This document shows positions 1 to 58,786 of a DNA stretch of 58,786 nt, piece by piece. The DNA is from Rouxiella silvae (GTDB lineage Bacteria; Pseudomonadota; Gammaproteobacteria; Enterobacterales; Enterobacteriaceae), in contig NZ_MRWD01000032.1 in NCBI RefSeq assembly GCF_002093625.1, forward strand, positions 1 to 58,786. The letters run 5' to 3'. The notes under the pieces were generated by a model, which was given only the letters and a program-made list of their open reading frames with translations, was not told the origin of the DNA and ran no database searches. A program made the translations under genes and the position numbers. Within the stretch, counting starts at the first letter, position 1, and every line of letters begins with the position of its first letter.

Positions 1-223
1 CTATTAATTTTATAGAATACGAGTATCTTCTTATTAATTTAATTTTTATTTAAAAGCTTAATTAACGATAAGGATTTATAGGAGGGGTTATTAAAAATAA
101 AAATAACTCACGACATAAGACTAACTAATGCTGGATTAGAAAAATCCATTTCCTCTAATGACCACTCTTGCATACACTGCGCGGCAGAAACCTTTTCCAG
201 ACTTTTTATAAGGAAGTTTTGCC
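1..223. promoter_or_regulatory. argO upstream region, no gene seen
   Basis: This stretch is AT-rich, especially its first 100 bases, and carries no convincing coding frame. It directly precedes argO, whose E. coli counterpart is activated by the LysR protein ArgP in response to arginine or canavanine; argP lies at 1789-2691. An ArgP site would be expected here, but I cannot assign one by eye. A clear ribosome binding site (AAGGAAG, 210-216) sits just before the argO ATG at 224. Confidence 0.4.
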
Positions 224-841
224 ATGTTTTCGACATTCTTACAGGGAATGATGCTGAGTGCCGCGATGATTTTGCCGATCGGTCCACAAAATGCGTTTGT
301 GATGAATCAGGGTATCCGCCGCCAGTACCATCTGATGATTGCCGGGCTTTGTGCAGCCAGCGACATTGCCCTAATTTGCGCAGGAATTTTTGGTGGCAGT
401 GCACTGCTCGACAACTATCCAACGCTGCTGTTTATTGTCAGCTGGGGCGGCGTAGCTTTTCTGCTGTGGTTTGGCTGGGGCGCGTTTCGCACCGCTATGA
501 CGGCTAACCCGCTGCAGGTCGAAGCCGCAGTGATGGCGAAAAGCCGCTGGCGGATTGTGGTGAGTATGATGGCGGTAACCTGGCTCAATCCGCACGTTTA
601 CCTCGACACCTTTGTGGTTCTGGGTAGCCTCGGTGGACGTCTTGCCAGCGATGAGCGTTCGTGGTTTGCACTAGGGGCGGTGCTTTCTTCAACGCTGTGG
701 TTTTTTGGCCTGGCGATGTTAGCCGCGCTGCTTTCTCCTTGGTTAAACAAAGGAAAAACCCAGCGGGCGATTAACACCGTTGTGGGATTGGTGATGTGGG
801 GCATAGCTCTACAGTTGGCGCTACAGAACCTGCATTTCTGA
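224..841 (+). CDS. argO: Arginine exporter ArgO (LysE family)
   Basis: 205 residues, a small hydrophobic inner-membrane protein of the LysE/RhtB exporter family, expected to export L-arginine and canavanine to the periplasm. The N-terminal stretch contains the family motif [10 protein letters not shown] (about residues 18-27), followed by alternating hydrophobic segments consistent with five or six membrane helices. The start at 224 follows a strong ribosome binding site, and the length matches E. coli ArgO. Order argO-yggE-argP matches E. coli, where ArgP activates argO. The identification rests on motif, size and synteny. Confidence 0.95.
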
Positions 842-921
842 ATAATTTATCACTAATCTTAATTTCGCTACCAAACTACTGTGCTAGTGTTGTTGTTCAC
901 CAGATGAATGAGGGAAACACT

Positions 922-1656
922 GTGAAATTGAAAGCATTGGCTATGGCCGCCATGTTGGGATTAGGGACACTACCTGCTGCACTTCAGGCTGCTGAAGTGC
1001 CAGAAGGGCCGCATGTGGTAACTTCAGGTACAGCCAGCGTTGATGCCGTTCCGGACATCGCTACGTTGGCAATTGAAGTCAATGTTTCCGCGAAAGACGC
1101 TGCCTCGGCCAAGAAACAGGCTGACCAGCGCGTAGCCGAGTATTTTACCTTCCTGCAAAAGAACGGCATTGATAAGAAAGACATTAACGCCGCCAACCTG
1201 CGTACTCAGCCGGAATATAACTACCTGAAAGACGGCAGTAGCGTGCTGAAAGGCTACCGCGCCGTACGTCAGGTACAGGTCACCCTGCGTAAGCTCGACA
1301 AACTCAATGAGCTGCTTGACGGTGCGCTGAGTTCAGGTTTAAACGAGATCCGCGCCGTTGAACTGGGCGTTGCCAATCCGGATACCTACCGTGATCAGGC
1401 ACGTCAGAAGGCCATCGATAACGCTACGCAGCAGGCCAAAGCGCTGGCAGAAGGCTTCCACAGCCAGCTCGGACAGGTTTACAGCATTCGCTACCACGTC
1501 GCAAACTATCAGCCTATGCCGGTTGCCAGAATGTATAAAACCGCCGACGCCAGTGGCCAAAGTGATGCCGCTCAAACCTATGAGCAGCAAAGCATTCACT
1601 TTGACGATCAGGTAGATGTGGTGTTTGAACTGAAAAACGGTGACGTAACTAAATAA
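922..1656 (+). CDS. yggE: Periplasmic SIMPL-domain protein YggE (oxidative stress defence)
   Basis: 244 residues from a GTG start at 922, chosen because it follows a GAGGGA ribosome binding site and gives the expected export signal (about residues 1-23, ending LQA before AEVPEG). An upstream in-frame ATG at 796 lies inside argO and would give an implausible N-terminal extension. The mature part is one SIMPL (DUF541) domain with the conserved segment HVVTSGTASVDAVPDIATL near its start. E. coli YggE lowers intracellular reactive oxygen species; its biochemical activity is not established. It lies 80 bases after argO on the same strand. Confidence 0.9.
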   Translation: MKLKALAMAAMLGLGTLPAALQAAEVPEGPHVVTSGTASVDAVPDIATLAIEVNVSAKDAASAKKQADQRVAEYFTFLQKNGIDKKDINAANLRTQPEYNYLKDGSSVLKGYRAVRQVQVTLRKLDKLNELLDGALSSGLNEIRAVELGVANPDTYRDQARQKAIDNATQQAKALAEGFHSQLGQVYSIRYHVANYQPMPVARMYKTADASGQSDAAQTYEQQSIHFDDQVDVVFELKNGDVTK

Positions 1657-1677
1657 CGTTTTTATTCAAAAGCAGAC

Positions 1678-1780
1678 GAGCTACAGGTAGGCGGCAAAAT
1701 GAGCTCATCCCAAGGCGCTTAGTTCACTAAGGGACTTGGGTGAGTGAGTAAAGCGAACACCCCTGTAGCTTGAATGATGA
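1678..1780 (+). repeat. ERIC (IRU) palindromic repeat, copy 1
   Basis: An imperfect palindrome of about 100 bases between the convergent genes yggE and argP. The arms GCTACAGG (1679-1686) and CCTGTAGC (1762-1769) are inverted repeats, and the core shares the pattern ATCCC-AA-GCTTA...TAAG-GACT-GGG-GAG with the enterobacterial repetitive intergenic consensus. A second copy in the opposite orientation lies at 15719-15830. This copy has diverged more from the consensus than the second one. Confidence 0.75.
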
Positions 1781-1788
1781 AGCGTAAA

Positions 1789-2691
1789 TTAGTCTTGTCG
1801 GAGTACCTGACGGCCGTGCGCAAGAAGGGCGTCAGTGACTTTTCTCATCATGCGGCTTTCCGGTGCGAAACGGTGCCAGAACAGCATTCGGCGCTGGAAA
1901 AGACCCGGCGTTAAATCGATTAACTCTCCGCTTTCCAACTCTTTTTCAATCTGCAAATGCGGGATCATACAGCACGTGGTGCCCTGACGGGCGAGCTGCA
2001 CGAAGGCTTCCGACGAGTTCACGATGTGACACGGCACGCTGCCCGGTGATAAATCAAAGTTCTGCTGTAAAAACGCCTGATGCATGTCGTCGAGATGGTC
2101 AAAGGCGACCGCCGGTGCTTTAAGCAGCGCAGAGCGGGTAACGCCATTGGGGAAATAACGCTCGGCAAAGCCTTTTGAGGCCACAAACAGATAATCAAGT
2201 GCGCCGAGCTGGTCCACGAGGCAGCTTGGCAAAGGCTGTGGCTGAATACTGACGGCCCCCACCACTTCGCCACGGCGTAAACGTTCCTGAGTACGGGTTT
2301 CGTCCTCGACCTGCATGTTCAGACGAATAGGGGAATCAACCAGCACCGATTTCAGCGCCGGTAGAAGCCAGGTTGCCAGACTGTCGGCGTTCACCGCCAG
2401 AGAGAGCAGCAGCGGGGTGTCATTGCTGTCGTTGATGTTATCACCGCCAAGCCACTCTTCTTCAAGCAGTTCCACCTGATGCAGCAGCGCCAGCAGCTTT
2501 TGGCCCTGTTCGGTTGGGCGAGGAGGAACAGTACGCACCAGCAGCGGCTGCCCGAATAAATTTTCCAACTGTTTAATACGTTGAGAAACGGCGGATTGGG
2601 TAATACACAGCTTTTGTGCCGCTCGTTCAAAGCCGCGCTCACGGATCACAGCGTCCAGCGCTTGCAGCGTTCTATAGTCTGGGCGTTTCAT
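1789..2691 (-). CDS. argP: LysR-family regulator ArgP (IciA)
   Basis: 300 residues, full length for ArgP. The N-terminal winged helix-turn-helix covers about residues 20-43 ([19 protein letters not shown]), followed by the LysR effector-binding domain. In E. coli ArgP activates argO with arginine and responds to lysine at several amino acid genes. The gene is transcribed away from rpiA, and the 180 bases between them hold both promoters. Position between yggE and rpiA is the conserved enterobacterial arrangement. Confidence 0.95.
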
Positions 2692-2877
2692 CGAAAATCT
2701 ATTCCTTGCTCGTCTGGAATTAAAACCTATTCAGACACTATGCCACAGTTCATTCAAATTTGTGGCGCACAAAATCTTCCGCTTTTTGGGCATAAGTGTA
2801 CTCCCCAATTGTTCAGACCATGCTTTATACTGATCACCACTTCAAGGCAGATTGTCTACTGAAAGAGAAAAATGACC

Positions 2878-3537
2878 ATGACTCAGGATGAACTGAAAAA
2901 AGCGGTGGGTTGGGCAGCGTTGGAATATGTCACACCAGGCACGATTGTTGGCGTAGGCACCGGTTCAACGGCGGCGCATTTTATTGATGCGCTCGGTTCG
3001 ATTAAACACCAGATTGAAGGCGCGGTGTCCAGCTCTGACGCGTCAACGGCCAAACTTAAAAGCCTCGGCATTCACGTGTTTGATAGCAACGAAGTTGACG
3101 AACTCGACATCTACGTCGACGGTGCGGATGAAATCAACGGTCACATGCAGATGATCAAAGGCGGCGGCGCGGCGCTGACCCGTGAAAAAATCATCGCCGC
3201 TATCTCCCGCAAGTTTATTTGTATCGTTGACGCCTCCAAGCAGGTCGACGTGCTGGGCAAATTCCCGCTGCCAATTGAAGTTATTCCGATGGCGCGCTCC
3301 TATGTAGCACGTGAACTGGTGAAGTTGGGCGGACTGCCGGAGTATCGCCAGAACGTAGTCACCGACAACGGAAACGTTATTCTGGATGTTCATAACCTGA
3401 GCATTCTTGACGCCATCGCGCTGGAAAATAAGTTAAACGCGATTGCTGGCGTAGTGACCGTTGGACTGTTTGCCAACCGGGGGGCAGATATCGCGCTGGT
3501 GGGTTCGCCAGACGGCGTAAAAGTCATTAAAAAGTAG
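2878..3537 (+). CDS. rpiA: Ribose-5-phosphate isomerase A
   Basis: 219 residues from the ATG at 2878, which matches E. coli RpiA exactly in length. An in-frame ATG at 2872 would add two residues, and the spacing from the AAGAG at 2863-2867 does not settle the choice. The enzyme interconverts ribose-5-phosphate and ribulose-5-phosphate in the pentose phosphate pathway. With this start the active-site residues fall at the E. coli numbers: Asp81, Asp84, Lys94 and the catalytic Glu103, in [10 protein letters not shown] and [11 protein letters not shown]. It is divergent from argP, and serA follows on the same strand. Confidence 0.96.
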
Positions 3538-3901
3538 TGCTGGCGATAAGCTTACGATCTCTCTGGGGTCGTTAGCATAATGTAATGTTATGAAGATGAT
3601 AATTTACCGCCTGAATCATCTTTTATTTAAAACGGCTAATTTGGTGACTTATGTCACATAAAGACGCCGTTTTGACGTTTGCTTCCACGCTGTTCCAGAA
3701 TTTGAGTATTAAGTTCTGAAAAATGTAGGACCAGCTAGGGCTTGTGCTATCGGGTAGGCAATCGTTTGTATTGCCCGTAGCAAAAATTTTGTTATGTTGA
3801 CTGTGAACTGCATAAAGCAGTGACTTCTGAAGTCTGCATTCAGCATGAATAACTTTCGGTATGCGTTACTGCCGGTATGAATAAAACAGTAGGGTCGGGA
3901 A
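3538..3901 (+). promoter_or_regulatory. serA leader with nested inverted repeat and CRP-like site
   Basis: 364 bases without a gene. AAAACGGC (3629-3636) pairs with GCCGTTTT (3666-3673), enclosing a second hairpin GTGAC-TTAT-GTCAC (3644-3657). The inner part also reads GGTGA-N6-TCACA (3643-3658), one base from the CRP consensus TGTGA-N6-TCACA. E. coli serA is known to be controlled by Lrp and CRP, so a CRP site here is plausible, but the same sequence could end rpiA transcription. A further imperfect inverted repeat, GCTATCGGG...CCCGTAGC, lies around 3746-3782. The ribosome binding site before the ATG is weak. Confidence 0.4.
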
Positions 3902-5140
3902 ATGGCAAAAGTATCACTCGGAAAAGACAAAATTAAGTTTCTGCTGGTTGAAGGTGTCCACCAAAGCGCTATCGATACGCTTCACGCAGCGGGTTATACC
4001 AATATCGAGTTTCATAAAGGGGCGCTGGATAGTGAAGCGCTGAAAGAGTCAATCCGTGATGCGCATTTCGTCGGGATCCGATCCCGTACCCAACTGACCG
4101 AAGAAGTCTTTGCTGCTGCTGAAAAACTGGTTGCCGTCGGTTGTTTCTGCATTGGTACCAACCAGGTAAGCCTGAATTCTGCGACCAAGCGCGGTATTCC
4201 GGTATTTAACGCTCCGTTCTCCAATACCCGTTCCGTGGCAGAAATGGTGCTGGGCGAAATGCTGCTGCTGATCCGCGGCATTCCGGCTGCTAACGCCAAA
4301 GCGCACCGCGGTATCTGGCACAAGCTGGCCGTCGGTTCTTATGAAGCCCGCGGAAAGCGTCTGGGTATTGTGGGCTATGGCCATATCGGTACGCAGTTGG
4401 GTATTCTGGCCGAAGGTCTGGGTATGAAGGTCTACTTCTATGATATCGAAAGCAAACTGCCGCTAGGCAATGCGCAGCAGATACCAAGTCTGACCGAACT
4501 GCTTAACACCAGCGACGTGGTCACCATGCACGTGCCTGAAACCGCTAACACCAAAGATATGATTGGTGCCGAAGAGTTGGCACAGATGAAGCCTGGCTCG
4601 CTGCTGATTAACGCCTCACGCGGTACCGTTATTGATATTCCTGCGCTGTGCGACGCGCTGCGCAGCAAGCATCTCTCCGGTGCCGCCATCGACGTATTCC
4701 CAGAAGAGCCTGCGACCAACAGTGATCCGTTCATTTCGCCGCTGTGTGAGTTTGATAACGTGATCCTGACGCCGCACATCGGCGGGTCTACCATGGAGGC
4801 GCAAGAAGGGATTGGTTTGGAAGTGGCCGGTAAACTGGCGAAATACTCAGACAACGGTTCTACGCTGTCTGCGGTTAACTTCCCGGAGGCTTCGCTGCCA
4901 ATGCACAGCGAAAAAGCCAGCCGTTTGCTGCACATCCACGAAAATCGTCCTGGCGTATTGACCAGCATCAACCAGATTTTTGCCGAGCAGGGCATCAACA
5001 TTGCTGCTCAGTATCTGCAGACCAGTCCAGAAGTGGGTTATGTGGTTATTGACGTTGAAGCCGATATCGAAACCGTTGATAACGCGCTGCAGCTGATGAA
5101 AGCCATCCCAGGCACCATTCGCGCGCGTCTGCTTTACTGA
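3902..5140 (+). CDS. serA: D-3-phosphoglycerate dehydrogenase
   Basis: 412 residues, two more than E. coli SerA. It oxidises 3-phosphoglycerate to 3-phosphohydroxypyruvate with NAD, the first step of serine synthesis. The sequence shows an N-terminal substrate-binding part, a Rossmann segment (GIVGYGHIGTQLG, about residues 155-167), the catalytic Arg in INASRGTVID, Glu in FPEEPATN and His in TPHIGGST, and a C-terminal ACT domain (about residues 335-412, starting IHENRPGVLT) that gives serine feedback inhibition. It ends with the conserved RARLLY. The rpiA-serA neighbourhood is the standard one. Confidence 0.97.
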   Translation: MAKVSLGKDKIKFLLVEGVHQSAIDTLHAAGYTNIEFHKGALDSEALKESIRDAHFVGIRSRTQLTEEVFAAAEKLVAVGCFCIGTNQVSLNSATKRGIPVFNAPFSNTRSVAEMVLGEMLLLIRGIPAANAKAHRGIWHKLAVGSYEARGKRLGIVGYGHIGTQLGILAEGLGMKVYFYDIESKLPLGNAQQIPSLTELLNTSDVVTMHVPETANTKDMIGAEELAQMKPGSLLINASRGTVIDIPALCDALRSKHLSGAAIDVFPEEPATNSDPFISPLCEFDNVILTPHIGGSTMEAQEGIGLEVAGKLAKYSDNGSTLSAVNFPEASLPMHSEKASRLLHIHENRPGVLTSINQIFAEQGINIAAQYLQTSPEVGYVVIDVEADIETVDNALQLMKAIPGTIRARLLY

Positions 5141-5172
5141 TTAATTTTGAGCAGTTTTAATTTTTGAATGGC

Positions 5173-5200
5173 AAAAGGGGCATCGAGAGATGCCCCTTTT
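5173..5200 (+). terminator. Rho-independent terminator after serA
   Basis: Perfect 11-bp stem, AAAAGGGGCAT (5173-5183) with ATGCCCCTTTT (5190-5200), and a 6-base loop. The T-run is part of the stem end. The A-run on the other side means it may also stop the convergent metalloprotease transcript arriving from the right. Confidence 0.9.
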
Positions 5201-5232
5201 CATTAATATCACAGCTGTAAAAAAGTCAGCCG

Positions 5233-7734
5233 CTATTTACAGCTAGCGTGCATATTTTTGTCACCAATTTCGCGCCAAACTCCCCATGTACCATCGACAC
5301 CCGGCACATTGCCTACTGTCCACCAACCGTTCATCCATTGTTTCCCCTGATAAGATACTTTTACACAGGGCTTAGGATAGGTTGTTGAGGATATCCATTG
5401 AGGGTTGGCTGCGGTTGCCGCAGGTTTTTGCGTAACCTGAGTTTCACTGGTGGCACTTGCACCGTGCGAATCCGTCACTGTGACGTTAAAACGGTAGGTG
5501 GTTTGTTTTTCCACGGCGGGGAATGATGCTGTAGCCTGAATGGTTTGAGCATTTTTGAGAGTAATTTGTGGGCCAGAAGATATCTGTCTCCACTGGTACT
5601 TCAGGCTGTCGCCGTCAGGGTCGCTGCTGCCCACGGCCGATAAAATGACGCTGCCTGAACCGGTAATTTCTGCTGGCGTGGCTTTTGCAACGGCAGTCGG
5701 AGCATGATTCTCTGGCTGATTATCGTCTCCATCATTGCTTTTTTTCTCGATATTGAGAATAAAATCATCAAAATGTACGTCTGATGTTGCCCCCGCTTTT
5801 TTCGTTGCCTGCACTTGAACTTCGAGTAGCGTTGCCTGTGCTGGTAGGTCAACTGAGACCGTATTATCCAGCCAACGTTTGTAGAGGCCTTGAGTATTTA
5901 CCTGCGCCGTTTTAAGCGTCGCCCCCGCTGCATTTTTAGCAATCAAATAGACAGTACCGTAATCACCGTCTCCAAAACCATTGCTCTTGAATTGCAGTTT
6001 GGCAACGTGATTACCCTGACTGACTAAAGACTTGTCCAAGGCGATGCTCTGGCTTATTTGGTCGTGGGTGGCATTATTGGCCGCGCTATTATTGATTCTC
6101 GCGGTAAAGAAGTATTTCCCTTTGGCTGGCAGGATACCGTCCTGGCTGGTCACCACGCGGAATTGTCCCTGAGTCAGTTTCCAGCCACTTAGGTTACCGG
6201 TTTCTGCGCCCGCATTTTGCAGCGAGGTGGAGACCTCATCGGGTACAATCTCTTCACCAGATTCGGTAAAGGCTTGTACACGAACAATAATATCGTCTAT
6301 CGCTGTGTTTTTAGAGGCAACCGCTAAGTGCCATTTTCCAGCAGCGGGCTTGGTCACACCCAAAGAGGTATTCCATGCTTCACGCCCTTTATAGTCGTAA
6401 TCATTGGCCGAAGGCCAGCTACCTTTGCTGAGATAAAGGCTAAATTTGCTGGTTTCTTCGTGCTGCGGACCCGGTACGGCACTGACAGCCAATCTATGGG
6501 TATTGGCCGGCACGTTAAGTTCGATACGATGCAGATAATTATTGGATTTGTTCAGCTTAACGCTTTGTTCTGCCAGCATTAGCGATTTTTCGTGATCAAA
6601 AGGGATCACTGCTGGATTGTAGCCCGAGATTTTTGCCGCATTATCTCGCCAGACTCGCGCCATATTGGCCTTGTTCTTGTCACCGATCGGCAAACCATAG
6701 TTGTCTTGCAAATCGGGATTGGAGAAGTAGCCGATATCGTTACCACACTGTATGGTTTGGGTTTTATCGTTGTCCCAGCCATGATTATCGCCACTGCCTG
6801 ACCAACAATGACTGCCACCGATGTTATGGCTCAATTCATGGCGCAGGGAAGTTGAAGCGTAGAGCGCGTTAATGCTGTAGCGGCCATTGACGTAGGCCCA
6901 GCCGATAGCCGTATCGTCATTATTACCTTCGAAAAAAGCAGCGACGAGGTCGGGACCATATTCGGACATGCCCTGACTAAACAGTTTATTTATTTGTGAT
7001 AGCGTACCACCAGTAATCGAGTAATCCTGATCAATGATTTGCGTGCCTACCAGCCTGACGCGTATTTTTTCAATGCGGGAGTTTTTTAAAGCCTGATTGA
7101 CTGTGGTTAACTGAGCAAGCGCGAAGGCTTCAGGATCAATAATCGTTTTCGCTGCAGCTTTTGAGAAACCGGCAAGAACATCGATAACAATATAGCCGTC
7201 TTTATCAATATCTCCTTGATAAAGAGAGCTGCCGTCTCGTGCCAAAGTTTGTAAAGCATCGCCTTGAGTTGCGGGAATTAGCGTATCTTCTTGGGAAAAA
7301 ATGGGTTTTTTGAACGTAATTTGAGTTTGTTCACCTGCGGGCGTGCTGTAAATAATTTTATGCTGATCGGGATACATCGCCAGAAAACTTTTGTCTTCAC
7401 GAACGACCAGAACCATATCCGTTGACCCTGCAGAGCGGCTTAATGACGGCATTTTTCCGGTATAAACAGCGGCGTCTTTATACTTCGTATCCCTGACCAT
7501 TGTTGCCGTAGAGGATGCCGACAACTCGGTTACTGATACTGAGTCGGTATCGCGCAGAAGCGCTGACAGCTTAAGAAACTGACCTGTTTCTCGTTCACTG
7601 CTGCTAGACATAGGGGCCTGAATATTAGGCAACATGAAAGCTGCTGTTTTGTCCGATAAATCATCAGCATTTGCAGTATTGAACGAGGCTATTACCGCGA
7701 GTGCTGCAAGTGTTAATCCGTAATGTTTTTTCAT
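5233..7734 (-). CDS. Secreted metzincin metalloprotease with PKD and chitin-binding domains
   Basis: 833 residues from the ATG at 7734, chosen for the AGGGAAG ribosome binding site and the signal peptide it creates (cleavage after NTANA, about residue 23). A longer frame to 7797 has no such support. Residues 299-309 read HELSHNIGGSH, the HExxHxxGxxH zinc signature of metzincin proteases, followed by a YFSNPDL segment typical of M72/reprolysin-like enzymes. After that come a beta-sandwich module (about 505-662), a PKD domain (about 678-770) and a CBM5/12-type chitin-binding domain (about 780-833; NGWWTVGNVPG). The last three modules recur in the M60 protein at 40157. The substrate is unknown; a glycoprotein or chitin-associated protein is inferred. 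It interrupts the serA-fau adjacency of E. coli. Confidence 0.85.
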   Translation of the reverse strand: MKKHYGLTLAALAVIASFNTANADDLSDKTAAFMLPNIQAPMSSSSERETGQFLKLSALLRDTDSVSVTELSASSTATMVRDTKYKDAAVYTGKMPSLSRSAGSTDMVLVVREDKSFLAMYPDQHKIIYSTPAGEQTQITFKKPIFSQEDTLIPATQGDALQTLARDGSSLYQGDIDKDGYIVIDVLAGFSKAAAKTIIDPEAFALAQLTTVNQALKNSRIEKIRVRLVGTQIIDQDYSITGGTLSQINKLFSQGMSEYGPDLVAAFFEGNNDDTAIGWAYVNGRYSINALYASTSLRHELSHNIGGSHCWSGSGDNHGWDNDKTQTIQCGNDIGYFSNPDLQDNYGLPIGDKNKANMARVWRDNAAKISGYNPAVIPFDHEKSLMLAEQSVKLNKSNNYLHRIELNVPANTHRLAVSAVPGPQHEETSKFSLYLSKGSWPSANDYDYKGREAWNTSLGVTKPAAGKWHLAVASKNTAIDDIIVRVQAFTESGEEIVPDEVSTSLQNAGAETGNLSGWKLTQGQFRVVTSQDGILPAKGKYFFTARINNSAANNATHDQISQSIALDKSLVSQGNHVAKLQFKSNGFGDGDYGTVYLIAKNAAGATLKTAQVNTQGLYKRWLDNTVSVDLPAQATLLEVQVQATKKAGATSDVHFDDFILNIEKKSNDGDDNQPENHAPTAVAKATPAEITGSGSVILSAVGSSDPDGDSLKYQWRQISSGPQITLKNAQTIQATASFPAVEKQTTYRFNVTVTDSHGASATSETQVTQKPAATAANPQWISSTTYPKPCVKVSYQGKQWMNGWWTVGNVPGVDGTWGVWREIGDKNMHASCK

Positions 7735-7894
7735 GCTTACTTCCCTGTGTAATATAATGTAACAATAATCTGATGAGGATTTTGCTATATAAAACATAGA
7801 GAAAACGTTTAACTTGGCTAAGAAGTTTCTTTAAATTTATAAGAAGAATGGTAGTGCAAAGCGGAGGAGGAAACTAACCTGCGGGGTTAAGGTG

Positions 7895-8497
7895 TTAATC
7901 CGGCCAACGCCAGCTTTTACTCGGCGTTAAAATCTCGGGCAACGGAATATCCCACTCCTCACTCGGCAACGTATTCACCCACTGGCAGTCGTGGGCAATA
8001 CCTATCGGGTAAGGGCCACTTTCGCGCCAGTTCTGCAACGTACGGTCATAAAATCCACCCCCCATACCTAATCGTTGCCCGAGTGAGTCAAAGGCGACGA
8101 GCGGCGTGAGGATAATGTTCAGCTGATTGAGCGGCAAAATCTCTCTCACGTCGAGTGCAGGTTCAAGAATATTCAGACGATTCCGCACCAGCTTTGTCTC
8201 GGGACGATAGCGTAGAAACAGCAAGTGGCCCACCGTAAAAGGGTGCAATACTGGCAAATAAAGCGTTTTGCCCTCTTGCCACAGTCGGTCTATCAGCGGC
8301 GCAGTGTCGAGTTCTCCGTCAAAAGACAGAAAAACGGACAGTGTTTTAGCCTGCTGAACTTTGGGATGATTGGCGATGCGCTGCGCTGCTTGCAGGGCAA
8401 ACTGCTGTTGCTGCTGCTGGGTAAGTTGTTTTCTGCGCTGGCGTACTTCAGTACGAATAGCTTGCCTGATCAGCGCGTGTTGAGCTGTAAAGGACAT
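7895..8497 (-). CDS. fau: 5-formyltetrahydrofolate cyclo-ligase
   Basis: 200 residues from the ATG at 8497. A frame open to 8584 runs into the 6S RNA gene, so the shorter start is preferred. The enzyme converts 5-formyltetrahydrofolate to 5,10-methenyltetrahydrofolate using ATP, returning a storage form of one-carbon units to use. The family motif GMGGGFYDRTL is present about three-quarters along. It follows ssrS on the same strand, as in E. coli where ssrS and ygfA are co-transcribed, and it complements the glycine cleavage operon nearby. Confidence 0.93.
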   Translation of the reverse strand: MSFTAQHALIRQAIRTEVRQRRKQLTQQQQQQFALQAAQRIANHPKVQQAKTLSVFLSFDGELDTAPLIDRLWQEGKTLYLPVLHPFTVGHLLFLRYRPETKLVRNRLNILEPALDVREILPLNQLNIILTPLVAFDSLGQRLGMGGGFYDRTLQNWRESGPYPIGIAHDCQWVNTLPSEEWDIPLPEILTPSKSWRWPD

Positions 8498-8533
8498 AGA
8501 AAAAACCAAAGAAGAGAGTGAAGGAAAGAAAGG

Positions 8534-8716
8534 GGAATCTCCGAGATGCCGCCGCAGGCTGTAACCCTTGAACCCATGGTTCAAGGTGAACGTTCAGTCA
8601 CAATCTTTAGGCTTCTCGGCGGACCGAGCATGCGCACCGATTGCGGATCATCACATTCTGTTGGTACTAATTATCGGCTCAGGGGACGGGCCCGCTGGCA
8701 AACATCTCAGAGAAAT
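8534..8716 (-). ncRNA. ssrS: 6S RNA
   Basis: About 183 nt on the minus strand, between zapA and fau as in E. coli. The closing stem pairs the 5' end ATTTCTCTGAGATGTT (at 8716 downwards) with the 3' end GGCATCTCGGAGATTCC. Conserved blocks GCGGGCC, GTCCCCTGAGCCGAT, GCATGCTCGGTCCG and CCTTGAACC...GGTTCAAGGGTTACAGCC are all visible, framing the large central bulge. 6S RNA mimics an open promoter, binds sigma-70 RNA polymerase and represses many promoters in stationary phase. Ends are set by analogy with E. coli. Confidence 0.95.
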
Positions 8717-8776
8717 TTTGTGTTCTTACTGTGGATCTAGTCTCTCACGTAATGAGATAAATATCAACAGCTTGAC

Positions 8777-9106
8777 TTATTCGAAAGGCGCCCCTTCACG
8801 TTCAGTGATGCGTCCTTGTTCGAGCAAAGCCTGCTCGATGGTTTGTTGCAACATGCGAATACGCTGTTCCATATTGGAGGCATAGTCGCGAGTTTTCAAG
8901 CGTTCTTGAGCAAGTTCGTGACAAACATTCAATGCCGCGATAAATACGAGTTGCTCTGTATTTGTGACTCTAGTGCGAACTTTAAGATCTTGCAACCGCT
9001 GATTAAGATCCTCGGCAGCCATGTTCAACGCTTCTTGTTGTTCTGGCGGACAATTTACTCTTAATGAGCGACCAAAAATTTGTATATCTACCGGTTGTGC
9101 AGACAT
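8777..9106 (-). CDS. zapA: Cell division protein ZapA
   Basis: 109 residues, the usual length. ZapA is a cytoplasmic FtsZ-bundling protein that supports Z-ring assembly. It begins [22 protein letters not shown], the typical beta-strand start, and the C-terminal half (about residues 60-105) is a predicted coiled coil used for tetramer formation. It is divergent from ygfB and upstream of ssrS on the same strand, the conserved arrangement. Confidence 0.95.
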
Positions 9107-9311
9107 GCCACCTTCCTGCCAAATTATTCGCCAGCCCCCGAATGAAACACTGCCAAACGCTCAGGACATCGAAAGCGGGCGCAACTATATATACCTCACC
9201 CCTGATTTGCAACGCCGTTTAGCGCGGACGCCTGGCTCGCTAATCTGGTACTGAGACTTGCCTTGGTGGTAGCATAACACGAACTTATCCAGCCAACGAT
9301 GGCGAATGCGC

Positions 9312-9884
9312 ATGTCTATTGAGAATACTTATCCAAACTATGATTCGCTGAATCAAAATCTTAAGCAGCAATCTGTTGCCCTGACGCCTGCAGAAATGCA
9401 CGGGCTTATCAGTGGCTTACTCTGCGGCGGCAACCGTGACGGCAGCTGGTTGACACTGGTGCATGATCTGACCAACGAAGGAATGGCCTTTAGCCACTCG
9501 CTGGCCGACATGCTTCAACAACTCCGAAAAATCACCTCGGACACGCTGGAAGACGACAGTTTTGAATTCAAAATGCTGATGCCGGACGACGATACCAGCG
9601 TATTTGAGCGTGCCGATGCGCTGGCTGGTTGGGTTAACCACTTCATGCTCGGGCTTGGCATGATGCAGCCTAAACTTGCTCAGGTGAAAGGCGAGGTCGG
9701 TGAAGCGATTGACGATCTGCGCAGCATCGCGCAACTGGGTTACGAAGAAGACGAAGATCAGGAAATGCTGGCTCAGTCGCTTGAAGAAGTCATCGAATAT
9801 GTACGCGTATCGGCAATCCTGTGCTTTGGTGAATTTGGCCACAGCAGGCCGACCGCGGCGGAAAATCAGCGTACCTTGCACTAA
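9312..9884 (+). CDS. ygfB: YgfB (UPF0149/YecA family)
   Basis: 190 residues from the ATG at 9312. An ATG two codons upstream at 9306 is equally open, and no strong ribosome binding site decides between them. The family core is clear: [18 protein letters not shown] near the N-terminus, [16 protein letters not shown] in the middle and an acidic [23 protein letters not shown] segment. The biochemical role in most enterobacteria is unknown. It is the first gene of the ygfB-pepP-ubiH-ubiI run, as in E. coli. Confidence 0.9.
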
Positions 9885-9974
9885 AATTTTCTGTTAATAG
9901 CACCCAAGTTTGACAATAAAACGTATAAAAACAGCCCAGTTAACGCGGATAACATCCGATTTCAGGAGCAGGTG

Positions 9975-11303
9975 ATGACAACAGTGAGCATTACTCAGCA
10001 GGAATACGAAGCGCGTCGTCAGGCACTCATCGCCAAGATGGCACCCGGCAGTGCGGCCGTTATTTTTGCTGCCCCGGAGGCAACCCGTAACGCTGACAGC
10101 GAATACTCGTATCGTCAGAGCAGCGATTTTTGGTATCTGACCGGTTTCAATGAGCCGGAAGCTGCGTTGGTACTGGTGAAAAGCGATGAAAATCACAATC
10201 ACAGCGTGCTGTTTAACCGCGTACGTGATTTAACCGCTGAAATCTGGTTTGGTCGTCGACTGGGGCAAGACGCCGCGCCTTCACGTCTGGGGGTGAATCG
10301 TGCACTGCCGTTTGACGATATCAACGACCAGCTTCACCTGCTGTTTAACGGACTGGATGTGCTCTATCACGCGCAGGGCAATTATGCCTACGCCGACGGC
10401 ATTGTTGACCGGGCGATGGAAAAATTGCGTAAAGGCTTTCGGCAAAATCTTTCTGCGCCTGCCACTGTTACCGATTGGCGTCCCTGGGTGCATGAGATGC
10501 GCCTGATCAAATCGCCTCAGGAAATTGCCGTGATGCGTCGCGCCGGTGAAATTACTGCCAAAGCGCACACGCGAGCGATGCAAACCTGTCGCGCAGGCAT
10601 GTACGAATATCACCTTGAAGGCGAAATTCACTACGAATTCAGTCGCCACGGCTCTCGCACGCCGTCTTACAACACCATCGTGGGCAGCGGTGAAAATGGC
10701 TGCATTCTGCACTACACCGAAAACGAAAGTGAGCTGCGCGACGGCGATTTAGTGCTGATTGATGCGGGCTGTGAATATCAAAACTATGCCGGTGATATCA
10801 CACGGACTTTCCCAGTCAGCGGTAAATTCACTCCGGCACAGCGCCAGATTTATGACATTGTGCTGGCATCAGAATATAAAGCGCTTGAAGTCTTAGGCCC
10901 GGGCAGCAGCATTCAGGAAGCCACCGAAGCCGCGGTACGGGTGATGGTGGAAGGATTGGTTGGTATTGGCGTGATGAGGGGCGACGTTGACCCACTGATT
11001 GCCGAACAGGCACACCGCCAATTCTTCATGCACGGCTTGTCTCACTGGCTGGGGCTGGACGTGCACGACGTCGGCAACTATGGCACTACCGACCGCAGCC
11101 GTAAGCTGGAGCCAGGCATGGTATTGACCGTCGAACCTGGCCTTTACATCGCGCCGGACGCCGACGTACCGGAAGCCTATCGAGGCATTGGAATTCGTAT
11201 CGAAGACGACATCGTCATCACTGAAACCGGCATTGAAATTCTGACCGGTGACGTGGTAAAAGAGGCCGACGATATTGAAGCTCTGATGGCGGCGGCAAGA
11301 TAA
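9975..11303 (+). CDS. pepP: Xaa-Pro aminopeptidase PepP
   Basis: 442 residues from the ATG at 9975, preceded by AGGAG at 9964-9968; a GTG one codon upstream is also open. PepP removes N-terminal residues that precede proline. The C-terminal pita-bread domain carries the two-metal ligands: Asp and Asp in VLIDAGCEYQNYAGDITRTF, His in HGLSHWLGLDVHD, Glu in VEPGLY and Glu in RIEDDIV. Length and order match E. coli, where pepP, ubiH and ubiI are co-transcribed. Confidence 0.96.
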   Translation: MTTVSITQQEYEARRQALIAKMAPGSAAVIFAAPEATRNADSEYSYRQSSDFWYLTGFNEPEAALVLVKSDENHNHSVLFNRVRDLTAEIWFGRRLGQDAAPSRLGVNRALPFDDINDQLHLLFNGLDVLYHAQGNYAYADGIVDRAMEKLRKGFRQNLSAPATVTDWRPWVHEMRLIKSPQEIAVMRRAGEITAKAHTRAMQTCRAGMYEYHLEGEIHYEFSRHGSRTPSYNTIVGSGENGCILHYTENESELRDGDLVLIDAGCEYQNYAGDITRTFPVSGKFTPAQRQIYDIVLASEYKALEVLGPGSSIQEATEAAVRVMVEGLVGIGVMRGDVDPLIAEQAHRQFFMHGLSHWLGLDVHDVGNYGTTDRSRKLEPGMVLTVEPGLYIAPDADVPEAYRGIGIRIEDDIVITETGIEILTGDVVKEADDIEALMAAAR

Positions 11304-11307
11304 CGCC

Positions 11308-12486
11308 ATGAGCATGATTATTGTAGGCGGTGGTATGGCCGGTGCCACGCTGGCACTGGCGGTGTCCTCACTGACTCAGGGCCGAGTGCCGATTCACCTG
11401 ATTGAAGCAACCTCACCCGATGACTTCACTCATCCGGGATTTGATGCGCGCGCCATTGCACTGGCGCAGGGCACCTGCCAGCAGTTGGCGGGGATTGGCG
11501 TCTGGTCGGCCTTATCCCAATGCGCCACGCCGATCACTGATATTCACGTCAGCGATCGCGGTCATGCCGGTTTTGTTAATCTCAATGCCAAGCACTACGG
11601 TGTGGAGGCATTAGGGCAGGTTGTTGAGCTGCATGACGCAGGTCAGCGGCTGTTTGCCCTGTTGACTAAGGCGGCGGGTGTGCATCTGCACTGTCCGGCT
11701 CGCGTGGTGTCGGTGAGTCGCCAAGCCGACAGCGCCAGCGTGACGCTAGACAACGGTGAAACGCTGCAAGCTAGCCTGCTGGTGGCCGCCGACGGCTCAA
11801 ATTCTACGCTGGCGCAGGCCTGTGGCATAAGCTGGCAGCGCGATAGCTATCAGCAGATAGCCACCATTGCCAACATCACCACCGGACTGCCTCACGACGG
11901 GCGCGCATTCGAACGATTTACCGAGCATGGCCCACTGGCGTTGTTGCCGATGTCGAAAGGCCGCAGCTCGTTGGTGTGGTGCCATCCCCTTGAACGACGT
12001 GATGAAGTGAATGGCTGGAGCCATGAACAGTTCTTGCATGAGCTACAAAAAGCCTTTGGCTGGCGCCTGGGTAAAATGCAGCAAACCGGCGCACGTCACA
12101 GTTATCCCCTACAATTACTGACCGCCAGCGGACATATTAGCCATCGGCTGGCGCTGGTGGGCAATGCTGCGCAAACGCTGCATCCGATTGCCGGACAGGG
12201 TTTTAATCTTGGTCTGCGCGATGTCATGACGTTGAGTGAAACCGTGGCCCACGCGTGGCGGCAGAATCAGGATATCGGCAGTTATCAGATACTGAGCCGC
12301 TATCAACAGCGCCGCCAGCCGGACCAGCGCGCAACCGTCGGCATAACCGATGGCCTGGTGCGCCTGTTTGCCAATCGCTATACGCCACTGGTGGTAGGGC
12401 GTAATCTTGGCCTGATGGCCATGGAACGCATCCCTACGCTTCGTGACGCTTTTACTCGCCGAACGCTGGGCTGGACAGAACGCTGA
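11308..12486 (+). CDS. ubiH: 2-octaprenyl-6-methoxyphenol hydroxylase UbiH
   Basis: 392 residues, an FAD-dependent monooxygenase of the UbiH/UbiF/UbiI group acting in aerobic ubiquinone synthesis (ring hydroxylation at C1). The Rossmann motif IIVGGGMAGATLAL is at residues 4-17 and the second FAD motif, GNAAQTLHPIAGQGFNLG, is at about 290-307. It starts 4 bases after pepP, so translation is probably coupled. Confidence 0.95.
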   Translation: MSMIIVGGGMAGATLALAVSSLTQGRVPIHLIEATSPDDFTHPGFDARAIALAQGTCQQLAGIGVWSALSQCATPITDIHVSDRGHAGFVNLNAKHYGVEALGQVVELHDAGQRLFALLTKAAGVHLHCPARVVSVSRQADSASVTLDNGETLQASLLVAADGSNSTLAQACGISWQRDSYQQIATIANITTGLPHDGRAFERFTEHGPLALLPMSKGRSSLVWCHPLERRDEVNGWSHEQFLHELQKAFGWRLGKMQQTGARHSYPLQLLTASGHISHRLALVGNAAQTLHPIAGQGFNLGLRDVMTLSETVAHAWRQNQDIGSYQILSRYQQRRQPDQRATVGITDGLVRLFANRYTPLVVGRNLGLMAMERIPTLRDAFTRRTLGWTER

Positions 12487-12542
12487 ATGCGCTTGCAAAG
12501 GCCTTGTCTGACCGCAGAAAAATGACAGGAATAAAATAAATT

Positions 12543-13766
12543 ATGCAATCTTTTGATGTGGTTATCGCCGGCGGCGGCATGGTAGGTCTTGCGCTAGCCT
12601 GTAGCCTAAGCGGCAGCGGTCTGCGCATTGCTGTACTCGAAAACCGTCAGCCTGATGATAATCCACTGCCCGAAATCCCCGGCGTACGCGTTTCGGCAAT
12701 CAACGCCGCCAGTGAGCGCCTGCTACAGCACATTGGTGCCTGGGACAACATTATTGCCCAACGCACCAGTCCGTATCAGGGAATGGAAGTGTGGGATCGC
12801 GACAGTTTTGGCAAAATCGCCTTTCGCAGCGACGAATACGGTTTCAGCCATCTGGGGCACATTATCGAAAATGAGGTTATTCACCGAGCGCTGTGGCAGC
12901 GCGCGGAGCGGCTCAGTGATATTGAAATCTTTGCACCCGCGCAGCTAAAAAACGTGGCCTGGGGCGAGAATGAAGCCTTTATCAATCTTGAAGACGGCCG
13001 CATGATCACCGCCCGTTTAGTGGTGGGTGCCGACGGCGCACATTCATGGCTACGCCAGCATGCCGACATTCCGTTGACCTTCTGGGATTACCGTCACCAT
13101 GCACTGGTGGCGACGATTCGTACCGAAGACGCGCACCAATCTGTGGCACGACAGGTGTTTCACGGCGAAGGTATTTTGGCCTTTTTACCGCTGGCAGATG
13201 CGAATCTTTCCTCCATCGTCTGGTCAGTTTCTCCTGAAGAGGCCGAGCGTTTGCTTGCGTTATCCGAAGAAGAGTTCAACAAGGTTCTGGCCAGCACCTT
13301 TGACCTGCGCCTCGGCGTGTGTCAGGTGGTGAGCGAACGCCAAACCTTCCCGCTGACCGGCCGCTATGCGCGAAGCTTCGCCGCACAGCGTCTGGCGTTA
13401 ATCGGTGATGCAGCGCATACCGTACATCCGTTGGCCGGGCAGGGTGTGAATCTCGGCTTTATGGATGCAGCGGAGTTGTCTTCTGAAATCAAACGATTAC
13501 AGCGTGAAGGTAAAGACTTTGGGCAACACATGTATTTACGTCGCTATGAGCGCAAACGTAAACACAGCGCGGCGCTGATGCTGGCGAGTATGCAGGGCTT
13601 TCGTGAACTGTTCGCCGGCAATAATCCGGCCAAAAAACTGCTGCGTGATATTGGCCTGACGCTGGCGGACTCGTTGCCGGGCGTGAAGCCAAAATTGCTG
13701 CGTCAGGCGATGGGACTGAATGATTTACCCGAGTGGTTACAGACCAAAGAACTTCAGCTGAAATAA
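12543..13766 (+). CDS. ubiI: FAD-dependent 2-octaprenylphenol hydroxylase UbiI (VisC)
   Basis: 407 residues, a paralogue of UbiH next door. UbiI performs the C5 hydroxylation of the ubiquinone precursor in oxygen. The N-terminal FAD motif VVIAGGGMVGLALACSL starts at residue 6, and the second motif, GDAAHTVHPLAGQGVNLGFM, is at about 288-307. It follows ubiH after 56 bases and is followed by a strong RNA hairpin (13805-13852). Confidence 0.95.
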   Translation: MQSFDVVIAGGGMVGLALACSLSGSGLRIAVLENRQPDDNPLPEIPGVRVSAINAASERLLQHIGAWDNIIAQRTSPYQGMEVWDRDSFGKIAFRSDEYGFSHLGHIIENEVIHRALWQRAERLSDIEIFAPAQLKNVAWGENEAFINLEDGRMITARLVVGADGAHSWLRQHADIPLTFWDYRHHALVATIRTEDAHQSVARQVFHGEGILAFLPLADANLSSIVWSVSPEEAERLLALSEEEFNKVLASTFDLRLGVCQVVSERQTFPLTGRYARSFAAQRLALIGDAAHTVHPLAGQGVNLGFMDAAELSSEIKRLQREGKDFGQHMYLRRYERKRKHSAALMLASMQGFRELFAGNNPAKKLLRDIGLTLADSLPGVKPKLLRQAMGLNDLPEWLQTKELQLK

Positions 13767-13804
13767 TCTAATTCCATTCCTTTTTTTCCATTACTTTTTC
13801 TAAT

Positions 13805-13852
13805 CCGGGGTCGGATTTCGCGAACGGCAAATGACGCGAAATTCGGCCTCGG
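13805..13852 (+). other. Long RNA hairpin downstream of ubiI
   Basis: 18 paired positions: 13805-13822 (CCGGGGTCGGATTTCGCG) with 13835-13852, loop of 12 bases. Three of the pairs are G-U wobbles in the plus-strand RNA and would be A-C mismatches on the other strand, so the structure looks maintained as plus-strand RNA. There is no T-run after it, so it is not a standard intrinsic terminator. It could protect the 3' end of the ubi mRNA, or be part of an unannotated small RNA. Confidence 0.6.
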
Positions 13853-14143
13853 CGTTATATAACATCGAACAATTTATAGTTTAATTATAGATTTTGCGTC
13901 ATAAACCCCATTTTTCCAGTCAAAAACTCTGCATCATACGACCCGAAAATTCCTGACAACGTCACAGGAACGTATATTTTAACTTATGGTTAGCAGGGGC
14001 ATTCGGTGATAACGTTCAACGAAAGGTATCGTTTGCGTCGGCACAGTTCTTGCACCGGTTTTCTTTAAACAAGCTATCTCGATATCCATTGAGCCGCTGA
14101 TTGAGGATCGGGTTAATCGCTTCGGAAAAGAATGAGGAATAAG
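13853..14143 (+). promoter_or_regulatory. gcvTHP upstream region with PurR-like box
   Basis: This is the control region of the glycine cleavage operon. On the minus strand 14023-14038 reads ACGCAAACGATACCTT, matching the PurR consensus ANGCAANCGNTTNCNT at all but one fixed position. PurR repression of gcvTHP is established in E. coli. An inverted repeat TTCCTG...CAGGAA lies at 13950-13970. GcvA and Lrp control is expected from E. coli, but I cannot place their sites. No glycine riboswitch structure was recognised. A GAGGAA ribosome binding site (14134-14139) precedes the gcvT ATG. Confidence 0.5.
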
Positions 14144-15238
14144 ATGACAAAGCAGACTCGGTTATATGATGAACACGTCGCCTGTGGTGCGCGCATGGTC
14201 GATTTTCACGGCTGGATGATGCCGCTGCACTATGGTTCCCAGATTGATGAACACCACATTGTTCGTCAGGATGCCGGCATGTTTGACGTCTCCCATATGA
14301 CCATCGTCGATTTGCACGGTGCACGCACTCGCGAATTCCTCCGTTATTTATTAGCCAACGACGTCGCCAAACTGACTCAGCCGGGTAAAGCGCTCTACAC
14401 CGGCATGCTCAACGCATCCGGCGGGGTCATTGATGACCTGATTGTCTATTTCTTTACTGAAGACTTTTTCCGCCTGGTCGTGAACTCTGCAACCCGTGAA
14501 AAGGACCTGGAGTGGATTACCGAACACGCCAAGCCATTTGCCATTGAACTGACCGTTCGTGATGACCTCGCGCTGATTGCCGTACAGGGTCCGCAGGCAA
14601 AAGAGCGCGCTAACACACTGTTTACTGACGAACAAAAGCAGGCCGTAAGCGGCATGAAGCCTTTCTTCGGCGTGCAGTCCGGTTCACTGTTTATCGCTAC
14701 CACCGGGTATACCGGTGAGGCGGGTTATGAAATTGCTCTGCCGCAGGAAGAGGCGGCAGACTTCTGGAAAAAGCTGCTGGCCGCAGGCGTAAAACCTGCT
14801 GGTTTGGGCGCACGCGACACGTTGCGTCTGGAAGCGGGCATGAATCTTTATGGTCAGGAAATGGACGAAGGCGTTTCGCCGCTGGCCGCCAATATGGGGT
14901 GGACTGTCGCCTGGCAGCCGGAAGATCGTCGTTTCATCGGTCGCGATGCGCTGGAAAAACAGCGAGAAGCGGGCACCGAGCAGCTGGTTGGTTTAATCAT
15001 GACCGAAAAAGGTGTATTACGTAATGAGCTGCCGGTGCGTTTCACCGATGCGGCCGGTAATGTACTTGAAGGCGTGATCACTAGCGGTTCGTTCTCTCCA
15101 ACCTTGGGCTATAGCATTGCGCTGGCTCGCGTGCCTGCGGGCATTGGCGAGCAGGCGATTGTGCAAATCCGCAACCGTGAAATGCCGGTTCGCGTGACCA
15201 AGCCTGGCTTCGTCCGTAACGGTAAAAGCGTGGTGTAA
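14144..15238 (+). CDS. gcvT: Aminomethyltransferase (glycine cleavage T protein)
   Basis: 364 residues from the ATG at 14144, which follows GAGGAA by 4 bases and matches E. coli GcvT in start and length; an upstream in-frame ATG at 14132 is less likely. GcvT transfers the methylene group from the lipoyl arm of GcvH to tetrahydrofolate and releases ammonia. The family segments [29 protein letters not shown] and [12 protein letters not shown] are present. First gene of gcvTHP. Confidence 0.97.
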
Positions 15239-15325
15239 TGCGCAGATAATCTATTGATTATTAACGATTAACGTCTTGATAACTGACTGGTTTTAAAAAT
15301 TAATTAAAATTTCCGGAGATTATTT

Positions 15326-15712
15326 ATGAGCAATGTTCCAGCAGAATTGAAATATGCCACCTCTCATGAATGGGTTCGTTCAGAAGGTAATGGCATTTAC
15401 AGCGTAGGTATCACCGAGCATGCGCAAGAATTACTGGGCGACATGGTGTTTGTCGACCTGCCAGAGGTTGGCCGCACCGTTGACGCCGGCGAAGACTGCG
15501 CCGTTGCCGAGTCTGTAAAGGCAGCGTCTGATATTTATTCGCCAATCAGCGGCGAAATTGTGAAAGTTAACAGCGAATTGGAGTCATCTCCTGAATTAGT
15601 TAACAGCGCACCGTACGGTGAAGGCTTCTTGTTCCATATTAAAGCCTCTGACGAAGCGGAGCTAGGCAACTTGCTTGATGCCGCAGGCTACGAAGCCACT
15701 CTGGAAGACTAA
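15326..15712 (+). CDS. gcvH: Glycine cleavage H protein (lipoyl carrier)
   Basis: 128 residues. GcvH is the mobile carrier of the glycine cleavage complex; its lipoylated lysine shuttles the aminomethyl group between GcvP and GcvT. The lipoylation site is Lys65 in [17 protein letters not shown] good ribosome binding site (CCGGAG, 15312-15317) precedes the ATG. It lies between gcvT and gcvP, and an ERIC element separates it from gcvP. Confidence 0.97.
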
Positions 15713-15718
15713 TTTCTC

Positions 15719-15830
15719 GTCGTTCTTGACGTTACAGCGGCGTTGGCAGCGTTTGCTCGCCCCAGTCACTTACTGATGTAAGCTTTTGGGGATCTACAAA
15801 CCTGCCGCCTTGCTGTAACGCCAATGACGG
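15719..15830 (-). repeat. ERIC (IRU) palindromic repeat, copy 2, inside the gcv operon
   Basis: Read on the minus strand this copy contains GTAAGTGACTGGGGCGAGC and, before it, AGATCCCC...AGCTTACAT. These match the two halves of the ERIC core used for ERIC primers almost base for base. Outer arms GTTACAGC and GCTGTAAC are inverted repeats (15731-15738, 15812-15819). It occupies most of the 196-base gap between gcvH and gcvP, so it is transcribed within the operon and would form a long hairpin in the mRNA. Confidence 0.85.
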
Positions 15831-15908
15831 AAATAAATGTTCTTGGTATAGACAAAGATTTAGAAAACTCCCGATACCTCAATGCAAGATTTCAGGAATG
15901 CGTAGCAC

Positions 15909-18782
15909 ATGACTCAGACTCTCAGCCAACTTGAACACAGCGAAGCCTTTATTGGTCGCCATATCGGTCCTTCATCTTCACAGCAACAGCAAATGCTGGA
16001 AACCGTAGGCGCGAGCTCGTTAAACGCCTTGATCCAGCAAATTGTTCCGGCGGACATCCAGTTACCTGGCCCACCGGCTGTGGGTGATGCGGTAACCGAG
16101 CATCAGGCGTTGGCTGAGCTGAAAGCGATTGCCAGCCAAAACCAGCGTTACAAATCCTATATCGGAATGGGTTATAGCGCGGTACTGACTCCGCCGGTCA
16201 TTCTGCGCAACATGCTGGAAAATCCAGGCTGGTACACGGCGTATACGCCGTATCAGCCAGAAGTTTCTCAGGGGCGTCTCGAGGCGTTGCTGAACTTCCA
16301 AACCTTGACTCTCGACCTCACCGGTCTGGACCTGGCGTCTGCTTCTTTGCTTGACGAAGCGACCGCCGCCGCTGAAGCGATGGCGCTTGCCAAGCGTGCC
16401 AGTAAACTCAAAGACGCCAACCGCTTCTTCGTGGCCGATGACGTGCACCCGCAGACGCTGGACGTCGTGCGTACCCGTGCCGAGACTTTTGGTTTTGATA
16501 TCATCGTTGATAAAGCTGAAAAAGTACTGGATCTCGACGGCGTGTTCGGTGTGTTGGTGCAGCAGGTTGGCACCACCGGCGAAGTACACGACTACAGCGC
16601 GCTGTTCGCTGAACTGAAATCTCGTAAAATCATCACCAGCGTGGCCGCTGACATCATGGCGTTGGTGCTGTTGAGCGCACCGGGCAAGCAGGGCGCCGAC
16701 GTGGTATTCGGTTCTGCGCAACGCTTTGGCGTACCAATGGGCTACGGCGGTCCACACGCTGCATTCTTTGCCTGCCGCGATGAGTTTAAGCGCTCAATGC
16801 CGGGCCGCATCATTGGTGTTTCACGCGATGCCGCCGGTAACACCGCGCTGCGTATGGCGATGCAAACTCGCGAGCAACACATTCGCCGCGAAAAAGCCAA
16901 CTCCAACATTTGTACCTCTCAGGTGCTTCTGGCCAACATCGCTAGCCTGTACGCCGTTTTCCACGGTCCTGAAGGTTTGAAACGCATTGCCGGGCGCATT
17001 CATCGCCTGACCGACATTCTGGCCGCTGGCCTGAAAAAAGGTGGCCTGACTCTGCGCCACAATAGCTGGTTCGACACCCTGACCGTTGAGGTGCAGGATA
17101 AAGCCGCCGTATTGGATCGCGCCCTGAGCTTTGGTTTAAACTTCCGTACTGATATTCACGGTGCGGTGGGCATCACGCTCGACGAAGCGACCTCACGCGA
17201 AGACGTGCAGGTACTGTTCGCGGTGCTGCTTGGCGACGAAAATGGTTTGGATATCGACCAACTCGACAAGGCTGCCAGCACGGACAGCAACTCAATTCCT
17301 GCCGCCGTACTGCGTCAGGATCCGATCCTGACCCATCCGGTGTTCAACAAGTTCCACAGTGAAACCGAGATGATGCGCTATATGCACCGCCTCGAGAAAA
17401 AGGATCTGGCGCTGAATCAGGCGATGATCCCGCTGGGCTCTTGCACCATGAAACTTAACGCCGCCGCAGAAATGATCCCTATCACCTGGCCGGAGTTCGC
17501 CGAACTGCACCCGTTCTGCCCTGTTGAGCAGGCGGGCGGTTATCAGCAGATGATCGGTCAGCTGTCTCAGTGGCTGGTTCAACTGACGGGGTATGACGCC
17601 GTTTGTATGCAGCCTAACTCGGGTGCACAGGGCGAGTACGCGGGCCTGCTGGCGATTCGCCATTATCACGAAAGCCGCAACGAAGGCAGCCGTCATATCT
17701 GTCTGATCCCAAGTTCGGCGCACGGTACTAACCCAGCGTCTGCACAGATGGCGAGCATGTCTGTGGTCGTGGTGGCCTGTGATAAACAGGGCAATATCGA
17801 TTTAAGTGACCTGCGCGAAAAAGCGGCACAGGCGGGTGATGCGCTCTCTTGTATCATGGTGACCTACCCGTCAACCCACGGCGTGTACGAAGAAACCATC
17901 CGTGAAGTGTGCCAGATTGTTCATCAGTACGGCGGTCAGGTTTACCTCGACGGTGCTAACATGAATGCGCAGGTCGGTATCACAACCCCGGGTTACATCG
18001 GCGCGGACGTGTCGCACCTTAATCTACATAAAACATTCTGTATCCCACACGGCGGTGGCGGTCCGGGCATGGGACCAATCGGCGTAAAAGCCCATTTGGC
18101 ACCGTTTGTTCCAGGCCACAGCGTGGTACAGATTGACGGCGTATTGACGCAAAACGGCGCAGTTTCTGCGGCACCGTTTGGCAGCGCATCAATCTTGCCA
18201 ATCAGCTGGATGTACATCCGCATGATGGGGGCAGAAGGTCTGAAGCAGGCAAGTCAGGTCGCGATTTTGAATGCAAACTACATTGCTACCCGTTTGAAAG
18301 AGGCTTATCCGGTGCTGTATACCGGCCGTGACGGTCGCGTGGCGCATGAATGTATTCTGGATATTCGTCCGCTGAAAGAGACCACCGGCATCAGTGAAAT
18401 GGACATTGCTAAGCGTCTGATCGACTACGGATTCCATGCGCCAACCATGTCGTTCCCGGTTGCGGGCACGCTGATGGTGGAGCCCACTGAGTCTGAAAGC
18501 AAAGTTGAACTGGACCGCTTTATCAATGCGTTGCTGTCTATCCGCGGTGAAATTGCGAACGTGGCCGAAGGCAAATGGACGTTGCAGGACAACCCGCTGG
18601 TGAATGCGCCGCACACTCAGGCCGAGTTGGTCAGCGAGTGGAACCACGCCTACAGCCGCGAGCTGGCGGTGTTCCCTGCGGGAAGTGACGACAAATACTG
18701 GCCAACGGTGAAACGTCTTGATGACGTTTACGGTGACCGTAATTTGTTCTGCTCATGCGTACCTATCAGCGATTACGAATAA
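15909..18782 (+). CDS. gcvP: Glycine dehydrogenase (decarboxylating), P protein
   Basis: 957 residues, matching the E. coli enzyme in size. GcvP decarboxylates glycine with pyridoxal phosphate and loads the aminomethyl group on GcvH. The PLP lysine is Lys708 in [18 protein letters not shown], with the glycine-rich loop directly after it. The N-terminal half is the catalytically silent repeat typical of single-chain P proteins. Last gene of gcvTHP; an intrinsic terminator follows at 18840. Confidence 0.97.
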
Positions 18783-18839
18783 TCGCCGCTGGACCAAACC
18801 CTGTTGCTTAATCGTGCAGGGTTTACAGCATAAACAAAA

Positions 18840-18870
18840 AATCCCTGACGTCACTCTCAGGGATTTTTTT
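18840..18870 (+). terminator. Rho-independent terminator of gcvTHP
   Basis: 9-bp perfect stem AATCCCTGA (18840-18848) with TCAGGGATT (18857-18865), 8-base loop, then a run of T to 18870. It lies 58 bases after the gcvP stop. Confidence 0.9.
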
Positions 18871-18954
18871 ATAACCGGCTTATCTCAGGCAACGGCAAGG
18901 CACCACGGAAGGGCGAAGCGGGCCAAACAGTCACGGGTCGTTATCCGAGCGCTG

Positions 18955-19530
18955 TTACTTTACACGCACTTGCTCAAGCGTTTTAAATAGTTGAATTTTA
19001 TCGGCTTCACTGAGATTTTTTTGATCAAGCTGGGCAATAAACTCTGCCTGATTGTTTGGCGAAATATGTCCGTTAGCCTTTAACTCAACGGCGAGTCGTT
19101 GAAGAATTCGGGTCGATAGCCCTGCAATATCGTTACGGATTTGCTCCAGTGGCCGAGGCTTCCAGTCAGTTTCTGGTGCGGCGAGCCAGTCAGCACGGTA
19201 ACGATATTGAATGGCCTTGGCGGCGCTCATTTGTGCAACGATAAAGGGTTTGATCGACTCGGGATTGAGGCCCAAACTCTCGGCGGTTTTTTGCGTCGCT
19301 GTTAATACTTTGTCTTCCTGCGCCAGCACTTCTACCGGCTGATGGTTTTCTGCCTTGCTGCTGGCTACATCCTTCATATAAGAAAGACGTTCGTTGATTA
19401 GCCCCGGTAGATTGCCGTTTTCAGAAGCCTGGGCAAAGACGGGCACCGTAGAAAGGGAAATCAGCGCAAGTAACAGGCCGCCGACGCTTTTTTTAGCGGC
19501 AGCATTAATAATATGGCTTACGGCTGTCAT
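18955..19530 (-). CDS. aroQ: Periplasmic (secreted) chorismate mutase, AroQ-gamma type
   Basis: 191 residues with an N-terminal signal peptide (hydrophobic GGLLLALISLSTVPVFA, cleavage near residue 34). The mature part matches exported *AroQ-gamma chorismate mutases: it opens with LINERLSYMKDVASSKAEN and carries the conserved EVLAQEDKVL helix. It converts chorismate to prephenate, but in the periplasm, away from the known aromatic pathway. E. coli K-12 lacks it; Salmonella, Erwinia, Yersinia and Serratia have it. It lies downstream of the GntR gene on the same strand, 125 bases away. The physiological role is unsettled. Confidence 0.88.
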   Translation of the reverse strand: MTAVSHIINAAAKKSVGGLLLALISLSTVPVFAQASENGNLPGLINERLSYMKDVASSKAENHQPVEVLAQEDKVLTATQKTAESLGLNPESIKPFIVAQMSAAKAIQYRYRADWLAAPETDWKPRPLEQIRNDIAGLSTRILQRLAVELKANGHISPNNQAEFIAQLDQKNLSEADKIQLFKTLEQVRVK

Positions 19531-19655
19531 CGTTAATTAATCCTTTAATTATGGGTATCTTGGGTAGGGCAGGTAAGCATCATACGCAATCAGGGAAAAA
19601 TGGGCAGCAGTAAACCGCTCGTTTTCACACTCAATGGATGACGTTTGCCAACGGT

Positions 19656-20333
19656 TTACCCTCGCAGCAGCGCATGACGAAACGACAGAATATGCACCTC
19701 GGCGGCATCTGCCGCAGCCTGAGCATCCTGCGCCGCCAACGCGTTGATGATAGCCCGATGTTCCTCGATAACTTCCTGCATGTGTCCCTCTTTCGACAGC
19801 GAGCTAGCCCAAAACCGTTGCGCCTGGGCGTGCAGTACGCTGAGGATGTCCATTAGCATCTTGTTGCCAGCAATTTTGGCCAATTGCTGATGAAATTGGT
19901 TGTCTAGCAACATCATCCCATCGCGGTCGCGCTGTTGGGTTGCCACTTCAATTTGCTGGTTTATCGCTTCAAGGCTGGCAATGTCCTGCGCTGAAATACG
20001 CGAACTGGCGAGACGCATGCACAGCATTTCATTGGCCAATCGAACCTCAATCAACTCCAGTGCGTCATCGACAGACAGCGGCGACACCATCACTCCTTTG
20101 CGCGGAATAATTTGCAGCAGCCCTTCGTTAGACAGACGGTGGATTGCCTGATTAATCGGCGTGCGCCCCATTGCCAGGTCATTCATTACCTGAGCAGTAT
20201 TCAAATATTCACCCGGTTTGTAGCTTAGGGTGACCAGCGCCTGCTTAAAACGACGATACGCCTGCTCGTTTAACGATAATCCTGACTCTTCATTCACCGC
20301 TCTTTCCTGCGTTTCTGTGACATCAGTCTTCAC
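19656..20333 (-). CDS. GntR-family regulator, FCD (FadR) subgroup
   Basis: 225 residues. The N-terminal winged helix covers about residues 25-85 (recognition part MNDLAMGRTPINQAIHRLSNEGLL), and the C-terminal FCD ligand-binding domain shows the usual metal-site segments LLDNQFHQQLAKIAGNKML and EHRAIINAL. It is divergent from the DUF2848-amidase-MFS genes, with a 14-bp perfect palindrome (20416-20429) in the shared promoter region, so it very probably controls that operon. The ligand is unknown. Confidence 0.88.
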   Translation of the reverse strand: MKTDVTETQERAVNEESGLSLNEQAYRRFKQALVTLSYKPGEYLNTAQVMNDLAMGRTPINQAIHRLSNEGLLQIIPRKGVMVSPLSVDDALELIEVRLANEMLCMRLASSRISAQDIASLEAINQQIEVATQQRDRDGMMLLDNQFHQQLAKIAGNKMLMDILSVLHAQAQRFWASSLSKEGHMQEVIEEHRAIINALAAQDAQAAADAAEVHILSFRHALLRG

Positions 20334-20415
20334 ATCCAGCTCCTGCTGAAAAGATTTTTAGACATTCTACACAAAAACATGGCACGGAAATCGCTTATTT
20401 AATAAATGAAGTTAT

Positions 20416-20429
20416 AGTGAAATTTCACT
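20416..20429. promoter_or_regulatory. Perfect 14-bp palindrome, candidate GntR operator
   Basis: AGTGAAATTTCACT reads the same on both strands. It sits 38 bases before the DUF2848 start and 83 bases before the divergent GntR start. Placement and symmetry fit an operator for the neighbouring FCD-type regulator. No other copy was noticed in the window. Confidence 0.5.
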
Positions 20430-20467
20430 GTGTTTTTAAAAAGAATGCAATAAAGAGGATTTACCCG

Positions 20468-21178
20468 ATGAAACTTACCTTTAGTCTGCCTGCCATTTTA
20501 GCCACTGAAAAGCCTGCCAGCCCAAGCGCAGCAAGCCTTGAGGTCGAGATAGACAGGCTGGTTATTGCAGGATGGGCCGGGCGCGATCCTGAAGCCATCA
20601 TGCACCATATTAGTGAGCTGGAAGTCCTGGGTGTGCCCCGCCCAAGTGCAGTGCCGCTGTTCTATCGCGTTGCGGCTAACCAACTGACACAAAATAAATC
20701 GGTAGAAGTCATTGGAACCGCCAGCTCTGGCGAGGCAGAAGTCTTTATTTTCACCCATCAAGGTGAGCTGTACGTTTCACTGGCTTCGGACCACACCGAT
20801 CGCGAGTTGGAATCCCACAGTGTGGCGCTCTCCAAACAGCTGTGTGTGAAACCGGTGGCCACGGTGGCCTGGCGCATGAGTGAAGTGGCCGAGCATTGGG
20901 ACCAGCTTGTTCTGCGCGCCTGGATAAAAGAGGAGGGCGAGTTCCGTTTATATCAGGAAGGCCCGCTGTCTAGCCTGCGTAAACCCGATGACCTGCTGAA
21001 CCGCTATTTGAACAATGGCGAAGTTCCGGCCGACGGTCTGGGCATGACCTGTGGCACCGTTTCGGCGATAGGTGGCATTCGTCCTGCAACAGAGTTCCGT
21101 ATGGAATTGGTGGATGAACAGTTAGGCCGCACGATTAGCCATACCTATCAAAGTATTGAATTACCCGTCGTCGCCTAA
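20468..21178 (+). CDS. DUF2848 family protein
   Basis: 236 residues from the ATG at 20468, chosen because AAAGAGGA precedes it; a longer frame to 20417 overlaps the presumed operator. No signal peptide, so cytoplasmic. Conserved-looking features are VPRPSAVPLFYRV near residue 56, SLASDHTDRELE around 115 and GMTCGTVSAIGG near the C-terminus, which agree with the DUF2848 family as I remember it. Members are often found beside amidases and transporters. The arrangement resembles hydrolases acting on small amide or acid compounds, but no activity can be assigned. Confidence 0.75.
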   Translation: MKLTFSLPAILATEKPASPSAASLEVEIDRLVIAGWAGRDPEAIMHHISELEVLGVPRPSAVPLFYRVAANQLTQNKSVEVIGTASSGEAEVFIFTHQGELYVSLASDHTDRELESHSVALSKQLCVKPVATVAWRMSEVAEHWDQLVLRAWIKEEGEFRLYQEGPLSSLRKPDDLLNRYLNNGEVPADGLGMTCGTVSAIGGIRPATEFRMELVDEQLGRTISHTYQSIELPVVA

Positions 21179-21221
21179 TCGCGCCGCTAATCATGACGTA
21201 TGTTGAACTGGGAGCATCGCA

Positions 21222-22577
21222 ATGACTTCTCACCTCTCTTTAAGCCTGCATCAGGCGATTGAACAACTGGCTCTCGGCAACGTAACCGCAGAGCAATTGA
21301 CCGAGCAGGCGCTGGCCAATATCAACGCCGTTGAGGGTGAAGGCGCGCTGGCGTTTACCCACGTTTATGCCCCGTGGGCGCGTAAACAGGCGGCGGCTTC
21401 CGCGCAGCGCCGGGCTTCAGGGGCTGCACTTTCACCTATCGACGGCGTGCCGATTTCGATTAAAGACCTGTTTGACGTAAAAGGTGAAGCGACCACCGGC
21501 GGCTCACGTGTGTTGGCCGATATGCCTGTCGCCCCCTCGCATGCCGCCATCGTCGACTTACTGCTCAAAGCCGGTGCCGTAATAGTGGGAAAAACGAATA
21601 TGACCGAATTTGCCTACTCGGGTCTCGGCATTAATCCGCACTACGGTACGCCTGCGAACCCGTGGGATCGCGACTCGCGCCGCATTCCGGGTGGCTCATC
21701 CTCCGGTGCCGCCGTTTCAGTCAGCGATGCCATGTGTTTTGGCGCAGTCGGCAGTGACACCGGTGGATCGGTGCGCATTCCGGCAGCGTTTTGTGGCCTT
21801 ACCGGATTTAAACCCACGGCGCGCAGAATTTCGATGGACGGCGTGTTGCCACTCTCCGGCTCTTTAGACTCAGTGGGAACTATTGCCCAAGACGTGGCGA
21901 GCTGCGTTGCGCTGGACGCTGCAATCGCGCATCGGCCTCTATCGCTGACGGTAAAAAAGCTCGCCGACGCGCATTTTGCGATTCCCCAGACTGTCGTGCT
22001 CGACGGCCTAGACGCACAGGTGACCACTGCTTTCGCGCATGCGGTACAGGCGCTTAAGCAGGCCGGTGCAAAGGTTTCTGAAATTCCTCTAACAGAAATC
22101 GCCGAGCTGGCCACCATTAACGCCACCGGTGGCTTTACCGCACTGGAGTCATGGGCCTGGCACAAACCGCTTATCGAACAACGTGCCAACGACTATGACC
22201 CGCGCGTGGTGTCACGCATCCGCCGCGGTGAGCCGCTGGGTGAAAGCGATCGCCAGCGTTTAGTCGAGCAGCGTGCCGACTGGCAGCAGCGCGTCAGTAG
22301 CAAGGTCCAACAGTATGACGCCTTGTTAATGCCGACTGTGCCTTTTATTGCTCCCACGATTGTCGAGCTGGAAGCCGACGAAGAGGCCTATTTCCGTGTT
22401 AATGGCGCGGCGCTGCGCAATCCGTCGGTGATTAACTTCCTGGACGGCTGTGCGGTGTCGCTACCTTGTCATGCACAAGGTGATGCACCGGTGGGTTTGA
22501 TGGTGGCTGCACTGCCGATGCAGGACGAGGCGCTAATGAGCTGGACGTTGGAAATAGAACGCTGCCTTAAAGTTTAA
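21222..22577 (+). CDS. Amidase signature family hydrolase
   Basis: 451 residues. It has the complete Ser-cisSer-Lys triad of the amidase signature family: Lys81 in PISIKDLFDV, cis-Ser159 in the GGSSSG loop (157-162) and nucleophile Ser183 in SDTGGSVRIPA. The enzyme should hydrolyse a carboxamide to acid plus ammonia; the substrate cannot be read from sequence. It is not GatA, since no gatB or gatC partner is present. It lies 43 bases after the DUF2848 gene and is part of the GntR-controlled cluster that ends with an MFS importer. Confidence 0.88.
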   Translation: MTSHLSLSLHQAIEQLALGNVTAEQLTEQALANINAVEGEGALAFTHVYAPWARKQAAASAQRRASGAALSPIDGVPISIKDLFDVKGEATTGGSRVLADMPVAPSHAAIVDLLLKAGAVIVGKTNMTEFAYSGLGINPHYGTPANPWDRDSRRIPGGSSSGAAVSVSDAMCFGAVGSDTGGSVRIPAAFCGLTGFKPTARRISMDGVLPLSGSLDSVGTIAQDVASCVALDAAIAHRPLSLTVKKLADAHFAIPQTVVLDGLDAQVTTAFAHAVQALKQAGAKVSEIPLTEIAELATINATGGFTALESWAWHKPLIEQRANDYDPRVVSRIRRGEPLGESDRQRLVEQRADWQQRVSSKVQQYDALLMPTVPFIAPTIVELEADEEAYFRVNGAALRNPSVINFLDGCAVSLPCHAQGDAPVGLMVAALPMQDEALMSWTLEIERCLKV

Positions 22578-22652
22578 AAATAACAAATATATAAGTATCA
22601 AAAGCAATGACTTAACACACATTCACTCCCACTCTGGAAAACGACAGGATTA

Positions 22653-23300
22653 ATGATGAACTCTTCAAATCAGGGCATGCTTTTTGTCGCCACCGACGTC
22701 GCCGCGCAGGACGAGGCGGACTTTAACCAATGGTACGATCGCGAACACGTCGAAGAGCGCGTACGTATTGAAGGATTTCTTTCCGGTACGCGCTATCAGT
22801 CTTTGCAGGGCGGACGCCAATACCTTGGCCTGTATAAAACCGAATCGCTGGAAAGTTTCACCTCCGCTGCGTATCACGCCGCCTTCACGCGACAAACGGA
22901 ATGGTCGGTGGCTAATCTGCAAAAAATGCAGTCACCGATGCGTCGCGTTTGTGCCATCAGCGCGCAGGTAGGTTTGGGCAGCGGCAGTCATCTGGCCATT
23001 GTGACTCTGCCCGTTGGCTCGTTGGAAAACCAAATCGCCGAGCTGGGGAATACGCTTTTTGCTCATGCTGGTTTCATTCATTCAAGCCTGTTGACGCCGG
23101 ATACTGCGCTCAGTACGCCGTTGCCGAAAGAGTCTCCTGAAAACCGGCAGTTGCTCCCTATGATGTTGATTGAAAGCAGCAGCGCCGAAGCCTCACAGCG
23201 TCTGGCCGCCCACGCCTGCCACGCGTTAAACCTTCCATTGGCTGACGTGCTGCACTATAGCCTCGGCTGGCAACTTACCGCACAGGAGTTGAAATTATGA
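22653..23300 (+). CDS. Probable dimeric alpha/beta-barrel (EthD-like) protein
   Basis: 215 residues, cytoplasmic. The N-terminal half contains FNQWYDREHVEERVRIEGFLSGTRY, the WY-x-EH pattern seen in EthD-like and other ferredoxin-fold small-molecule enzymes. The second half looks like a diverged repeat of the same fold (AHAGFIHSSLLTP). The start at 22653 has ACAGGA upstream; ATG 22656 is equally possible. The stop overlaps the MFS start by four bases (ATGA), so the two are translationally coupled. Function unknown; a step in degrading the amidase-pathway compound is an inference. Confidence 0.55.
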   Translation: MMNSSNQGMLFVATDVAAQDEADFNQWYDREHVEERVRIEGFLSGTRYQSLQGGRQYLGLYKTESLESFTSAAYHAAFTRQTEWSVANLQKMQSPMRRVCAISAQVGLGSGSHLAIVTLPVGSLENQIAELGNTLFAHAGFIHSSLLTPDTALSTPLPKESPENRQLLPMMLIESSSAEASQRLAAHACHALNLPLADVLHYSLGWQLTAQELKL

Positions 23301-24625
23301 GTCTTTCTTCTACCGATAATTCCAAGGTTTTGCCCCCAAATACCGCCAAGGATGAATACACGCCACCAAAGACAGGGCGTCTTGCGGCGGCCAGTTCAAT
23401 AGGCACTGCGCTGGAATGGTATGACTTTACTGTTTACAACATCATGGCGGCGCTGATTTTTAACCACGTGTTTTTCCCCTCGTTTGATCCACTGGTCGGC
23501 ACTATTCTGGCGTTTTCGACCTACGCGGTAGGCTATGTTTCAAGGCCAATCGGCGGCATGGTGTTTGGTCATTTAGGCGATGTGCTGGGTAGAAAGTTCG
23601 TGCTGGTGACAACGCTGGTGATCATGGGCGTCACTACGGCGTTAATGGGTCTGCTGCCCGGCTACGCAACCTGGGGCATTTGGAGCCCGTTATTGCTGGT
23701 CAGTCTGCGCTTTATTCAGGGTATCGCCTTGGGTGGAGAATGGGCCGGTGCCGTGCTGCTGTCTATGGAACACGGCAAGCCAGAACAGCGTGGCCGCAAC
23801 GCTTCGTTTGCACAGGTAGGCCCTTCCTGCGGCACACTGATTGGTACCGGACTGATCACACTGGTTACGGTATTTTTGTCGGCCGATGACTTCCTGTTGT
23901 GGGGTTGGCGCATTCCGTTTGTATTAAGCCTAGTACTGGTTGTTTTTGGGCTGTGGCTGCGCCGTGGCGTAGGCGAGACGCCTGCTTTTCTTAAATTGGA
24001 GCAGACGAAAAACACCACCCACACGCCAATTAAAGAAGTGTTCACCCAGCATTTTCGCCCGCTATTGGTGGCCGGTGGTGCACGTATTGGTTCAGACGTG
24101 CTTTATGCGCTGGTGGTGGTCTTTACGCTGACCTACGTCACGACTGTTCTGCACCTGCCGCGACCGCTGGCGCTGACGGCGACTATGCTCGGTGCGCTGG
24201 GTAACGCGATTACTGTGCCGATGTTTGGTGCGCTCTCGGATAAGTGGGGACGCCGTCCGGTTTATATTATGGGGGCCGCATTGGCGATCGTCTGGTCATT
24301 CGCCTTCTTTATGTTGCTCGACAGCGCGCATCCGGTGCTTATCTGCCTGGCGGTGATCGGCGGCTTACAGGTTCACGCCATTATGTACGGGCCGCAGGCG
24401 GCGTTTGTCACCGAGCAGTTCCCAACCCGCGTGCGCTATGCCGGTTCGTCGCTGGCTTACACGCTGTCAGGGATTGTTGGCGGAGGCTTTGCACCGCTGA
24501 TTATTACCACGCTGTTTAAAGAGTACAACACGACACTGGCGGTCTCATGCTACGTTACGTTGACGTTGCTGATCACTCTGTTGGCCGTGTTTGCCGCCAA
24601 GGAGACGGCCAAAAAACCGCTATAA
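23297..24625 (+). CDS. MFS transporter, metabolite:H+ symporter (MHS) family
   Basis: 442 residues with twelve hydrophobic segments. MHS-type features are the ALEWYDFTVYN segment leading into helix 1, the loop 2-3 motif GHLGDVLGRK and its counterpart GALSDKWGRRP in loop 8-9. Relatives (KgtP, ProP, ShiA) import organic acids, betaines or similar solutes with protons. Its position at the end of the DUF2848-amidase cluster suggests it brings in the amidase substrate. The C-terminus ends at the terminator at 24664. Confidence 0.88.
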   Translation: MSLSSTDNSKVLPPNTAKDEYTPPKTGRLAAASSIGTALEWYDFTVYNIMAALIFNHVFFPSFDPLVGTILAFSTYAVGYVSRPIGGMVFGHLGDVLGRKFVLVTTLVIMGVTTALMGLLPGYATWGIWSPLLLVSLRFIQGIALGGEWAGAVLLSMEHGKPEQRGRNASFAQVGPSCGTLIGTGLITLVTVFLSADDFLLWGWRIPFVLSLVLVVFGLWLRRGVGETPAFLKLEQTKNTTHTPIKEVFTQHFRPLLVAGGARIGSDVLYALVVVFTLTYVTTVLHLPRPLALTATMLGALGNAITVPMFGALSDKWGRRPVYIMGAALAIVWSFAFFMLLDSAHPVLICLAVIGGLQVHAIMYGPQAAFVTEQFPTRVRYAGSSLAYTLSGIVGGGFAPLIITTLFKEYNTTLAVSCYVTLTLLITLLAVFAAKETAKKPL

Positions 24626-24663
24626 AAGTCCGACCTCGTTATATTCCCGTCACTCCTTGTGTA

Positions 24664-24688
24664 AGCGACCGTTTAGCGGTCGCTTTTT
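24664..24688 (+). terminator. Rho-independent terminator after the MFS gene
   Basis: 8-bp perfect stem AGCGACCG (24664-24671) with CGGTCGCT (24677-24684), 5-base loop, followed by TTTT. Confidence 0.88.
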
Positions 24689-24739
24689 ATTTATTCAAAT
24701 AAAACCCCTTCAGGATGACCGAATTCGGGCAACACCACA

Positions 24740-24789
24740 CAAACGGTCACGCTCGGTCACTGATTGGACCGAGGAATTGTGACCGTTTG
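24740..24789. promoter_or_regulatory. Large two-part palindrome upstream of the DeoR regulator
   Basis: CAAACGGTCAC (24740-24750) pairs with GTGACCGTTTG (24779-24789), and inside it CTCGGTC (24752-24758) pairs with GACCGAG (24767-24773). GGTCAC also repeats directly at 24745 and 24755. The array lies about 210 bases before the DeoR gene and after the MFS terminator, so it could be an operator for the DeoR protein or a cruciform-prone intergenic element. Confidence 0.5.
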
Positions 24790-25001
24790 CTGAAACACTC
24801 GTGACAACTTGCAACCTTGAAAGCGATTTAATGCAGGCCCCGCCACAGATCTTGAATTTACCATTTCACCTTATCTCATTTTTTTTTGACAAATATCACA
24901 CGGCGAGCGCGGCGATAAGACCGCGTGGCCCGCTATGAAGCAACGCGCATTCAGAAAGCTTGCGGTTGCGTATCTTATTCACTATCGGGAAGGGGAAAAA
25001 A
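24790..25001 (+). promoter_or_regulatory. Promoter region of the DeoR/rare-sugar genes, CRP-like site
   Basis: No gene is seen here. 24885-24900 reads TTTGA-N6-TCACA, one base off the CRP consensus, which would fit a catabolite-controlled sugar operon. A TTGACA hexamer overlaps it (24886-24891), but I see no convincing -10 at the right distance. GGGAAGGGG (24988-24996) is the ribosome binding site of the DeoR gene. Confidence 0.35.
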
Positions 25002-25853
25002 ATGCTGCCTGTTGAACGTCATCGCTTTATTACCGAAATCCTTAGCCAACGTGGTCGGGTGCTGGTTCAAGAAGTTGCCACACTGTGCCAGATATCGCTT
25101 GAAACGGCTCGCCGTGACCTCGCGCTGTTGGAGAAACGCGGCGCGTTGTTGCGCAGCCACGGAGGCGCGGTATTTGTCGAGCAGCACGAAAGCGAAAAGC
25201 TCTATGTGCCGGCGCAGATTGAGCAGGGTGAATCATTTCGCGAACGCAGTAACCAGGCGCCGGACCAGAAAACCCGCATTGCTAAACGGGCACTGGCGCT
25301 GATTAATCCCGGCGACTGTTTACTGCTCGATAGCAGCTCGACCAGCTGGTTTTTAGCGCGGCAATTGCCCGACATCCAGCTGGTCGTGTTGACTAACTCG
25401 CTGCATATCATTCAGACCCTGGCTGCTAAGGCTAACGTTAAAACTATCGGGCTGGGCGGTGAATATTCGGCGAAATATGAAGACTTCATCGGTGTACTGG
25501 CCGAGAAAATCTTGAAAGAGTTCGTGATTAACAAGCTGTTTTTCTCCTGTCACGGCATCAGCCATGAAGGTGGGATCCGCGAGAGCAACGAGCACCATGC
25601 CCGGCTGAAACAGCAAATGCTGCTGTCGTCGGAACACAAAATTCTGCTGGCCGATTCCAGCAAGTTTGGTCGCCGATCCTTTGCCCGCATTTGCCACTAT
25701 CGAGAGATAGACACGCTGATCACCGATTCGCTGGAGGACGATGAATTCCGTCAGGAATTGGCCTGGAGCAACGTCAATGTGATTGAGGTTGCCCCGGTTA
25801 GAAACAAGCAAGTTAGCGTCAAGACACACCGGGGAGATTCATCTCCTGTTTAA
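25002..25853 (+). CDS. DeoR-family sugar operon regulator
   Basis: 283 residues from the ATG at 25002, after a GGGAAGGGG ribosome binding site; the frame is open further upstream but without support. The N-terminal DeoR helix-turn-helix ends with the family signature ISLETARRDLALLEKRGALLRSHGGAV (split across about residues 30-58). The C-terminal DeoRC domain binds a sugar phosphate; DCLLLDSSSTSWFLARQL and LADSSKFGRRSF are the typical phosphate-site segments. It precedes the ABC/epimerase/kinase operon on the same strand and probably controls it. E. coli als genes use an RpiR-type regulator instead. Confidence 0.87.
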   Translation: MLPVERHRFITEILSQRGRVLVQEVATLCQISLETARRDLALLEKRGALLRSHGGAVFVEQHESEKLYVPAQIEQGESFRERSNQAPDQKTRIAKRALALINPGDCLLLDSSSTSWFLARQLPDIQLVVLTNSLHIIQTLAAKANVKTIGLGGEYSAKYEDFIGVLAEKILKEFVINKLFFSCHGISHEGGIRESNEHHARLKQQMLLSSEHKILLADSSKFGRRSFARICHYREIDTLITDSLEDDEFRQELAWSNVNVIEVAPVRNKQVSVKTHRGDSSPV

Positions 25854-25948
25854 ACAAAAAACATCTTACCTATAAGTCACAACAACAATAACAGCCGTGG
25901 TGAGCCACTGACTGCGGTAAAAAACTGACAATTTGTGGAGTAAAAAAC

Positions 25949-26932
25949 ATGAAGAAAACTGTACTTGCCTGCCTGTTTGCAGCCGCTTTCCTTTCTATTT
26001 CGGCGCACGCCGCCGACAAAATTCGCATGGGGGTCGTGGTTAAAGTGGGCGGTAATCCGTGGTTCAACGCTATGGAAGTCGGCATTAAACAGGAAGCGGC
26101 GAAAGAGGGCATTGATGCCTGGCAGGTCGGCCCAACCGGCGCTGACCCGGCGCTGCAAGTGCGCGCGATTGAAGACTTGATCGCTCAGAAAGTCGACATC
26201 ATTGGCGTGGTGCCAAACGACGCCAAGGTGCTTGAGCCGGTGCTTAAACGCGCGCGTGACGCCGGTATCAAAGTCATCACCCATGAATCACCGGATCAGA
26301 AATACGCCAACTGGGATTTTGAGATGGTCGATGCGCAACAGCACGGCATTAATCACATGATTGCGCTGGCGAAATGTATGAAAGAAACCGGCAGTTACGC
26401 CATCTACGTCGGCAGCCTGACGGTACCGGTGCACAAAACTTGGGCCGATGCCGCCGTGAAATATCAGAAGGAACATTACCCGAATATGCATCAGGTGGGT
26501 GACCGCTTTGGTGTCGCAGAATCTCTGGATGACACCATCCGCACCACTAACGATCTGATGTCCAAATATCCCGATCTGAAAGGCATTCTGGCGATTGGTT
26601 CACAAGGCCCTATTGGCGCGGGCCGTGCGGTGCTTAACCGCGGTAAAGCCGGTGATATCTGCGTATTTGGGCCATTCAGTCCGGGTCAGGGGTCTTCGCT
26701 AGTTAAAAGCGGTGCCATTACCGGCGGCTACATTTGGAACCCAATGGTCGCGGGTGAAATCTTTGTTCGTATCGCCGGCATGATCTCTAAAGGCGAGAAA
26801 ATCACTGACGGCATGGACATTGAAGGTATGGGCAAGGTGAAGGTCGATGAAACGACTCACACCATTGTGGGTAATCGTACCGAAAGTCTCGACAAAGAAA
26901 ATCTGCCGAAACTGGTCAAAATGGGGCTGTAA
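25949..26932 (+). CDS. Sugar ABC transporter, periplasmic binding protein (ribose/LsrB-like)
   Basis: 327 residues with a clear signal peptide (cleavage after SAHA, residue 21). The mature protein is a type I periplasmic binding fold of the ribose/AI-2/rhamnose group: GVVVKVGGNPWFNAMEVG at the start, VDIIGVVPNDAKVLEPVLKRA and GIKVITHES in the first lobe. It delivers a sugar to the permeases encoded downstream. A GGAG ribosome binding site lies 8 bases before the ATG. From the neighbouring enzymes the sugar is probably a rare hexose such as allose or allulose, but AI-2-like ligands are not excluded. Confidence 0.88.
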   Translation: MKKTVLACLFAAAFLSISAHAADKIRMGVVVKVGGNPWFNAMEVGIKQEAAKEGIDAWQVGPTGADPALQVRAIEDLIAQKVDIIGVVPNDAKVLEPVLKRARDAGIKVITHESPDQKYANWDFEMVDAQQHGINHMIALAKCMKETGSYAIYVGSLTVPVHKTWADAAVKYQKEHYPNMHQVGDRFGVAESLDDTIRTTNDLMSKYPDLKGILAIGSQGPIGAGRAVLNRGKAGDICVFGPFSPGQGSSLVKSGAITGGYIWNPMVAGEIFVRIAGMISKGEKITDGMDIEGMGKVKVDETTHTIVGNRTESLDKENLPKLVKMGL

Positions 26933-26934
26933 TT

Positions 26935-28470
26935 ATGGCGATCTCCGAGATTTTCCAACATGACACCTCAGGCGCTGAAGACGTTCGTCCGTTAATCGAC
27001 GTCGAAAATCTTTCAGTCACCTTCGGCGGACAGCGTGCGTTAAATAATATTTCTCTGCGGCTGATGCCGGGCGAAGTGCACTGTCTGGCCGGGACTAACG
27101 GCTGCGGAAAAAGCACGCTCATCAAGGTTATCTCGGGGGTCTACCAGCCCGATAATGGCTGCAAAATTTCACTCGGCGACAAGACCTTTAGTCGACTGAC
27201 GCCGGATCAGGCACGCAGCTTTGGCGTTCAGGTGATTTATCAGGACCTGTCGCTGTTCCCGAACCTGACCGTCGCCGAAAATATTGCTTTTGAACACAAC
27301 CTGCACGGACTGCTCGGCTGGTATCGTCCGGGCCGTCTGCGCCAAACCGCAAAGCGCATTCTCGACGAGCTGAACTTCACGCTGGACCTGGACAGCAAAG
27401 TGGCCGCGCTGCCGATTGCTCAACGCCAGCAGGTCGCCATTTGCCGTGCGCTGGTGGCCGATGCACGTTTGGTGATTATGGATGAGCCAACCGCCTCGCT
27501 GACTCGCACCGAAGTGAATCAACTGCTGCGCACCGTGCATTACCTGAAAGCGAAAGGGATTAGCGTGGTGTTCGTTAGTCATCGTCTTGATGAAGTGCTT
27601 GAAATTTCGGACAGCGTAACGGTTATCCGCGACGGGCAAAAAGTGGGCACCTTCCCGGCGTCTGAGGTCAGCAGTGAACGACTGACCGAGCTGATGACCG
27701 GTCTGAAACTCAACTACGCGCTGAAGGCTGCTAACCAGCATGACGAACGCATCATGCTCGAGCTCGATAATCTCAGCCGTGCTGATCAGTATCACAACGT
27801 CAATCTTAAACTGTATCAGGGTGAAGTGCTCGGCCTGTGCGGGCTTCTTGGGTCAGGGCGCACCGAGCTGGCGCTGAGTCTGTTTGGCATGACCAAGCCT
27901 GACAGCGGAAAAATCTATCTTGACAGCAAACCGGTACGTTTTCGCGGTCATGAGGATGCGATTAAATCCGGTATTGGTTACGTCTCGGAAGATCGGCTGA
28001 CGTTAGGGCTGGTGCAGCAGCAGTCGGTGGGGGACAACACCGTGTTGGCCATTATGGATCAACTACGCAGTCGTTTTCATCTGATCGACGAATACCGCAA
28101 AAACAAAATCGTCTATCAGTGGATCGAAAAACTCGGCGTCAAAGTGGCCGATCCGGATCAGGCGATCTCCACGCTTTCCGGCGGTAATCAGCAAAAGATC
28201 GTGCTCGCCAAATGGGTACTGACGCAGCCGAAGATCCTGATCCTCGACTCGCCAACCGTGGGTGTCGACGTGGGGGCCAAAGCCAGCATTTACCAGTTGA
28301 TCCATCAGTTGGCGGCGGAAGGGATCTCTATCTTGCTGATATCTGACGAAGTGCCAGAAGTGTATTTCAACTGCGATCGTGTGCTGCATTTTAGTGAAGG
28401 TACGGTGATGGGCGAATATTTCCCTCGCGGAATAACTCAGCAGCAGCTTGCGGAGGCGGTGAATGCTTAA
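26935..28470 (+). CDS. Sugar ABC transporter, double ATPase (RbsA/CUT2 type)
   Basis: 511 residues with two nucleotide-binding domains. Domain 1 has a full Walker A (GTNGCGKST) and Walker B (VIMDEPTASLT). Domain 2 has the degenerate Walker A typical of the family (GLLGSGRTEL), a good signature motif (LSGGNQQKI), and a Walker B that reads LILDSPTVGVD, with Ser where the catalytic Glu is usual. Site 2 is therefore unusual. It starts 2 bases after the binding-protein stop and overlaps the next permease by 8 bases. Confidence 0.92.
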   Translation: MAISEIFQHDTSGAEDVRPLIDVENLSVTFGGQRALNNISLRLMPGEVHCLAGTNGCGKSTLIKVISGVYQPDNGCKISLGDKTFSRLTPDQARSFGVQVIYQDLSLFPNLTVAENIAFEHNLHGLLGWYRPGRLRQTAKRILDELNFTLDLDSKVAALPIAQRQQVAICRALVADARLVIMDEPTASLTRTEVNQLLRTVHYLKAKGISVVFVSHRLDEVLEISDSVTVIRDGQKVGTFPASEVSSERLTELMTGLKLNYALKAANQHDERIMLELDNLSRADQYHNVNLKLYQGEVLGLCGLLGSGRTELALSLFGMTKPDSGKIYLDSKPVRFRGHEDAIKSGIGYVSEDRLTLGLVQQQSVGDNTVLAIMDQLRSRFHLIDEYRKNKIVYQWIEKLGVKVADPDQAISTLSGGNQQKIVLAKWVLTQPKILILDSPTVGVDVGAKASIYQLIHQLAAEGISILLISDEVPEVYFNCDRVLHFSEGTVMGEYFPRGITQQQLAEAVNA

Positions 28471-29452
28471 TTTAAAACGATTTAAACCGTCCAGTAACGA
28501 AGGTTATCTGGCCTGGGTATTGCTGGCGTTGGTGGTGATTTTTTCCGTGCTCAGCAACCAATTTTTAACGCTGCGCAATCTGTTGGACCTCAGCGAAAGC
28601 TACGCGGTCAGTGGTATTTTCGCTCTCGGCCTGTTCGTGGTGTTGGTCACCGGCGGCATCGATATCTCCTTCGCCGCTGTCGCTTCGGTAGTGCAGTACA
28701 TCATCGCGACGCTCGCCATCAGCTACGGCATGAGCAATCCGCTCGGGAGCATTGTGCTGGCGGTGGCGATTGGCACTGCGCTGGGCATGGTGAATGCGGT
28801 GCTGATTTACTGCCTGCGCATCGTTTCTATCATTGTGACCATCAGCATGCAGTCGCTGCTGTTTGGCATGCTGATGTGGCTCACCAAAGGTACCAGCCTT
28901 TATGACCTGCCTGACTGGCTGGTGACGCCGCTCAAAGTGTTGCCGTTTAGCGTGGGGGCAGAACATTACCAGATTGGCCTACCGATAGTGGTGATGCTGC
29001 TGGTGGCCGCACTGACCTGGGTATTGCTCAACAAAACGCACCTCGGACGCCAGCTGTTTGCGGTGGGCGGTGATCAGGAATCGGCACGCCGTATCGGTAT
29101 TCGCGTTGGCCTGCTCCATCTGTTTGCCTATGGGTATTTAGGGGCGATGGCGGCGGTAGGCGGGTTGGTGCAGGTCTACCGCGTCGGGGAAGTGGTGCCC
29201 AATGCGCTGGTTGGCGGCGAGCTAGACGTGCTGGCGGCAGCGGTGCTGGGTGGCGCAAGCCTTAACGGCGGTAAAGGAAGTGTCGTTGGCACGCTGATGG
29301 GCGTGTTCCTGATCGGCATTCTAAAAAACGGCCTGAATCTTATTGGTGTCTCCAATTACTTTATGAACGTGGTGATCGGCGGGGTCATTGTGGTGGCTAT
29401 TACGATTACGCATTACAAAAAACGCAAAGAAACCGACGTTGGCTTTGCCTGA
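28463..29452 (+). CDS. Sugar ABC transporter permease 1 (CUT2)
   Basis: 329 residues, a BPD_transp_2-type membrane protein with about ten hydrophobic segments. Family segments are LFVVLVTGGIDISFAAV (about 50-66) and GELDVLAAAVLGGASLNGGKGSVVGT (split near residues 250-280). It should form the channel together with the permease encoded at 29503, as in Lsr and rhamnose transporters that use two different subunits. The start overlaps the ATPase gene. Confidence 0.9.
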   Translation: MLNLKRFKPSSNEGYLAWVLLALVVIFSVLSNQFLTLRNLLDLSESYAVSGIFALGLFVVLVTGGIDISFAAVASVVQYIIATLAISYGMSNPLGSIVLAVAIGTALGMVNAVLIYCLRIVSIIVTISMQSLLFGMLMWLTKGTSLYDLPDWLVTPLKVLPFSVGAEHYQIGLPIVVMLLVAALTWVLLNKTHLGRQLFAVGGDQESARRIGIRVGLLHLFAYGYLGAMAAVGGLVQVYRVGEVVPNALVGGELDVLAAAVLGGASLNGGKGSVVGTLMGVFLIGILKNGLNLIGVSNYFMNVVIGGVIVVAITITHYKKRKETDVGFA

Positions 29453-29502
29453 TGTCCGTTTTTTCTGATCCCCGTCTTTGCTGATATTTAAGGAATGCCG
29501 CC

Positions 29503-30585
29503 ATGTTTGCTAAATCCAAGAGTCTGTTAATGAGAGAAAAAACTGACAGTAAAACGCCTCAGCTTCCGCGTTTCAAAGTTGATGCGACCAATAAAGGGCT
29601 GATGTTGTTGCTGGTTCTGGTGGTGGTGGGTTTCAGTATCGCCATGCCGGGCCGCTTTTTTAGTGACGCGACCTTCATGAGCGTGGCCTTCCAACTGCCT
29701 GAACTGGGCCTACTGACGCTGGCGATGTTTATTCCTATCCTCAGTGGCGGTTTAAACCTGTGCATTATCGCCACCGCGAACCTCACCAGCCTGCTGATGG
29801 CCTGGGTGTTTATGACTTATCTGCCGCCGGATGCCAGCATGCTGATGCAGGCCGTTTGGCTGACGATTGCCTTGGTCGGCGCGATGGTCTTGGCACTGGT
29901 GATTGGCATGCTGACTGGCGCACTGGTGGCCTATATCGGCGCGCATCCGATTCTGGTGACGTTGGCCACCATGACGATGGTTAACGGGATTGGTATCTAT
30001 CTTTCACGCGGTGCGGCGCTGAGCGGAATGCCGGACATCGTGCGCTTTATCGGCGCAGAAACCGTGTTTGGCGTGCCGGTACCGTTGATTATTTTCCTGG
30101 CCACTGCGGTAGTTATCTCGGTATTCCTTGAGCGCACTCGTTTGGGGAAATACATCTACATGAGCGGCAGCAACATTAATGCCACCCATTTCAGCGGCGT
30201 GAACACCCACCGCGTGTTAATCGCCATCTACGTGCTCTCGAGCATGCTGTGCGTGATTGCCGGTCTGGTGATGATGGCGCGGTTTAACTCGGCACGCATG
30301 GGCTACGGCGACTCTTATTTACTGCTGACCGTGCTGGCGATCATTCTCGGCGGAACCGACCCGTTTGGCGGCTTCGGCAAGGTCAGCGGCGTGGTGCTGT
30401 CGCTGATTGTTCTACAGGTGATTGCCACCGGACTCAATCTGCTCAATGTCAGCCCGCACTTTAGCCTGGCGATGTGGGGCGTGGTGCTGATTGTGGTGCT
30501 GGCGGTGAAATTCTTCCGCACCCGCTATCTCCAGCAGCGAGCCAGCCGGCGCAGTGCCGCCAAGGCGCGTGCTGCTCAGCTCTGA
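29503..30585 (+). CDS. Sugar ABC transporter permease 2 (CUT2)
   Basis: 360 residues. A charged N-terminal tail of about 30 residues is followed by hydrophobic segments of the same BPD_transp_2 fold (FIPILSGGLNLCIIATANL; GDSYLLLTVLAIILGGTDPFGG), and a basic tail rich in Arg and Ala ends the protein. AAGGAA precedes the ATG. It is a paralogue of permease 1. E. coli AlsC is a single permease, so a two-subunit channel sets this operon apart from als. Confidence 0.9.
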   Translation: MFAKSKSLLMREKTDSKTPQLPRFKVDATNKGLMLLLVLVVVGFSIAMPGRFFSDATFMSVAFQLPELGLLTLAMFIPILSGGLNLCIIATANLTSLLMAWVFMTYLPPDASMLMQAVWLTIALVGAMVLALVIGMLTGALVAYIGAHPILVTLATMTMVNGIGIYLSRGAALSGMPDIVRFIGAETVFGVPVPLIIFLATAVVISVFLERTRLGKYIYMSGSNINATHFSGVNTHRVLIAIYVLSSMLCVIAGLVMMARFNSARMGYGDSYLLLTVLAIILGGTDPFGGFGKVSGVVLSLIVLQVIATGLNLLNVSPHFSLAMWGVVLIVVLAVKFFRTRYLQQRASRRSAAKARAAQL

Positions 30586-30656
30586 GCATGATTAAAAACG
30601 CATCAATACCGACACTTATCTTGAACCTCGGCCTCTGGGGCCCTTAGGAAAACGCT

Positions 30657-31337
30657 ATGGAATACAAAATTTCGCCTTCATTAATGTGTATGAGCCTGTT
30701 TGATATCAAAGAGCAGCTTTCCGTGCTCAATCGCCGTGCTGACATGCTGCATATCGATATTATGGACGGACATTATGTGAAAAATATCACCCTGTCGCCG
30801 TTCTTTATTGAGCAGATCCGCCCACACACTCAGTTGCTACTCGACGTTCATATGATGGTTGAAAATCCTACTGATTTTATCGAGGCGATCGCTAAAGCCG
30901 GTGCCGACTATATCTGTCCTCATGCCGAAACCATCAACCGAGATGCCTTCCGCGTGATCAATCAGATCCGCTCATTTGGCAAGAAAGTGGGCATTGTGCT
31001 TAACCCGGCCACGCCGGTTGAGTTCATTCAGCACTATATTCACTTGCTGGATAAAATCACCATCATGACAGTGGATCCGGGCTATGCCGGTCAGCCATTT
31101 ATTCCCGAAATGCTCAACAAAGTCAGCCAGCTGCGCGATTTGAAACAACAGCACGGCTATAAGTATTTGATCGAGATTGATGGATCCTGCAACGAGCGCA
31201 CTTATCAGGATCTGATGGGCGCGGGGGCAGAAGTGTTAATTGTGGGCACCTCCGGTCTATTCAATCTAGATAAAGATCTGGATAAGGCGTGGGACAAAAT
31301 GCTCGATCAGATGCGTCAGGCACGTCAGGCAGCCTAA
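30657..31337 (+). CDS. alsE: Allulose-6-phosphate 3-epimerase-like protein (AlsE type)
   Basis: 226 residues, a TIM-barrel of the ribulose-phosphate 3-epimerase family. It resembles E. coli AlsE closely (MKISPSLMCM-type start, ITLSPFF, MTVDPGYAGQPFIPEML, VGTSGLFN). Metal and acid residues expected for the family are His32 and Asp34 (HIDIMDGHY), His65 (DVHMM) and Asp175 (EIDGSC). AlsE converts D-allulose-6-phosphate to fructose-6-phosphate. The housekeeping rpe enzyme is normally elsewhere, so this is a pathway copy. Together with the ROK kinase downstream it points to allose/allulose breakdown. Confidence 0.8.
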   Translation: MEYKISPSLMCMSLFDIKEQLSVLNRRADMLHIDIMDGHYVKNITLSPFFIEQIRPHTQLLLDVHMMVENPTDFIEAIAKAGADYICPHAETINRDAFRVINQIRSFGKKVGIVLNPATPVEFIQHYIHLLDKITIMTVDPGYAGQPFIPEMLNKVSQLRDLKQQHGYKYLIEIDGSCNERTYQDLMGAGAEVLIVGTSGLFNLDKDLDKAWDKMLDQMRQARQAA

Positions 31338-31352
31338 GGGCAGGAGAGCCGT

Positions 31353-32300
31353 ATGCACTGTTTTCTCGGCGTAGATATTGGCGGCACCAACACCCGTTTG
31401 ATGCTGATGGACGGCAATCAAAAGTTTCACGGATACAAAAAAGTGGCGACCCAGTCATGGGCTGGCCTAAGTGACCCGCTCGACGGGCTACAGCAGCTTA
31501 TTAGCCATTATTTACAGCAGACGGACCGTGCCGGACAGGTAGTCAGAGTGATGCTGGGTCTGCCAGGAATTCTCTCGCGTGACCGCCAAACCGTGCTGTC
31601 CCTGCCGTTTATTCCGGCGCTGGACGACCAGCCGGTGGCGCGATTGCTATCGGCGAAACTGGGTCTGCCGGTGGTGATGGACAAAGATGTTAACCACCTT
31701 ATGTGGTGGGACTTAAGCCGTCTTGGGACCTTGCCTGACGTGGCGGTTGGCGTATATTTAGGCACCGGTCTGGGCAACAGTTTGTGGCTCAATCAGGACT
31801 TTTATCACGGCGCACACGGCGCGGCCGGTGAGTTGGGGCATATTCCTCTGGACGGTAATCCGGCGCTGTGCCCGTGCGGAAAAGTAGGCTGCGTTGAAAC
31901 GCTGACCTCAGGCAACTGGCTAGCAGGGTGGAAACGCCAACACGCCGCAGATACCGCCTTCGCCGACTTGTTTACTGTGTACGGAAAACATCCGGAATTA
32001 TTGGCGTTTGTTGACCGATTAGGGCGCACGATTGCCACAGAAATGAACATTCTCGACCCACAATATTTGGTGCTGGGCGGCGGCGTTTTGGCCATGAGCG
32101 GATTCCCAAGTGAGCGGCTTGAGCAGCAAATCCGCAGCCATCTGCGTGGCCCAGAGCCGGCAAACGGCCTGCGAATTGTGCAAAGCGGTGTGACGGATGA
32201 AACCGGCTGCCGTGGTGCCTGTCTGGCCGCACAGCGAGACTTTGAACGTTGTGAACCACAGAGTTCCGGCATGGAAATGCCAGTAAGGAGAAAGGCATGA
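31353..32300 (+). CDS. ROK-family sugar kinase (allokinase-like)
   Basis: 315 residues. ATP-binding start FLGVDIGGTNTRLML, catalytic region VVMDKDVNHLMWWD, and the ROK zinc site GHIPL...CPCGKVGCVET are all present. Overall layout is close to E. coli AlsK, the D-allose kinase that sits next to alsE there. It should phosphorylate the imported hexose at C6. A GGAG ribosome binding site precedes the ATG, and the stop overlaps the next gene (ATGA). Confidence 0.82.
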   Translation: MHCFLGVDIGGTNTRLMLMDGNQKFHGYKKVATQSWAGLSDPLDGLQQLISHYLQQTDRAGQVVRVMLGLPGILSRDRQTVLSLPFIPALDDQPVARLLSAKLGLPVVMDKDVNHLMWWDLSRLGTLPDVAVGVYLGTGLGNSLWLNQDFYHGAHGAAGELGHIPLDGNPALCPCGKVGCVETLTSGNWLAGWKRQHAADTAFADLFTVYGKHPELLAFVDRLGRTIATEMNILDPQYLVLGGGVLAMSGFPSERLEQQIRSHLRGPEPANGLRIVQSGVTDETGCRGACLAAQRDFERCEPQSSGMEMPVRRKA

Positions 32301-33241
32301 AAAAAGGCAAAGTCTGCGTATTAGGGTCCTTCAACCTGGACATCGTGGCGGGAATGTCACGCTTTCCGCAGCCCGGCGAATCGCTGATTGCACACAACAG
32401 CATGATGGGTGCGGGAGGCAAAGGTGCCAACCAGGCGGTTGCGGCGCTGCGTGCGGGTGCACGGGTGCATTACATCGGTAAAGTCGGGCGCGATGATTTT
32501 GGCACTTTTGCCCGTCGCCATCTCGACAGTGCCGGGTTTGACGCAGTTACGCTGTTTTCTACTGCCGATTTCCCCACCGGCAACGCGCTTATTTACGTCG
32601 CCGGTGTCGATGCAGAAAATATGATTGCCGTCGATCCTGGTGCCAATTTGACCTTCACGCAGGATGAAATTGAGTCATGCCGACCCGCTATCGCCGCCGC
32701 TGACATTCTGCTCACTCAGTTGGAAAACAATCTTCCAGCGATTGAGAAAGTTATTGATATTGCGACCGAAGCTGGCACTTACATCATTTTGAACCCGGCC
32801 CCTTTCCAGCCGGTTTCCGATGCGCTGTTGGCAAAAGTTGACTTACTGACGCCCAATGCCACCGAATGCACTCTGCTGACCGGTATCACAGTGAAAAATG
32901 TTTCTTCTGCCCAGCAGGCGGCGGAGGTGCTGCACGGTAAAGGGATTAATGCGCTGATTATCACGCTTGGTACTCAGGGTGCGCTGCTGTCCGTGGCTGG
33001 GCAGACCCAGCTGGTTGCTGCCTTCGCCGCTGTGCCTAAAGACACCACCGGCGCGGGCGATGCCTTCAACGGCGCATTGGCTGCCCAGCTTGCCAGCGGC
33101 GTCGCGTTGGTCGATGCGGCGAGCTTTGCCTCCGCCTATGCGTCAGTTTGCGTAGAAAGAGCCGGTGCGGCTTCTTCAATGCCAACCTATGAGGAAGCGC
33201 TGGCACGGCAGTCAACCGCAATCAAGCAGATTGTTCAGTAA
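32297..33241 (+). CDS. Ribokinase-family (PfkB) carbohydrate kinase
   Basis: 314 residues. The substrate-site motif GAGGKGANQAVAALRAG (about 37-53) and the PfkB signature with the catalytic Asp, DTTGAGDAFNGALA, near residue 250 are intact and ribokinase-like. Translation is coupled to the ROK gene by an ATGA overlap. Two different sugar kinases in one operon suggest either two substrates (for example an aldose and its ketose, or ribose) or a sequential pathway. RbsK is the nearest named relative by motif, but the substrate is not certain. Confidence 0.85.
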   Translation: MKKGKVCVLGSFNLDIVAGMSRFPQPGESLIAHNSMMGAGGKGANQAVAALRAGARVHYIGKVGRDDFGTFARRHLDSAGFDAVTLFSTADFPTGNALIYVAGVDAENMIAVDPGANLTFTQDEIESCRPAIAAADILLTQLENNLPAIEKVIDIATEAGTYIILNPAPFQPVSDALLAKVDLLTPNATECTLLTGITVKNVSSAQQAAEVLHGKGINALIITLGTQGALLSVAGQTQLVAAFAAVPKDTTGAGDAFNGALAAQLASGVALVDAASFASAYASVCVERAGAASSMPTYEEALARQSTAIKQIVQ

Positions 33242-33267
33242 CATTTGAGTAATAAACAATCACATAA

Positions 33268-33285
33268 CTGACATTTTACTGAAAT
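33268..33285 (+). promoter_or_regulatory. Possible PHO box before the Ugp-like operon
   Basis: CTGACAT-TTTA-CTGAAAT is a pair of 7-base direct repeats 11 bases apart, resembling the PhoB site CTGTCAT-N4-CTGTCAT with three mismatches. The nearest -10-like hexamer, TATTAA (33310-33315), is somewhat too far away. It is of interest because E. coli ugp is a Pho regulon operon. Confidence 0.25.
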
Positions 33286-33335
33286 ACAGAAAGACTAGGG
33301 TAAGCATCCTATTAAGACCCGCTGGAAAAATAGCG

Positions 33336-34208
33336 ATGCGACACAAGATTTTCCCTTACCTGATTTTACTGCCGACTCTGGTCTTTCTGTTTGCCTTTAC
33401 CTATTTCCCGCTGCTGCGTTCGGCGATGGACAGCCTGTTCGACAGCCGTATGGCAAGCACCAACCCGCCTTTTGTCGGCCTGCAAAACTATCAGCGCCTG
33501 TTTGAAGACGCCGTCTTTTGGCGCGCTCTGCTCAATAATCTCGCCTACATTCTGATGACAGTGATCCCTGGTATTGTGCTGGCACTGCTATTGGCGGTGG
33601 CCTTGTGGGAAAATACCTCGCTCAATCGCTGGCTGCGCACTGCCTTTTTCTTCCCAATGATCATTCCACTGGTTAGTGCCGCAACGCTGTGGCTGTTTAT
33701 TTTTATGCCTGGAATGGGCCTGCTCGACTACTATCTTGCCAAATTTTTTGGTCCGATGAACAACAACTATCTCGGCATGAGCAACAGCGCGCTGATTGCA
33801 CTGAGCGTGATTGGCGTATGGAAATTTGCCGGTTACTACATGCTGTTTTTCTTGGCCGGATTGCAGTCTATTCCAGCATCGGCCCGCGAAGCCGCGCTGA
33901 TGGAAGGCGCGTCGCGCACGCAGGTATTTTTTTACATCACACTGCCGCTGCTGCGACCGACGATAAGCTTTGTGGTGACCATTGCGCTTATCTACTCCAT
34001 TACCCAAATTGACCACGTGGCGGTGATGACACAGGGTGGCCCGAATAACGCGACCACGGTGCTGCTTTACTACATTCAAAGCCTCGCTAACGATACGCAC
34101 GACCTAGGCAAGGCCTCCGCCGCCACTTTTATCACTCTGTTGCTGCTGTTTGCCTTCTCGGTTCTTAATCTGCGCGTTTTGGAAAGAGGAGCCCACCATG
34201 AGCGTTGA
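33336..34208 (+). CDS. ABC transporter permease (UgpA-like)
   Basis: 290 residues, six hydrophobic segments, a MalF/UgpA-type inner-membrane permease. The EAA loop that contacts the ATPase is REAALMEGASRTQVFFYITLPLLRP, split near residues 185-209. First gene of a five-gene set: two permeases, a phosphodiesterase, an ATPase and a binding protein. The ribosome binding site is weak. By context it imports a glycerophosphodiester or glycerol-3-phosphate, as E. coli UgpBAEC does. Confidence 0.85.
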   Translation: MRHKIFPYLILLPTLVFLFAFTYFPLLRSAMDSLFDSRMASTNPPFVGLQNYQRLFEDAVFWRALLNNLAYILMTVIPGIVLALLLAVALWENTSLNRWLRTAFFFPMIIPLVSAATLWLFIFMPGMGLLDYYLAKFFGPMNNNYLGMSNSALIALSVIGVWKFAGYYMLFFLAGLQSIPASAREAALMEGASRTQVFFYITLPLLRPTISFVVTIALIYSITQIDHVAVMTQGGPNNATTVLLYYIQSLANDTHDLGKASAATFITLLLLFAFSVLNLRVLERGAHHER

Positions 34209-35100
34209 AACTACCCCTCAGCCGTTGCTGAAAAAATCCGTCGGCAGTCAGACCGGTGCGCGCCGAGGTTCACTGCTGCTGCGTCGCACTTCGCGTATGA
34301 CATTGCCAATTTTGCTGTGCTGTGCGGCGCTGCTGTGGTTGACGCCTTTTATCTGGATGCTCTCATCGGCCTTTAGCGAAAGCAGCTTCTCGCCCAACAT
34401 GGCCTCTATGCTGCCGCGTTTTCCTCTGACCTTCGACAACTTTAAACAGGCCTGGGAAAGCGCCGACTGGCTGCGGCTGTATGCCAATACGCTGTTCTTC
34501 TCCTTCGGCACTTTTTTGGTTCAGCTGGTCACTATCACCACCGCAGGCTACGTGTTTGCCTATCACGAGTTTCGCGGCAAGCAGGCGCTGTTTTACCTGT
34601 TGCTTATCCAACTGATGATCATGCCGGTCATCATGATGGTGCCCAATATGATGATCCTCAAACAAATAGGCCTGCTCAATACGCTGACCGGCACCATGAT
34701 GCCGTATTTCGCGTCGGCTTTTGGCGTGTTTCTGATGCGTCAGGCGTTTCTTGCTATCCCGCGTGAAATTGAAGAAGCGGCGTTAATGGAAGGCTGTCGT
34801 TGGTGGCAGGTGGTGTTCCGCGTACTTATTCCGATGTCGTGGCCCGCTATTTTAGCGTTCGCCACCGTCAGTATCACCTATCACTGGAACGAATATTTAT
34901 GGCCGCTGATGGTGCTTAACGATCCCGACAAACAGGTACTGACCGTAGGTCTGGTGTCGTTTGCCATGGGCGCCGAGTCGGGTGGGCAGTGGGGATTAAT
35001 TACCGCAGGCACGTTGATGGTGTGCTTCCCGCTGATGCTGGCGTTTGTTCTTTTTCAGAAACAGTTCCTTAAAAGCTTCGGTTTTTCAGGCATTAAATAA
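34198..35100 (+). CDS. ABC transporter permease (UgpE-like)
   Basis: 300 residues from the ATG at 34198, which has AGAGGAG before it; an upstream ATG in the same frame at 34150 lies inside the preceding gene. A long cytoplasmic tail of about 38 residues precedes the first membrane segment. The EAA loop is EIEEAALMEGCRWWQVVFRVLIPMSWP (split near residues 195-221). It overlaps the preceding permease gene by 11 bases and pairs with its product as the transmembrane channel. Confidence 0.85.
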   Translation: MSVETTPQPLLKKSVGSQTGARRGSLLLRRTSRMTLPILLCCAALLWLTPFIWMLSSAFSESSFSPNMASMLPRFPLTFDNFKQAWESADWLRLYANTLFFSFGTFLVQLVTITTAGYVFAYHEFRGKQALFYLLLIQLMIMPVIMMVPNMMILKQIGLLNTLTGTMMPYFASAFGVFLMRQAFLAIPREIEEAALMEGCRWWQVVFRVLIPMSWPAILAFATVSITYHWNEYLWPLMVLNDPDKQVLTVGLVSFAMGAESGGQWGLITAGTLMVCFPLMLAFVLFQKQFLKSFGFSGIK

Positions 35101-35109
35101 GGAGTTTCC

Positions 35110-35937
35110 ATGTTTTTAGCTCAAATTTCCGACATGCATTTTCGCAGCCACGGCCGCAAACTGTATGACTTTATCGACGTCAATGCCTGCAATGCTGAAG
35201 TGGTCAGCCAGCTCAATGCGCTGGAAGAACGCCCAGATGCGGTTGTTATCACCGGTGACATCGTCAACTGCGGTCTAGCCAGCGAATACCACGTTGCTCG
35301 CCATACGCTAGGAAATCTGCGTTACCCGCTGTACATCATTCCGGGCAATCACGATGACAAAGCGCAGTTTTTAGAAGCAATGGGGCCACTGTGCCCGCAG
35401 TTGGGGACGGATCCGCAAAACATGCACTATGCGGTCGATGATTTCGACATGCGCCTGCTGTTTATTGACTCCAGCCTGGCGGGTGAATCAAAAGGGTGGT
35501 TAACGCCACAAACGCTGTCTTGGCTTGAGGCGCAGCTGGAGCAGGGCGGCGATAAACCGACGGCGGTGTTTATGCATCATCCGCCGATGAAGCTTGGCTC
35601 GGCGCAGATGGACAGCATTGCCTGTGAAAACGGCGACCAGCTGCTGGCGCTGATCGAGCGTTTCCCGTCGCTGTGTCGCGTTTTCTGTGGTCACACCCAC
35701 CGGCTGATTTTCACCCAGTATCGTCAGGCGATCATCACTACCATTCCGGGCACGGTGCATCAGGTGCCTTACTATCATGAGAATCCGGCACCGTTTTATA
35801 ACCTTGAACCTGCCGCCTGTTTGATGCACCGCCTGGTGGATAAAACGGGTCTAGTCAGCTATTTGCACCCGCTGTCGCAGTATCCGGGACCTTATCTTTA
35901 CGATGCCAATATCAGTTGCCCGGTGGATGAAAAATAA
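35110..35937 (+). CDS. gpdQ: Glycerophosphodiesterase GpdQ (binuclear metallophosphoesterase)
   Basis: 275 residues, close to GpdQ of Enterobacter (Klebsiella) aerogenes along the whole length. All metal ligands are at the same numbers: Asp8 and His10 (SDMHF), Asp50 (GDIVN), Asn80 (GNHDD), His156 (MHHPP), His195 and His197 (CGHTH). It hydrolyses glycerol-3-phosphate diesters such as glycerophosphoethanolamine to glycerol-3-phosphate and alcohol; the family is also active on phosphotriester mimics. No signal peptide, so it acts on imported substrate in the cytoplasm. It sits between the permease and ATPase genes, taking the place of ugpQ. Confidence 0.92.
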
Positions 35938-37046
35938 TGTCGAGCATTCGTCTGGAGAACGTCAGTAAACAGTTTGAAGGCAGTATGGCGGTCAATAACC
36001 TGTCGCTGGAAATCGCCGACGGCGAATTTCTGGTGCTGGTGGGGCCTTCAGGGTGTGGGAAAAGTACGCTGCTGCGCCTGCTGGCCGGTCTTGAACAGGT
36101 CAGCGAGGGGCGTATTTTACAGGCCGGAAGCGATATCACCGACCTTGAGCCGCGCGAGCGTAATTTTTCGATGATCTTCCAGAACTATGCGCTTTTCCCC
36201 CACATGACTGTTGAGCAGAACATTACTTTTGGCATGCGCATGCGCAACGAACCCAAGTCGCAGCATCGGGCGAGAGTCGATAGAGTGGCAGACCTGCTGC
36301 AGTTAGGTGAGCTGCTGGGCCGAAAGCCGGGCAAGCTTTCCGGCGGCCAGCGCCAGCGCGTGGCGATGGCGCGGGCTATTGTGCGTGACCCTAAACTTTT
36401 TTTGATGGATGAACCGCTGTCGAATCTGGATGCACGACTGAGAACCGAAGTGCGCGACGGTATCATGACACTGCACCAACAGCTGAAAACCAGCACCGTT
36501 TACGTGACCCACGACCAGATGGAAGCAATGACGATGGCCGACCGCATTGCGGTGCTTAACGGCGGTCATTTACAGCAAATCGGCGCGCCGCAAACGCTGT
36601 ATGCCCATCCAGCCAATCTGTTCGTTGCCGGATTTATCGGCACACCGGCGATGAACATTTTCAAACTGCCTTGCCGCGATGGCGTGGTGATGGTCGATAA
36701 CCAGGCCGTTCACCTGCCCGATACCGCCCACGCACGCCAGTTGACCGAGGTTTATCTTGGCATCAGACCCGAGCATATCGAAGACGATGCCCGCTTTACC
36801 CCACTCAATGGCGACGATAGCAGACGAATTATGCTTAACGCGTCACTGACTTACTGCGAACTGCTGGGAGCGGACTATCTCAATCATGCCCAAACCTCGC
36901 TCGGCGCACTGCGTTACCTGAGAGAAAACCGTGGCAATGCACCACAGGCTAATCAACAGGTTACGTTGAGTTTTTCTTTGCAGGACATTCACCTTTTTTC
37001 AGGCCAAAACCAGCTAAATTTACACCGGGAGATGCAGCATGCGTAA
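35937..37046 (+). CDS. ABC transporter ATPase (UgpC/MalK type)
   Basis: 369 residues. Walker A GPSGCGKST (about 36-44), signature LSGGQRQRVAMARA, Walker B LFLMDEPLSNLD and the switch His in VYVTHDQMEAM are all intact. The C-terminal third is the TOBE/MOP-type regulatory part (LGIRPEHIED). It starts within the gpdQ stop (TAATG, one shared base) and overlaps the binding-protein gene by 8 bases, so the cluster is tightly coupled. Confidence 0.92.
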   Translation: MSSIRLENVSKQFEGSMAVNNLSLEIADGEFLVLVGPSGCGKSTLLRLLAGLEQVSEGRILQAGSDITDLEPRERNFSMIFQNYALFPHMTVEQNITFGMRMRNEPKSQHRARVDRVADLLQLGELLGRKPGKLSGGQRQRVAMARAIVRDPKLFLMDEPLSNLDARLRTEVRDGIMTLHQQLKTSTVYVTHDQMEAMTMADRIAVLNGGHLQQIGAPQTLYAHPANLFVAGFIGTPAMNIFKLPCRDGVVMVDNQAVHLPDTAHARQLTEVYLGIRPEHIEDDARFTPLNGDDSRRIMLNASLTYCELLGADYLNHAQTSLGALRYLRENRGNAPQANQQVTLSFSLQDIHLFSGQNQLNLHREMQHA

Positions 37047-38346
37047 TATTAAGGCGCTCACCTTGGCGGTCACGATGATGACCGCCGGCGGCGTATCAGC
37101 CAAGCAGAGTATTGATTTTATGTTCCCCGCGCCGGTCGATGGCAAACTGACAATGGAAATGACGCGGGTCATTAAAGAGTTCAACCAGTCGCAGAATGAC
37201 GTGGAAGTGCGCGGCATTTTCACGGGCAACTACGACACCACGAAGGTGAAGGCCGAGGCAGCGGCAAAATCGGGCGAGCCACCGGCGCTGGTGATTATGT
37301 CGGCCAACTTTACCGCCGATCTGGCGATTAAAAATGAAATTTTGCCGATGGACGAACTGTTCCAATACGGCAATGAAAAGGCGACGCCGTTCCTGACTCA
37401 AAATTTCTGGCCTGCGATGCGTCAAAATGCCCAGGTTAACGGCGTGACTTACGCGATCCCGTTCCACAACTCGACACCGATTCTGTATTACAACAAAGAC
37501 ATGTTTAAGAAGGCCGGTATTGATCATCCACCGGCCGACTGGGCCGAGCTGCTGGCCGATGCCAAAAAGCTCACCGATCAGACCAAAGGGCAGTGGGGCG
37601 TTATGCTGCCGTCGACCAATGATGACTACGGCGCTTGGATACTCTCTGCACTCACACGCGCCAACGGCGGTAACTACTACAACGCCGACTATCCGGGCGA
37701 AGTGTATTACAACCAGCCTTCGACCATTGGCGCGCTGCGTTTCTGGCAGAATTTGGTGTATCGCGACAAAGTGATGCCGGAAGGCGTGTTGAATTCGAAA
37801 CAAATCAGTGCGGCGTTTTTCTCAGGCAAACTGGGTATGACCATGCTCAGTACCGGCGCGCTGGGCTTTATGCGTGAAAACACCAAAGACTTCGAGCTGG
37901 GCGTGGCGATGATGCCGAAGGAAGTGCGTAATGCAGTGACTATCGGTGGAGCGAGTCTGGTCAGCTTCAAGGGCATTTCTGACGCGCAGAAAAAAGCGGC
38001 CTACACCTTCCTGCAGTATCTGGTCAGCCCGAAAGTGAACGGCAGCTGGAGTCGATTCACCGGCTACTTCTCACCACGTATCGCGTCTTACGATACGCCA
38101 GAGATGAAGGACTACATTGCCAAAGATTCGCGGGCTGCGGTTGCCCTGCAACAGCTTAAGTATGCCATGCCGTGGTATGCCACTTATGAAACTGTTGCCG
38201 TGCGTCAGGCGATGGAAAACCAGCTGGGTGCTCTGATGAACGATGCCAAACTGACGCCGGAAGCGGCAGCAGCCGAGGCGCAGAAGCAGGCTGACGGAAT
38301 CATGAAACCTTACAATGAGCAGACCGCGCTGAGTCTGCCTAAATAA
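37039..38346 (+). CDS. ABC transporter periplasmic binding protein (UgpB-like)
   Basis: 435 residues with a signal peptide cleaved after VSA (residue 21). The mature protein is a type 1 extracellular solute-binding protein. It shares with E. coli UgpB the segments FTGNYD, IPFHNSTPILYYNKDMFKKAG and TIGGASLV, in the same order. UgpB binds glycerol-3-phosphate and glycerophosphodiesters. The neighbouring gpdQ supports a glycerophosphodiester ligand here. Being last in the operon is unusual compared with E. coli, where ugpB is first. Confidence 0.85.
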   Translation: MRNIKALTLAVTMMTAGGVSAKQSIDFMFPAPVDGKLTMEMTRVIKEFNQSQNDVEVRGIFTGNYDTTKVKAEAAAKSGEPPALVIMSANFTADLAIKNEILPMDELFQYGNEKATPFLTQNFWPAMRQNAQVNGVTYAIPFHNSTPILYYNKDMFKKAGIDHPPADWAELLADAKKLTDQTKGQWGVMLPSTNDDYGAWILSALTRANGGNYYNADYPGEVYYNQPSTIGALRFWQNLVYRDKVMPEGVLNSKQISAAFFSGKLGMTMLSTGALGFMRENTKDFELGVAMMPKEVRNAVTIGGASLVSFKGISDAQKKAAYTFLQYLVSPKVNGSWSRFTGYFSPRIASYDTPEMKDYIAKDSRAAVALQQLKYAMPWYATYETVAVRQAMENQLGALMNDAKLTPEAAAAEAQKQADGIMKPYNEQTALSLPK

Positions 38347-38354
38347 AAATCATC

Positions 38355-38388
38355 AACCCTCCCAGAGCTGTTAAAGTCTGGGAGGGTT
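38355..38388. terminator. Bidirectional terminator between the Ugp-like operon and the HD gene
   Basis: 12-bp perfect stem AACCCTCCCAGA (38355-38366) with TCTGGGAGGGTT (38377-38388), 10-base loop. It lies between convergent genes. The flanking T-run is short on both sides, but the stem is strong. Confidence 0.8.
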
Positions 38389-38403
38389 ATTACTCATGAA
38401 AAA

Positions 38404-39012
38404 CTACTTCAGCCAGCCCTGCTCGTGGGCGTTGTTCAGATGTACCAGCAGGTGTTCCCAAAGCAGTGGATTCACTTCGCTGATAAACGCGTTGCGCGAA
38501 AGCACCTGCTCCAGGCGAATGTTGTTCTCCACCCAACTCTGGCCCTTATTATTAAGATTCATCACCACCGGAAGAACGCGATCAATGACTAGCGCAAAGC
38601 GGGCTTCTGGCGTTTCACCCGCCTCGTACTCATTCCACAGCGCTAGAAACTGCTGATTCAGCGGTGAAGGCAGCATGCCGAACAGGCGATTAGCCGCTTC
38701 AACTTCTTTTGAGTGTACGGCTTCGCGTGCCGCTAGGTCATAAACCAGTACGTCACCCGCATCAATTTCGACGATATCGTGCAGCAGTGCCATGCGGATC
38801 ACTTTTTGGATATCGATATCTTTTTCCGCGAAGGGCGCAAGGCTCATGGCTGCAACGGCGAAATGCCAGCTGTGCTCCGCCGAATTTTCCTGACGCTGTG
38901 TACCTAACACTTTGGTACGGCGTTGCACGCTTTTCAATTTATCGATTTCCATAAGAAATTGAAAAACTTCGGTCATCGGGCCGAAATTAAGTGCCGGAGA
39001 GGCTACGGACAT
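38404..39012 (-). CDS. HD-domain hydrolase (HD_3, HDDC2-like)
   Basis: 202 residues, a single HD domain. Metal ligands are visible as His in ENSAEHSWHF, the HD pair in LLHDIVEIDAGD and a later Asp in LVIDRVLP. It belongs to the family of 5'-deoxynucleotidase-like phosphohydrolases (COG1896) but is clearly different from E. coli YfbR. Possible substrates are deoxynucleoside monophosphates; this is inferred from the family only. It is convergent with the Ugp-like operon and divergent from trhA. Confidence 0.82.
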   Translation of the reverse strand: MSVASPALNFGPMTEVFQFLMEIDKLKSVQRRTKVLGTQRQENSAEHSWHFAVAAMSLAPFAEKDIDIQKVIRMALLHDIVEIDAGDVLVYDLAAREAVHSKEVEAANRLFGMLPSPLNQQFLALWNEYEAGETPEARFALVIDRVLPVVMNLNNKGQSWVENNIRLEQVLSRNAFISEVNPLLWEHLLVHLNNAHEQGWLK

Positions 39013-39312
39013 AATTACACCTTAGTCATTTAGAGACGGCTGTTTCAGAAAAATCCTTTAACCCTGCATTTTGAATGCATTGTATTGAGTACGATACGGC
39101 TAAAAGGCAAAAAAATCATGTTCTAAGCCACGATTCATTAAAAATTTTTAACCGGGAATCGCATGAGTATCCCGTGGATTGTAAAGATGGCTGAGCCTTC
39201 GTTACATCGCTTTATACAATATTTAAGCTTACACGTGTACACTGGAATTGATCTCATATACAGTGCCGTTGCAGTTAAATTGTGTATTTTCTGGTCTCGA
39301 GGGTCTCAACGT
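39013..39312. promoter_or_regulatory. Divergent promoter region, HD gene / trhA
   Basis: 300 bases without a clear gene. The trhA frame stays open back to 39163, but neither homology nor a ribosome binding site supports a longer protein, so about 150 bases of this stretch are probably trhA leader. A small inverted repeat, CACTG...CAGTG, lies near 39239-39264. I see no defined operator. Confidence 0.35.
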
Positions 39313-39960
39313 ATGGTTAAAGTATCACCACCGGGATATCCGTGGGCGGAAGAAATTGCCAATAGCCTCAGTCACGGCGTTGGCGTAATTTTTGGCATAG
39401 TGGGTCTGGTGCTTTTACTGGTACAGGCGGTGGGTGCCAATGCGGGCGCCATGGCTATTACCAGCTACAGCCTTTATGGCGGAAGCATGATCCTGCTGTT
39501 TTTGGCATCCACGCTTTATCACGCGATCCCGCATGAAAAAGCCAAGTATTGGCTTAAAAAACTTGACCATTGCGCCATTTATTTACTGATCGCCGGCACC
39601 TATACGCCGTTCCTGCTGGTGGGCTTGGATTCACCGCTGGCAAACGGATTAATGGTCGTTATCTGGTCGATTGCCGCTTTCGGCGTGGTGTTCAAGCTGG
39701 CATTTGCCCACCGATTTGAAGTGTTGTCTTTGATTATTTACCTGACCATGGGCTGGCTGTCGCTGATTGTGATTTATCAGCTGGCGATGAAGCTTTCTCA
39801 CGGTGGTGTCATTCTGCTGGCTGCGGGGGGCATTATTTACACGCTGGGGGTTATTTTTTATGCCTCGAAGCGTATTCGATTTGGGCATGCAATCTGGCAC
39901 GGCTTTGTGCTTGGTGGCTGTTTCTGCCATTTTCTGGCTATCTACTATTACGTTAGATAA
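39313..39960 (+). CDS. trhA: Hemolysin III family membrane protein TrhA (YqfA)
   Basis: 215 residues from the ATG at 39313, which follows GAGGG (39299-39303) and matches the E. coli protein start. Seven hydrophobic segments of the PAQR/hemolysin III fold. Conserved metal-site residues are visible: Ser and His in [11 protein letters not shown], Asp and His in [19 protein letters not shown], and His residues in [11 protein letters not shown] and CHFLAIY. E. coli YqfA affects membrane energetics; no enzyme activity is settled. Position before ygfZ is conserved. Confidence 0.92.
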
Positions 39961-40014
39961 CGCAGGTAGGTTAGAAAAAACAGGTACTTTTGATAAAAAT
40001 CTCTTCTGATCATT

Positions 40015-40052
40015 ACCTACAGAGCCTCTTGTGCTGTGTAGGTATCTTTCTC
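40015..40052 (+). terminator. Probable terminator after trhA
   Basis: ACCTACA (40015-40021) pairs with TGTAGGT (40037-40043); an inner AGC/GCT pairing extends the stem after one G-G mismatch. A T-rich tail follows (ATCTTTCTCTATTTTT). Confidence 0.6.
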
Positions 40053-40156
40053 TATTTTTAAACTACTATTCTCGGCTCACTCGGGAATGTTCTGAACATA
40101 ACTTCGCTTATCTTTATGTCTAAATATTACAAAATGTAAATATAAAGAAGGAAGTT

Positions 40157-42586
40157 ATGTCTAAACGGACCTTATTCAAATACTCGGCCTTGGCCGTTTC
40201 TTTATTTTGTCTCTATCCCGCCACGGTCGCTGCAAATACGTCGGCAGAATCCTCACCTTTGCTCGCAGAGATGCGCGGCTCAATCGAATCTCCTCGTCAA
40301 TTTGTTTTAGACCAGCCTGGCGAACCGAACATGGTCGAAAAACAGTACCGCTGGCATGATCAAACGCCTTTGCAATCCACCGGTTTCTGGGTGGAAAAAG
40401 GCGAGACTGTGAAGATTAATGTCAACCATCAAGGGGGGAGTCTAACACCGGCTTTGGAGTTTTTTGTTACTACACCTGATGACAGAACCACTCACTATAG
40501 GCACGCATTCAAAAAGGCGCTGAAACAGGGTGACAATACTTTCTCTTCGGAAAAAAGCGGCATCATTTATATCGCTAATTATCACGCGCCAATTACCGGT
40601 GATATCAAAATAAACATCCTCTCAGGTGCGAAACCCTTTGCTCGTTTTGTTTTGAATCAGCACAGCGCCCAAGACTATCAGCAGATGCTGAGTCAATTTA
40701 AAGATATCCCCTACGTCGAATTAGTCAGTAAGCGAATGATGATCACCCTGCGCGGTGCTAAAGCCCTGAAACACATTGGCTCAAATGGCCCGGAGGAGAT
40801 GCTTAAAAATTGGGACAAAATTGTTACGCTTGCTGAAAATCAGTACGGTTTGACCGAAGAAAGTACAAACAGCCCGCACCAGCGTATTCGTCACCGATTC
40901 CACTGGTTAGACGGCATATCTTTGCCCGGCGTGACCAATAATGACAACTGCGGGGGGTACATGAACTCGAGCTCCTGGCGGATGCAAGCCTGTACCGAGG
41001 ACGCAATAGCAGACATTGTTAATAATAAACTCCTGACCAGCGATGAAGGCTGGGGAGGCTGGCATGAGCTGGGACATCAGTTCCAGATGATCCCGATTGA
41101 TTGGGGAACCTCGGCGGGTGGGGGCAACATGACCGAAGTGGTGGTGAATTTGACCTCACTTTACGTCCAGCGTGAAATGGGCATGGCCTCAAGGCTGGAA
41201 TCTGGCAGATCTTGGGATGAAGATGTCTTCCCCTATCTGAATCAATCCAAACGCGATTATCACAATCTCGATAGCCTATTCACCAAAGTCGCGATGCTCT
41301 GGCAGCTTGATCTGACCTTTGGCAGTGATTTTTATGCTCGACTTGGCAAGGTTTACCGTGAAATACCGCAAAAGCAGCAACCTGCTAATTCAGATGAAAA
41401 AGTTCAGCGTTTTATTCTGGAAACAAGCCGCCTTTCTGGCTACGACCTGACGCCTTTCTTTGATAAATGGGGCCTGCCGATAACCCAACAGACGAAGAAG
41501 AGTCTTGGCACACTTGACCTTAAAAAACTAGACGTTCCAATTTGGGATAATAGAGACAGCAACATACGTTATGATCTTTCACAAGGCATTGAAAAACCCC
41601 TTTCGGCAAAATTGCAAAATGCGAGTGCAGAAAGCGGCGATTTATCACATTGGCGTCTCGATCAAGGGCAATTCAGAGTCGTCAAAACCCAGGACGGAAT
41701 CAAGCCTGCGCTAGGGAGTTATTTCTTTACTGCCCGCCTAAGTGACAGGGCCGCAGATTATGCACACCAGGACCAAATGACCCAAAGTATTAGCCTGGAT
41801 AAGGCAACGGTAAGCCAGGGAGAGTCAACGGCCACTCTGAGCTTTAAAAGTAACAGCTGGGGAGATGGTGATTTCGGCACGGTAAGCCTTATTGCTCGCG
41901 ACAAGCAGGGCGATACGCTGCAAACAAAAGCGGTTGATACCCAAAGTATTCGAAATAAGTGGTTAGACAATCATATTGTCATGGCGTTGCCTGCGGACAG
42001 CGCAACGTTAGCCGTGCAGGTTCAGGCAACTAAAAAAAGCGGAGAAATGTCAGACGTTCATTTTGATGATTTCGTTTTGAAAGTCGAAAAAGCCGTCGTG
42101 GGCGAGCCAGATAATTTACCTCCTGTTGCTCATGCCTCTGTTAATCCGACAAGCCTTACGGGTGCGGGGAAAATTACCCTAAGTGCTTCAGGCAGTTATG
42201 ACCCAGAGGGTGAAAAGTTAATCTACCGATGGAAGCAGGTTGCAGGACCGACCGTGTCCCTCGGTTCACCTAATAAATTGCAGTCAACTGCGCAGCTTTC
42301 AGCCGTGAGCCAAAAAACGCTTTATAGTTTTGAAGTCACGGTAACAGATGTTAAGGGAGCCTATGCCACTCGTGCAGTGAGCATGACGCAACAGCCCGAA
42401 GTCACTAGCACAGTACCCGCTTGGGACCGATCAAAAACCTATCCTAAACCTTGTGTGAAAGTCTCTTATCAGGGCAAAGAGTGGTTTAACGGCTGGTGGA
42501 CAGTGGGGAATATACCGGGTTCTGATGGCACGTTCGGGGTCTGGCGTGAGATGGGCGCGAAGGACATGCACGCAGCCTGTAAATAA
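40157..42586 (+). CDS. Secreted M60/enhancin-type metalloprotease with PKD and chitin-binding domains
   Basis: 809 residues. A signal peptide ends near residue 26 (ATVAA). The zinc site is HELGH at 303-307 with the third ligand Glu327 in MTEVVVN, fitting the M60 pattern HExxH-x(8-28)-E of mucin-degrading and enhancin-like proteases. The segment GGWHELGHQFQMIP is typical. C-terminal modules are a beta-sandwich (about 488-645), PKD (about 653-748) and CBM5/12 (about 753-809; NGWWTVGNIPG). The same three modules end the metzincin at 5233-7734. Likely exported through type II secretion and aimed at mucin-type glycoproteins near chitin (inference). It lies between trhA and ygfZ, where E. coli has no such gene. 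Confidence 0.88.
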   Translation: MSKRTLFKYSALAVSLFCLYPATVAANTSAESSPLLAEMRGSIESPRQFVLDQPGEPNMVEKQYRWHDQTPLQSTGFWVEKGETVKINVNHQGGSLTPALEFFVTTPDDRTTHYRHAFKKALKQGDNTFSSEKSGIIYIANYHAPITGDIKINILSGAKPFARFVLNQHSAQDYQQMLSQFKDIPYVELVSKRMMITLRGAKALKHIGSNGPEEMLKNWDKIVTLAENQYGLTEESTNSPHQRIRHRFHWLDGISLPGVTNNDNCGGYMNSSSWRMQACTEDAIADIVNNKLLTSDEGWGGWHELGHQFQMIPIDWGTSAGGGNMTEVVVNLTSLYVQREMGMASRLESGRSWDEDVFPYLNQSKRDYHNLDSLFTKVAMLWQLDLTFGSDFYARLGKVYREIPQKQQPANSDEKVQRFILETSRLSGYDLTPFFDKWGLPITQQTKKSLGTLDLKKLDVPIWDNRDSNIRYDLSQGIEKPLSAKLQNASAESGDLSHWRLDQGQFRVVKTQDGIKPALGSYFFTARLSDRAADYAHQDQMTQSISLDKATVSQGESTATLSFKSNSWGDGDFGTVSLIARDKQGDTLQTKAVDTQSIRNKWLDNHIVMALPADSATLAVQVQATKKSGEMSDVHFDDFVLKVEKAVVGEPDNLPPVAHASVNPTSLTGAGKITLSASGSYDPEGEKLIYRWKQVAGPTVSLGSPNKLQSTAQLSAVSQKTLYSFEVTVTDVKGAYATRAVSMTQQPEVTSTVPAWDRSKTYPKPCVKVSYQGKEWFNGWWTVGNIPGSDGTFGVWREMGAKDMHAACK

Positions 42587-42602
42587 GCTGCACTCAGGCG
42601 CT

Positions 42603-42645
42603 TACTTCCCGCAAACAGAGTCTTCTATTCTGTCTGCGGGAAGTA
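42603..42645 (+). terminator. Hairpin after the M60 protease gene
   Basis: 11-bp stem TACTTCCCGCA (42603-42613) with TGCGGGAAGTA (42635-42645), extended inside by ACAG/CTGT. No T-run follows, so it may be a weak or Rho-assisted terminator between convergent genes. Confidence 0.55.
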
Positions 42646-42692
42646 GACGTGTCACAAGGTGCAAACTCCTTGTAGCCAGCGGTCGGTGTTGC

Positions 42693-43685
42693 TTACTTCT
42701 CTTCTTCCAACGAATAAGGCAGCGGCTGAATGCGCAGAGAGCTTGAGGCCTCATCACGCACGCGAAGCAGGTTGTCGGTATTCAAATCGTTGTTCAGCAC
42801 CGCCTGAACCCACACTGAGCCATCACCAAGCTGAACTGCCGCCAGCACGGTGCCGGTACGACGCCAGTTTTCACCCAGTTGCAGTTCAAGGTCATCGCCC
42901 GCTGCAGGCACTTTGCTTGACTTGCCCGCCAGCCAATAAAGGGCGCGCTTGTTGGCACCGCGATATTTCGCACGTGCTACCATCTCCTGACCGGCATAGC
43001 AGCCTTTGGTAAAGCTGATGCCTTCCAGTGCCTGAATATTGGTAGCCTGCGGGATAAACTGTACGCTGTTAACGGTATCGATCACCGGAAAACCTGCTTC
43101 AATATCCAGCGCCAGCCACTGTTGGCTATCGTTTAACTGCGCCTGTTCGCCAATTTCTTGTGTAATCTGCTGTGCTTTCTCGGGGCTGGTTACAATTAAA
43201 TAACGCTCGGCAGGCAGGGTAAAGTGCAACAGCGTTGTTTCATCCTGTTGAACAACCTGATGGGTAGCATCCGGCAGCGTTGAGAAAATACTCTTCAGCG
43301 CCGCGCTGGCCTGAAAACCGGCCACGCCAAGCAGCACGACGTCGTCGTCTGCGGTGAAGGTGATTTTTGAGAACACCGCATACTTCTTCATTTCGTGCAT
43401 CTGGTTGTCGCGCAGGTTGCGACGTTCAATAAACGCCATGCCGTCGCCGCGCTTGAAGAGACGCATGTTGCTCCACATTTTGCCTTTGGCATCGCAGTGC
43501 GCGCAAAGCACGTGGCAGTCGGGCGCGAGCTTCTCAACGTCGGTAGTGACCTGACCCTGTAGGTATTTGAGCGTGTCAGCACCGGTCACAGTGACCAGCG
43601 CCCAGTCTTCCAACGACATAATGGTCAGTGGAAGATGCGATGAAGATGCAGGTTTCTGCGGGGGAAACGGATACTTGTACGCCAT
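42693..43685 (-). CDS. ygfZ: Folate-binding Fe-S/tRNA-modification protein YgfZ
   Basis: 330 residues. YgfZ is a tetrahydrofolate-binding GcvT-fold protein that maintains certain Fe-S enzymes such as MiaB. The signature KGCYAGQE is present with the key Cys at residue 229. The start at 43685 gives a typical N-terminus. It is divergent from sdhE, the conserved enterobacterial arrangement, which makes sense because both serve assembly of Fe-S or flavin enzymes. Confidence 0.95.
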
Positions 43686-44003
43686 GATATTTCCTAATCC
43701 TGTGCTGCTGATTTAGGGAGGTATACAGGCATGGTAAAAGAGCTGGCCCGCTTTGAAAACACTTATTGATACTGTTTACGGTACGTCTCGCATCGATTGC
43801 TTAGTCGTTACCATCACGACCTGCTATTTTGCGGCACGTTACCCAAAAATGAACATCGTGTGACATCCTTACACTGAATAGTTACGCGAGAACAGACTGG
43901 GCTGGTAGAATCAAGGCTGAATGATAAAAATGAACGCCCTTGTACAGTTACGTTGATGATGAGCCATTCCGTTAAAAAGAGCATTTATATGGATATCAGC
44001 ACC
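43686..44003. promoter_or_regulatory. Divergent promoter region ygfZ / sdhE
   Basis: 318 bases between the two divergent starts. I see no repeat or defined operator. The sdhE frame is open back to 43953, with ATGs at 43953, 43989 and 44004; AAGAG (43977-43981) would suit the ATG at 43989, so the sdhE start is not fully settled. Confidence 0.4.
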
Positions 44004-44270
44004 ATGGATATAAATAACAAATCACGCATCCACTGGGCTTGCCGCCGCGGCATGAAAGAACTCGACATGGCTATCATGCCGTTCTTTAACTATGAGTTCG
44101 ATACCCTGAGTGATGAGGACAAACAGCAATTTGCCCGCTTGCTGGAGTGCGACGACCCCGACTTGTTTAACTGGTTAATGAATTACGGTGAGCCGGACGA
44201 TGTGGAGTTGAAGCGTATGGTTAACCTGATTCAAACGCGAAATAAAGACCGTGGCCCTGTGGCAATGTGA
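44004..44270 (+). CDS. sdhE: Succinate dehydrogenase assembly factor SdhE (YgfY)
   Basis: 88 residues from the ATG at 44004, which matches E. coli SdhE in length and start ([15 protein letters not shown]). The alternative ATG at 43989 would add five residues. SdhE promotes covalent attachment of FAD to SdhA and FrdA; the conserved RGM-E-D (RRGMKELD, residues 14-21) that forms the flavinylation surface is present. It overlaps ygfX by 20 bases. Confidence 0.93.
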
Positions 44271-44715
44271 TTTAAGGGTGTCGTGGCGTAGCCAACTTTT
44301 CTCGTTGGCAGTTCATGGCATTCTAATTTTAGCCATCTTACTCACGCCCTGGCCGCCTGAAGATTGGGTTATCTGGCTGGTTTTACTGGTTATTGTCGTA
44401 TCTCAGGCGATACGTAGTCAGCGTCGTATCAGCGCACGTCACGGCGAAATCAGCCTGCTGGCGCAAGATAGGCTCCTGTGGCGCAAGCAGGAGTGGAAAA
44501 TTAAACAACCGGTGTGGATGATCGACAGCGGTATTTTGTTATCGCTCAAGAGAGAACACACGCCGCGCGGCTGGTTTAAAGCGCTTCGTGGAAAAAAGAA
44601 CAAGCTTTGGCTGGCTTCAGACAGCATGAGTCAGGAGGAGTGGCGGCATCTGAGGCAGGTGTTGCTTACGGGCAAACGTGATGTGGCACCGGTCAAAAAT
44701 CCCCCTCCGCTCTAG
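44251..44715 (+). CDS. ygfX: Membrane protein YgfX (CptA)
   Basis: 154 residues from a GTG at 44251 inside the end of sdhE; E. coli ygfX has the same overlap and begins similarly (LWQ-DLRVSWR). Two hydrophobic segments near the N-terminus (about residues 18-52) anchor it in the inner membrane, and a cytoplasmic C-terminal part follows. It has been described as the toxin-like partner of SdhE (YgfY); its role remains debated. This version is somewhat longer than that of E. coli. Confidence 0.9.
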
Positions 44716-44738
44716 TGACTCAGTCACAAGGCGGAGGG
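44703..44738 (+). terminator. Hairpin spanning the ygfX stop
   Basis: CCCTCCGC (44703-44710) pairs with GCGGAGGG (44731-44738), and GTGAC-TCA-GTCAC (44715-44727) forms a second hairpin inside. It lies between the convergent genes ygfX and fldB. No T-run follows, so terminator function is tentative. Confidence 0.5.
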
Positions 44739-44756
44739 CAAACTCTGCGTGAACAC

Positions 44757-45275
44757 TTAGAGCAGGGCGTCCATCTCAAGTAGAATTTGGTCGCACCACT
44801 CCTGCAGCCGGTCTTCGCTCAGCTCGAACTGATTGACTTCGTCCAGCGCCAGGCCGACAAAGTGCTTACCGTCTGCGCTGAGCGGTTTCGGGCTGGTGAA
44901 CTCAAAGCCTTCAATCGGCCAAAATCCGATAAACTGTACACCAAGCGGCAATAGGCGGTCATGTAACATGCCTAGCGCATCCAGGAACCATTCTCCGTAT
45001 CCCAGTTGATCGCCCATGCCATACATAGCAACGATTTTTCCACGCAGGTTGAGGGTCGAAAGCCTCTCCCATACGGCTTCCCAGTCTTCCTGAATTTCAC
45101 CGAAGTCCCAGGTGGGGATACCCAGAATCAAAATGTCGTACTCCTCCATTTTAGCCGGGTCGACATCCTTTAAATTGTGCAGATCCACCAGGTCTTCACC
45201 CAGAATTTCGCGGATTTTTTCAGCCGCCATCTCGGTGTAACAGGTGCTTGAACCATAGAAAAGACCAATCTTCAT
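44757..45275 (-). CDS. fldB: Flavodoxin 2
   Basis: 172 residues, one FMN-binding flavodoxin domain. The phosphate loop [14 protein letters not shown] is at residues 8-21, and the aromatic FMN loops [14 protein letters not shown] and [15 protein letters not shown] are present. The position next to xerD marks it as FldB rather than FldA. It is a low-potential electron carrier, SoxRS-controlled in E. coli. Transcribed convergently to ygfX and divergently from xerD. Confidence 0.95.
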
Positions 45276-45406
45276 TATGCTTGCTGCCGTACTTAGTCGA
45301 TCAATGAATGGCGGTCAGTGTACCAGATTTGTGCCAAATTAAGGCATAATGCGCGGGTATTACCTTCACCCTCGGCCCACCCTGGAAACAGGACAAAGGA
45401 GAAAAT

Positions 45407-46312
45407 GTGCCTAAACCAGACGATGGCCAAATGCTGGTCGAACAGTTTCTCGACGCGCTGTGGCTTGAAAGAAACCTCGCCGAAAACACGCTGGCGTCCT
45501 ATCGTCTAGACCTGAAGTCGCTGCTGATGTGGATGGACCATCATGAGACAGACCTGCTTCAAGTTCAGGCGCTTGAGTTGCAATCCTTCCTTGCCGAGCG
45601 CGTTGAGGGCGGCTACAAGGCGACCAGTTCTGCGCGCTTGCTCAGTGCGATGCGACGTTTCTTTCAGTATTTGAATCGTGAGTCGCTGCGTGATGATGAC
45701 CCAACGGCGTTGCTCTCGTCGCCCAAACTGCCACAGCGGCTGCCTAAAGACCTCAGTGAAGCGCAGGTTGAAGCGCTGCTCGCGGCCCCCAGTACAGATA
45801 TTCCTCTAGAGTTACGAGACAAGTCTATGCTCGAGCTGCTGTATGCTACTGGGCTACGCGTCTCCGAGCTTGTGGGACTTACACTGAGCGATATTAGTTT
45901 GCGACAGGGTGTGGTGCGGGTTATTGGTAAGGGTGACAAGGAGCGGCTGGTGCCGTTGGGAGAAGAGGCAGTCTATTGGCTGGAAAACTATCTTGAGCAC
46001 GGCAGACCTTGGTTGATGAACGGCCAGTCGCTGGATATTGTTTTTCCCAGCAATCGCAGTCAAAAAATGACCCGTCAGACCTTTTGGCACCGGATTAAGC
46101 ATTATGCTGTGCTGGCCGGTATCGATGCTGCAAGGCTGTCGCCGCACGTGTTAAGGCATGCATTTGCCACACATTTGTTGAACCACGGCGCAGATTTACG
46201 TGTCGTGCAGATGCTTTTGGGCCACAGTGACCTGTCGACCACGCAAATTTATACTCATGTAGCAACGGAGCGTTTAAAGCAGCTACATCAACAACATCAC
46301 CCTCGTGCGTGA
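45407..46312 (+). CDS. xerD: Tyrosine recombinase XerD
   Basis: 301 residues from a GTG start after AAAGGAG. With XerC it resolves chromosome dimers at dif at the FtsK-controlled septum. The catalytic set is visible: Arg in ATGLRVSELVG, Lys in IGKGDKERLVPLG, His-x-x-Arg in SPHVLRHAFATH, His in LLGHSDLSTTQ and the nucleophile Tyr in IYTHVATERL. The C-terminus LHQQHHPRA matches E. coli. It overlaps the upstream open frame of dsbC, and the xerD-dsbC-recJ order is conserved. Confidence 0.97.
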   Translation: MPKPDDGQMLVEQFLDALWLERNLAENTLASYRLDLKSLLMWMDHHETDLLQVQALELQSFLAERVEGGYKATSSARLLSAMRRFFQYLNRESLRDDDPTALLSSPKLPQRLPKDLSEAQVEALLAAPSTDIPLELRDKSMLELLYATGLRVSELVGLTLSDISLRQGVVRVIGKGDKERLVPLGEEAVYWLENYLEHGRPWLMNGQSLDIVFPSNRSQKMTRQTFWHRIKHYAVLAGIDAARLSPHVLRHAFATHLLNHGADLRVVQMLLGHSDLSTTQIYTHVATERLKQLHQQHHPRA

Positions 46313-46338
46313 TCCGAGGGATAACAAAGGACGTAACG

Positions 46339-47046
46339 ATGAAAAAGACTTTACTCATGCTGGCCCTGGTGGCCACTGGTTTGACTCAGGCAGCACACGC
46401 CGACGACGCCGCCATGAAAAACACCTTCAAGAAGATTGGCCTTGAAAATCCACAAGTGAACACCTCGCCTATCAAGGGCTTAAAAGCGGTAACGACTCCG
46501 CAGGGTGTAATTTACGTCAGTGAAGACGGTAAATATGTGCTGCAAGGCCCTTTGTATGACGTGAGCGGTGAGCGTCCGGTTAATCTTAGCAATCAGGCAT
46601 TGATCACTAAGCTCAACGCCTTGCAAAATGAGATGATCGTTTATAAGGCGGCGAAAGAGCAACGGGTGATCACGGTGTTCACCGACATCACCTGCGGCTA
46701 TTGCCACAAACTGCATCAGCAGATGAAGGGCTATAACGATCTCGGCATTACCGTGCGTTATCTAGCCTTCCCGCGCGCCGGTTTGGGGTCGCCAACTGAA
46801 AAAGAAATGCAGTCAATCTGGAATACCGGTGACCGCAAAAAGGCGCTGGATGAGGCGATGCGCGGTGACGCAGTTTCCCCTATTGCCAAAACTGCCGACA
46901 GCAAGGTCGATATTTCCAAACACTTTGAGCTAGGTCAACAGCTTGGCGTAACGGGTACACCGGCCGTGGTGCTGGAAGACGGAACGCTGGTTCCGGGTTA
47001 CCAACCGCCTGAGGCAATGGCCGCCATGCTGGGTATCAAAGCATAA
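46339..47046 (+). CDS. dsbC: Thiol:disulfide interchange protein DsbC
   Basis: 235 residues from the ATG at 46339, which gives a clean signal peptide (cleavage after AAHA, about residue 21). Periplasmic disulfide isomerase that works as a dimer and is kept reduced by DsbD. The active site is Cys119-Gly-Tyr-Cys122 in DITCGYCHKLH, equal to Cys98/101 of the mature E. coli protein. The N-terminal dimerisation domain and the cis-Pro loop TGTPAVVL are present. Confidence 0.96.
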   Translation: MKKTLLMLALVATGLTQAAHADDAAMKNTFKKIGLENPQVNTSPIKGLKAVTTPQGVIYVSEDGKYVLQGPLYDVSGERPVNLSNQALITKLNALQNEMIVYKAAKEQRVITVFTDITCGYCHKLHQQMKGYNDLGITVRYLAFPRAGLGSPTEKEMQSIWNTGDRKKALDEAMRGDAVSPIAKTADSKVDISKHFELGQQLGVTGTPAVVLEDGTLVPGYQPPEAMAAMLGIKA

Positions 47047-47108
47047 GACTTTAACGGACGGCGGGATGACATCTCTGCCGTCCAAAATTATATAGGTGGT
47101 TGATTTTC

Positions 47109-48842
47109 GTGACAGTCAAGACCCAGCTTCGCCGTCGTGAGGCACAGGAAGGCGCCGATTTACCCGCGGACCTGCCCCCTTTGCTACGTCGTCTTTACGC
47201 CATGCGCGGAGTAAAACAGAGTCAGGAACTTGAGCGCGGCGTACGCGGTTTGCTCGATTATAAACAGCTCGATGGCATTGATGATGCCGTAAAACTGCTG
47301 CGAAACGCCCTGTCTGAGCGTCTACAGATTATGATTGTCGGGGACTTTGACGCCGACGGTGCAACCAGTACCGCGCTGACCGTGTTGTCGCTGCGCAGTA
47401 TGGGCTACGACGGCGTGAAATATTTGGTGCCTAATCGTTTTGAAGACGGCTACGGGCTAAGTCCGGAAGTGGTTGAGCAGGCTGCGGCGCGCGGCGCACA
47501 GTTGATCCTCACCGTTGATAACGGTATTTCATCGCATGCGGGCGTTGAGCTGGCACATGAAAAGGGCATTCAGGTACTGATCACTGACCACCACTTGCCG
47601 GGTGAAACGCTGCCGGCTGCCGAAGCGATTATCAATCCTAATTTGCACGGCTGTGCTTTTCCGTCCAAATCGCTGGCGGGCGTTGGTGTAGCATTTTATT
47701 TGATGCTGGCGCTGCGCAGCTCGCTTCGCGAAAACGGCTGGTTTGAGCAGAGCGGCCTGCCGATGCCTAATTTGGCCGAATGGCTGGACTTGGTTGCGTT
47801 AGGAACTGTCGCCGATGTGGTGCCGCTGGATACCAACAACAGAATTTTGGTTTATCAGGGGCTTAACCGAATTCGCGCCGGTAAGTGCCGCCCAGGCGTT
47901 CGTGCGTTGCTCGAAGTCGCAGGGCGCGAGGCACGCCAGCTCACCGCCAGTGACTTGGGTTTTGCGCTTGGGCCACGGCTCAATGCGGCGGGGCGGCTTG
48001 ACGACATGTCGGTGGGTGTAGCACTGCTGCTCAGCGAAGACATGGCGCAGGCGAGGGCCTTAGCGGGCGACCTTGACGCCCTGAATCTGATGCGTCGTGA
48101 AATCGAGCAGGGTATGCAGGTTGAAGCGCTGGCGCTGTGTGAGAAGCTGGAAACCAGTACTGAGAATCTACCGTTCGGGCTGGCGATGTATCATCCTGAG
48201 TGGCATCAGGGCGTGGTGGGTATACTGGCTTCGCGCTTGAAAGAACGCTTTAACCGTCCTGTCATTGCCTTTGCTCCTGCGGGTGATGGCGTGCTCAAAG
48301 GTTCGGGCCGGTCGATCAATGGGTTGCACATGCGCGACGCGCTGGAGCGGCTTGATACCCTTAATCCCGGGCTGATGATGAAGTTTGGCGGTCATGCAAT
48401 GGCTGCGGGGCTTTCGCTCGAAGCGGATAAATTTGACCAGTTCCGCGATCTTTTTGCCGAGCTGGTGGGCGAATGGCTCGACCCGTCTTATCTTGAGGGC
48501 GTGGTATGGTCTGACGGCGAACTGACATCTCAGCAGATGTCTCTTGAAACTGCCGAGCAGATTCGCGAGGGAGGTCCGTGGGGGCAGTCGTTCCCAGAAC
48601 CGGTATTCGACGGTACTTTCCGCATTCTGCAGCAGAAGCTTTTAAAAGAGCGGCATTTGAAACTGATGATCGAACCGCTGGGCGGCGGCCCGTTATTGGA
48701 CGGTATTGCTTTTAATATCGACCCCACTTTATGGCCCGACAGCAGCGTGCGTGAGGTTCAACTGGCCTACAAGCTGGATATCAACGAATACCGCGGTAAC
48801 CGTAACGTTCAACTGATGATCCAGCACCTGTGGCCACGCTAA
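47109..48842 (+). CDS. recJ: Single-strand-specific 5'-3' exonuclease RecJ
   Basis: 577 residues from a GTG at 47109, the same length as E. coli RecJ. TAGGTGG (47092-47098) lies about 10 bases upstream; a TTG at 47100 would be too close to it. RecJ works in RecFOR recombination, base excision and mismatch repair. DHH phosphoesterase motifs are in place: VGDFDADGATST, LTVDNGISSH, LITDHHLPG and GTVADVVPLD, and DHHA1 follows (GSGRSI; FGGHAMAAGLSL). Confidence 0.97.
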   Translation: MTVKTQLRRREAQEGADLPADLPPLLRRLYAMRGVKQSQELERGVRGLLDYKQLDGIDDAVKLLRNALSERLQIMIVGDFDADGATSTALTVLSLRSMGYDGVKYLVPNRFEDGYGLSPEVVEQAAARGAQLILTVDNGISSHAGVELAHEKGIQVLITDHHLPGETLPAAEAIINPNLHGCAFPSKSLAGVGVAFYLMLALRSSLRENGWFEQSGLPMPNLAEWLDLVALGTVADVVPLDTNNRILVYQGLNRIRAGKCRPGVRALLEVAGREARQLTASDLGFALGPRLNAAGRLDDMSVGVALLLSEDMAQARALAGDLDALNLMRREIEQGMQVEALALCEKLETSTENLPFGLAMYHPEWHQGVVGILASRLKERFNRPVIAFAPAGDGVLKGSGRSINGLHMRDALERLDTLNPGLMMKFGGHAMAAGLSLEADKFDQFRDLFAELVGEWLDPSYLEGVVWSDGELTSQQMSLETAEQIREGGPWGQSFPEPVFDGTFRILQQKLLKERHLKLMIEPLGGGPLLDGIAFNIDPTLWPDSSVREVQLAYKLDINEYRGNRNVQLMIQHLWPR

Positions 48843-48896
48843 GTCACGCAATATCCCTTCATTAGTGTAATTGTCACTCGACTTGCTATAAAACAG

Positions 48897-48921
48897 CCGC
48901 ATATTCCTTTAGAATGTGCGG
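48897..48921 (+). other. Hairpin in the recJ-prfB gap
   Basis: CCGCATATTC (48897-48906) pairs with GAATGTGCGG (48912-48921) at all ten positions if one wobble is allowed; loop of 5 bases. No T-run. It may be a processing or attenuation element between recJ and prfB. Confidence 0.45.
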
Positions 48922-48971
48922 TTCGAATGGCGCTGTGCCAGATTTTACTCAACGTAAGACGCGAAAAAATC

Positions 48972-50070
48972 ATGTTTGAAATTAATCCGGTAAAAAACCG
49001 CATTCAAGACTTGGCTGAAAGGGCCGCGGTTATTAGGGGGTATCTTTGACTATGATGCCAAGAAAGAACGCCTCGAAGAAGTAAATGCCGAGCTGGAACA
49101 GCCGGACGTATGGAATGAACCTGAACGCGCACAGGCGCTGGGCAAAGAGCGCTCGGCGTTGGAAGCCATTGTCGATACTATCGATGAGCTGACTCAGGGC
49201 CGTGAAGACGTGACCGGTCTGCTTGAGCTGGCAATTGAAGCTGAAGACGAAGAAACATTTAACGAAGCCGTAGCTGAACTTGACGTGCTGATGGCCAAGC
49301 TTGAACAGCTTGAATTCCGTCGTATGTTCTCTGGCGAATACGACAGTGCCGACTGCTATCTGGATATCCAGGCAGGCTCCGGCGGCACCGAGGCTCAGGA
49401 CTGGGCCAGCATGCTGCTGCGTATGTTCCTGCGTTGGGCCGATTCTCGCGGCTTCAAAACCGAAATCATTGAAGAATCTGATGGCGACGTTGCTGGCACC
49501 AAATCGGCCACCGTCAAAATCATTGGTGACTACGCGTTCGGCTGGCTGCGTACTGAAACCGGCGTGCATCGCCTGGTACGTAAAAGCCCGTTCGACTCGG
49601 GCGGTCGTCGCCATACCTCCTTCAGTTCGGTGTTCGTTTATCCTGAAGTTGACGACGATATTGATATCGAAATCAATCCGTCAGATTTGCGTATCGACGT
49701 TTATCGTGCCTCCGGTGCCGGTGGTCAGCACGTCAACAAAACCGAATCTGCGGTACGTATTACCCACATGCCAACCAACATTGTGGTGCAGTGTCAGAAC
49801 GACCGTTCACAGCATAAGAACAAAGATCAGGCCATGAAGCAGCTGAAAGCTAAGCTTTATGAGTATGAAATGCAAAAGAAAAATGCTGATAAACAACAGG
49901 CGGAAGACAACAAGTCTGATATCGGTTGGGGCAGCCAGATCCGTTCCTACGTTCTGGATGACTCTCGTATCAAAGACCTGCGCACAGGTGTTGAAACACG
50001 CAATACACAGGCCGTATTAGATGGCGACCTGGATAAATTCATCGAAGCAAGTTTGAAAGCCGGGTTATAA
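48972..50070 (+). CDS. prfB: Peptide chain release factor RF2, with programmed +1 frameshift
   Basis: 365 residues, read as 48972-49046 joined to 49048-50070. Codon 25 is CTT and codon 26 is an in-frame TGA (49047-49049), followed by C; an internal Shine-Dalgarno-like AGGGGG (49035-49040) sits at the standard distance. This is the known autoregulatory site: low RF2 favours the +1 shift. RF2 recognises UGA and UAA; the SPF anticodon-like tripeptide is in RKSPFDSGG and the catalytic GGQ in GAGGQHVNK. It is not a pseudogene. lysS follows 9 bases later. Confidence 0.97.
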
Positions 50071-50079
50071 GGAACCGAA

Positions 50080-51612
50080 ATGTCTGAGCAACAACCATCT
50101 GGGCAGCAGCCACAGGGCGCAGAACACGTGCAGGAACTTAACAACGAGCTGAAAGCGCGTCGTGAGAAGCTGGCCCTTTTGCGTGAAAAAGGCATCGCTT
50201 TCCCGAACGATTTCCGTCGTGATAGCATTTCCGATGCACTGCACGCTGAATATGGCAACAAAGAAAACGAAGAGCTGGAAGCGCTGAACGTCGAAGTCAC
50301 CGTCGGTGGCCGTATGATGACCCGCCGTATCATGGGTAAAGCGTCTTTCGTCACCTTGCAAGACGTCGGCGGCCGCATTCAGCTGTACGTTTCGCGTGAC
50401 GACCTGCTTGAAGGTCAGTACAACGAAGAGTTCAAGAAGTGGGACCTGGGCGATATCCTCGGCGCTCGCGGTAAGCTGTTCAAAACCAAGACCGGCGAAC
50501 TCTCTATCCACGTTACTGAACTGCGTCTGTTGACTAAAGCGCTGCGTCCGTTGCCAGACAAGTTCCACGGCCTTGCCGATCAGGAAACCCGTTATCGTCA
50601 GCGTTATCTTGATCTGATTGCTAACGACGAGTCGCGCAACACCTTTAAAATCCGCTCACAAATCATGGCTGGCATCCGCAAGTTCATGGTTGAGCAGGAC
50701 TTTATGGAAGTTGAAACGCCGATGATGCAGGTTATTCCCGGTGGTGCTTCTGCGCGTCCGTTTATCACTCACCACAATGCGCTGGACATCGATATGTACC
50801 TGCGTATTGCACCAGAGCTGTATTTGAAGCGTTTGGTGGTGGGCGGCTTCGATCGCGTGTTCGAGATCAACCGTAACTTCCGTAACGAAGGCGTTTCTCC
50901 GCGTCATAACCCAGAGTTCACCATGATGGAACTCTATATGGCGTATGCGGACTACCGTGACCTGATTGTGCTGACAGAATCTTTGTTCCGCACGCTGACC
51001 GAAACCGTTCTTGGCAGCAGTGTTGTGCAGTATGGCGATCAAACCTTCGACTTCGGTAAGCCGTTTACCAAGCTGACCATGACCGAAGCGATCCTTAAAT
51101 ATCGTCCTGAAACCAACGTAGCCGATCTGGCAGACATGGCGAAGGCGACGGTTATCGCGGAATCTCTTGGTATTAAAATCGAGAAAAGCTGGGGTCTGGG
51201 CCGTATAGTTTGTGAAATCTTTGAAGAAACCGCTGAAAGCCAACTCATTCAGCCAACCTTCATTACTGAATATCCGGCAGAGGTTTCTCCACTGGCGCGC
51301 CGCAACGACGATAACCCAGAAGTGACCGATCGCTTCGAGTTCTTCATCGGCGGACGTGAAATCGGTAACGGCTTCTCTGAGCTCAATGACGCAGAAGATC
51401 AGGCTCAGCGCTTTGCCGACCAGGTTGCGGCGAAAGACGCAGGCGATGACGAAGCAATGTTCTATGATGAAGACTACGTGACCGCTCTGGAACACGGTAT
51501 GCCACCAACCGCCGGCCTCGGCATTGGTATCGACCGTATGGTTATGCTGTTTACCAACAGCCACACCATCCGCGACGTTATTCTGTTCCCGGCGATGCGC
51601 CCACAGAAATAA
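50080..51612 (+). CDS. lysS: Lysyl-tRNA synthetase (class II)
   Basis: 510 residues. N-terminal OB-fold anticodon-binding domain (about 60-150), then the class II catalytic core with motif 2 ([20 protein letters not shown]) and motif 3 ([12 protein letters not shown]) near the C-terminus. Slightly longer than E. coli LysS because of a Gln-rich N-terminal extension. Co-transcription with prfB is conserved in enterobacteria. AAGGAA precedes the ATG. Confidence 0.97.
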
Positions 51613-51620
51613 CCGTGCCA

Positions 51621-51655
51621 CACCCTCTTCTGCAAAGGAGAGGGTGATTTATTTT
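51621..51655 (+). terminator. Rho-independent terminator after lysS
   Basis: 8-bp stem CACCCTCT (51621-51628) with AGAGGGTG (51639-51646), then ATTTATTTT. Confidence 0.88.
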
Positions 51656-51954
51656 CTTCACTATCTAGTCGTATCCCTCTAAATATCCTCACTTTTTTAC
51701 AGTAAAAAACCTGCTAGAAGGTGAATCGTATCCTTAAAATTTATGCGTAAAAATTACAAGATTATTTGTATTTTATAAGCATGATTTTACAGGACGAAAC
51801 ATTTATTGGCATCAATAGCCAATTACACTCATTAACATTGTGGTAAAATTTTTACATATTCTTCCTTATATGTAAGGAAGGAATTAACAACTTATAACGC
51901 TGGTAATAGGCGTATAACAAATTTCCCCAACATTTTGGTTATTCAACACCCGCT
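51656..51954 (+). promoter_or_regulatory. AT-rich promoter region of the gluconate dehydrogenase operon
   Basis: About 300 AT-rich bases without a gene. CTTCCTTA-TATG-TAAGGAAG (51861-51880) is a perfect inverted repeat with 8-base arms, about 75 bases before the first start, and looks like an operator or a leader hairpin. No regulator gene is adjacent. The region just before the ATG at 51955 lacks any purine-rich ribosome binding site. Confidence 0.45.
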
Positions 51955-52695
51955 ATGTCGTCTAAAACTACTGGAAATTCCCGTCGAGACTTCCTTCTCA
52001 AAACCATCGCAATTGCTCCCGCTGTGGCTTTAAATGGAACCGGTTTCATGGCTATGTCAGCGCCGGCTCAGGCCGATGAAAAAAAACCGTCCGAGTCGTC
52101 ATCCGCTGTGAAAGCGCCTGATTATCACCCCACCAAGTTTACCGCCGAAGAGTATGCTTTTGTTCAAGCTGCCGTTGCGCGACTGATCCCGGCAGACGAT
52201 CGTGGACCTGGCGCGCTGGAAGCCGGTGTGCCCGAGTTTATCGACCGTCAAATGGACACGCCTTACGCCACCGGTGCCAACTGGTACATGCAGGGGCCGT
52301 TTCATCCCGAAGCCGAACATGATTTTGGTTACCAGCTGCCGCTGGGGCCTTTCGCGATTTATCAGCTGGGTATCAGCGATGCCAACGACTACTCGAAAGC
52401 CAAGTTCGGCAAGGTATTCACTGAGCTGACGACAGAGCAGCAAGAGTCCCTGCTGATGGAATTTGAGAGCGGCAAGGCTGAGTTCAAACAGGTTCCGAGC
52501 AAAGTTTTCTTCTCTTTCCTGCTGCAAAACACCCGTGAAGGCTTCTTCAGTGACCCTATCCACGGTGGCAATCACCAGATGGTCGGCTGGAAGCTCATCG
52601 GATTCCCCGGTGCCCGTGCAGACTTTATGGACTGGGTTGAACGCGGCGAACGTTATCCGTTCCCGCCGGTGTCTATCAGTGGTGAAAGAGCGTAA
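51955..52695 (+). CDS. Gluconate 2-dehydrogenase gamma subunit (subunit 3)
   Basis: 246 residues with a twin-arginine signal (SRRDFLLKT, Arg10-Arg11) and cleavage probably near APAQA (residue 40). The mature part is the gluconate dehydrogenase subunit 3 family, with [21 protein letters not shown] and PEFIDRQMD as family segments. The gamma subunit is thought to carry the large FAD subunit, which has no signal of its own, through the Tat system to the periplasm. First gene of the operon; two bases separate it from the FAD subunit gene. No Shine-Dalgarno sequence is visible. Confidence 0.9.
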
Positions 52696-52697
52696 TT

Positions 52698-54482
52698 ATG
52701 ACTAAAGCAATGAAGAAAGTAGATGCAGTCATCGTCGGTTTTGGTTGGGCCGGTTCAATTATGGCCAAAGAGCTGACCGAAGCCGGTTTGAGCGTGGTTG
52801 CGCTTGAGCGTGGCCCGAGCCGAGATACCTATCCAGACGGCGCCTATCCGCAGGTAGTGGATGAGCTGACCTATAACATTCGTAAAAAGCTGTTCCAGGA
52901 CTTGTCGAAAAGCACCGTGACTATTCGTCACAACGTGACCCAGACCGCCTTACCTTATCGCCAACTTAATGCGTTTCTTCCTGGGACCGGTACCGGTGGT
53001 GCAGGTCTGCACTGGTCAGGCGTGCATTTCCGCGTGGATCCTGTCGAACTGAACCTGCGCAGCCACTATGAAGAACGCTACGGCAAGAAATTTATTCCTG
53101 AGGGTATGACCATTCAGGACTTCGGCGTTAACTATAACGAGCTGGAGCCGTTCTTCGACAAAGCTGAGAAAGTGTTTGGTACTTCCGGTTCGCCGTGGAC
53201 GATTAAAGGTCAGCTAGTTGGCAAAGATAAAGGCGGAAATCCGTTTGCGCCAGACCGCTCCGACCGTTTCCCGCTTCCGGCACAAAAACGCACTTATTCT
53301 GCCCAACTGTTTGCTCAGGCGGCGGAGTCGGTGGGGTATCATCCTTACGATCTGCCATCGGCCAACACCTCAGGCCCTTATACCAACACCTACGGCGCAC
53401 AGATGGGCCCGTGCAACTTCTGCGGATACTGCAGCGGCTATGCGTGCTACATGTATTCCAAAGCTTCACCGAACGTCAATATTCTGCCGTCGCTGCGTCA
53501 GGAGTCTACGTTTGAGCTGCGCAACAACGCCTACGTGCTGCGTGTTAACCTAACGGGTGACAAAAAACGCGCGACCGGCGTGACCTACGTGGACGCGCTG
53601 GGCCAGCAGGTTGAGCAACCCGCTGACCTGGTTATTCTCTCTGCGTTCCAGTTCCACAACGTTCACCTGATGCTACTTTCCGGCATCGGTAAACCTTATG
53701 ATCCGGTGACCAACGAAGGTGTAGTGGGCCGCAACTTTGCCTACCAGAACCTGACCACCATCAAAACCTTCTTTGAGACCGACAAGTTCACCAACACCTT
53801 TATAGGTGCCGGTGGAGCAGGGGTGGGCGTCGACGATTTCAACGCCGACAACTTCGATCATGCCAAATACGGCTTTGTCGGCGGCTCGCCGTTCTGGGTA
53901 AACCAGGCCGGTTCCAAGCCGATTTCAGGTTTGCCGATCCCTCCAGGTACGCCAAACTGGGGCAGCAAGTGGAAGGCCGCGGTAGCCGATGCTTATACTC
54001 ATAACGTTTCAATGGATGCCCACGGGGCGCATCAGTCTTATCGTGCTAACTATCTTGACCTCGACCCTACCTACAAAGACGTCTACGGCCAGCCGCTGCT
54101 GCGCATGACCTTTGACTGGCAGGAAAATGACGTGAAGATGTCGCAATTTATGTACGACAAGATGCACAAGATTGCCGAAGCGATGAACCCGAAACTGATC
54201 ACCGGCGCGCCTAAAAATGCCAATACGCATTTTGACAGCACGGTTTATCAGACCACCCACATGAATGGCGGGGCGATTATGGGCGAAGATCCAAAAACCA
54301 GCGCCGTTAACCGCTATTTGCAAAGCTGGGACGTGCACAACGTCTTTGTGCCGGGCGCCTCCGCTTTCCCGCAGGGACTGGGCTATAACCCAACTGGCAT
54401 GGTGGCAGCATTGACTTACTGGTCTGCAAAAGCAATTCGTGAGACCTATTTGAAAAACCCAGGCCCACTGGTACAGGCATAA
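52698..54482 (+). CDS. Gluconate 2-dehydrogenase FAD (GMC) subunit
   Basis: 594 residues, GMC oxidoreductase. The FAD motif is VIVGFGWAGSIMAKEL (residues 11-26). A cysteine cluster GPCNFCGYCSGYACY (about residue 237 onward) resembles the 3Fe-4S-binding segment of bacterial FAD-dependent sugar dehydrogenases. The C-terminal GMC segment has the expected catalytic His residues (THMNGGAIMGEDP) and NPTGMVAALTYW. It oxidises D-gluconate (or a related sugar acid) at C2 in the periplasm. Gluconate versus 2-ketogluconate cannot be told apart by eye. Confidence 0.9.
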   Translation: MTKAMKKVDAVIVGFGWAGSIMAKELTEAGLSVVALERGPSRDTYPDGAYPQVVDELTYNIRKKLFQDLSKSTVTIRHNVTQTALPYRQLNAFLPGTGTGGAGLHWSGVHFRVDPVELNLRSHYEERYGKKFIPEGMTIQDFGVNYNELEPFFDKAEKVFGTSGSPWTIKGQLVGKDKGGNPFAPDRSDRFPLPAQKRTYSAQLFAQAAESVGYHPYDLPSANTSGPYTNTYGAQMGPCNFCGYCSGYACYMYSKASPNVNILPSLRQESTFELRNNAYVLRVNLTGDKKRATGVTYVDALGQQVEQPADLVILSAFQFHNVHLMLLSGIGKPYDPVTNEGVVGRNFAYQNLTTIKTFFETDKFTNTFIGAGGAGVGVDDFNADNFDHAKYGFVGGSPFWVNQAGSKPISGLPIPPGTPNWGSKWKAAVADAYTHNVSMDAHGAHQSYRANYLDLDPTYKDVYGQPLLRMTFDWQENDVKMSQFMYDKMHKIAEAMNPKLITGAPKNANTHFDSTVYQTTHMNGGAIMGEDPKTSAVNRYLQSWDVHNVFVPGASAFPQGLGYNPTGMVAALTYWSAKAIRETYLKNPGPLVQA

Positions 54483-54492
54483 GGATATCGCT

Positions 54493-55824
54493 ATGAAAAC
54501 ATTACTTTCTGCCTTGTTCTTGGGATCGGTGGCCTTTGCTGCCTTGGCCGATGATAACGCCAATGCGGACCTGATTAAACGCGGTGAATATCTGGCGAGA
54601 GCCGGTGACTGTGTTGCCTGCCATACCACCGCGGGCGGCAAGCCGTTTGCAGGTGGGCTAAAAATGGTCACCCCGATAGGGGCTATTTATTCCACGAACA
54701 TCACACCGGATAAAACCAACGGTATTGGCGATTATACGCTCGAAGATTTTGAAAAAGCAGTGCGTAAAGGTGTGGCGAAAAACGGTCAAACGCTGTATCC
54801 GGCGATGCCGTTCCCGTCCTATTCCGTAGTGAGCGATGAAGATATGAAGGCGCTGTATGCCTACTTCATGCACGGCGTTGAGCCGGTTGCCGAACCTAAC
54901 CGTGACAGCGATATTCCGTGGCCGCTCTCTATGAGATGGCCTCTGGCTATCTGGCGTACCGCTTTCGCGCCGAAGGTGCAGCCTTTCGCCGGTAAACTTG
55001 ATGAAGACTCGCAGCTTGCGCGCGGCCGTTATCTGGTTGAAGGCCTGGGTCACTGCGGCGCTTGCCACACCCCGCGCAGCATCACTATGCAGGAAAAAGC
55101 CATGAACAATGGCGAGGGCAATAACTTCCTCTCCGGCAGTGCTGCGCCCGTCGATGGCTGGACCGCCAGCAATCTGCGTGGCGATAATCAGGACGGATTG
55201 GGTCGCTGGAGCGAAGACGATCTGGTGCAGTTCCTGCGCACCGGCCGTAACGATCACACCGCCGTATTTGGCGGCATGACCGACGTGGTGAAACACAGCT
55301 TGCAGTACCTGACGCCGGAAGACGCCACGGCAATCGCTCGCTACCTTAAGTCGCTGGATGCCAAAGACAGCAGCAAACCGGCCTTCAAGCCGGACGACAG
55401 CGTGGCAAAAGCGCTGTGGAAAGGTGACGACAGCAAACCCGGCGCCGCCGTGTATGTTGACAGCTGCGCCGCGTGTCACAAGACCGATGGCACTGGCTAT
55501 AAGCGCTTCTTCCCAGAGCTGAAAGGCAATCCGGTGGTGCTGGCGAAAGATCCAACGTCGCTTATCCACATCGTGCTGACCGGTAATACATTGCCGGGCG
55601 TTATCGGTGCACCTTCGAACATCACCATGCCTGCTTTCGGCTGGCGTTTGAACAACCAGCAGGTGGCAGACGTGGTGAAATTTATCCGCACCAGCTGGGG
55701 CAACATGGCGCAAGAACCCGTCACCGCCGACGATGTCAAAAAGATCCGTGAAGACAAAAATGTCATCACCAATCCAAAACAGTTAGGTAATCAGAATATC
55801 GAACTGCTGACGCCGATTGAGTAA
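54493..55824 (+). CDS. Gluconate 2-dehydrogenase cytochrome c subunit
   Basis: 443 residues with an N-terminal signal peptide (cleavage after AALA, residue 18). Three heme c sites are visible: CVACH (about residue 38), CGACH (about 186) and CAACH (about 325). The subunit passes electrons from the FAD/Fe-S subunit to ubiquinone at the outer face of the inner membrane. AAGGA precedes the ATG. The operon order gamma-FAD-cytochrome is standard for membrane-bound gluconate dehydrogenases, and it ends at a very strong terminator. Confidence 0.93.
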   Translation: MKTLLSALFLGSVAFAALADDNANADLIKRGEYLARAGDCVACHTTAGGKPFAGGLKMVTPIGAIYSTNITPDKTNGIGDYTLEDFEKAVRKGVAKNGQTLYPAMPFPSYSVVSDEDMKALYAYFMHGVEPVAEPNRDSDIPWPLSMRWPLAIWRTAFAPKVQPFAGKLDEDSQLARGRYLVEGLGHCGACHTPRSITMQEKAMNNGEGNNFLSGSAAPVDGWTASNLRGDNQDGLGRWSEDDLVQFLRTGRNDHTAVFGGMTDVVKHSLQYLTPEDATAIARYLKSLDAKDSSKPAFKPDDSVAKALWKGDDSKPGAAVYVDSCAACHKTDGTGYKRFFPELKGNPVVLAKDPTSLIHIVLTGNTLPGVIGAPSNITMPAFGWRLNNQQVADVVKFIRTSWGNMAQEPVTADDVKKIREDKNVITNPKQLGNQNIELLTPIE

Positions 55825-55906
55825 CCCGCGCTGGCCGCTGTTTGCACAAGGTACGGCATCGATTAAGCATGAGATGCGTTTCTTCATTTAAGCGCTGTTA
55901 ATAAAC

Positions 55907-55948
55907 AAAGGGGTCGCCTGTGATACAGGCGACCCCTTTATGTTTTTT
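55907..55948 (+). terminator. Rho-independent terminator of the gluconate dehydrogenase operon
   Basis: 14-bp perfect stem AAAGGGGTCGCCTG (55907-55920) with CAGGCGACCCCTTT (55926-55939), 5-base loop, followed by a TTTTTT run. Confidence 0.95.
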
Positions 55949-55991
55949 GAGCTAAATGCTTAAATCCTCAGCAATTATTTGGATGCATTCC

Positions 55992-56019
55992 TTGCTAGTA
56001 CTGCGTAACCCGTTATAAT
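55992..56019 (+). promoter_or_regulatory. Sigma-70 promoter of tRNA-Gly
   Basis: A perfect -10, TATAAT (56014-56019), with TTGCTA (55992-55997) as -35 at 16-base spacing. The tRNA starts 17 bases after the -10. The base run between is C/G-rich (GCCAGCC), as expected of stringently controlled tRNA promoters. Confidence 0.75.
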
Positions 56020-56036
56020 GCCAGCCACACACCGAA

Positions 56037-56110
56037 GCGGGTGTAGTTCAATGGTAGAACGGTAGCTTCCCAAGCTGCATACGAGGGTTCGATTCCCTTC
56101 ACCCGCTCCA
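56037..56110 (+). tRNA. glyU: tRNA-Gly (anticodon CCC)
   Basis: 74 nt including an encoded CCA end. Acceptor stem GCGGGTG pairs with CACCCGC; the D-arm has AGTTCAATGGTAGAACG-type sequence; the anticodon loop TTCCCAA gives CCC (56069-56071); the T-arm contains GGTTCGATTCC. It matches E. coli glyU, a tRNA gene often used as a phage or island attachment site. An integrase gene starts 135 bases downstream. Confidence 0.97.
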
Positions 56111-56244
56111 TGACCTTTCTTAAAGCATCTCAATTTACTGAATCCTAAGGGATATGGCTCAAAGCCTTCCGATAGTTTTACTCACTGTAACCAACACTGT
56201 GACTAACTTTGTTGACGTAGTGAGCGGACCTAAGGTCTCAGTAC
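56085..56244 (+). other. Probable attL region between tRNA-Gly and integrase
   Basis: The 3' part of the tRNA (from about 56085) is the likely recombination core, as usual for tRNA-targeting tyrosine recombinases. No second copy of this segment occurs in the window, so the right junction lies beyond 58786. Between tRNA and integrase are short imperfect direct repeats GTAACCAAC (56187-56195) and GTGACTAAC (56199-56207), inside CTCACT/AGTGAG inverted arms (56181, 56219), possible arm-type integrase sites. A CTTAAAG heptamer lies at 56119-56125. Confidence 0.5.
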
Positions 56245-57852
56245 ATGCTCAACTCAATAACCTATCTTTATCAGCGCAATGGCGTCTTCTATATCCGACT
56301 TAGGATGAAGGCTATTGGTCGCTTTCCGGCTTCGCTTCCACAACATAAACGTTATAAACTTACGTCAGTATCATTACGGACCAAGGACAGGCGTACCGCT
56401 ATGGCTCACTCTCGGCACATCAAGGCAGCACTAAAAGTAATCCATGCAGACCGACCTGATGCCACCTATGAGGAAATGAGGGGGCACCTTAGGGAAGTTG
56501 CAGAGTGGGAACTTTCAACGGGACGTTCAGACCTATTCGAGCCAGACATGAGAGATCTCTATCGGGACCAGTACAGCGAATTAGGCGAGAGCCTTACTGA
56601 TGCGCTGGCGAGTGAACCCCTGAACATTGACCAGCATCGTTACATCAATGAGGCTCTGGAAGTGCTCAAGGCGTGCATGAAACGCATCGAAGCTGGAGAC
56701 AGTAAGCCTCTTATAGATTACGTCGATGGATTTAATGATGTTAGTCGTTCAAGTGATCAAACCTCTGCTTCATTATCTGTAAATGCTCCAGAAGTTAATT
56801 CCGGGGTCACTGTAGCGAGCCTCTTTGAGCAATACGAAGCGGAAAACGCTCAGAACTGGAAGCCAGCCACCTTAAAAGAAAACAAAGCGTCCCACGCTAC
56901 ATTAATTGAAATCTTCGGCTATCTCGGTCTCAATGCTGATGCTAATAGGGCCGATATACTCAAGGTTCGTGATGTGCTCCAACAGTTACCGAAGAATCGT
57001 AAGCAGCGCTTTAAGGATATCCTGTTGGTTGACCTGCTGAGTCGTGAAGATAAGACTGATTGTCTTGATGTGGTCACTATCAATAATAAATATCTTATTA
57101 AGATGGCGGCTGTCTTCAAGTGGGCTTTACGCAACGACCTGATCAAAAAGAATATGACTGAGGGTCTGGAACTGAAGGTTCCTCAGCGTAAAGCTTCAGA
57201 GGCCCGTAATGCTTTCTCTACGGTGCAAGTAAATCAACTATTGGATGCCGCCCAAGTTTACTCACAAAAGCCTTCTGGTAAGCCCTATCACTATTACGTT
57301 ACCGTTTTGGCTGCTATCACTGGAGCAAGACTTAATGAAGTAGCTCAGCTACAGGTCAAGGATGTCAGGGCCACGGAAGTCGGAACCGTTTATATCCATA
57401 TCAATGAAGATGACAGTAGCTTACCCGGTAAGAGCATCAAGAATGCCCACAGTGATCGCTGTGTGCCTCTGGTCGATGGAGCCTATGGTTTTGTATTGGC
57501 TGACTTTATGACGCTTGTAGAAGCCCGTAGTAATACTGGTGGGGGGGATGCTATGGTGTTTAATGAACTTCGCCTCATGAAGAATGGTTACGGTGAGCAG
57601 GTAAGCAAATGGTTTAACCGGACGTTGTTACCTAAGGTTATTATTGACCGTGACGGATTGGCGTTCCACTCGTTCAGGCATACAGTTGGGAACCAGTTAA
57701 GACAACATGGGGTTGAATTGGCGTATGCTCAGGCGATTATGGGTCATAGCTCAGGATCAATTACCTATGACCGCTACGCTAAAGAGGTTGAGGTAGATAG
57801 ATTGGTTAATGTAATGGCAGAAATTTATAAGGAGATTGGATTAAATGGCTGA
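56245..57852 (+). CDS. Tyrosine recombinase / integrase
   Basis: 535 residues, longer than typical phage integrases. It opens with [20 protein letters not shown], a DUF6538-like N-terminal segment. After a core-binding domain (about 190-290) comes the catalytic domain with Arg in [12 protein letters not shown], His-x-x-Arg in [11 protein letters not shown], the second His in MGHSSG and Tyr in [10 protein letters not shown]. The catalytic set looks intact. It lies just downstream of tRNA-Gly, pointing away from it. Codon and base use are visibly more AT-rich than in the gluconate genes, consistent with horizontal gain. It overlaps the DUF4145 gene by 8 bases. Confidence 0.9.
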
Positions 57853-58480
57853 GTATTTCCCAGCAGTTTTTGAAGGCGAGGCTTTTAATTGTCCATATTG
57901 CGGGGTTTATGCTCGGCAATTTTGGCGTACATTATTCGGTAATGGTCAGCATATGGTGTCAAAGGATACACCCTTCAAGATGTCGTCATGTTCACATTGT
58001 GGCGACAGTGCCTATTGGTTCGAAGAAAAAATGATGGTCCCTGCTGCGGGTAATGTTGAGTTGCCTAATCAAGACATGCCGGAAGACTGCAAGGCTGATT
58101 ACATGGAAGCCCGAAGTATTATCAATCTGTCTCCTAAAGGGGCCGCAGCGCTTCTCCGTCTGTGCCTCCAGAAACTGATGGTCCACTTAGGCGAGCCGGG
58201 GAATAACATTAACGCTGATATTAAGTCTCTCGTTGAGAAGGGGCTGCCTCCTCGTATCCAGCAAGCAGCAGACATATGTCGAATTGTTGGTAATCAGGCC
58301 GTTCATCCCGGAGAGATTAGCCTTGATGACGATCCACAGTTAACACACGGTCTCTTTAAGCTGCTGAACATCATTGTCGATGACCGAATTACGAGACCAA
58401 AGGAAATCGAAACGATGTTCCAGAGTATGCCTGAGGGACCACGGCAAGGCATTGAGAATCGGGACAAAAAGAGTGCTTAA
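57845..58480 (+). CDS. DUF4145-type zinc-ribbon protein
   Basis: 211 residues, no signal peptide. The N-terminal part has two CxxC knuckles, CPYCG (about residues 17-21) and CSHCG (about 49-53), forming a zinc ribbon. The helical C-terminal part contains the DUF4145 core ([21 protein letters not shown], split near 97-117; [12 protein letters not shown] near 145). DUF4145 proteins are often found on mobile elements and next to restriction or defence genes; no activity is known. The gene overlaps the integrase stop by 8 bases, so the two are co-expressed. Confidence 0.75.
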
Positions 58481-58493
58481 GGTAATACAGACC

Positions 58494-58516
58494 TAATACG
58501 ACTCACTAAGGGGAGA
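58494..58516 (+). promoter_or_regulatory. T7-type phage RNA polymerase promoter
   Basis: 58494-58508 reads TAATACGACTCACTA, identical to the first 15 bases of the T7 consensus promoter. 58509-58510 is AG instead of TA, and 58511-58516 is GGGAGA as in T7. So 21 of 23 positions match, including the specificity loop contact region and the initiation GGGAGA. The two changes lie just upstream of the start site. It lies 14 bases after the DUF4145 stop and points rightwards into sequence outside the window. Host RNA polymerase does not use such promoters, so a phage-type polymerase gene is expected nearby. Confidence 0.8.
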
Positions 58517-58786
58517 GGGAAGACAATAAAGTGTTTCCTCTATGAAAATTAACCGTAACTTATCGCATCCTTTCAGGGGCGGGATGACCAATTTACAGAC
58601 ACCAAGCGTTCTACTTAAAGAATGCTTCCTGTGTGCTCTGGGTCAGTCGATAAGTGAATAGCAATAGAAATCATATTTAATTATGGTCTCTGGTCTACAG
58701 GGGCTTAAACTTAAAGATTTACTTAAAGACCATTAAGATACTTAGAGTTTAATTAATTGTTTTAATTAAAAGATAATCATTAAAAG
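58517..58786 (+). other. AT-rich non-coding region with CTTAAAG repeats
   Basis: No convincing gene here. ACTTAAAG occurs exactly three times (58613-58620, 58709-58716, 58721-58728), with related CTTAAAC (58704-58710) and ACTTAGAG (58740-58747). T7-group phage genomes carry arrays of similar CCTAAAG heptamers beside their terminal repeats and early promoters. A 39-codon frame (58542-58661) has no ribosome binding site. The last 50 bases are almost all A and T. Together with the T7-type promoter it looks like the early control region of a T7-like genome. Confidence 0.5.

Follow-up and report, generated by a model that had tools for sequence, protein, structure and literature searches.

At the right-hand end of a Rouxiella silvae contig, a tRNA-Gly(CCC) gene, an integrase gene and a T7-type promoter lie close together, which raises the question of what kind of element combines them. 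Classical T7-group phages are strictly lytic and have no integrases; integrase-bearing relatives of T7 are known among marine and a few other phages, with int near the RNA polymerase gene. An earlier note had offered two answers, a temperate T7-like prophage or an element that parasitises or responds to T7-like phages. The second is well supported by promoters of several specificities, by phage end and junction sequences and by a T7-defence family. We conclude that a satellite of T7-group (Autographiviridae) phages has very probably integrated here and that the window (the whole stretch of 58,786 nucleotides analysed) contains its left part.

The locus and its integration target

The reported order of tRNA-Gly, intact tyrosine recombinase, DUF4145 gene and T7-type promoter was confirmed (ARAGORN, PF00589, PF13643 and a consensus scan, respectively). 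The contig stops at 58786, leaving only the left part of the element in the window. The features are as follows:

56037..56110, + strand: tRNA-Gly(CCC), the integration target (ARAGORN)
56088..56110, + strand: attL core TTCGATTCCCTTCACCCGCTCCA, the tRNA 3' end, repeated at the far end of complete relatives
56180..56205, + strand: ACTCACTGTAACCAACACTGTGACTA, probable integrase arm-site region (sequence reading)
56245..57852, + strand: tyrosine recombinase (integrase), 535 aa, ATG start, open (PF00589 4.6e-16; phrog_1 6.1e-41)
56763..56782, + strand: diverged T7-group right-end/concatemer-junction sequence CTCTGCTTCATT/ATCTGTAA inside int (phage-end matrix)
57845..58480, + strand: DUF4145 protein of the PD-T7-4 defence family, 211 aa, its start overlapping the int end
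58494..58516, + strand: T7-group RNA polymerase promoter TAATACGACTCACTAAGGGGAGA, predicted start about 58511 (consensus scan, phage matches)
58549..58776, + strand: conserved non-coding block downstream of the promoter (similarity to elements L006 and L037)
58614..58728, + strand: CTTAAAG repeats at 58614, 58710 and 58722 (motif count)
58671..58786, no strand: AT-rich tract, a possible helper-primed replication origin, cut by the contig end (composition)

The direct repeat of the tRNA 3' end expected to mark attR is present in complete relatives, where the second core copy lies at 24820 (L002), 24506 (L003), 24347 (L004) and 6969 (L006), but the Rouxiella silvae assembly has a single copy only, and searches of it for the right half of the element gave nothing beyond the window. 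Repeats of the form TGTAACCAT..TGTAACC, similar to the putative arm-site region, sit just within attR of relatives. The tRNA-Gly(CCC) gene was found in 17 of the 22 related stretches scanned and not in L034, L036, L041, L042 and L043. Homologues of the integrase in related elements are 66-87% identical; L081 has a 29% identical integrase, another integration target and a junction at a different position within int. The joined attP pattern had 0 matches in viral_contigs.

Complete relatives are small, with no recognised polymerase, terminase or tail gene

Eight complete elements from E. coli and Klebsiella measure 4.2-6.4 kb between the att cores. The same compact gene order recurs across several genera, and elements in Klebsiella and E. 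coli are 93-96% identical. Since all the elements are related and some are near-identical, counts of elements given below are not independent. Neither the annotation nor the ORFs examined of complete relatives contained a recognisable phage RNA polymerase, terminase or tail gene. Likewise, no replication, terminase or tail families were recognised in the scanned ORFs of the elements; these ORFs resemble Ant/Rha/KilA-N-type regulators or DUF6971, or have no match. A search of the Rouxiella silvae genome for the RNA polymerase family was also empty, which says little because its control likewise matched nothing. The elements show the general marks of satellites: an integration module of their own (with att repeats in complete relatives such as L002, L003, L004 and L006, the window representing the left half), no recognisable autonomous-phage gene set in the ORFs scanned, and cis signals of a helper.

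Larger members carry a second cassette and a conserved protein of 326-395 aa. This protein gave no match of weight in PDB, Pfam, PHROG or phages and none to T7 gp10, so that these comparisons left its candidate identity as a capsid protein unconfirmed; the 375-aa protein of Klebsiella had no relative in viral_contigs. In the same collection, the L033 protein and alignment A1 matched L081 and L082. We also considered the variable third and fourth ORFs as known defence genes and rejected this, as their PADLOC matches were all weak: the KilA-N protein of L004 hit PD-T4-2_B at 4.3e-5, and the protein of L002 a type I specificity model at 0.011.

The DUF4145 gene belongs to the PD-T7-4 family

The DUF4145 ORF matches PF13643 at 1.4e-14 and the PADLOC model PDLC04109 PD-T7-4 at E=6.1e-102, with residues 1-209 aligned to positions 1-209 of the 211 in the model. 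With this nearly full-length match the protein is a member of the PD-T7-4 family, and it is predicted to restrict T7. According to the relevant passages of the original report, the family was found through selection for T7 defence, each system lowered plaquing of its selecting phage, and the PD-T7-4 gene, reported to defend against T7, frequently overlaps an integrase (Vassallo et al. 2022, PMC9519451). The passages compared describe no element ends, promoters or packaging signals, and the terms 'T7 promoter' and 'PICI' are absent from the main text (PMC9519451). Within our set, PD-T7-4 is missing from L013, L015 and L016 and missing or below threshold in L081, L095, L096, L099 and L100; where present, it stands upstream of the element promoters. 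The window protein had no relative in viral_contigs.

Promoters of several T7-group specificities

The window promoter, read as TAATACGACTCACTAAGGGGA at 58494-58514, has two mismatches to the T7 consensus, with 0.00 matches expected in shuffles; a 31-base match, 93.5% identical, links it to T7-group phages, Ebrios and IME15 among them (E=2e-3). It represents the AAGGGGAGA variant. Across 392 genomes from the family, the exact T7 pattern TAATACGACTCACTANNGGGA has a single occurrence, at this locus, and the Kayfunavirus pattern is present in two genomes; all three promoters lie within these elements. A scan of genome_contigs returned seven loci with the T7 pattern, six of them with cloning-vector tags; the seventh is a complete element of Klebsiella pneumoniae. 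At least three specificities (T7, K11 and Kayfunavirus) can be recognised among the promoters of relatives, all at one place downstream of int and pointing toward the variable downstream ORFs. The L099 promoter has weak phage matches in 20 records, the best E being 0.6 among the matches listed.

According to the earlier note, neighbouring DNA with neither a phage-type RNA polymerase nor further T7-type promoters would refute its interpretation. In relatives the polymerase is indeed unseen, but extra promoters are present: two in L003 and L004 and four in L006, compared with one in the window copy. Longer homology of the 347-base promoter block to a phage region was discarded, as the best matches were promoter-length or short and weak. 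A helper of the Ebrios type was likewise discarded for the window promoter, as Ebrios has the junction ATCTGTT and the window ATCTGTA.

The non-coding block that follows the promoter shares 79% identity with the Klebsiella element L006 across 233 bases and 98.5% with L037 across 68 bases. Of the claims made for this region, the AT-richness holds: the last 116 bases are 76% AT versus 48% for bases 1-56000, and matching blocks of four relatives are 73-79% AT. For the CTTAAAG repeats the picture is mixed. The heptamer is found in this position in the E. coli and Klebsiella relatives too (it is absent in the Kayfunavirus-type L033, L038 and L039), but the number of repeats is weak evidence, as the 10 copies in the whole window (5.75 expected) were reached in 7 of 100 shuffles. 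In T3 and K11, the heptamer directly follows phiOL.

Sequences resembling phage ends and concatemer junctions

The elements also contain matches to both ends of the T7-group terminal repeat, near attR and within int. These were scored with right-end and left-end matrices made from phage ends only, with P taken from 1000 Markov simulations and with right borders placed by eye where attR was not found. Of 24 elements, 21 have a right-end/junction match with P<=0.005 and another has one with P=0.025; these 22 score 14.5-30.7 versus a best score of 11.3 on 42 host control strands. The window junction scores 16.2 (P=0.004), and in L006, L017 and L036 the junction is CTCTGTGTCCCT/ATCTGTTA, the same as in T7. 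Among the 24 elements, L035 and L100 have no clear right-end match, L100 scoring higher on the wrong strand (14.3). Left-end matches reach P<=0.002 in 10 of the 24, every one from E. coli or Klebsiella; in L006, 35 of 44 bases match the T3 left end. Left-end scores of Kayfunavirus-type elements (about 14) are not above the best host control strand (14.9). No significant left-end match was seen in seven of the 24, the truncated window included, and in two more the best match lies in other sequence.

The last base of the junction mostly tracks promoter type. As in phages, ATCTGTT occurs in 8 of 10 elements with T7/K11-type promoters and ATCTGTA in all six with Kayfunavirus-type promoters. In the window the junction reads CTTCATT/ATCTGTAA: it has diverged and belongs to the 'A' type although the promoter is T7-type, a mismatch that L002 shares. 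Because the junction is diverged and mismatched to the promoter, the single promoter carries two changes from consensus and the right half is absent, the window copy may be defective. Synonymous-codon conservation at the int junction is unexceptional (rank 33 of 524 windows, with 49 of 477 anchored blocks as high or higher) and was rejected as proof of selection at the DNA level.

Weighing the explanations

The best reading of these sequences is that the elements are satellites which would be induced through the RNA polymerase of a helper and packaged through mimicked concatemer junctions. The same data might be read as a small integrated defence island, in which PD-T7-4 and accessory genes are moved by other means and never packaged, and T7-group promoters serve as sensors of infection. 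PD-T7-4 is indeed a defence family, the promoters face the variable downstream ORFs, and a phage promoter could well serve an infection-triggered defence gene. However, several elements have no PD-T7-4, and where the gene occurs the promoters lie downstream of it. Nor does a defence island explain why T7-group end sequences stand near attR and within int, why they covary with promoter type, or why larger members have a second cassette. We therefore regard it as unlikely.

A decoy function, in which promoters and junctions titrate the RNA polymerase and terminase of the helper and lower phage yield with no gain in transfer of the element, would draw on the same promoter, end and junction sequences as the satellite reading, and the PD-T7-4 family also acts against T7. 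Nevertheless, a few chromosomal sites would presumably titrate little, and the integrase, the att repeats and the close identity of Klebsiella and E. coli elements argue for horizontal movement, making a decoy very improbable. As for a temperate T7-like prophage or its decayed remnant, an integrase adjoining a T7-type promoter and the presence of T7-group junction sequences count in its favour. Yet the small size of the eight complete relatives measured and the gene content of the annotation and ORFs examined, together with a compact order kept in several genera, led us to reject it, and we give it next to no credence.

A proposed satellite cycle

For the satellite reading, the following cycle can be proposed. 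The element's own integrase would place it at the 3' end of tRNA-Gly(CCC), in keeping with the att repeats of relatives. When a matching T7-group phage infects, its RNA polymerase would transcribe from the element promoters, which lie downstream of int and of the slot that in the window holds PD-T7-4. This transcription would turn on the downstream genes and probably prime replication in the AT-rich block. Excised and replicated DNA would then form head-to-tail copies. Along these, transcription could pass through the left-end sequence, then attP and the 5' portion of int, as far as ATCTGT(T/A). In T7, phiOR, left end, terminal repeat and concatemer junction follow one another in just this order and on this strand. 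Helper terminase would cut at both mimicked ends, the predicted cut ends for an E. coli element of the L004 type being CTA/TCTAATAGT and TCCCT/ATCTGTT. The expected product is a linear molecule of about 5.1-7.4 kb, whose direct repeat, holding attP, is predicted to span about 0.92 kb. It would be packaged in helper-made heads or, in larger members, perhaps in heads built with their own conserved 326-395-aa protein. After injection, the repeats and int would re-establish the integrated state, and in elements that have it, PD-T7-4 would hold the helper back or shield the host. Since the element has the start and packaging signals of T7-type phages, it would be carried to new cells by the very phages that kill its host.

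Relation to known satellites

No natural satellite of T7-group phages was found in the open-access literature searched. Taken jointly, it seems reasonably probable that these elements are satellites undescribed in that literature, present in at least eight genera of the family and specialised on strictly lytic T7-group phages. They would be switched on directly by the helper polymerase and packaged via copies of the helper junction, one of which lies inside int, with cut ends flanking attP. Promoter and junction types would mostly have been swapped jointly so as to suit helpers of the T7, K11 or Kayfunavirus type, and larger members may build small heads of their own.

Few phages have been studied as thoroughly as T7, whose promoters are in daily laboratory use. 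If the reading is true, chromosomal parasites take the RNA polymerase of a lytic phage as their exit signal and travel by its packaging signals, PD-T7-4 gains a home and a role in a contest between satellite and helper, and all this lends itself to direct tests with T7 in laboratory strains of E. coli. The promoter sets would be a readable record of the helper to which each element has adapted.

Known satellites have their own hallmarks. PLE are defined by core genes and dependence on ICP1, PICIs by an AlpA/Stl regulator and a primase-replication module, to which cf-PICIs add terminase and head genes, and P4-like satellites by a P4-type primase-helicase and P2 helper signals. As described in the part of the literature compared, PLE are chromosomal satellites of the lytic phage ICP1 in Vibrio cholerae; upon infection they excise, replicate and are mobilised, and they restrict the phage (PMC7145576). 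The present elements would resemble them as chromosomal satellites of a lytic phage, but host and helper differ, and the proposed helper link is the RNA polymerase and the concatemer junction. PICIs and cf-PICIs, the latter described as encoding head and packaging genes (PMC13230959, in the part compared), are likewise small integrase-bearing islands, whereas AlpA/Stl-type regulator, primase, terminase and portal were unrecognised in the ORFs scanned here. P4-like satellites share integration and carriage of defence genes, as the passages compared describe (PMC9122126), but their helpers are P2-like, and no P4 primase-helicase or Psu-type match was present among the ORFs scanned here.

The closest parallel in signals is artificial. 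Going by the title of Chung and Hinkle 1990, plasmids that carry a T7 origin together with the concatemer junction are reportedly packaged during T7 infection. The pair of signals is alike, but those plasmids are laboratory constructs, whereas the elements described here are natural and integrating, with a putative origin.

The element and its relatives

The order given in the earlier note, namely tRNA-Gly(CCC), an intact tyrosine recombinase, a DUF4145 gene, a T7-type promoter and an AT-rich CTTAAAG tract, is present in full within the last 2.75 kb of the contig. The recombinase gene (int) is an open reading frame of 535 aa, its end is overlapped by the start of the DUF4145 gene (211-aa product), and the promoter starts 14 bases past the end of the latter, followed by the AT-rich tract with its CTTAAAG repeats. 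The contig (G000:C54) stops exactly at 58786. A direct repeat of the tRNA 3' end, which would mark attR, is present in complete relatives, although a search of the window's assembly found neither attR nor the right half of the element. The window copy is cut short by the assembly and may be partly decayed. Judged by their translations, the two ORFs directly upstream of the tRNA gene (52698-55824) would encode a GMC-type oxidoreductase and a cytochrome c with several haems.

Some part of the query is matched in 385 of 5,426 E. coli genomes, and at least 80% of it in 127, always on the chromosome. The complete copies from E. coli (L002, L003, L004) and from Klebsiella pneumoniae ATCC 13883 (L006) are bounded on one side by tRNA-Gly(CCC) and on the other by a repeat of the tRNA 3' end. 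Of eight copies measured between att cores, six span 4.2-4.8 kb, L013 (with an insertion sequence inside) 5.8 kb, and L006 6.4 kb. In E. coli strain 5735 (L003 20001-42883), two copies about 19 kb apart, the second running off the end of the retrieved sequence, flank another island, one of whose genes has the annotation phage capsid protein. Identity between the Klebsiella element and one in E. coli DDG206, whose copy carries an insertion sequence, is 93-96%; this similarity suggests recent transfer between genera.

In the window's family, presumably Enterobacteriaceae, the DUF4145 protein is present in 12 of 392 genomes from 11 genera, the window's genome counted. An integrase adjoins its gene in eight of the 11 stretches from the other genomes and is absent in three (L034, L041, L042).

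Promoters

In all eight stretches with an integrase, promoters resembling those of the T7 group lie on the + strand, downstream of the DUF4145 gene; the sole match in the three stretches lacking the integrase is one minus-strand site in L034. Promoter specificity varies among elements, being T7-type in E. coli, and both T7-type and K11-type in Klebsiella; the K11-type assignment uses the K11 consensus, and phiOL of the K11 record is close. The promoter of L033 and L039, CTTAACTATCACTATAGGGAGA, has close variants in L038, L040 and L095, and matches Kayfunavirus phages (Dev2, EcoDS1 phiOR and others; best E=7e-6). Promoters of this type were found in 24 IMG/VR stretches, every one on a 39-41 kb contig. 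Two phage records, named as Enterococcus phage IME_EF3 and Staphylococcus phage MBBL139, also match this sequence and may carry a wrong label or contamination. The L096 promoter type weakly matches (E=1e-2) sites in ICP3-group phages, 14-17 per genome, and phage matches of the L099 promoter are weak.

Within the 392 family genomes, the exact T7 pattern occurs in one, that of the window, and the exact Kayfunavirus promoter in two, both times within elements. A scan of genome_contigs gave seven T7-pattern loci, one being the Klebsiella element and the other six each bearing one or more cloning-vector tags. These six (L007-L012) look like vector contamination of assemblies.

Packaging-end sequences

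The right end of the terminal repeat (slash) in the fetched phage records reads GTGTCCCT/ATCTGTTAC in T7, GTGTCCCT/ATCTGTTAG in T3, GTGTCCCT/ATCTGTTGG in K11 and GAGTCTCT/ATCTGTATA in EcoDS1; the K11 and EcoDS1 records label this place 'concatemeric junction'. In K1F and Dev2 the boundary, placed by similarity, is GAGTCTCT/ATCTGTATC and GAGTCCCT/ATCTGTATC, respectively. ATCTGTT is the site at which RNA polymerase pauses in the packaging of T7 DNA. The junction sequence lies inside int of the elements: in L006, L017 and L036 it is CTCTGTGTCCCT/ATCTGTTA, the same as T7 over 20 bases, and in elements with Kayfunavirus-type promoters it is TCCCT/ATCTGTAT. A sequence corresponding to the left end of T7, ACCATAAAAATCTGAGTGACTA/TCTCACAGT, lies near attR, such as CCTACAAAAATCTGAGCGTCTA/TCTAATAGT in L002. 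Here L006 agrees with T3 at 35 of 44 bases; agreement with EcoDS1 is 29 of 44 in L033 and L039, loci of other types reaching at most 26.

Matrices built from phage ends only were run against 24 elements, with 1000 Markov simulations for each and with right borders set by eye where attR had not been located; the resulting counts are not independent, as the set includes several near-duplicates and all its members belong to one family with shared descent. The right-end match had P<=0.005 in 21 elements and P=0.025 in L040, and was not significant in L035 and L100. For the left end, P was <=0.002 in 10 elements and 0.023-0.031, near the far end, in five (L033, L039, L040, L081, L095); the best match fell on other sequence in L036 and L038, and was not significant in seven (L035, L037, L043, L096, L099, L100 and the cut-off window copy). 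Since the best scores among 42 host control strands were 11.3 (right) and 14.9 (left), the right-end matches are clear of background, whereas Kayfunavirus-type left ends (about 14) are not.

Promoter type and junction type mostly go together. ATCTGTT is found in eight of the 10 elements with T7/K11-type promoters (L003, L004, L006, L017, L018, L019, L036, L037, of which L006 and L017, as well as L004 and L018, are near-identical), and ATCTGTA in all six with Kayfunavirus-type promoters (L033, L038, L039, L040, L095 and L081, the promoter of the last being imperfect). The count omits L014 (the same element as L002), L035, L043, L096, L099 and L100 (other promoters), and L013, L015 and L016 (promoters outside the scan). 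The two exceptions are L002 and the window, and the L002 junction, ATCTGTAA, resembles that of the window. L002, from E. coli H7, also has two T7-like promoters (22448-22570), each changed from consensus. Its altered promoters and window-like junction point to decay or else to a fit with some helper phage not seen here.

The most independent case for the end sequences is L081 (1134-7300), whose integrase is 29% identical to that of the window. It sits between the two parts of a gene whose sequence reads as being of the DMSO-reductase type. Its junction, CTCCCT/ATCTGTAT, lies about 60 bases into int versus about 500 elsewhere, and a left-end sequence is near its far end.

A possible satellite cycle

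If the element formed a circle or a head-to-tail array, one strand would carry promoters, variable ORFs, the left-end sequence, attP, the start of int and the junction. This order would parallel phiOR, left end, terminal repeat and junction in T7, with a predicted terminal repeat of 916-941 bp in the eight elements measured. Of the two possibilities raised in the earlier note, a temperate T7-like prophage or an element parasitising or responding to T7-like phages, the latter agrees with the T7-group promoters and end sequences. Judged from sequence, these fit a satellite of T7-group phages that would be induced by the helper RNA polymerase and packaged via mimicked helper junctions. Anatomy, promoters, end sequences and PD-T7-4 homology are observed directly; from them we infer satellite induction, replication, cutting, packaging and transfer. 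Titles and abstract beginnings listed by searches of the open-access literature describe no satellite of T7-group phages.

Gene content

Over nearly its whole length, the DUF4145 protein fits the PADLOC model of PD-T7-4, a family reported by Vassallo et al. 2022 (PMC9519451). Its gene is absent from L013, L015 and L016, and the protein has no match in the records that gave L081, L095, L096, L099 and L100. Because it is missing from several elements, the gene appears to be cargo that occupies a slot behind int. These gaps leave the satellite reading as probable as before, since promoters and end sequences are what it rests on. PD-T7-4 homologues 47-81% identical to that of the window also occur in L034, L041 and L042, with neither a nearby integrase nor + strand T7-group promoters.

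The third ORF encodes an Ant-, Rha- or KilA-N-type regulator, the family changing between elements. It is preceded by a hairpin conserved in 10 aligned elements (L006 3951-4030, for example), with both-side changes in four of 15 pairs and a small covariation term; the hairpin perhaps serves RNA processing or translation control. Larger members have, in addition, a small ORF, a charged protein of 136-196 aa (DUF6971 in L006 and L017) and a conserved protein of 326-395 aa. The last, a possible capsid protein, is found in 10 of 392 genomes and matched no recognised family in family searches. L081 carries the same kind of cassette, consisting of a regulator, a DUF6971-like protein and a 328-aa protein. 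In L082 (1-3400), the same cassette adjoins a gene similar to the one interrupted in L081.
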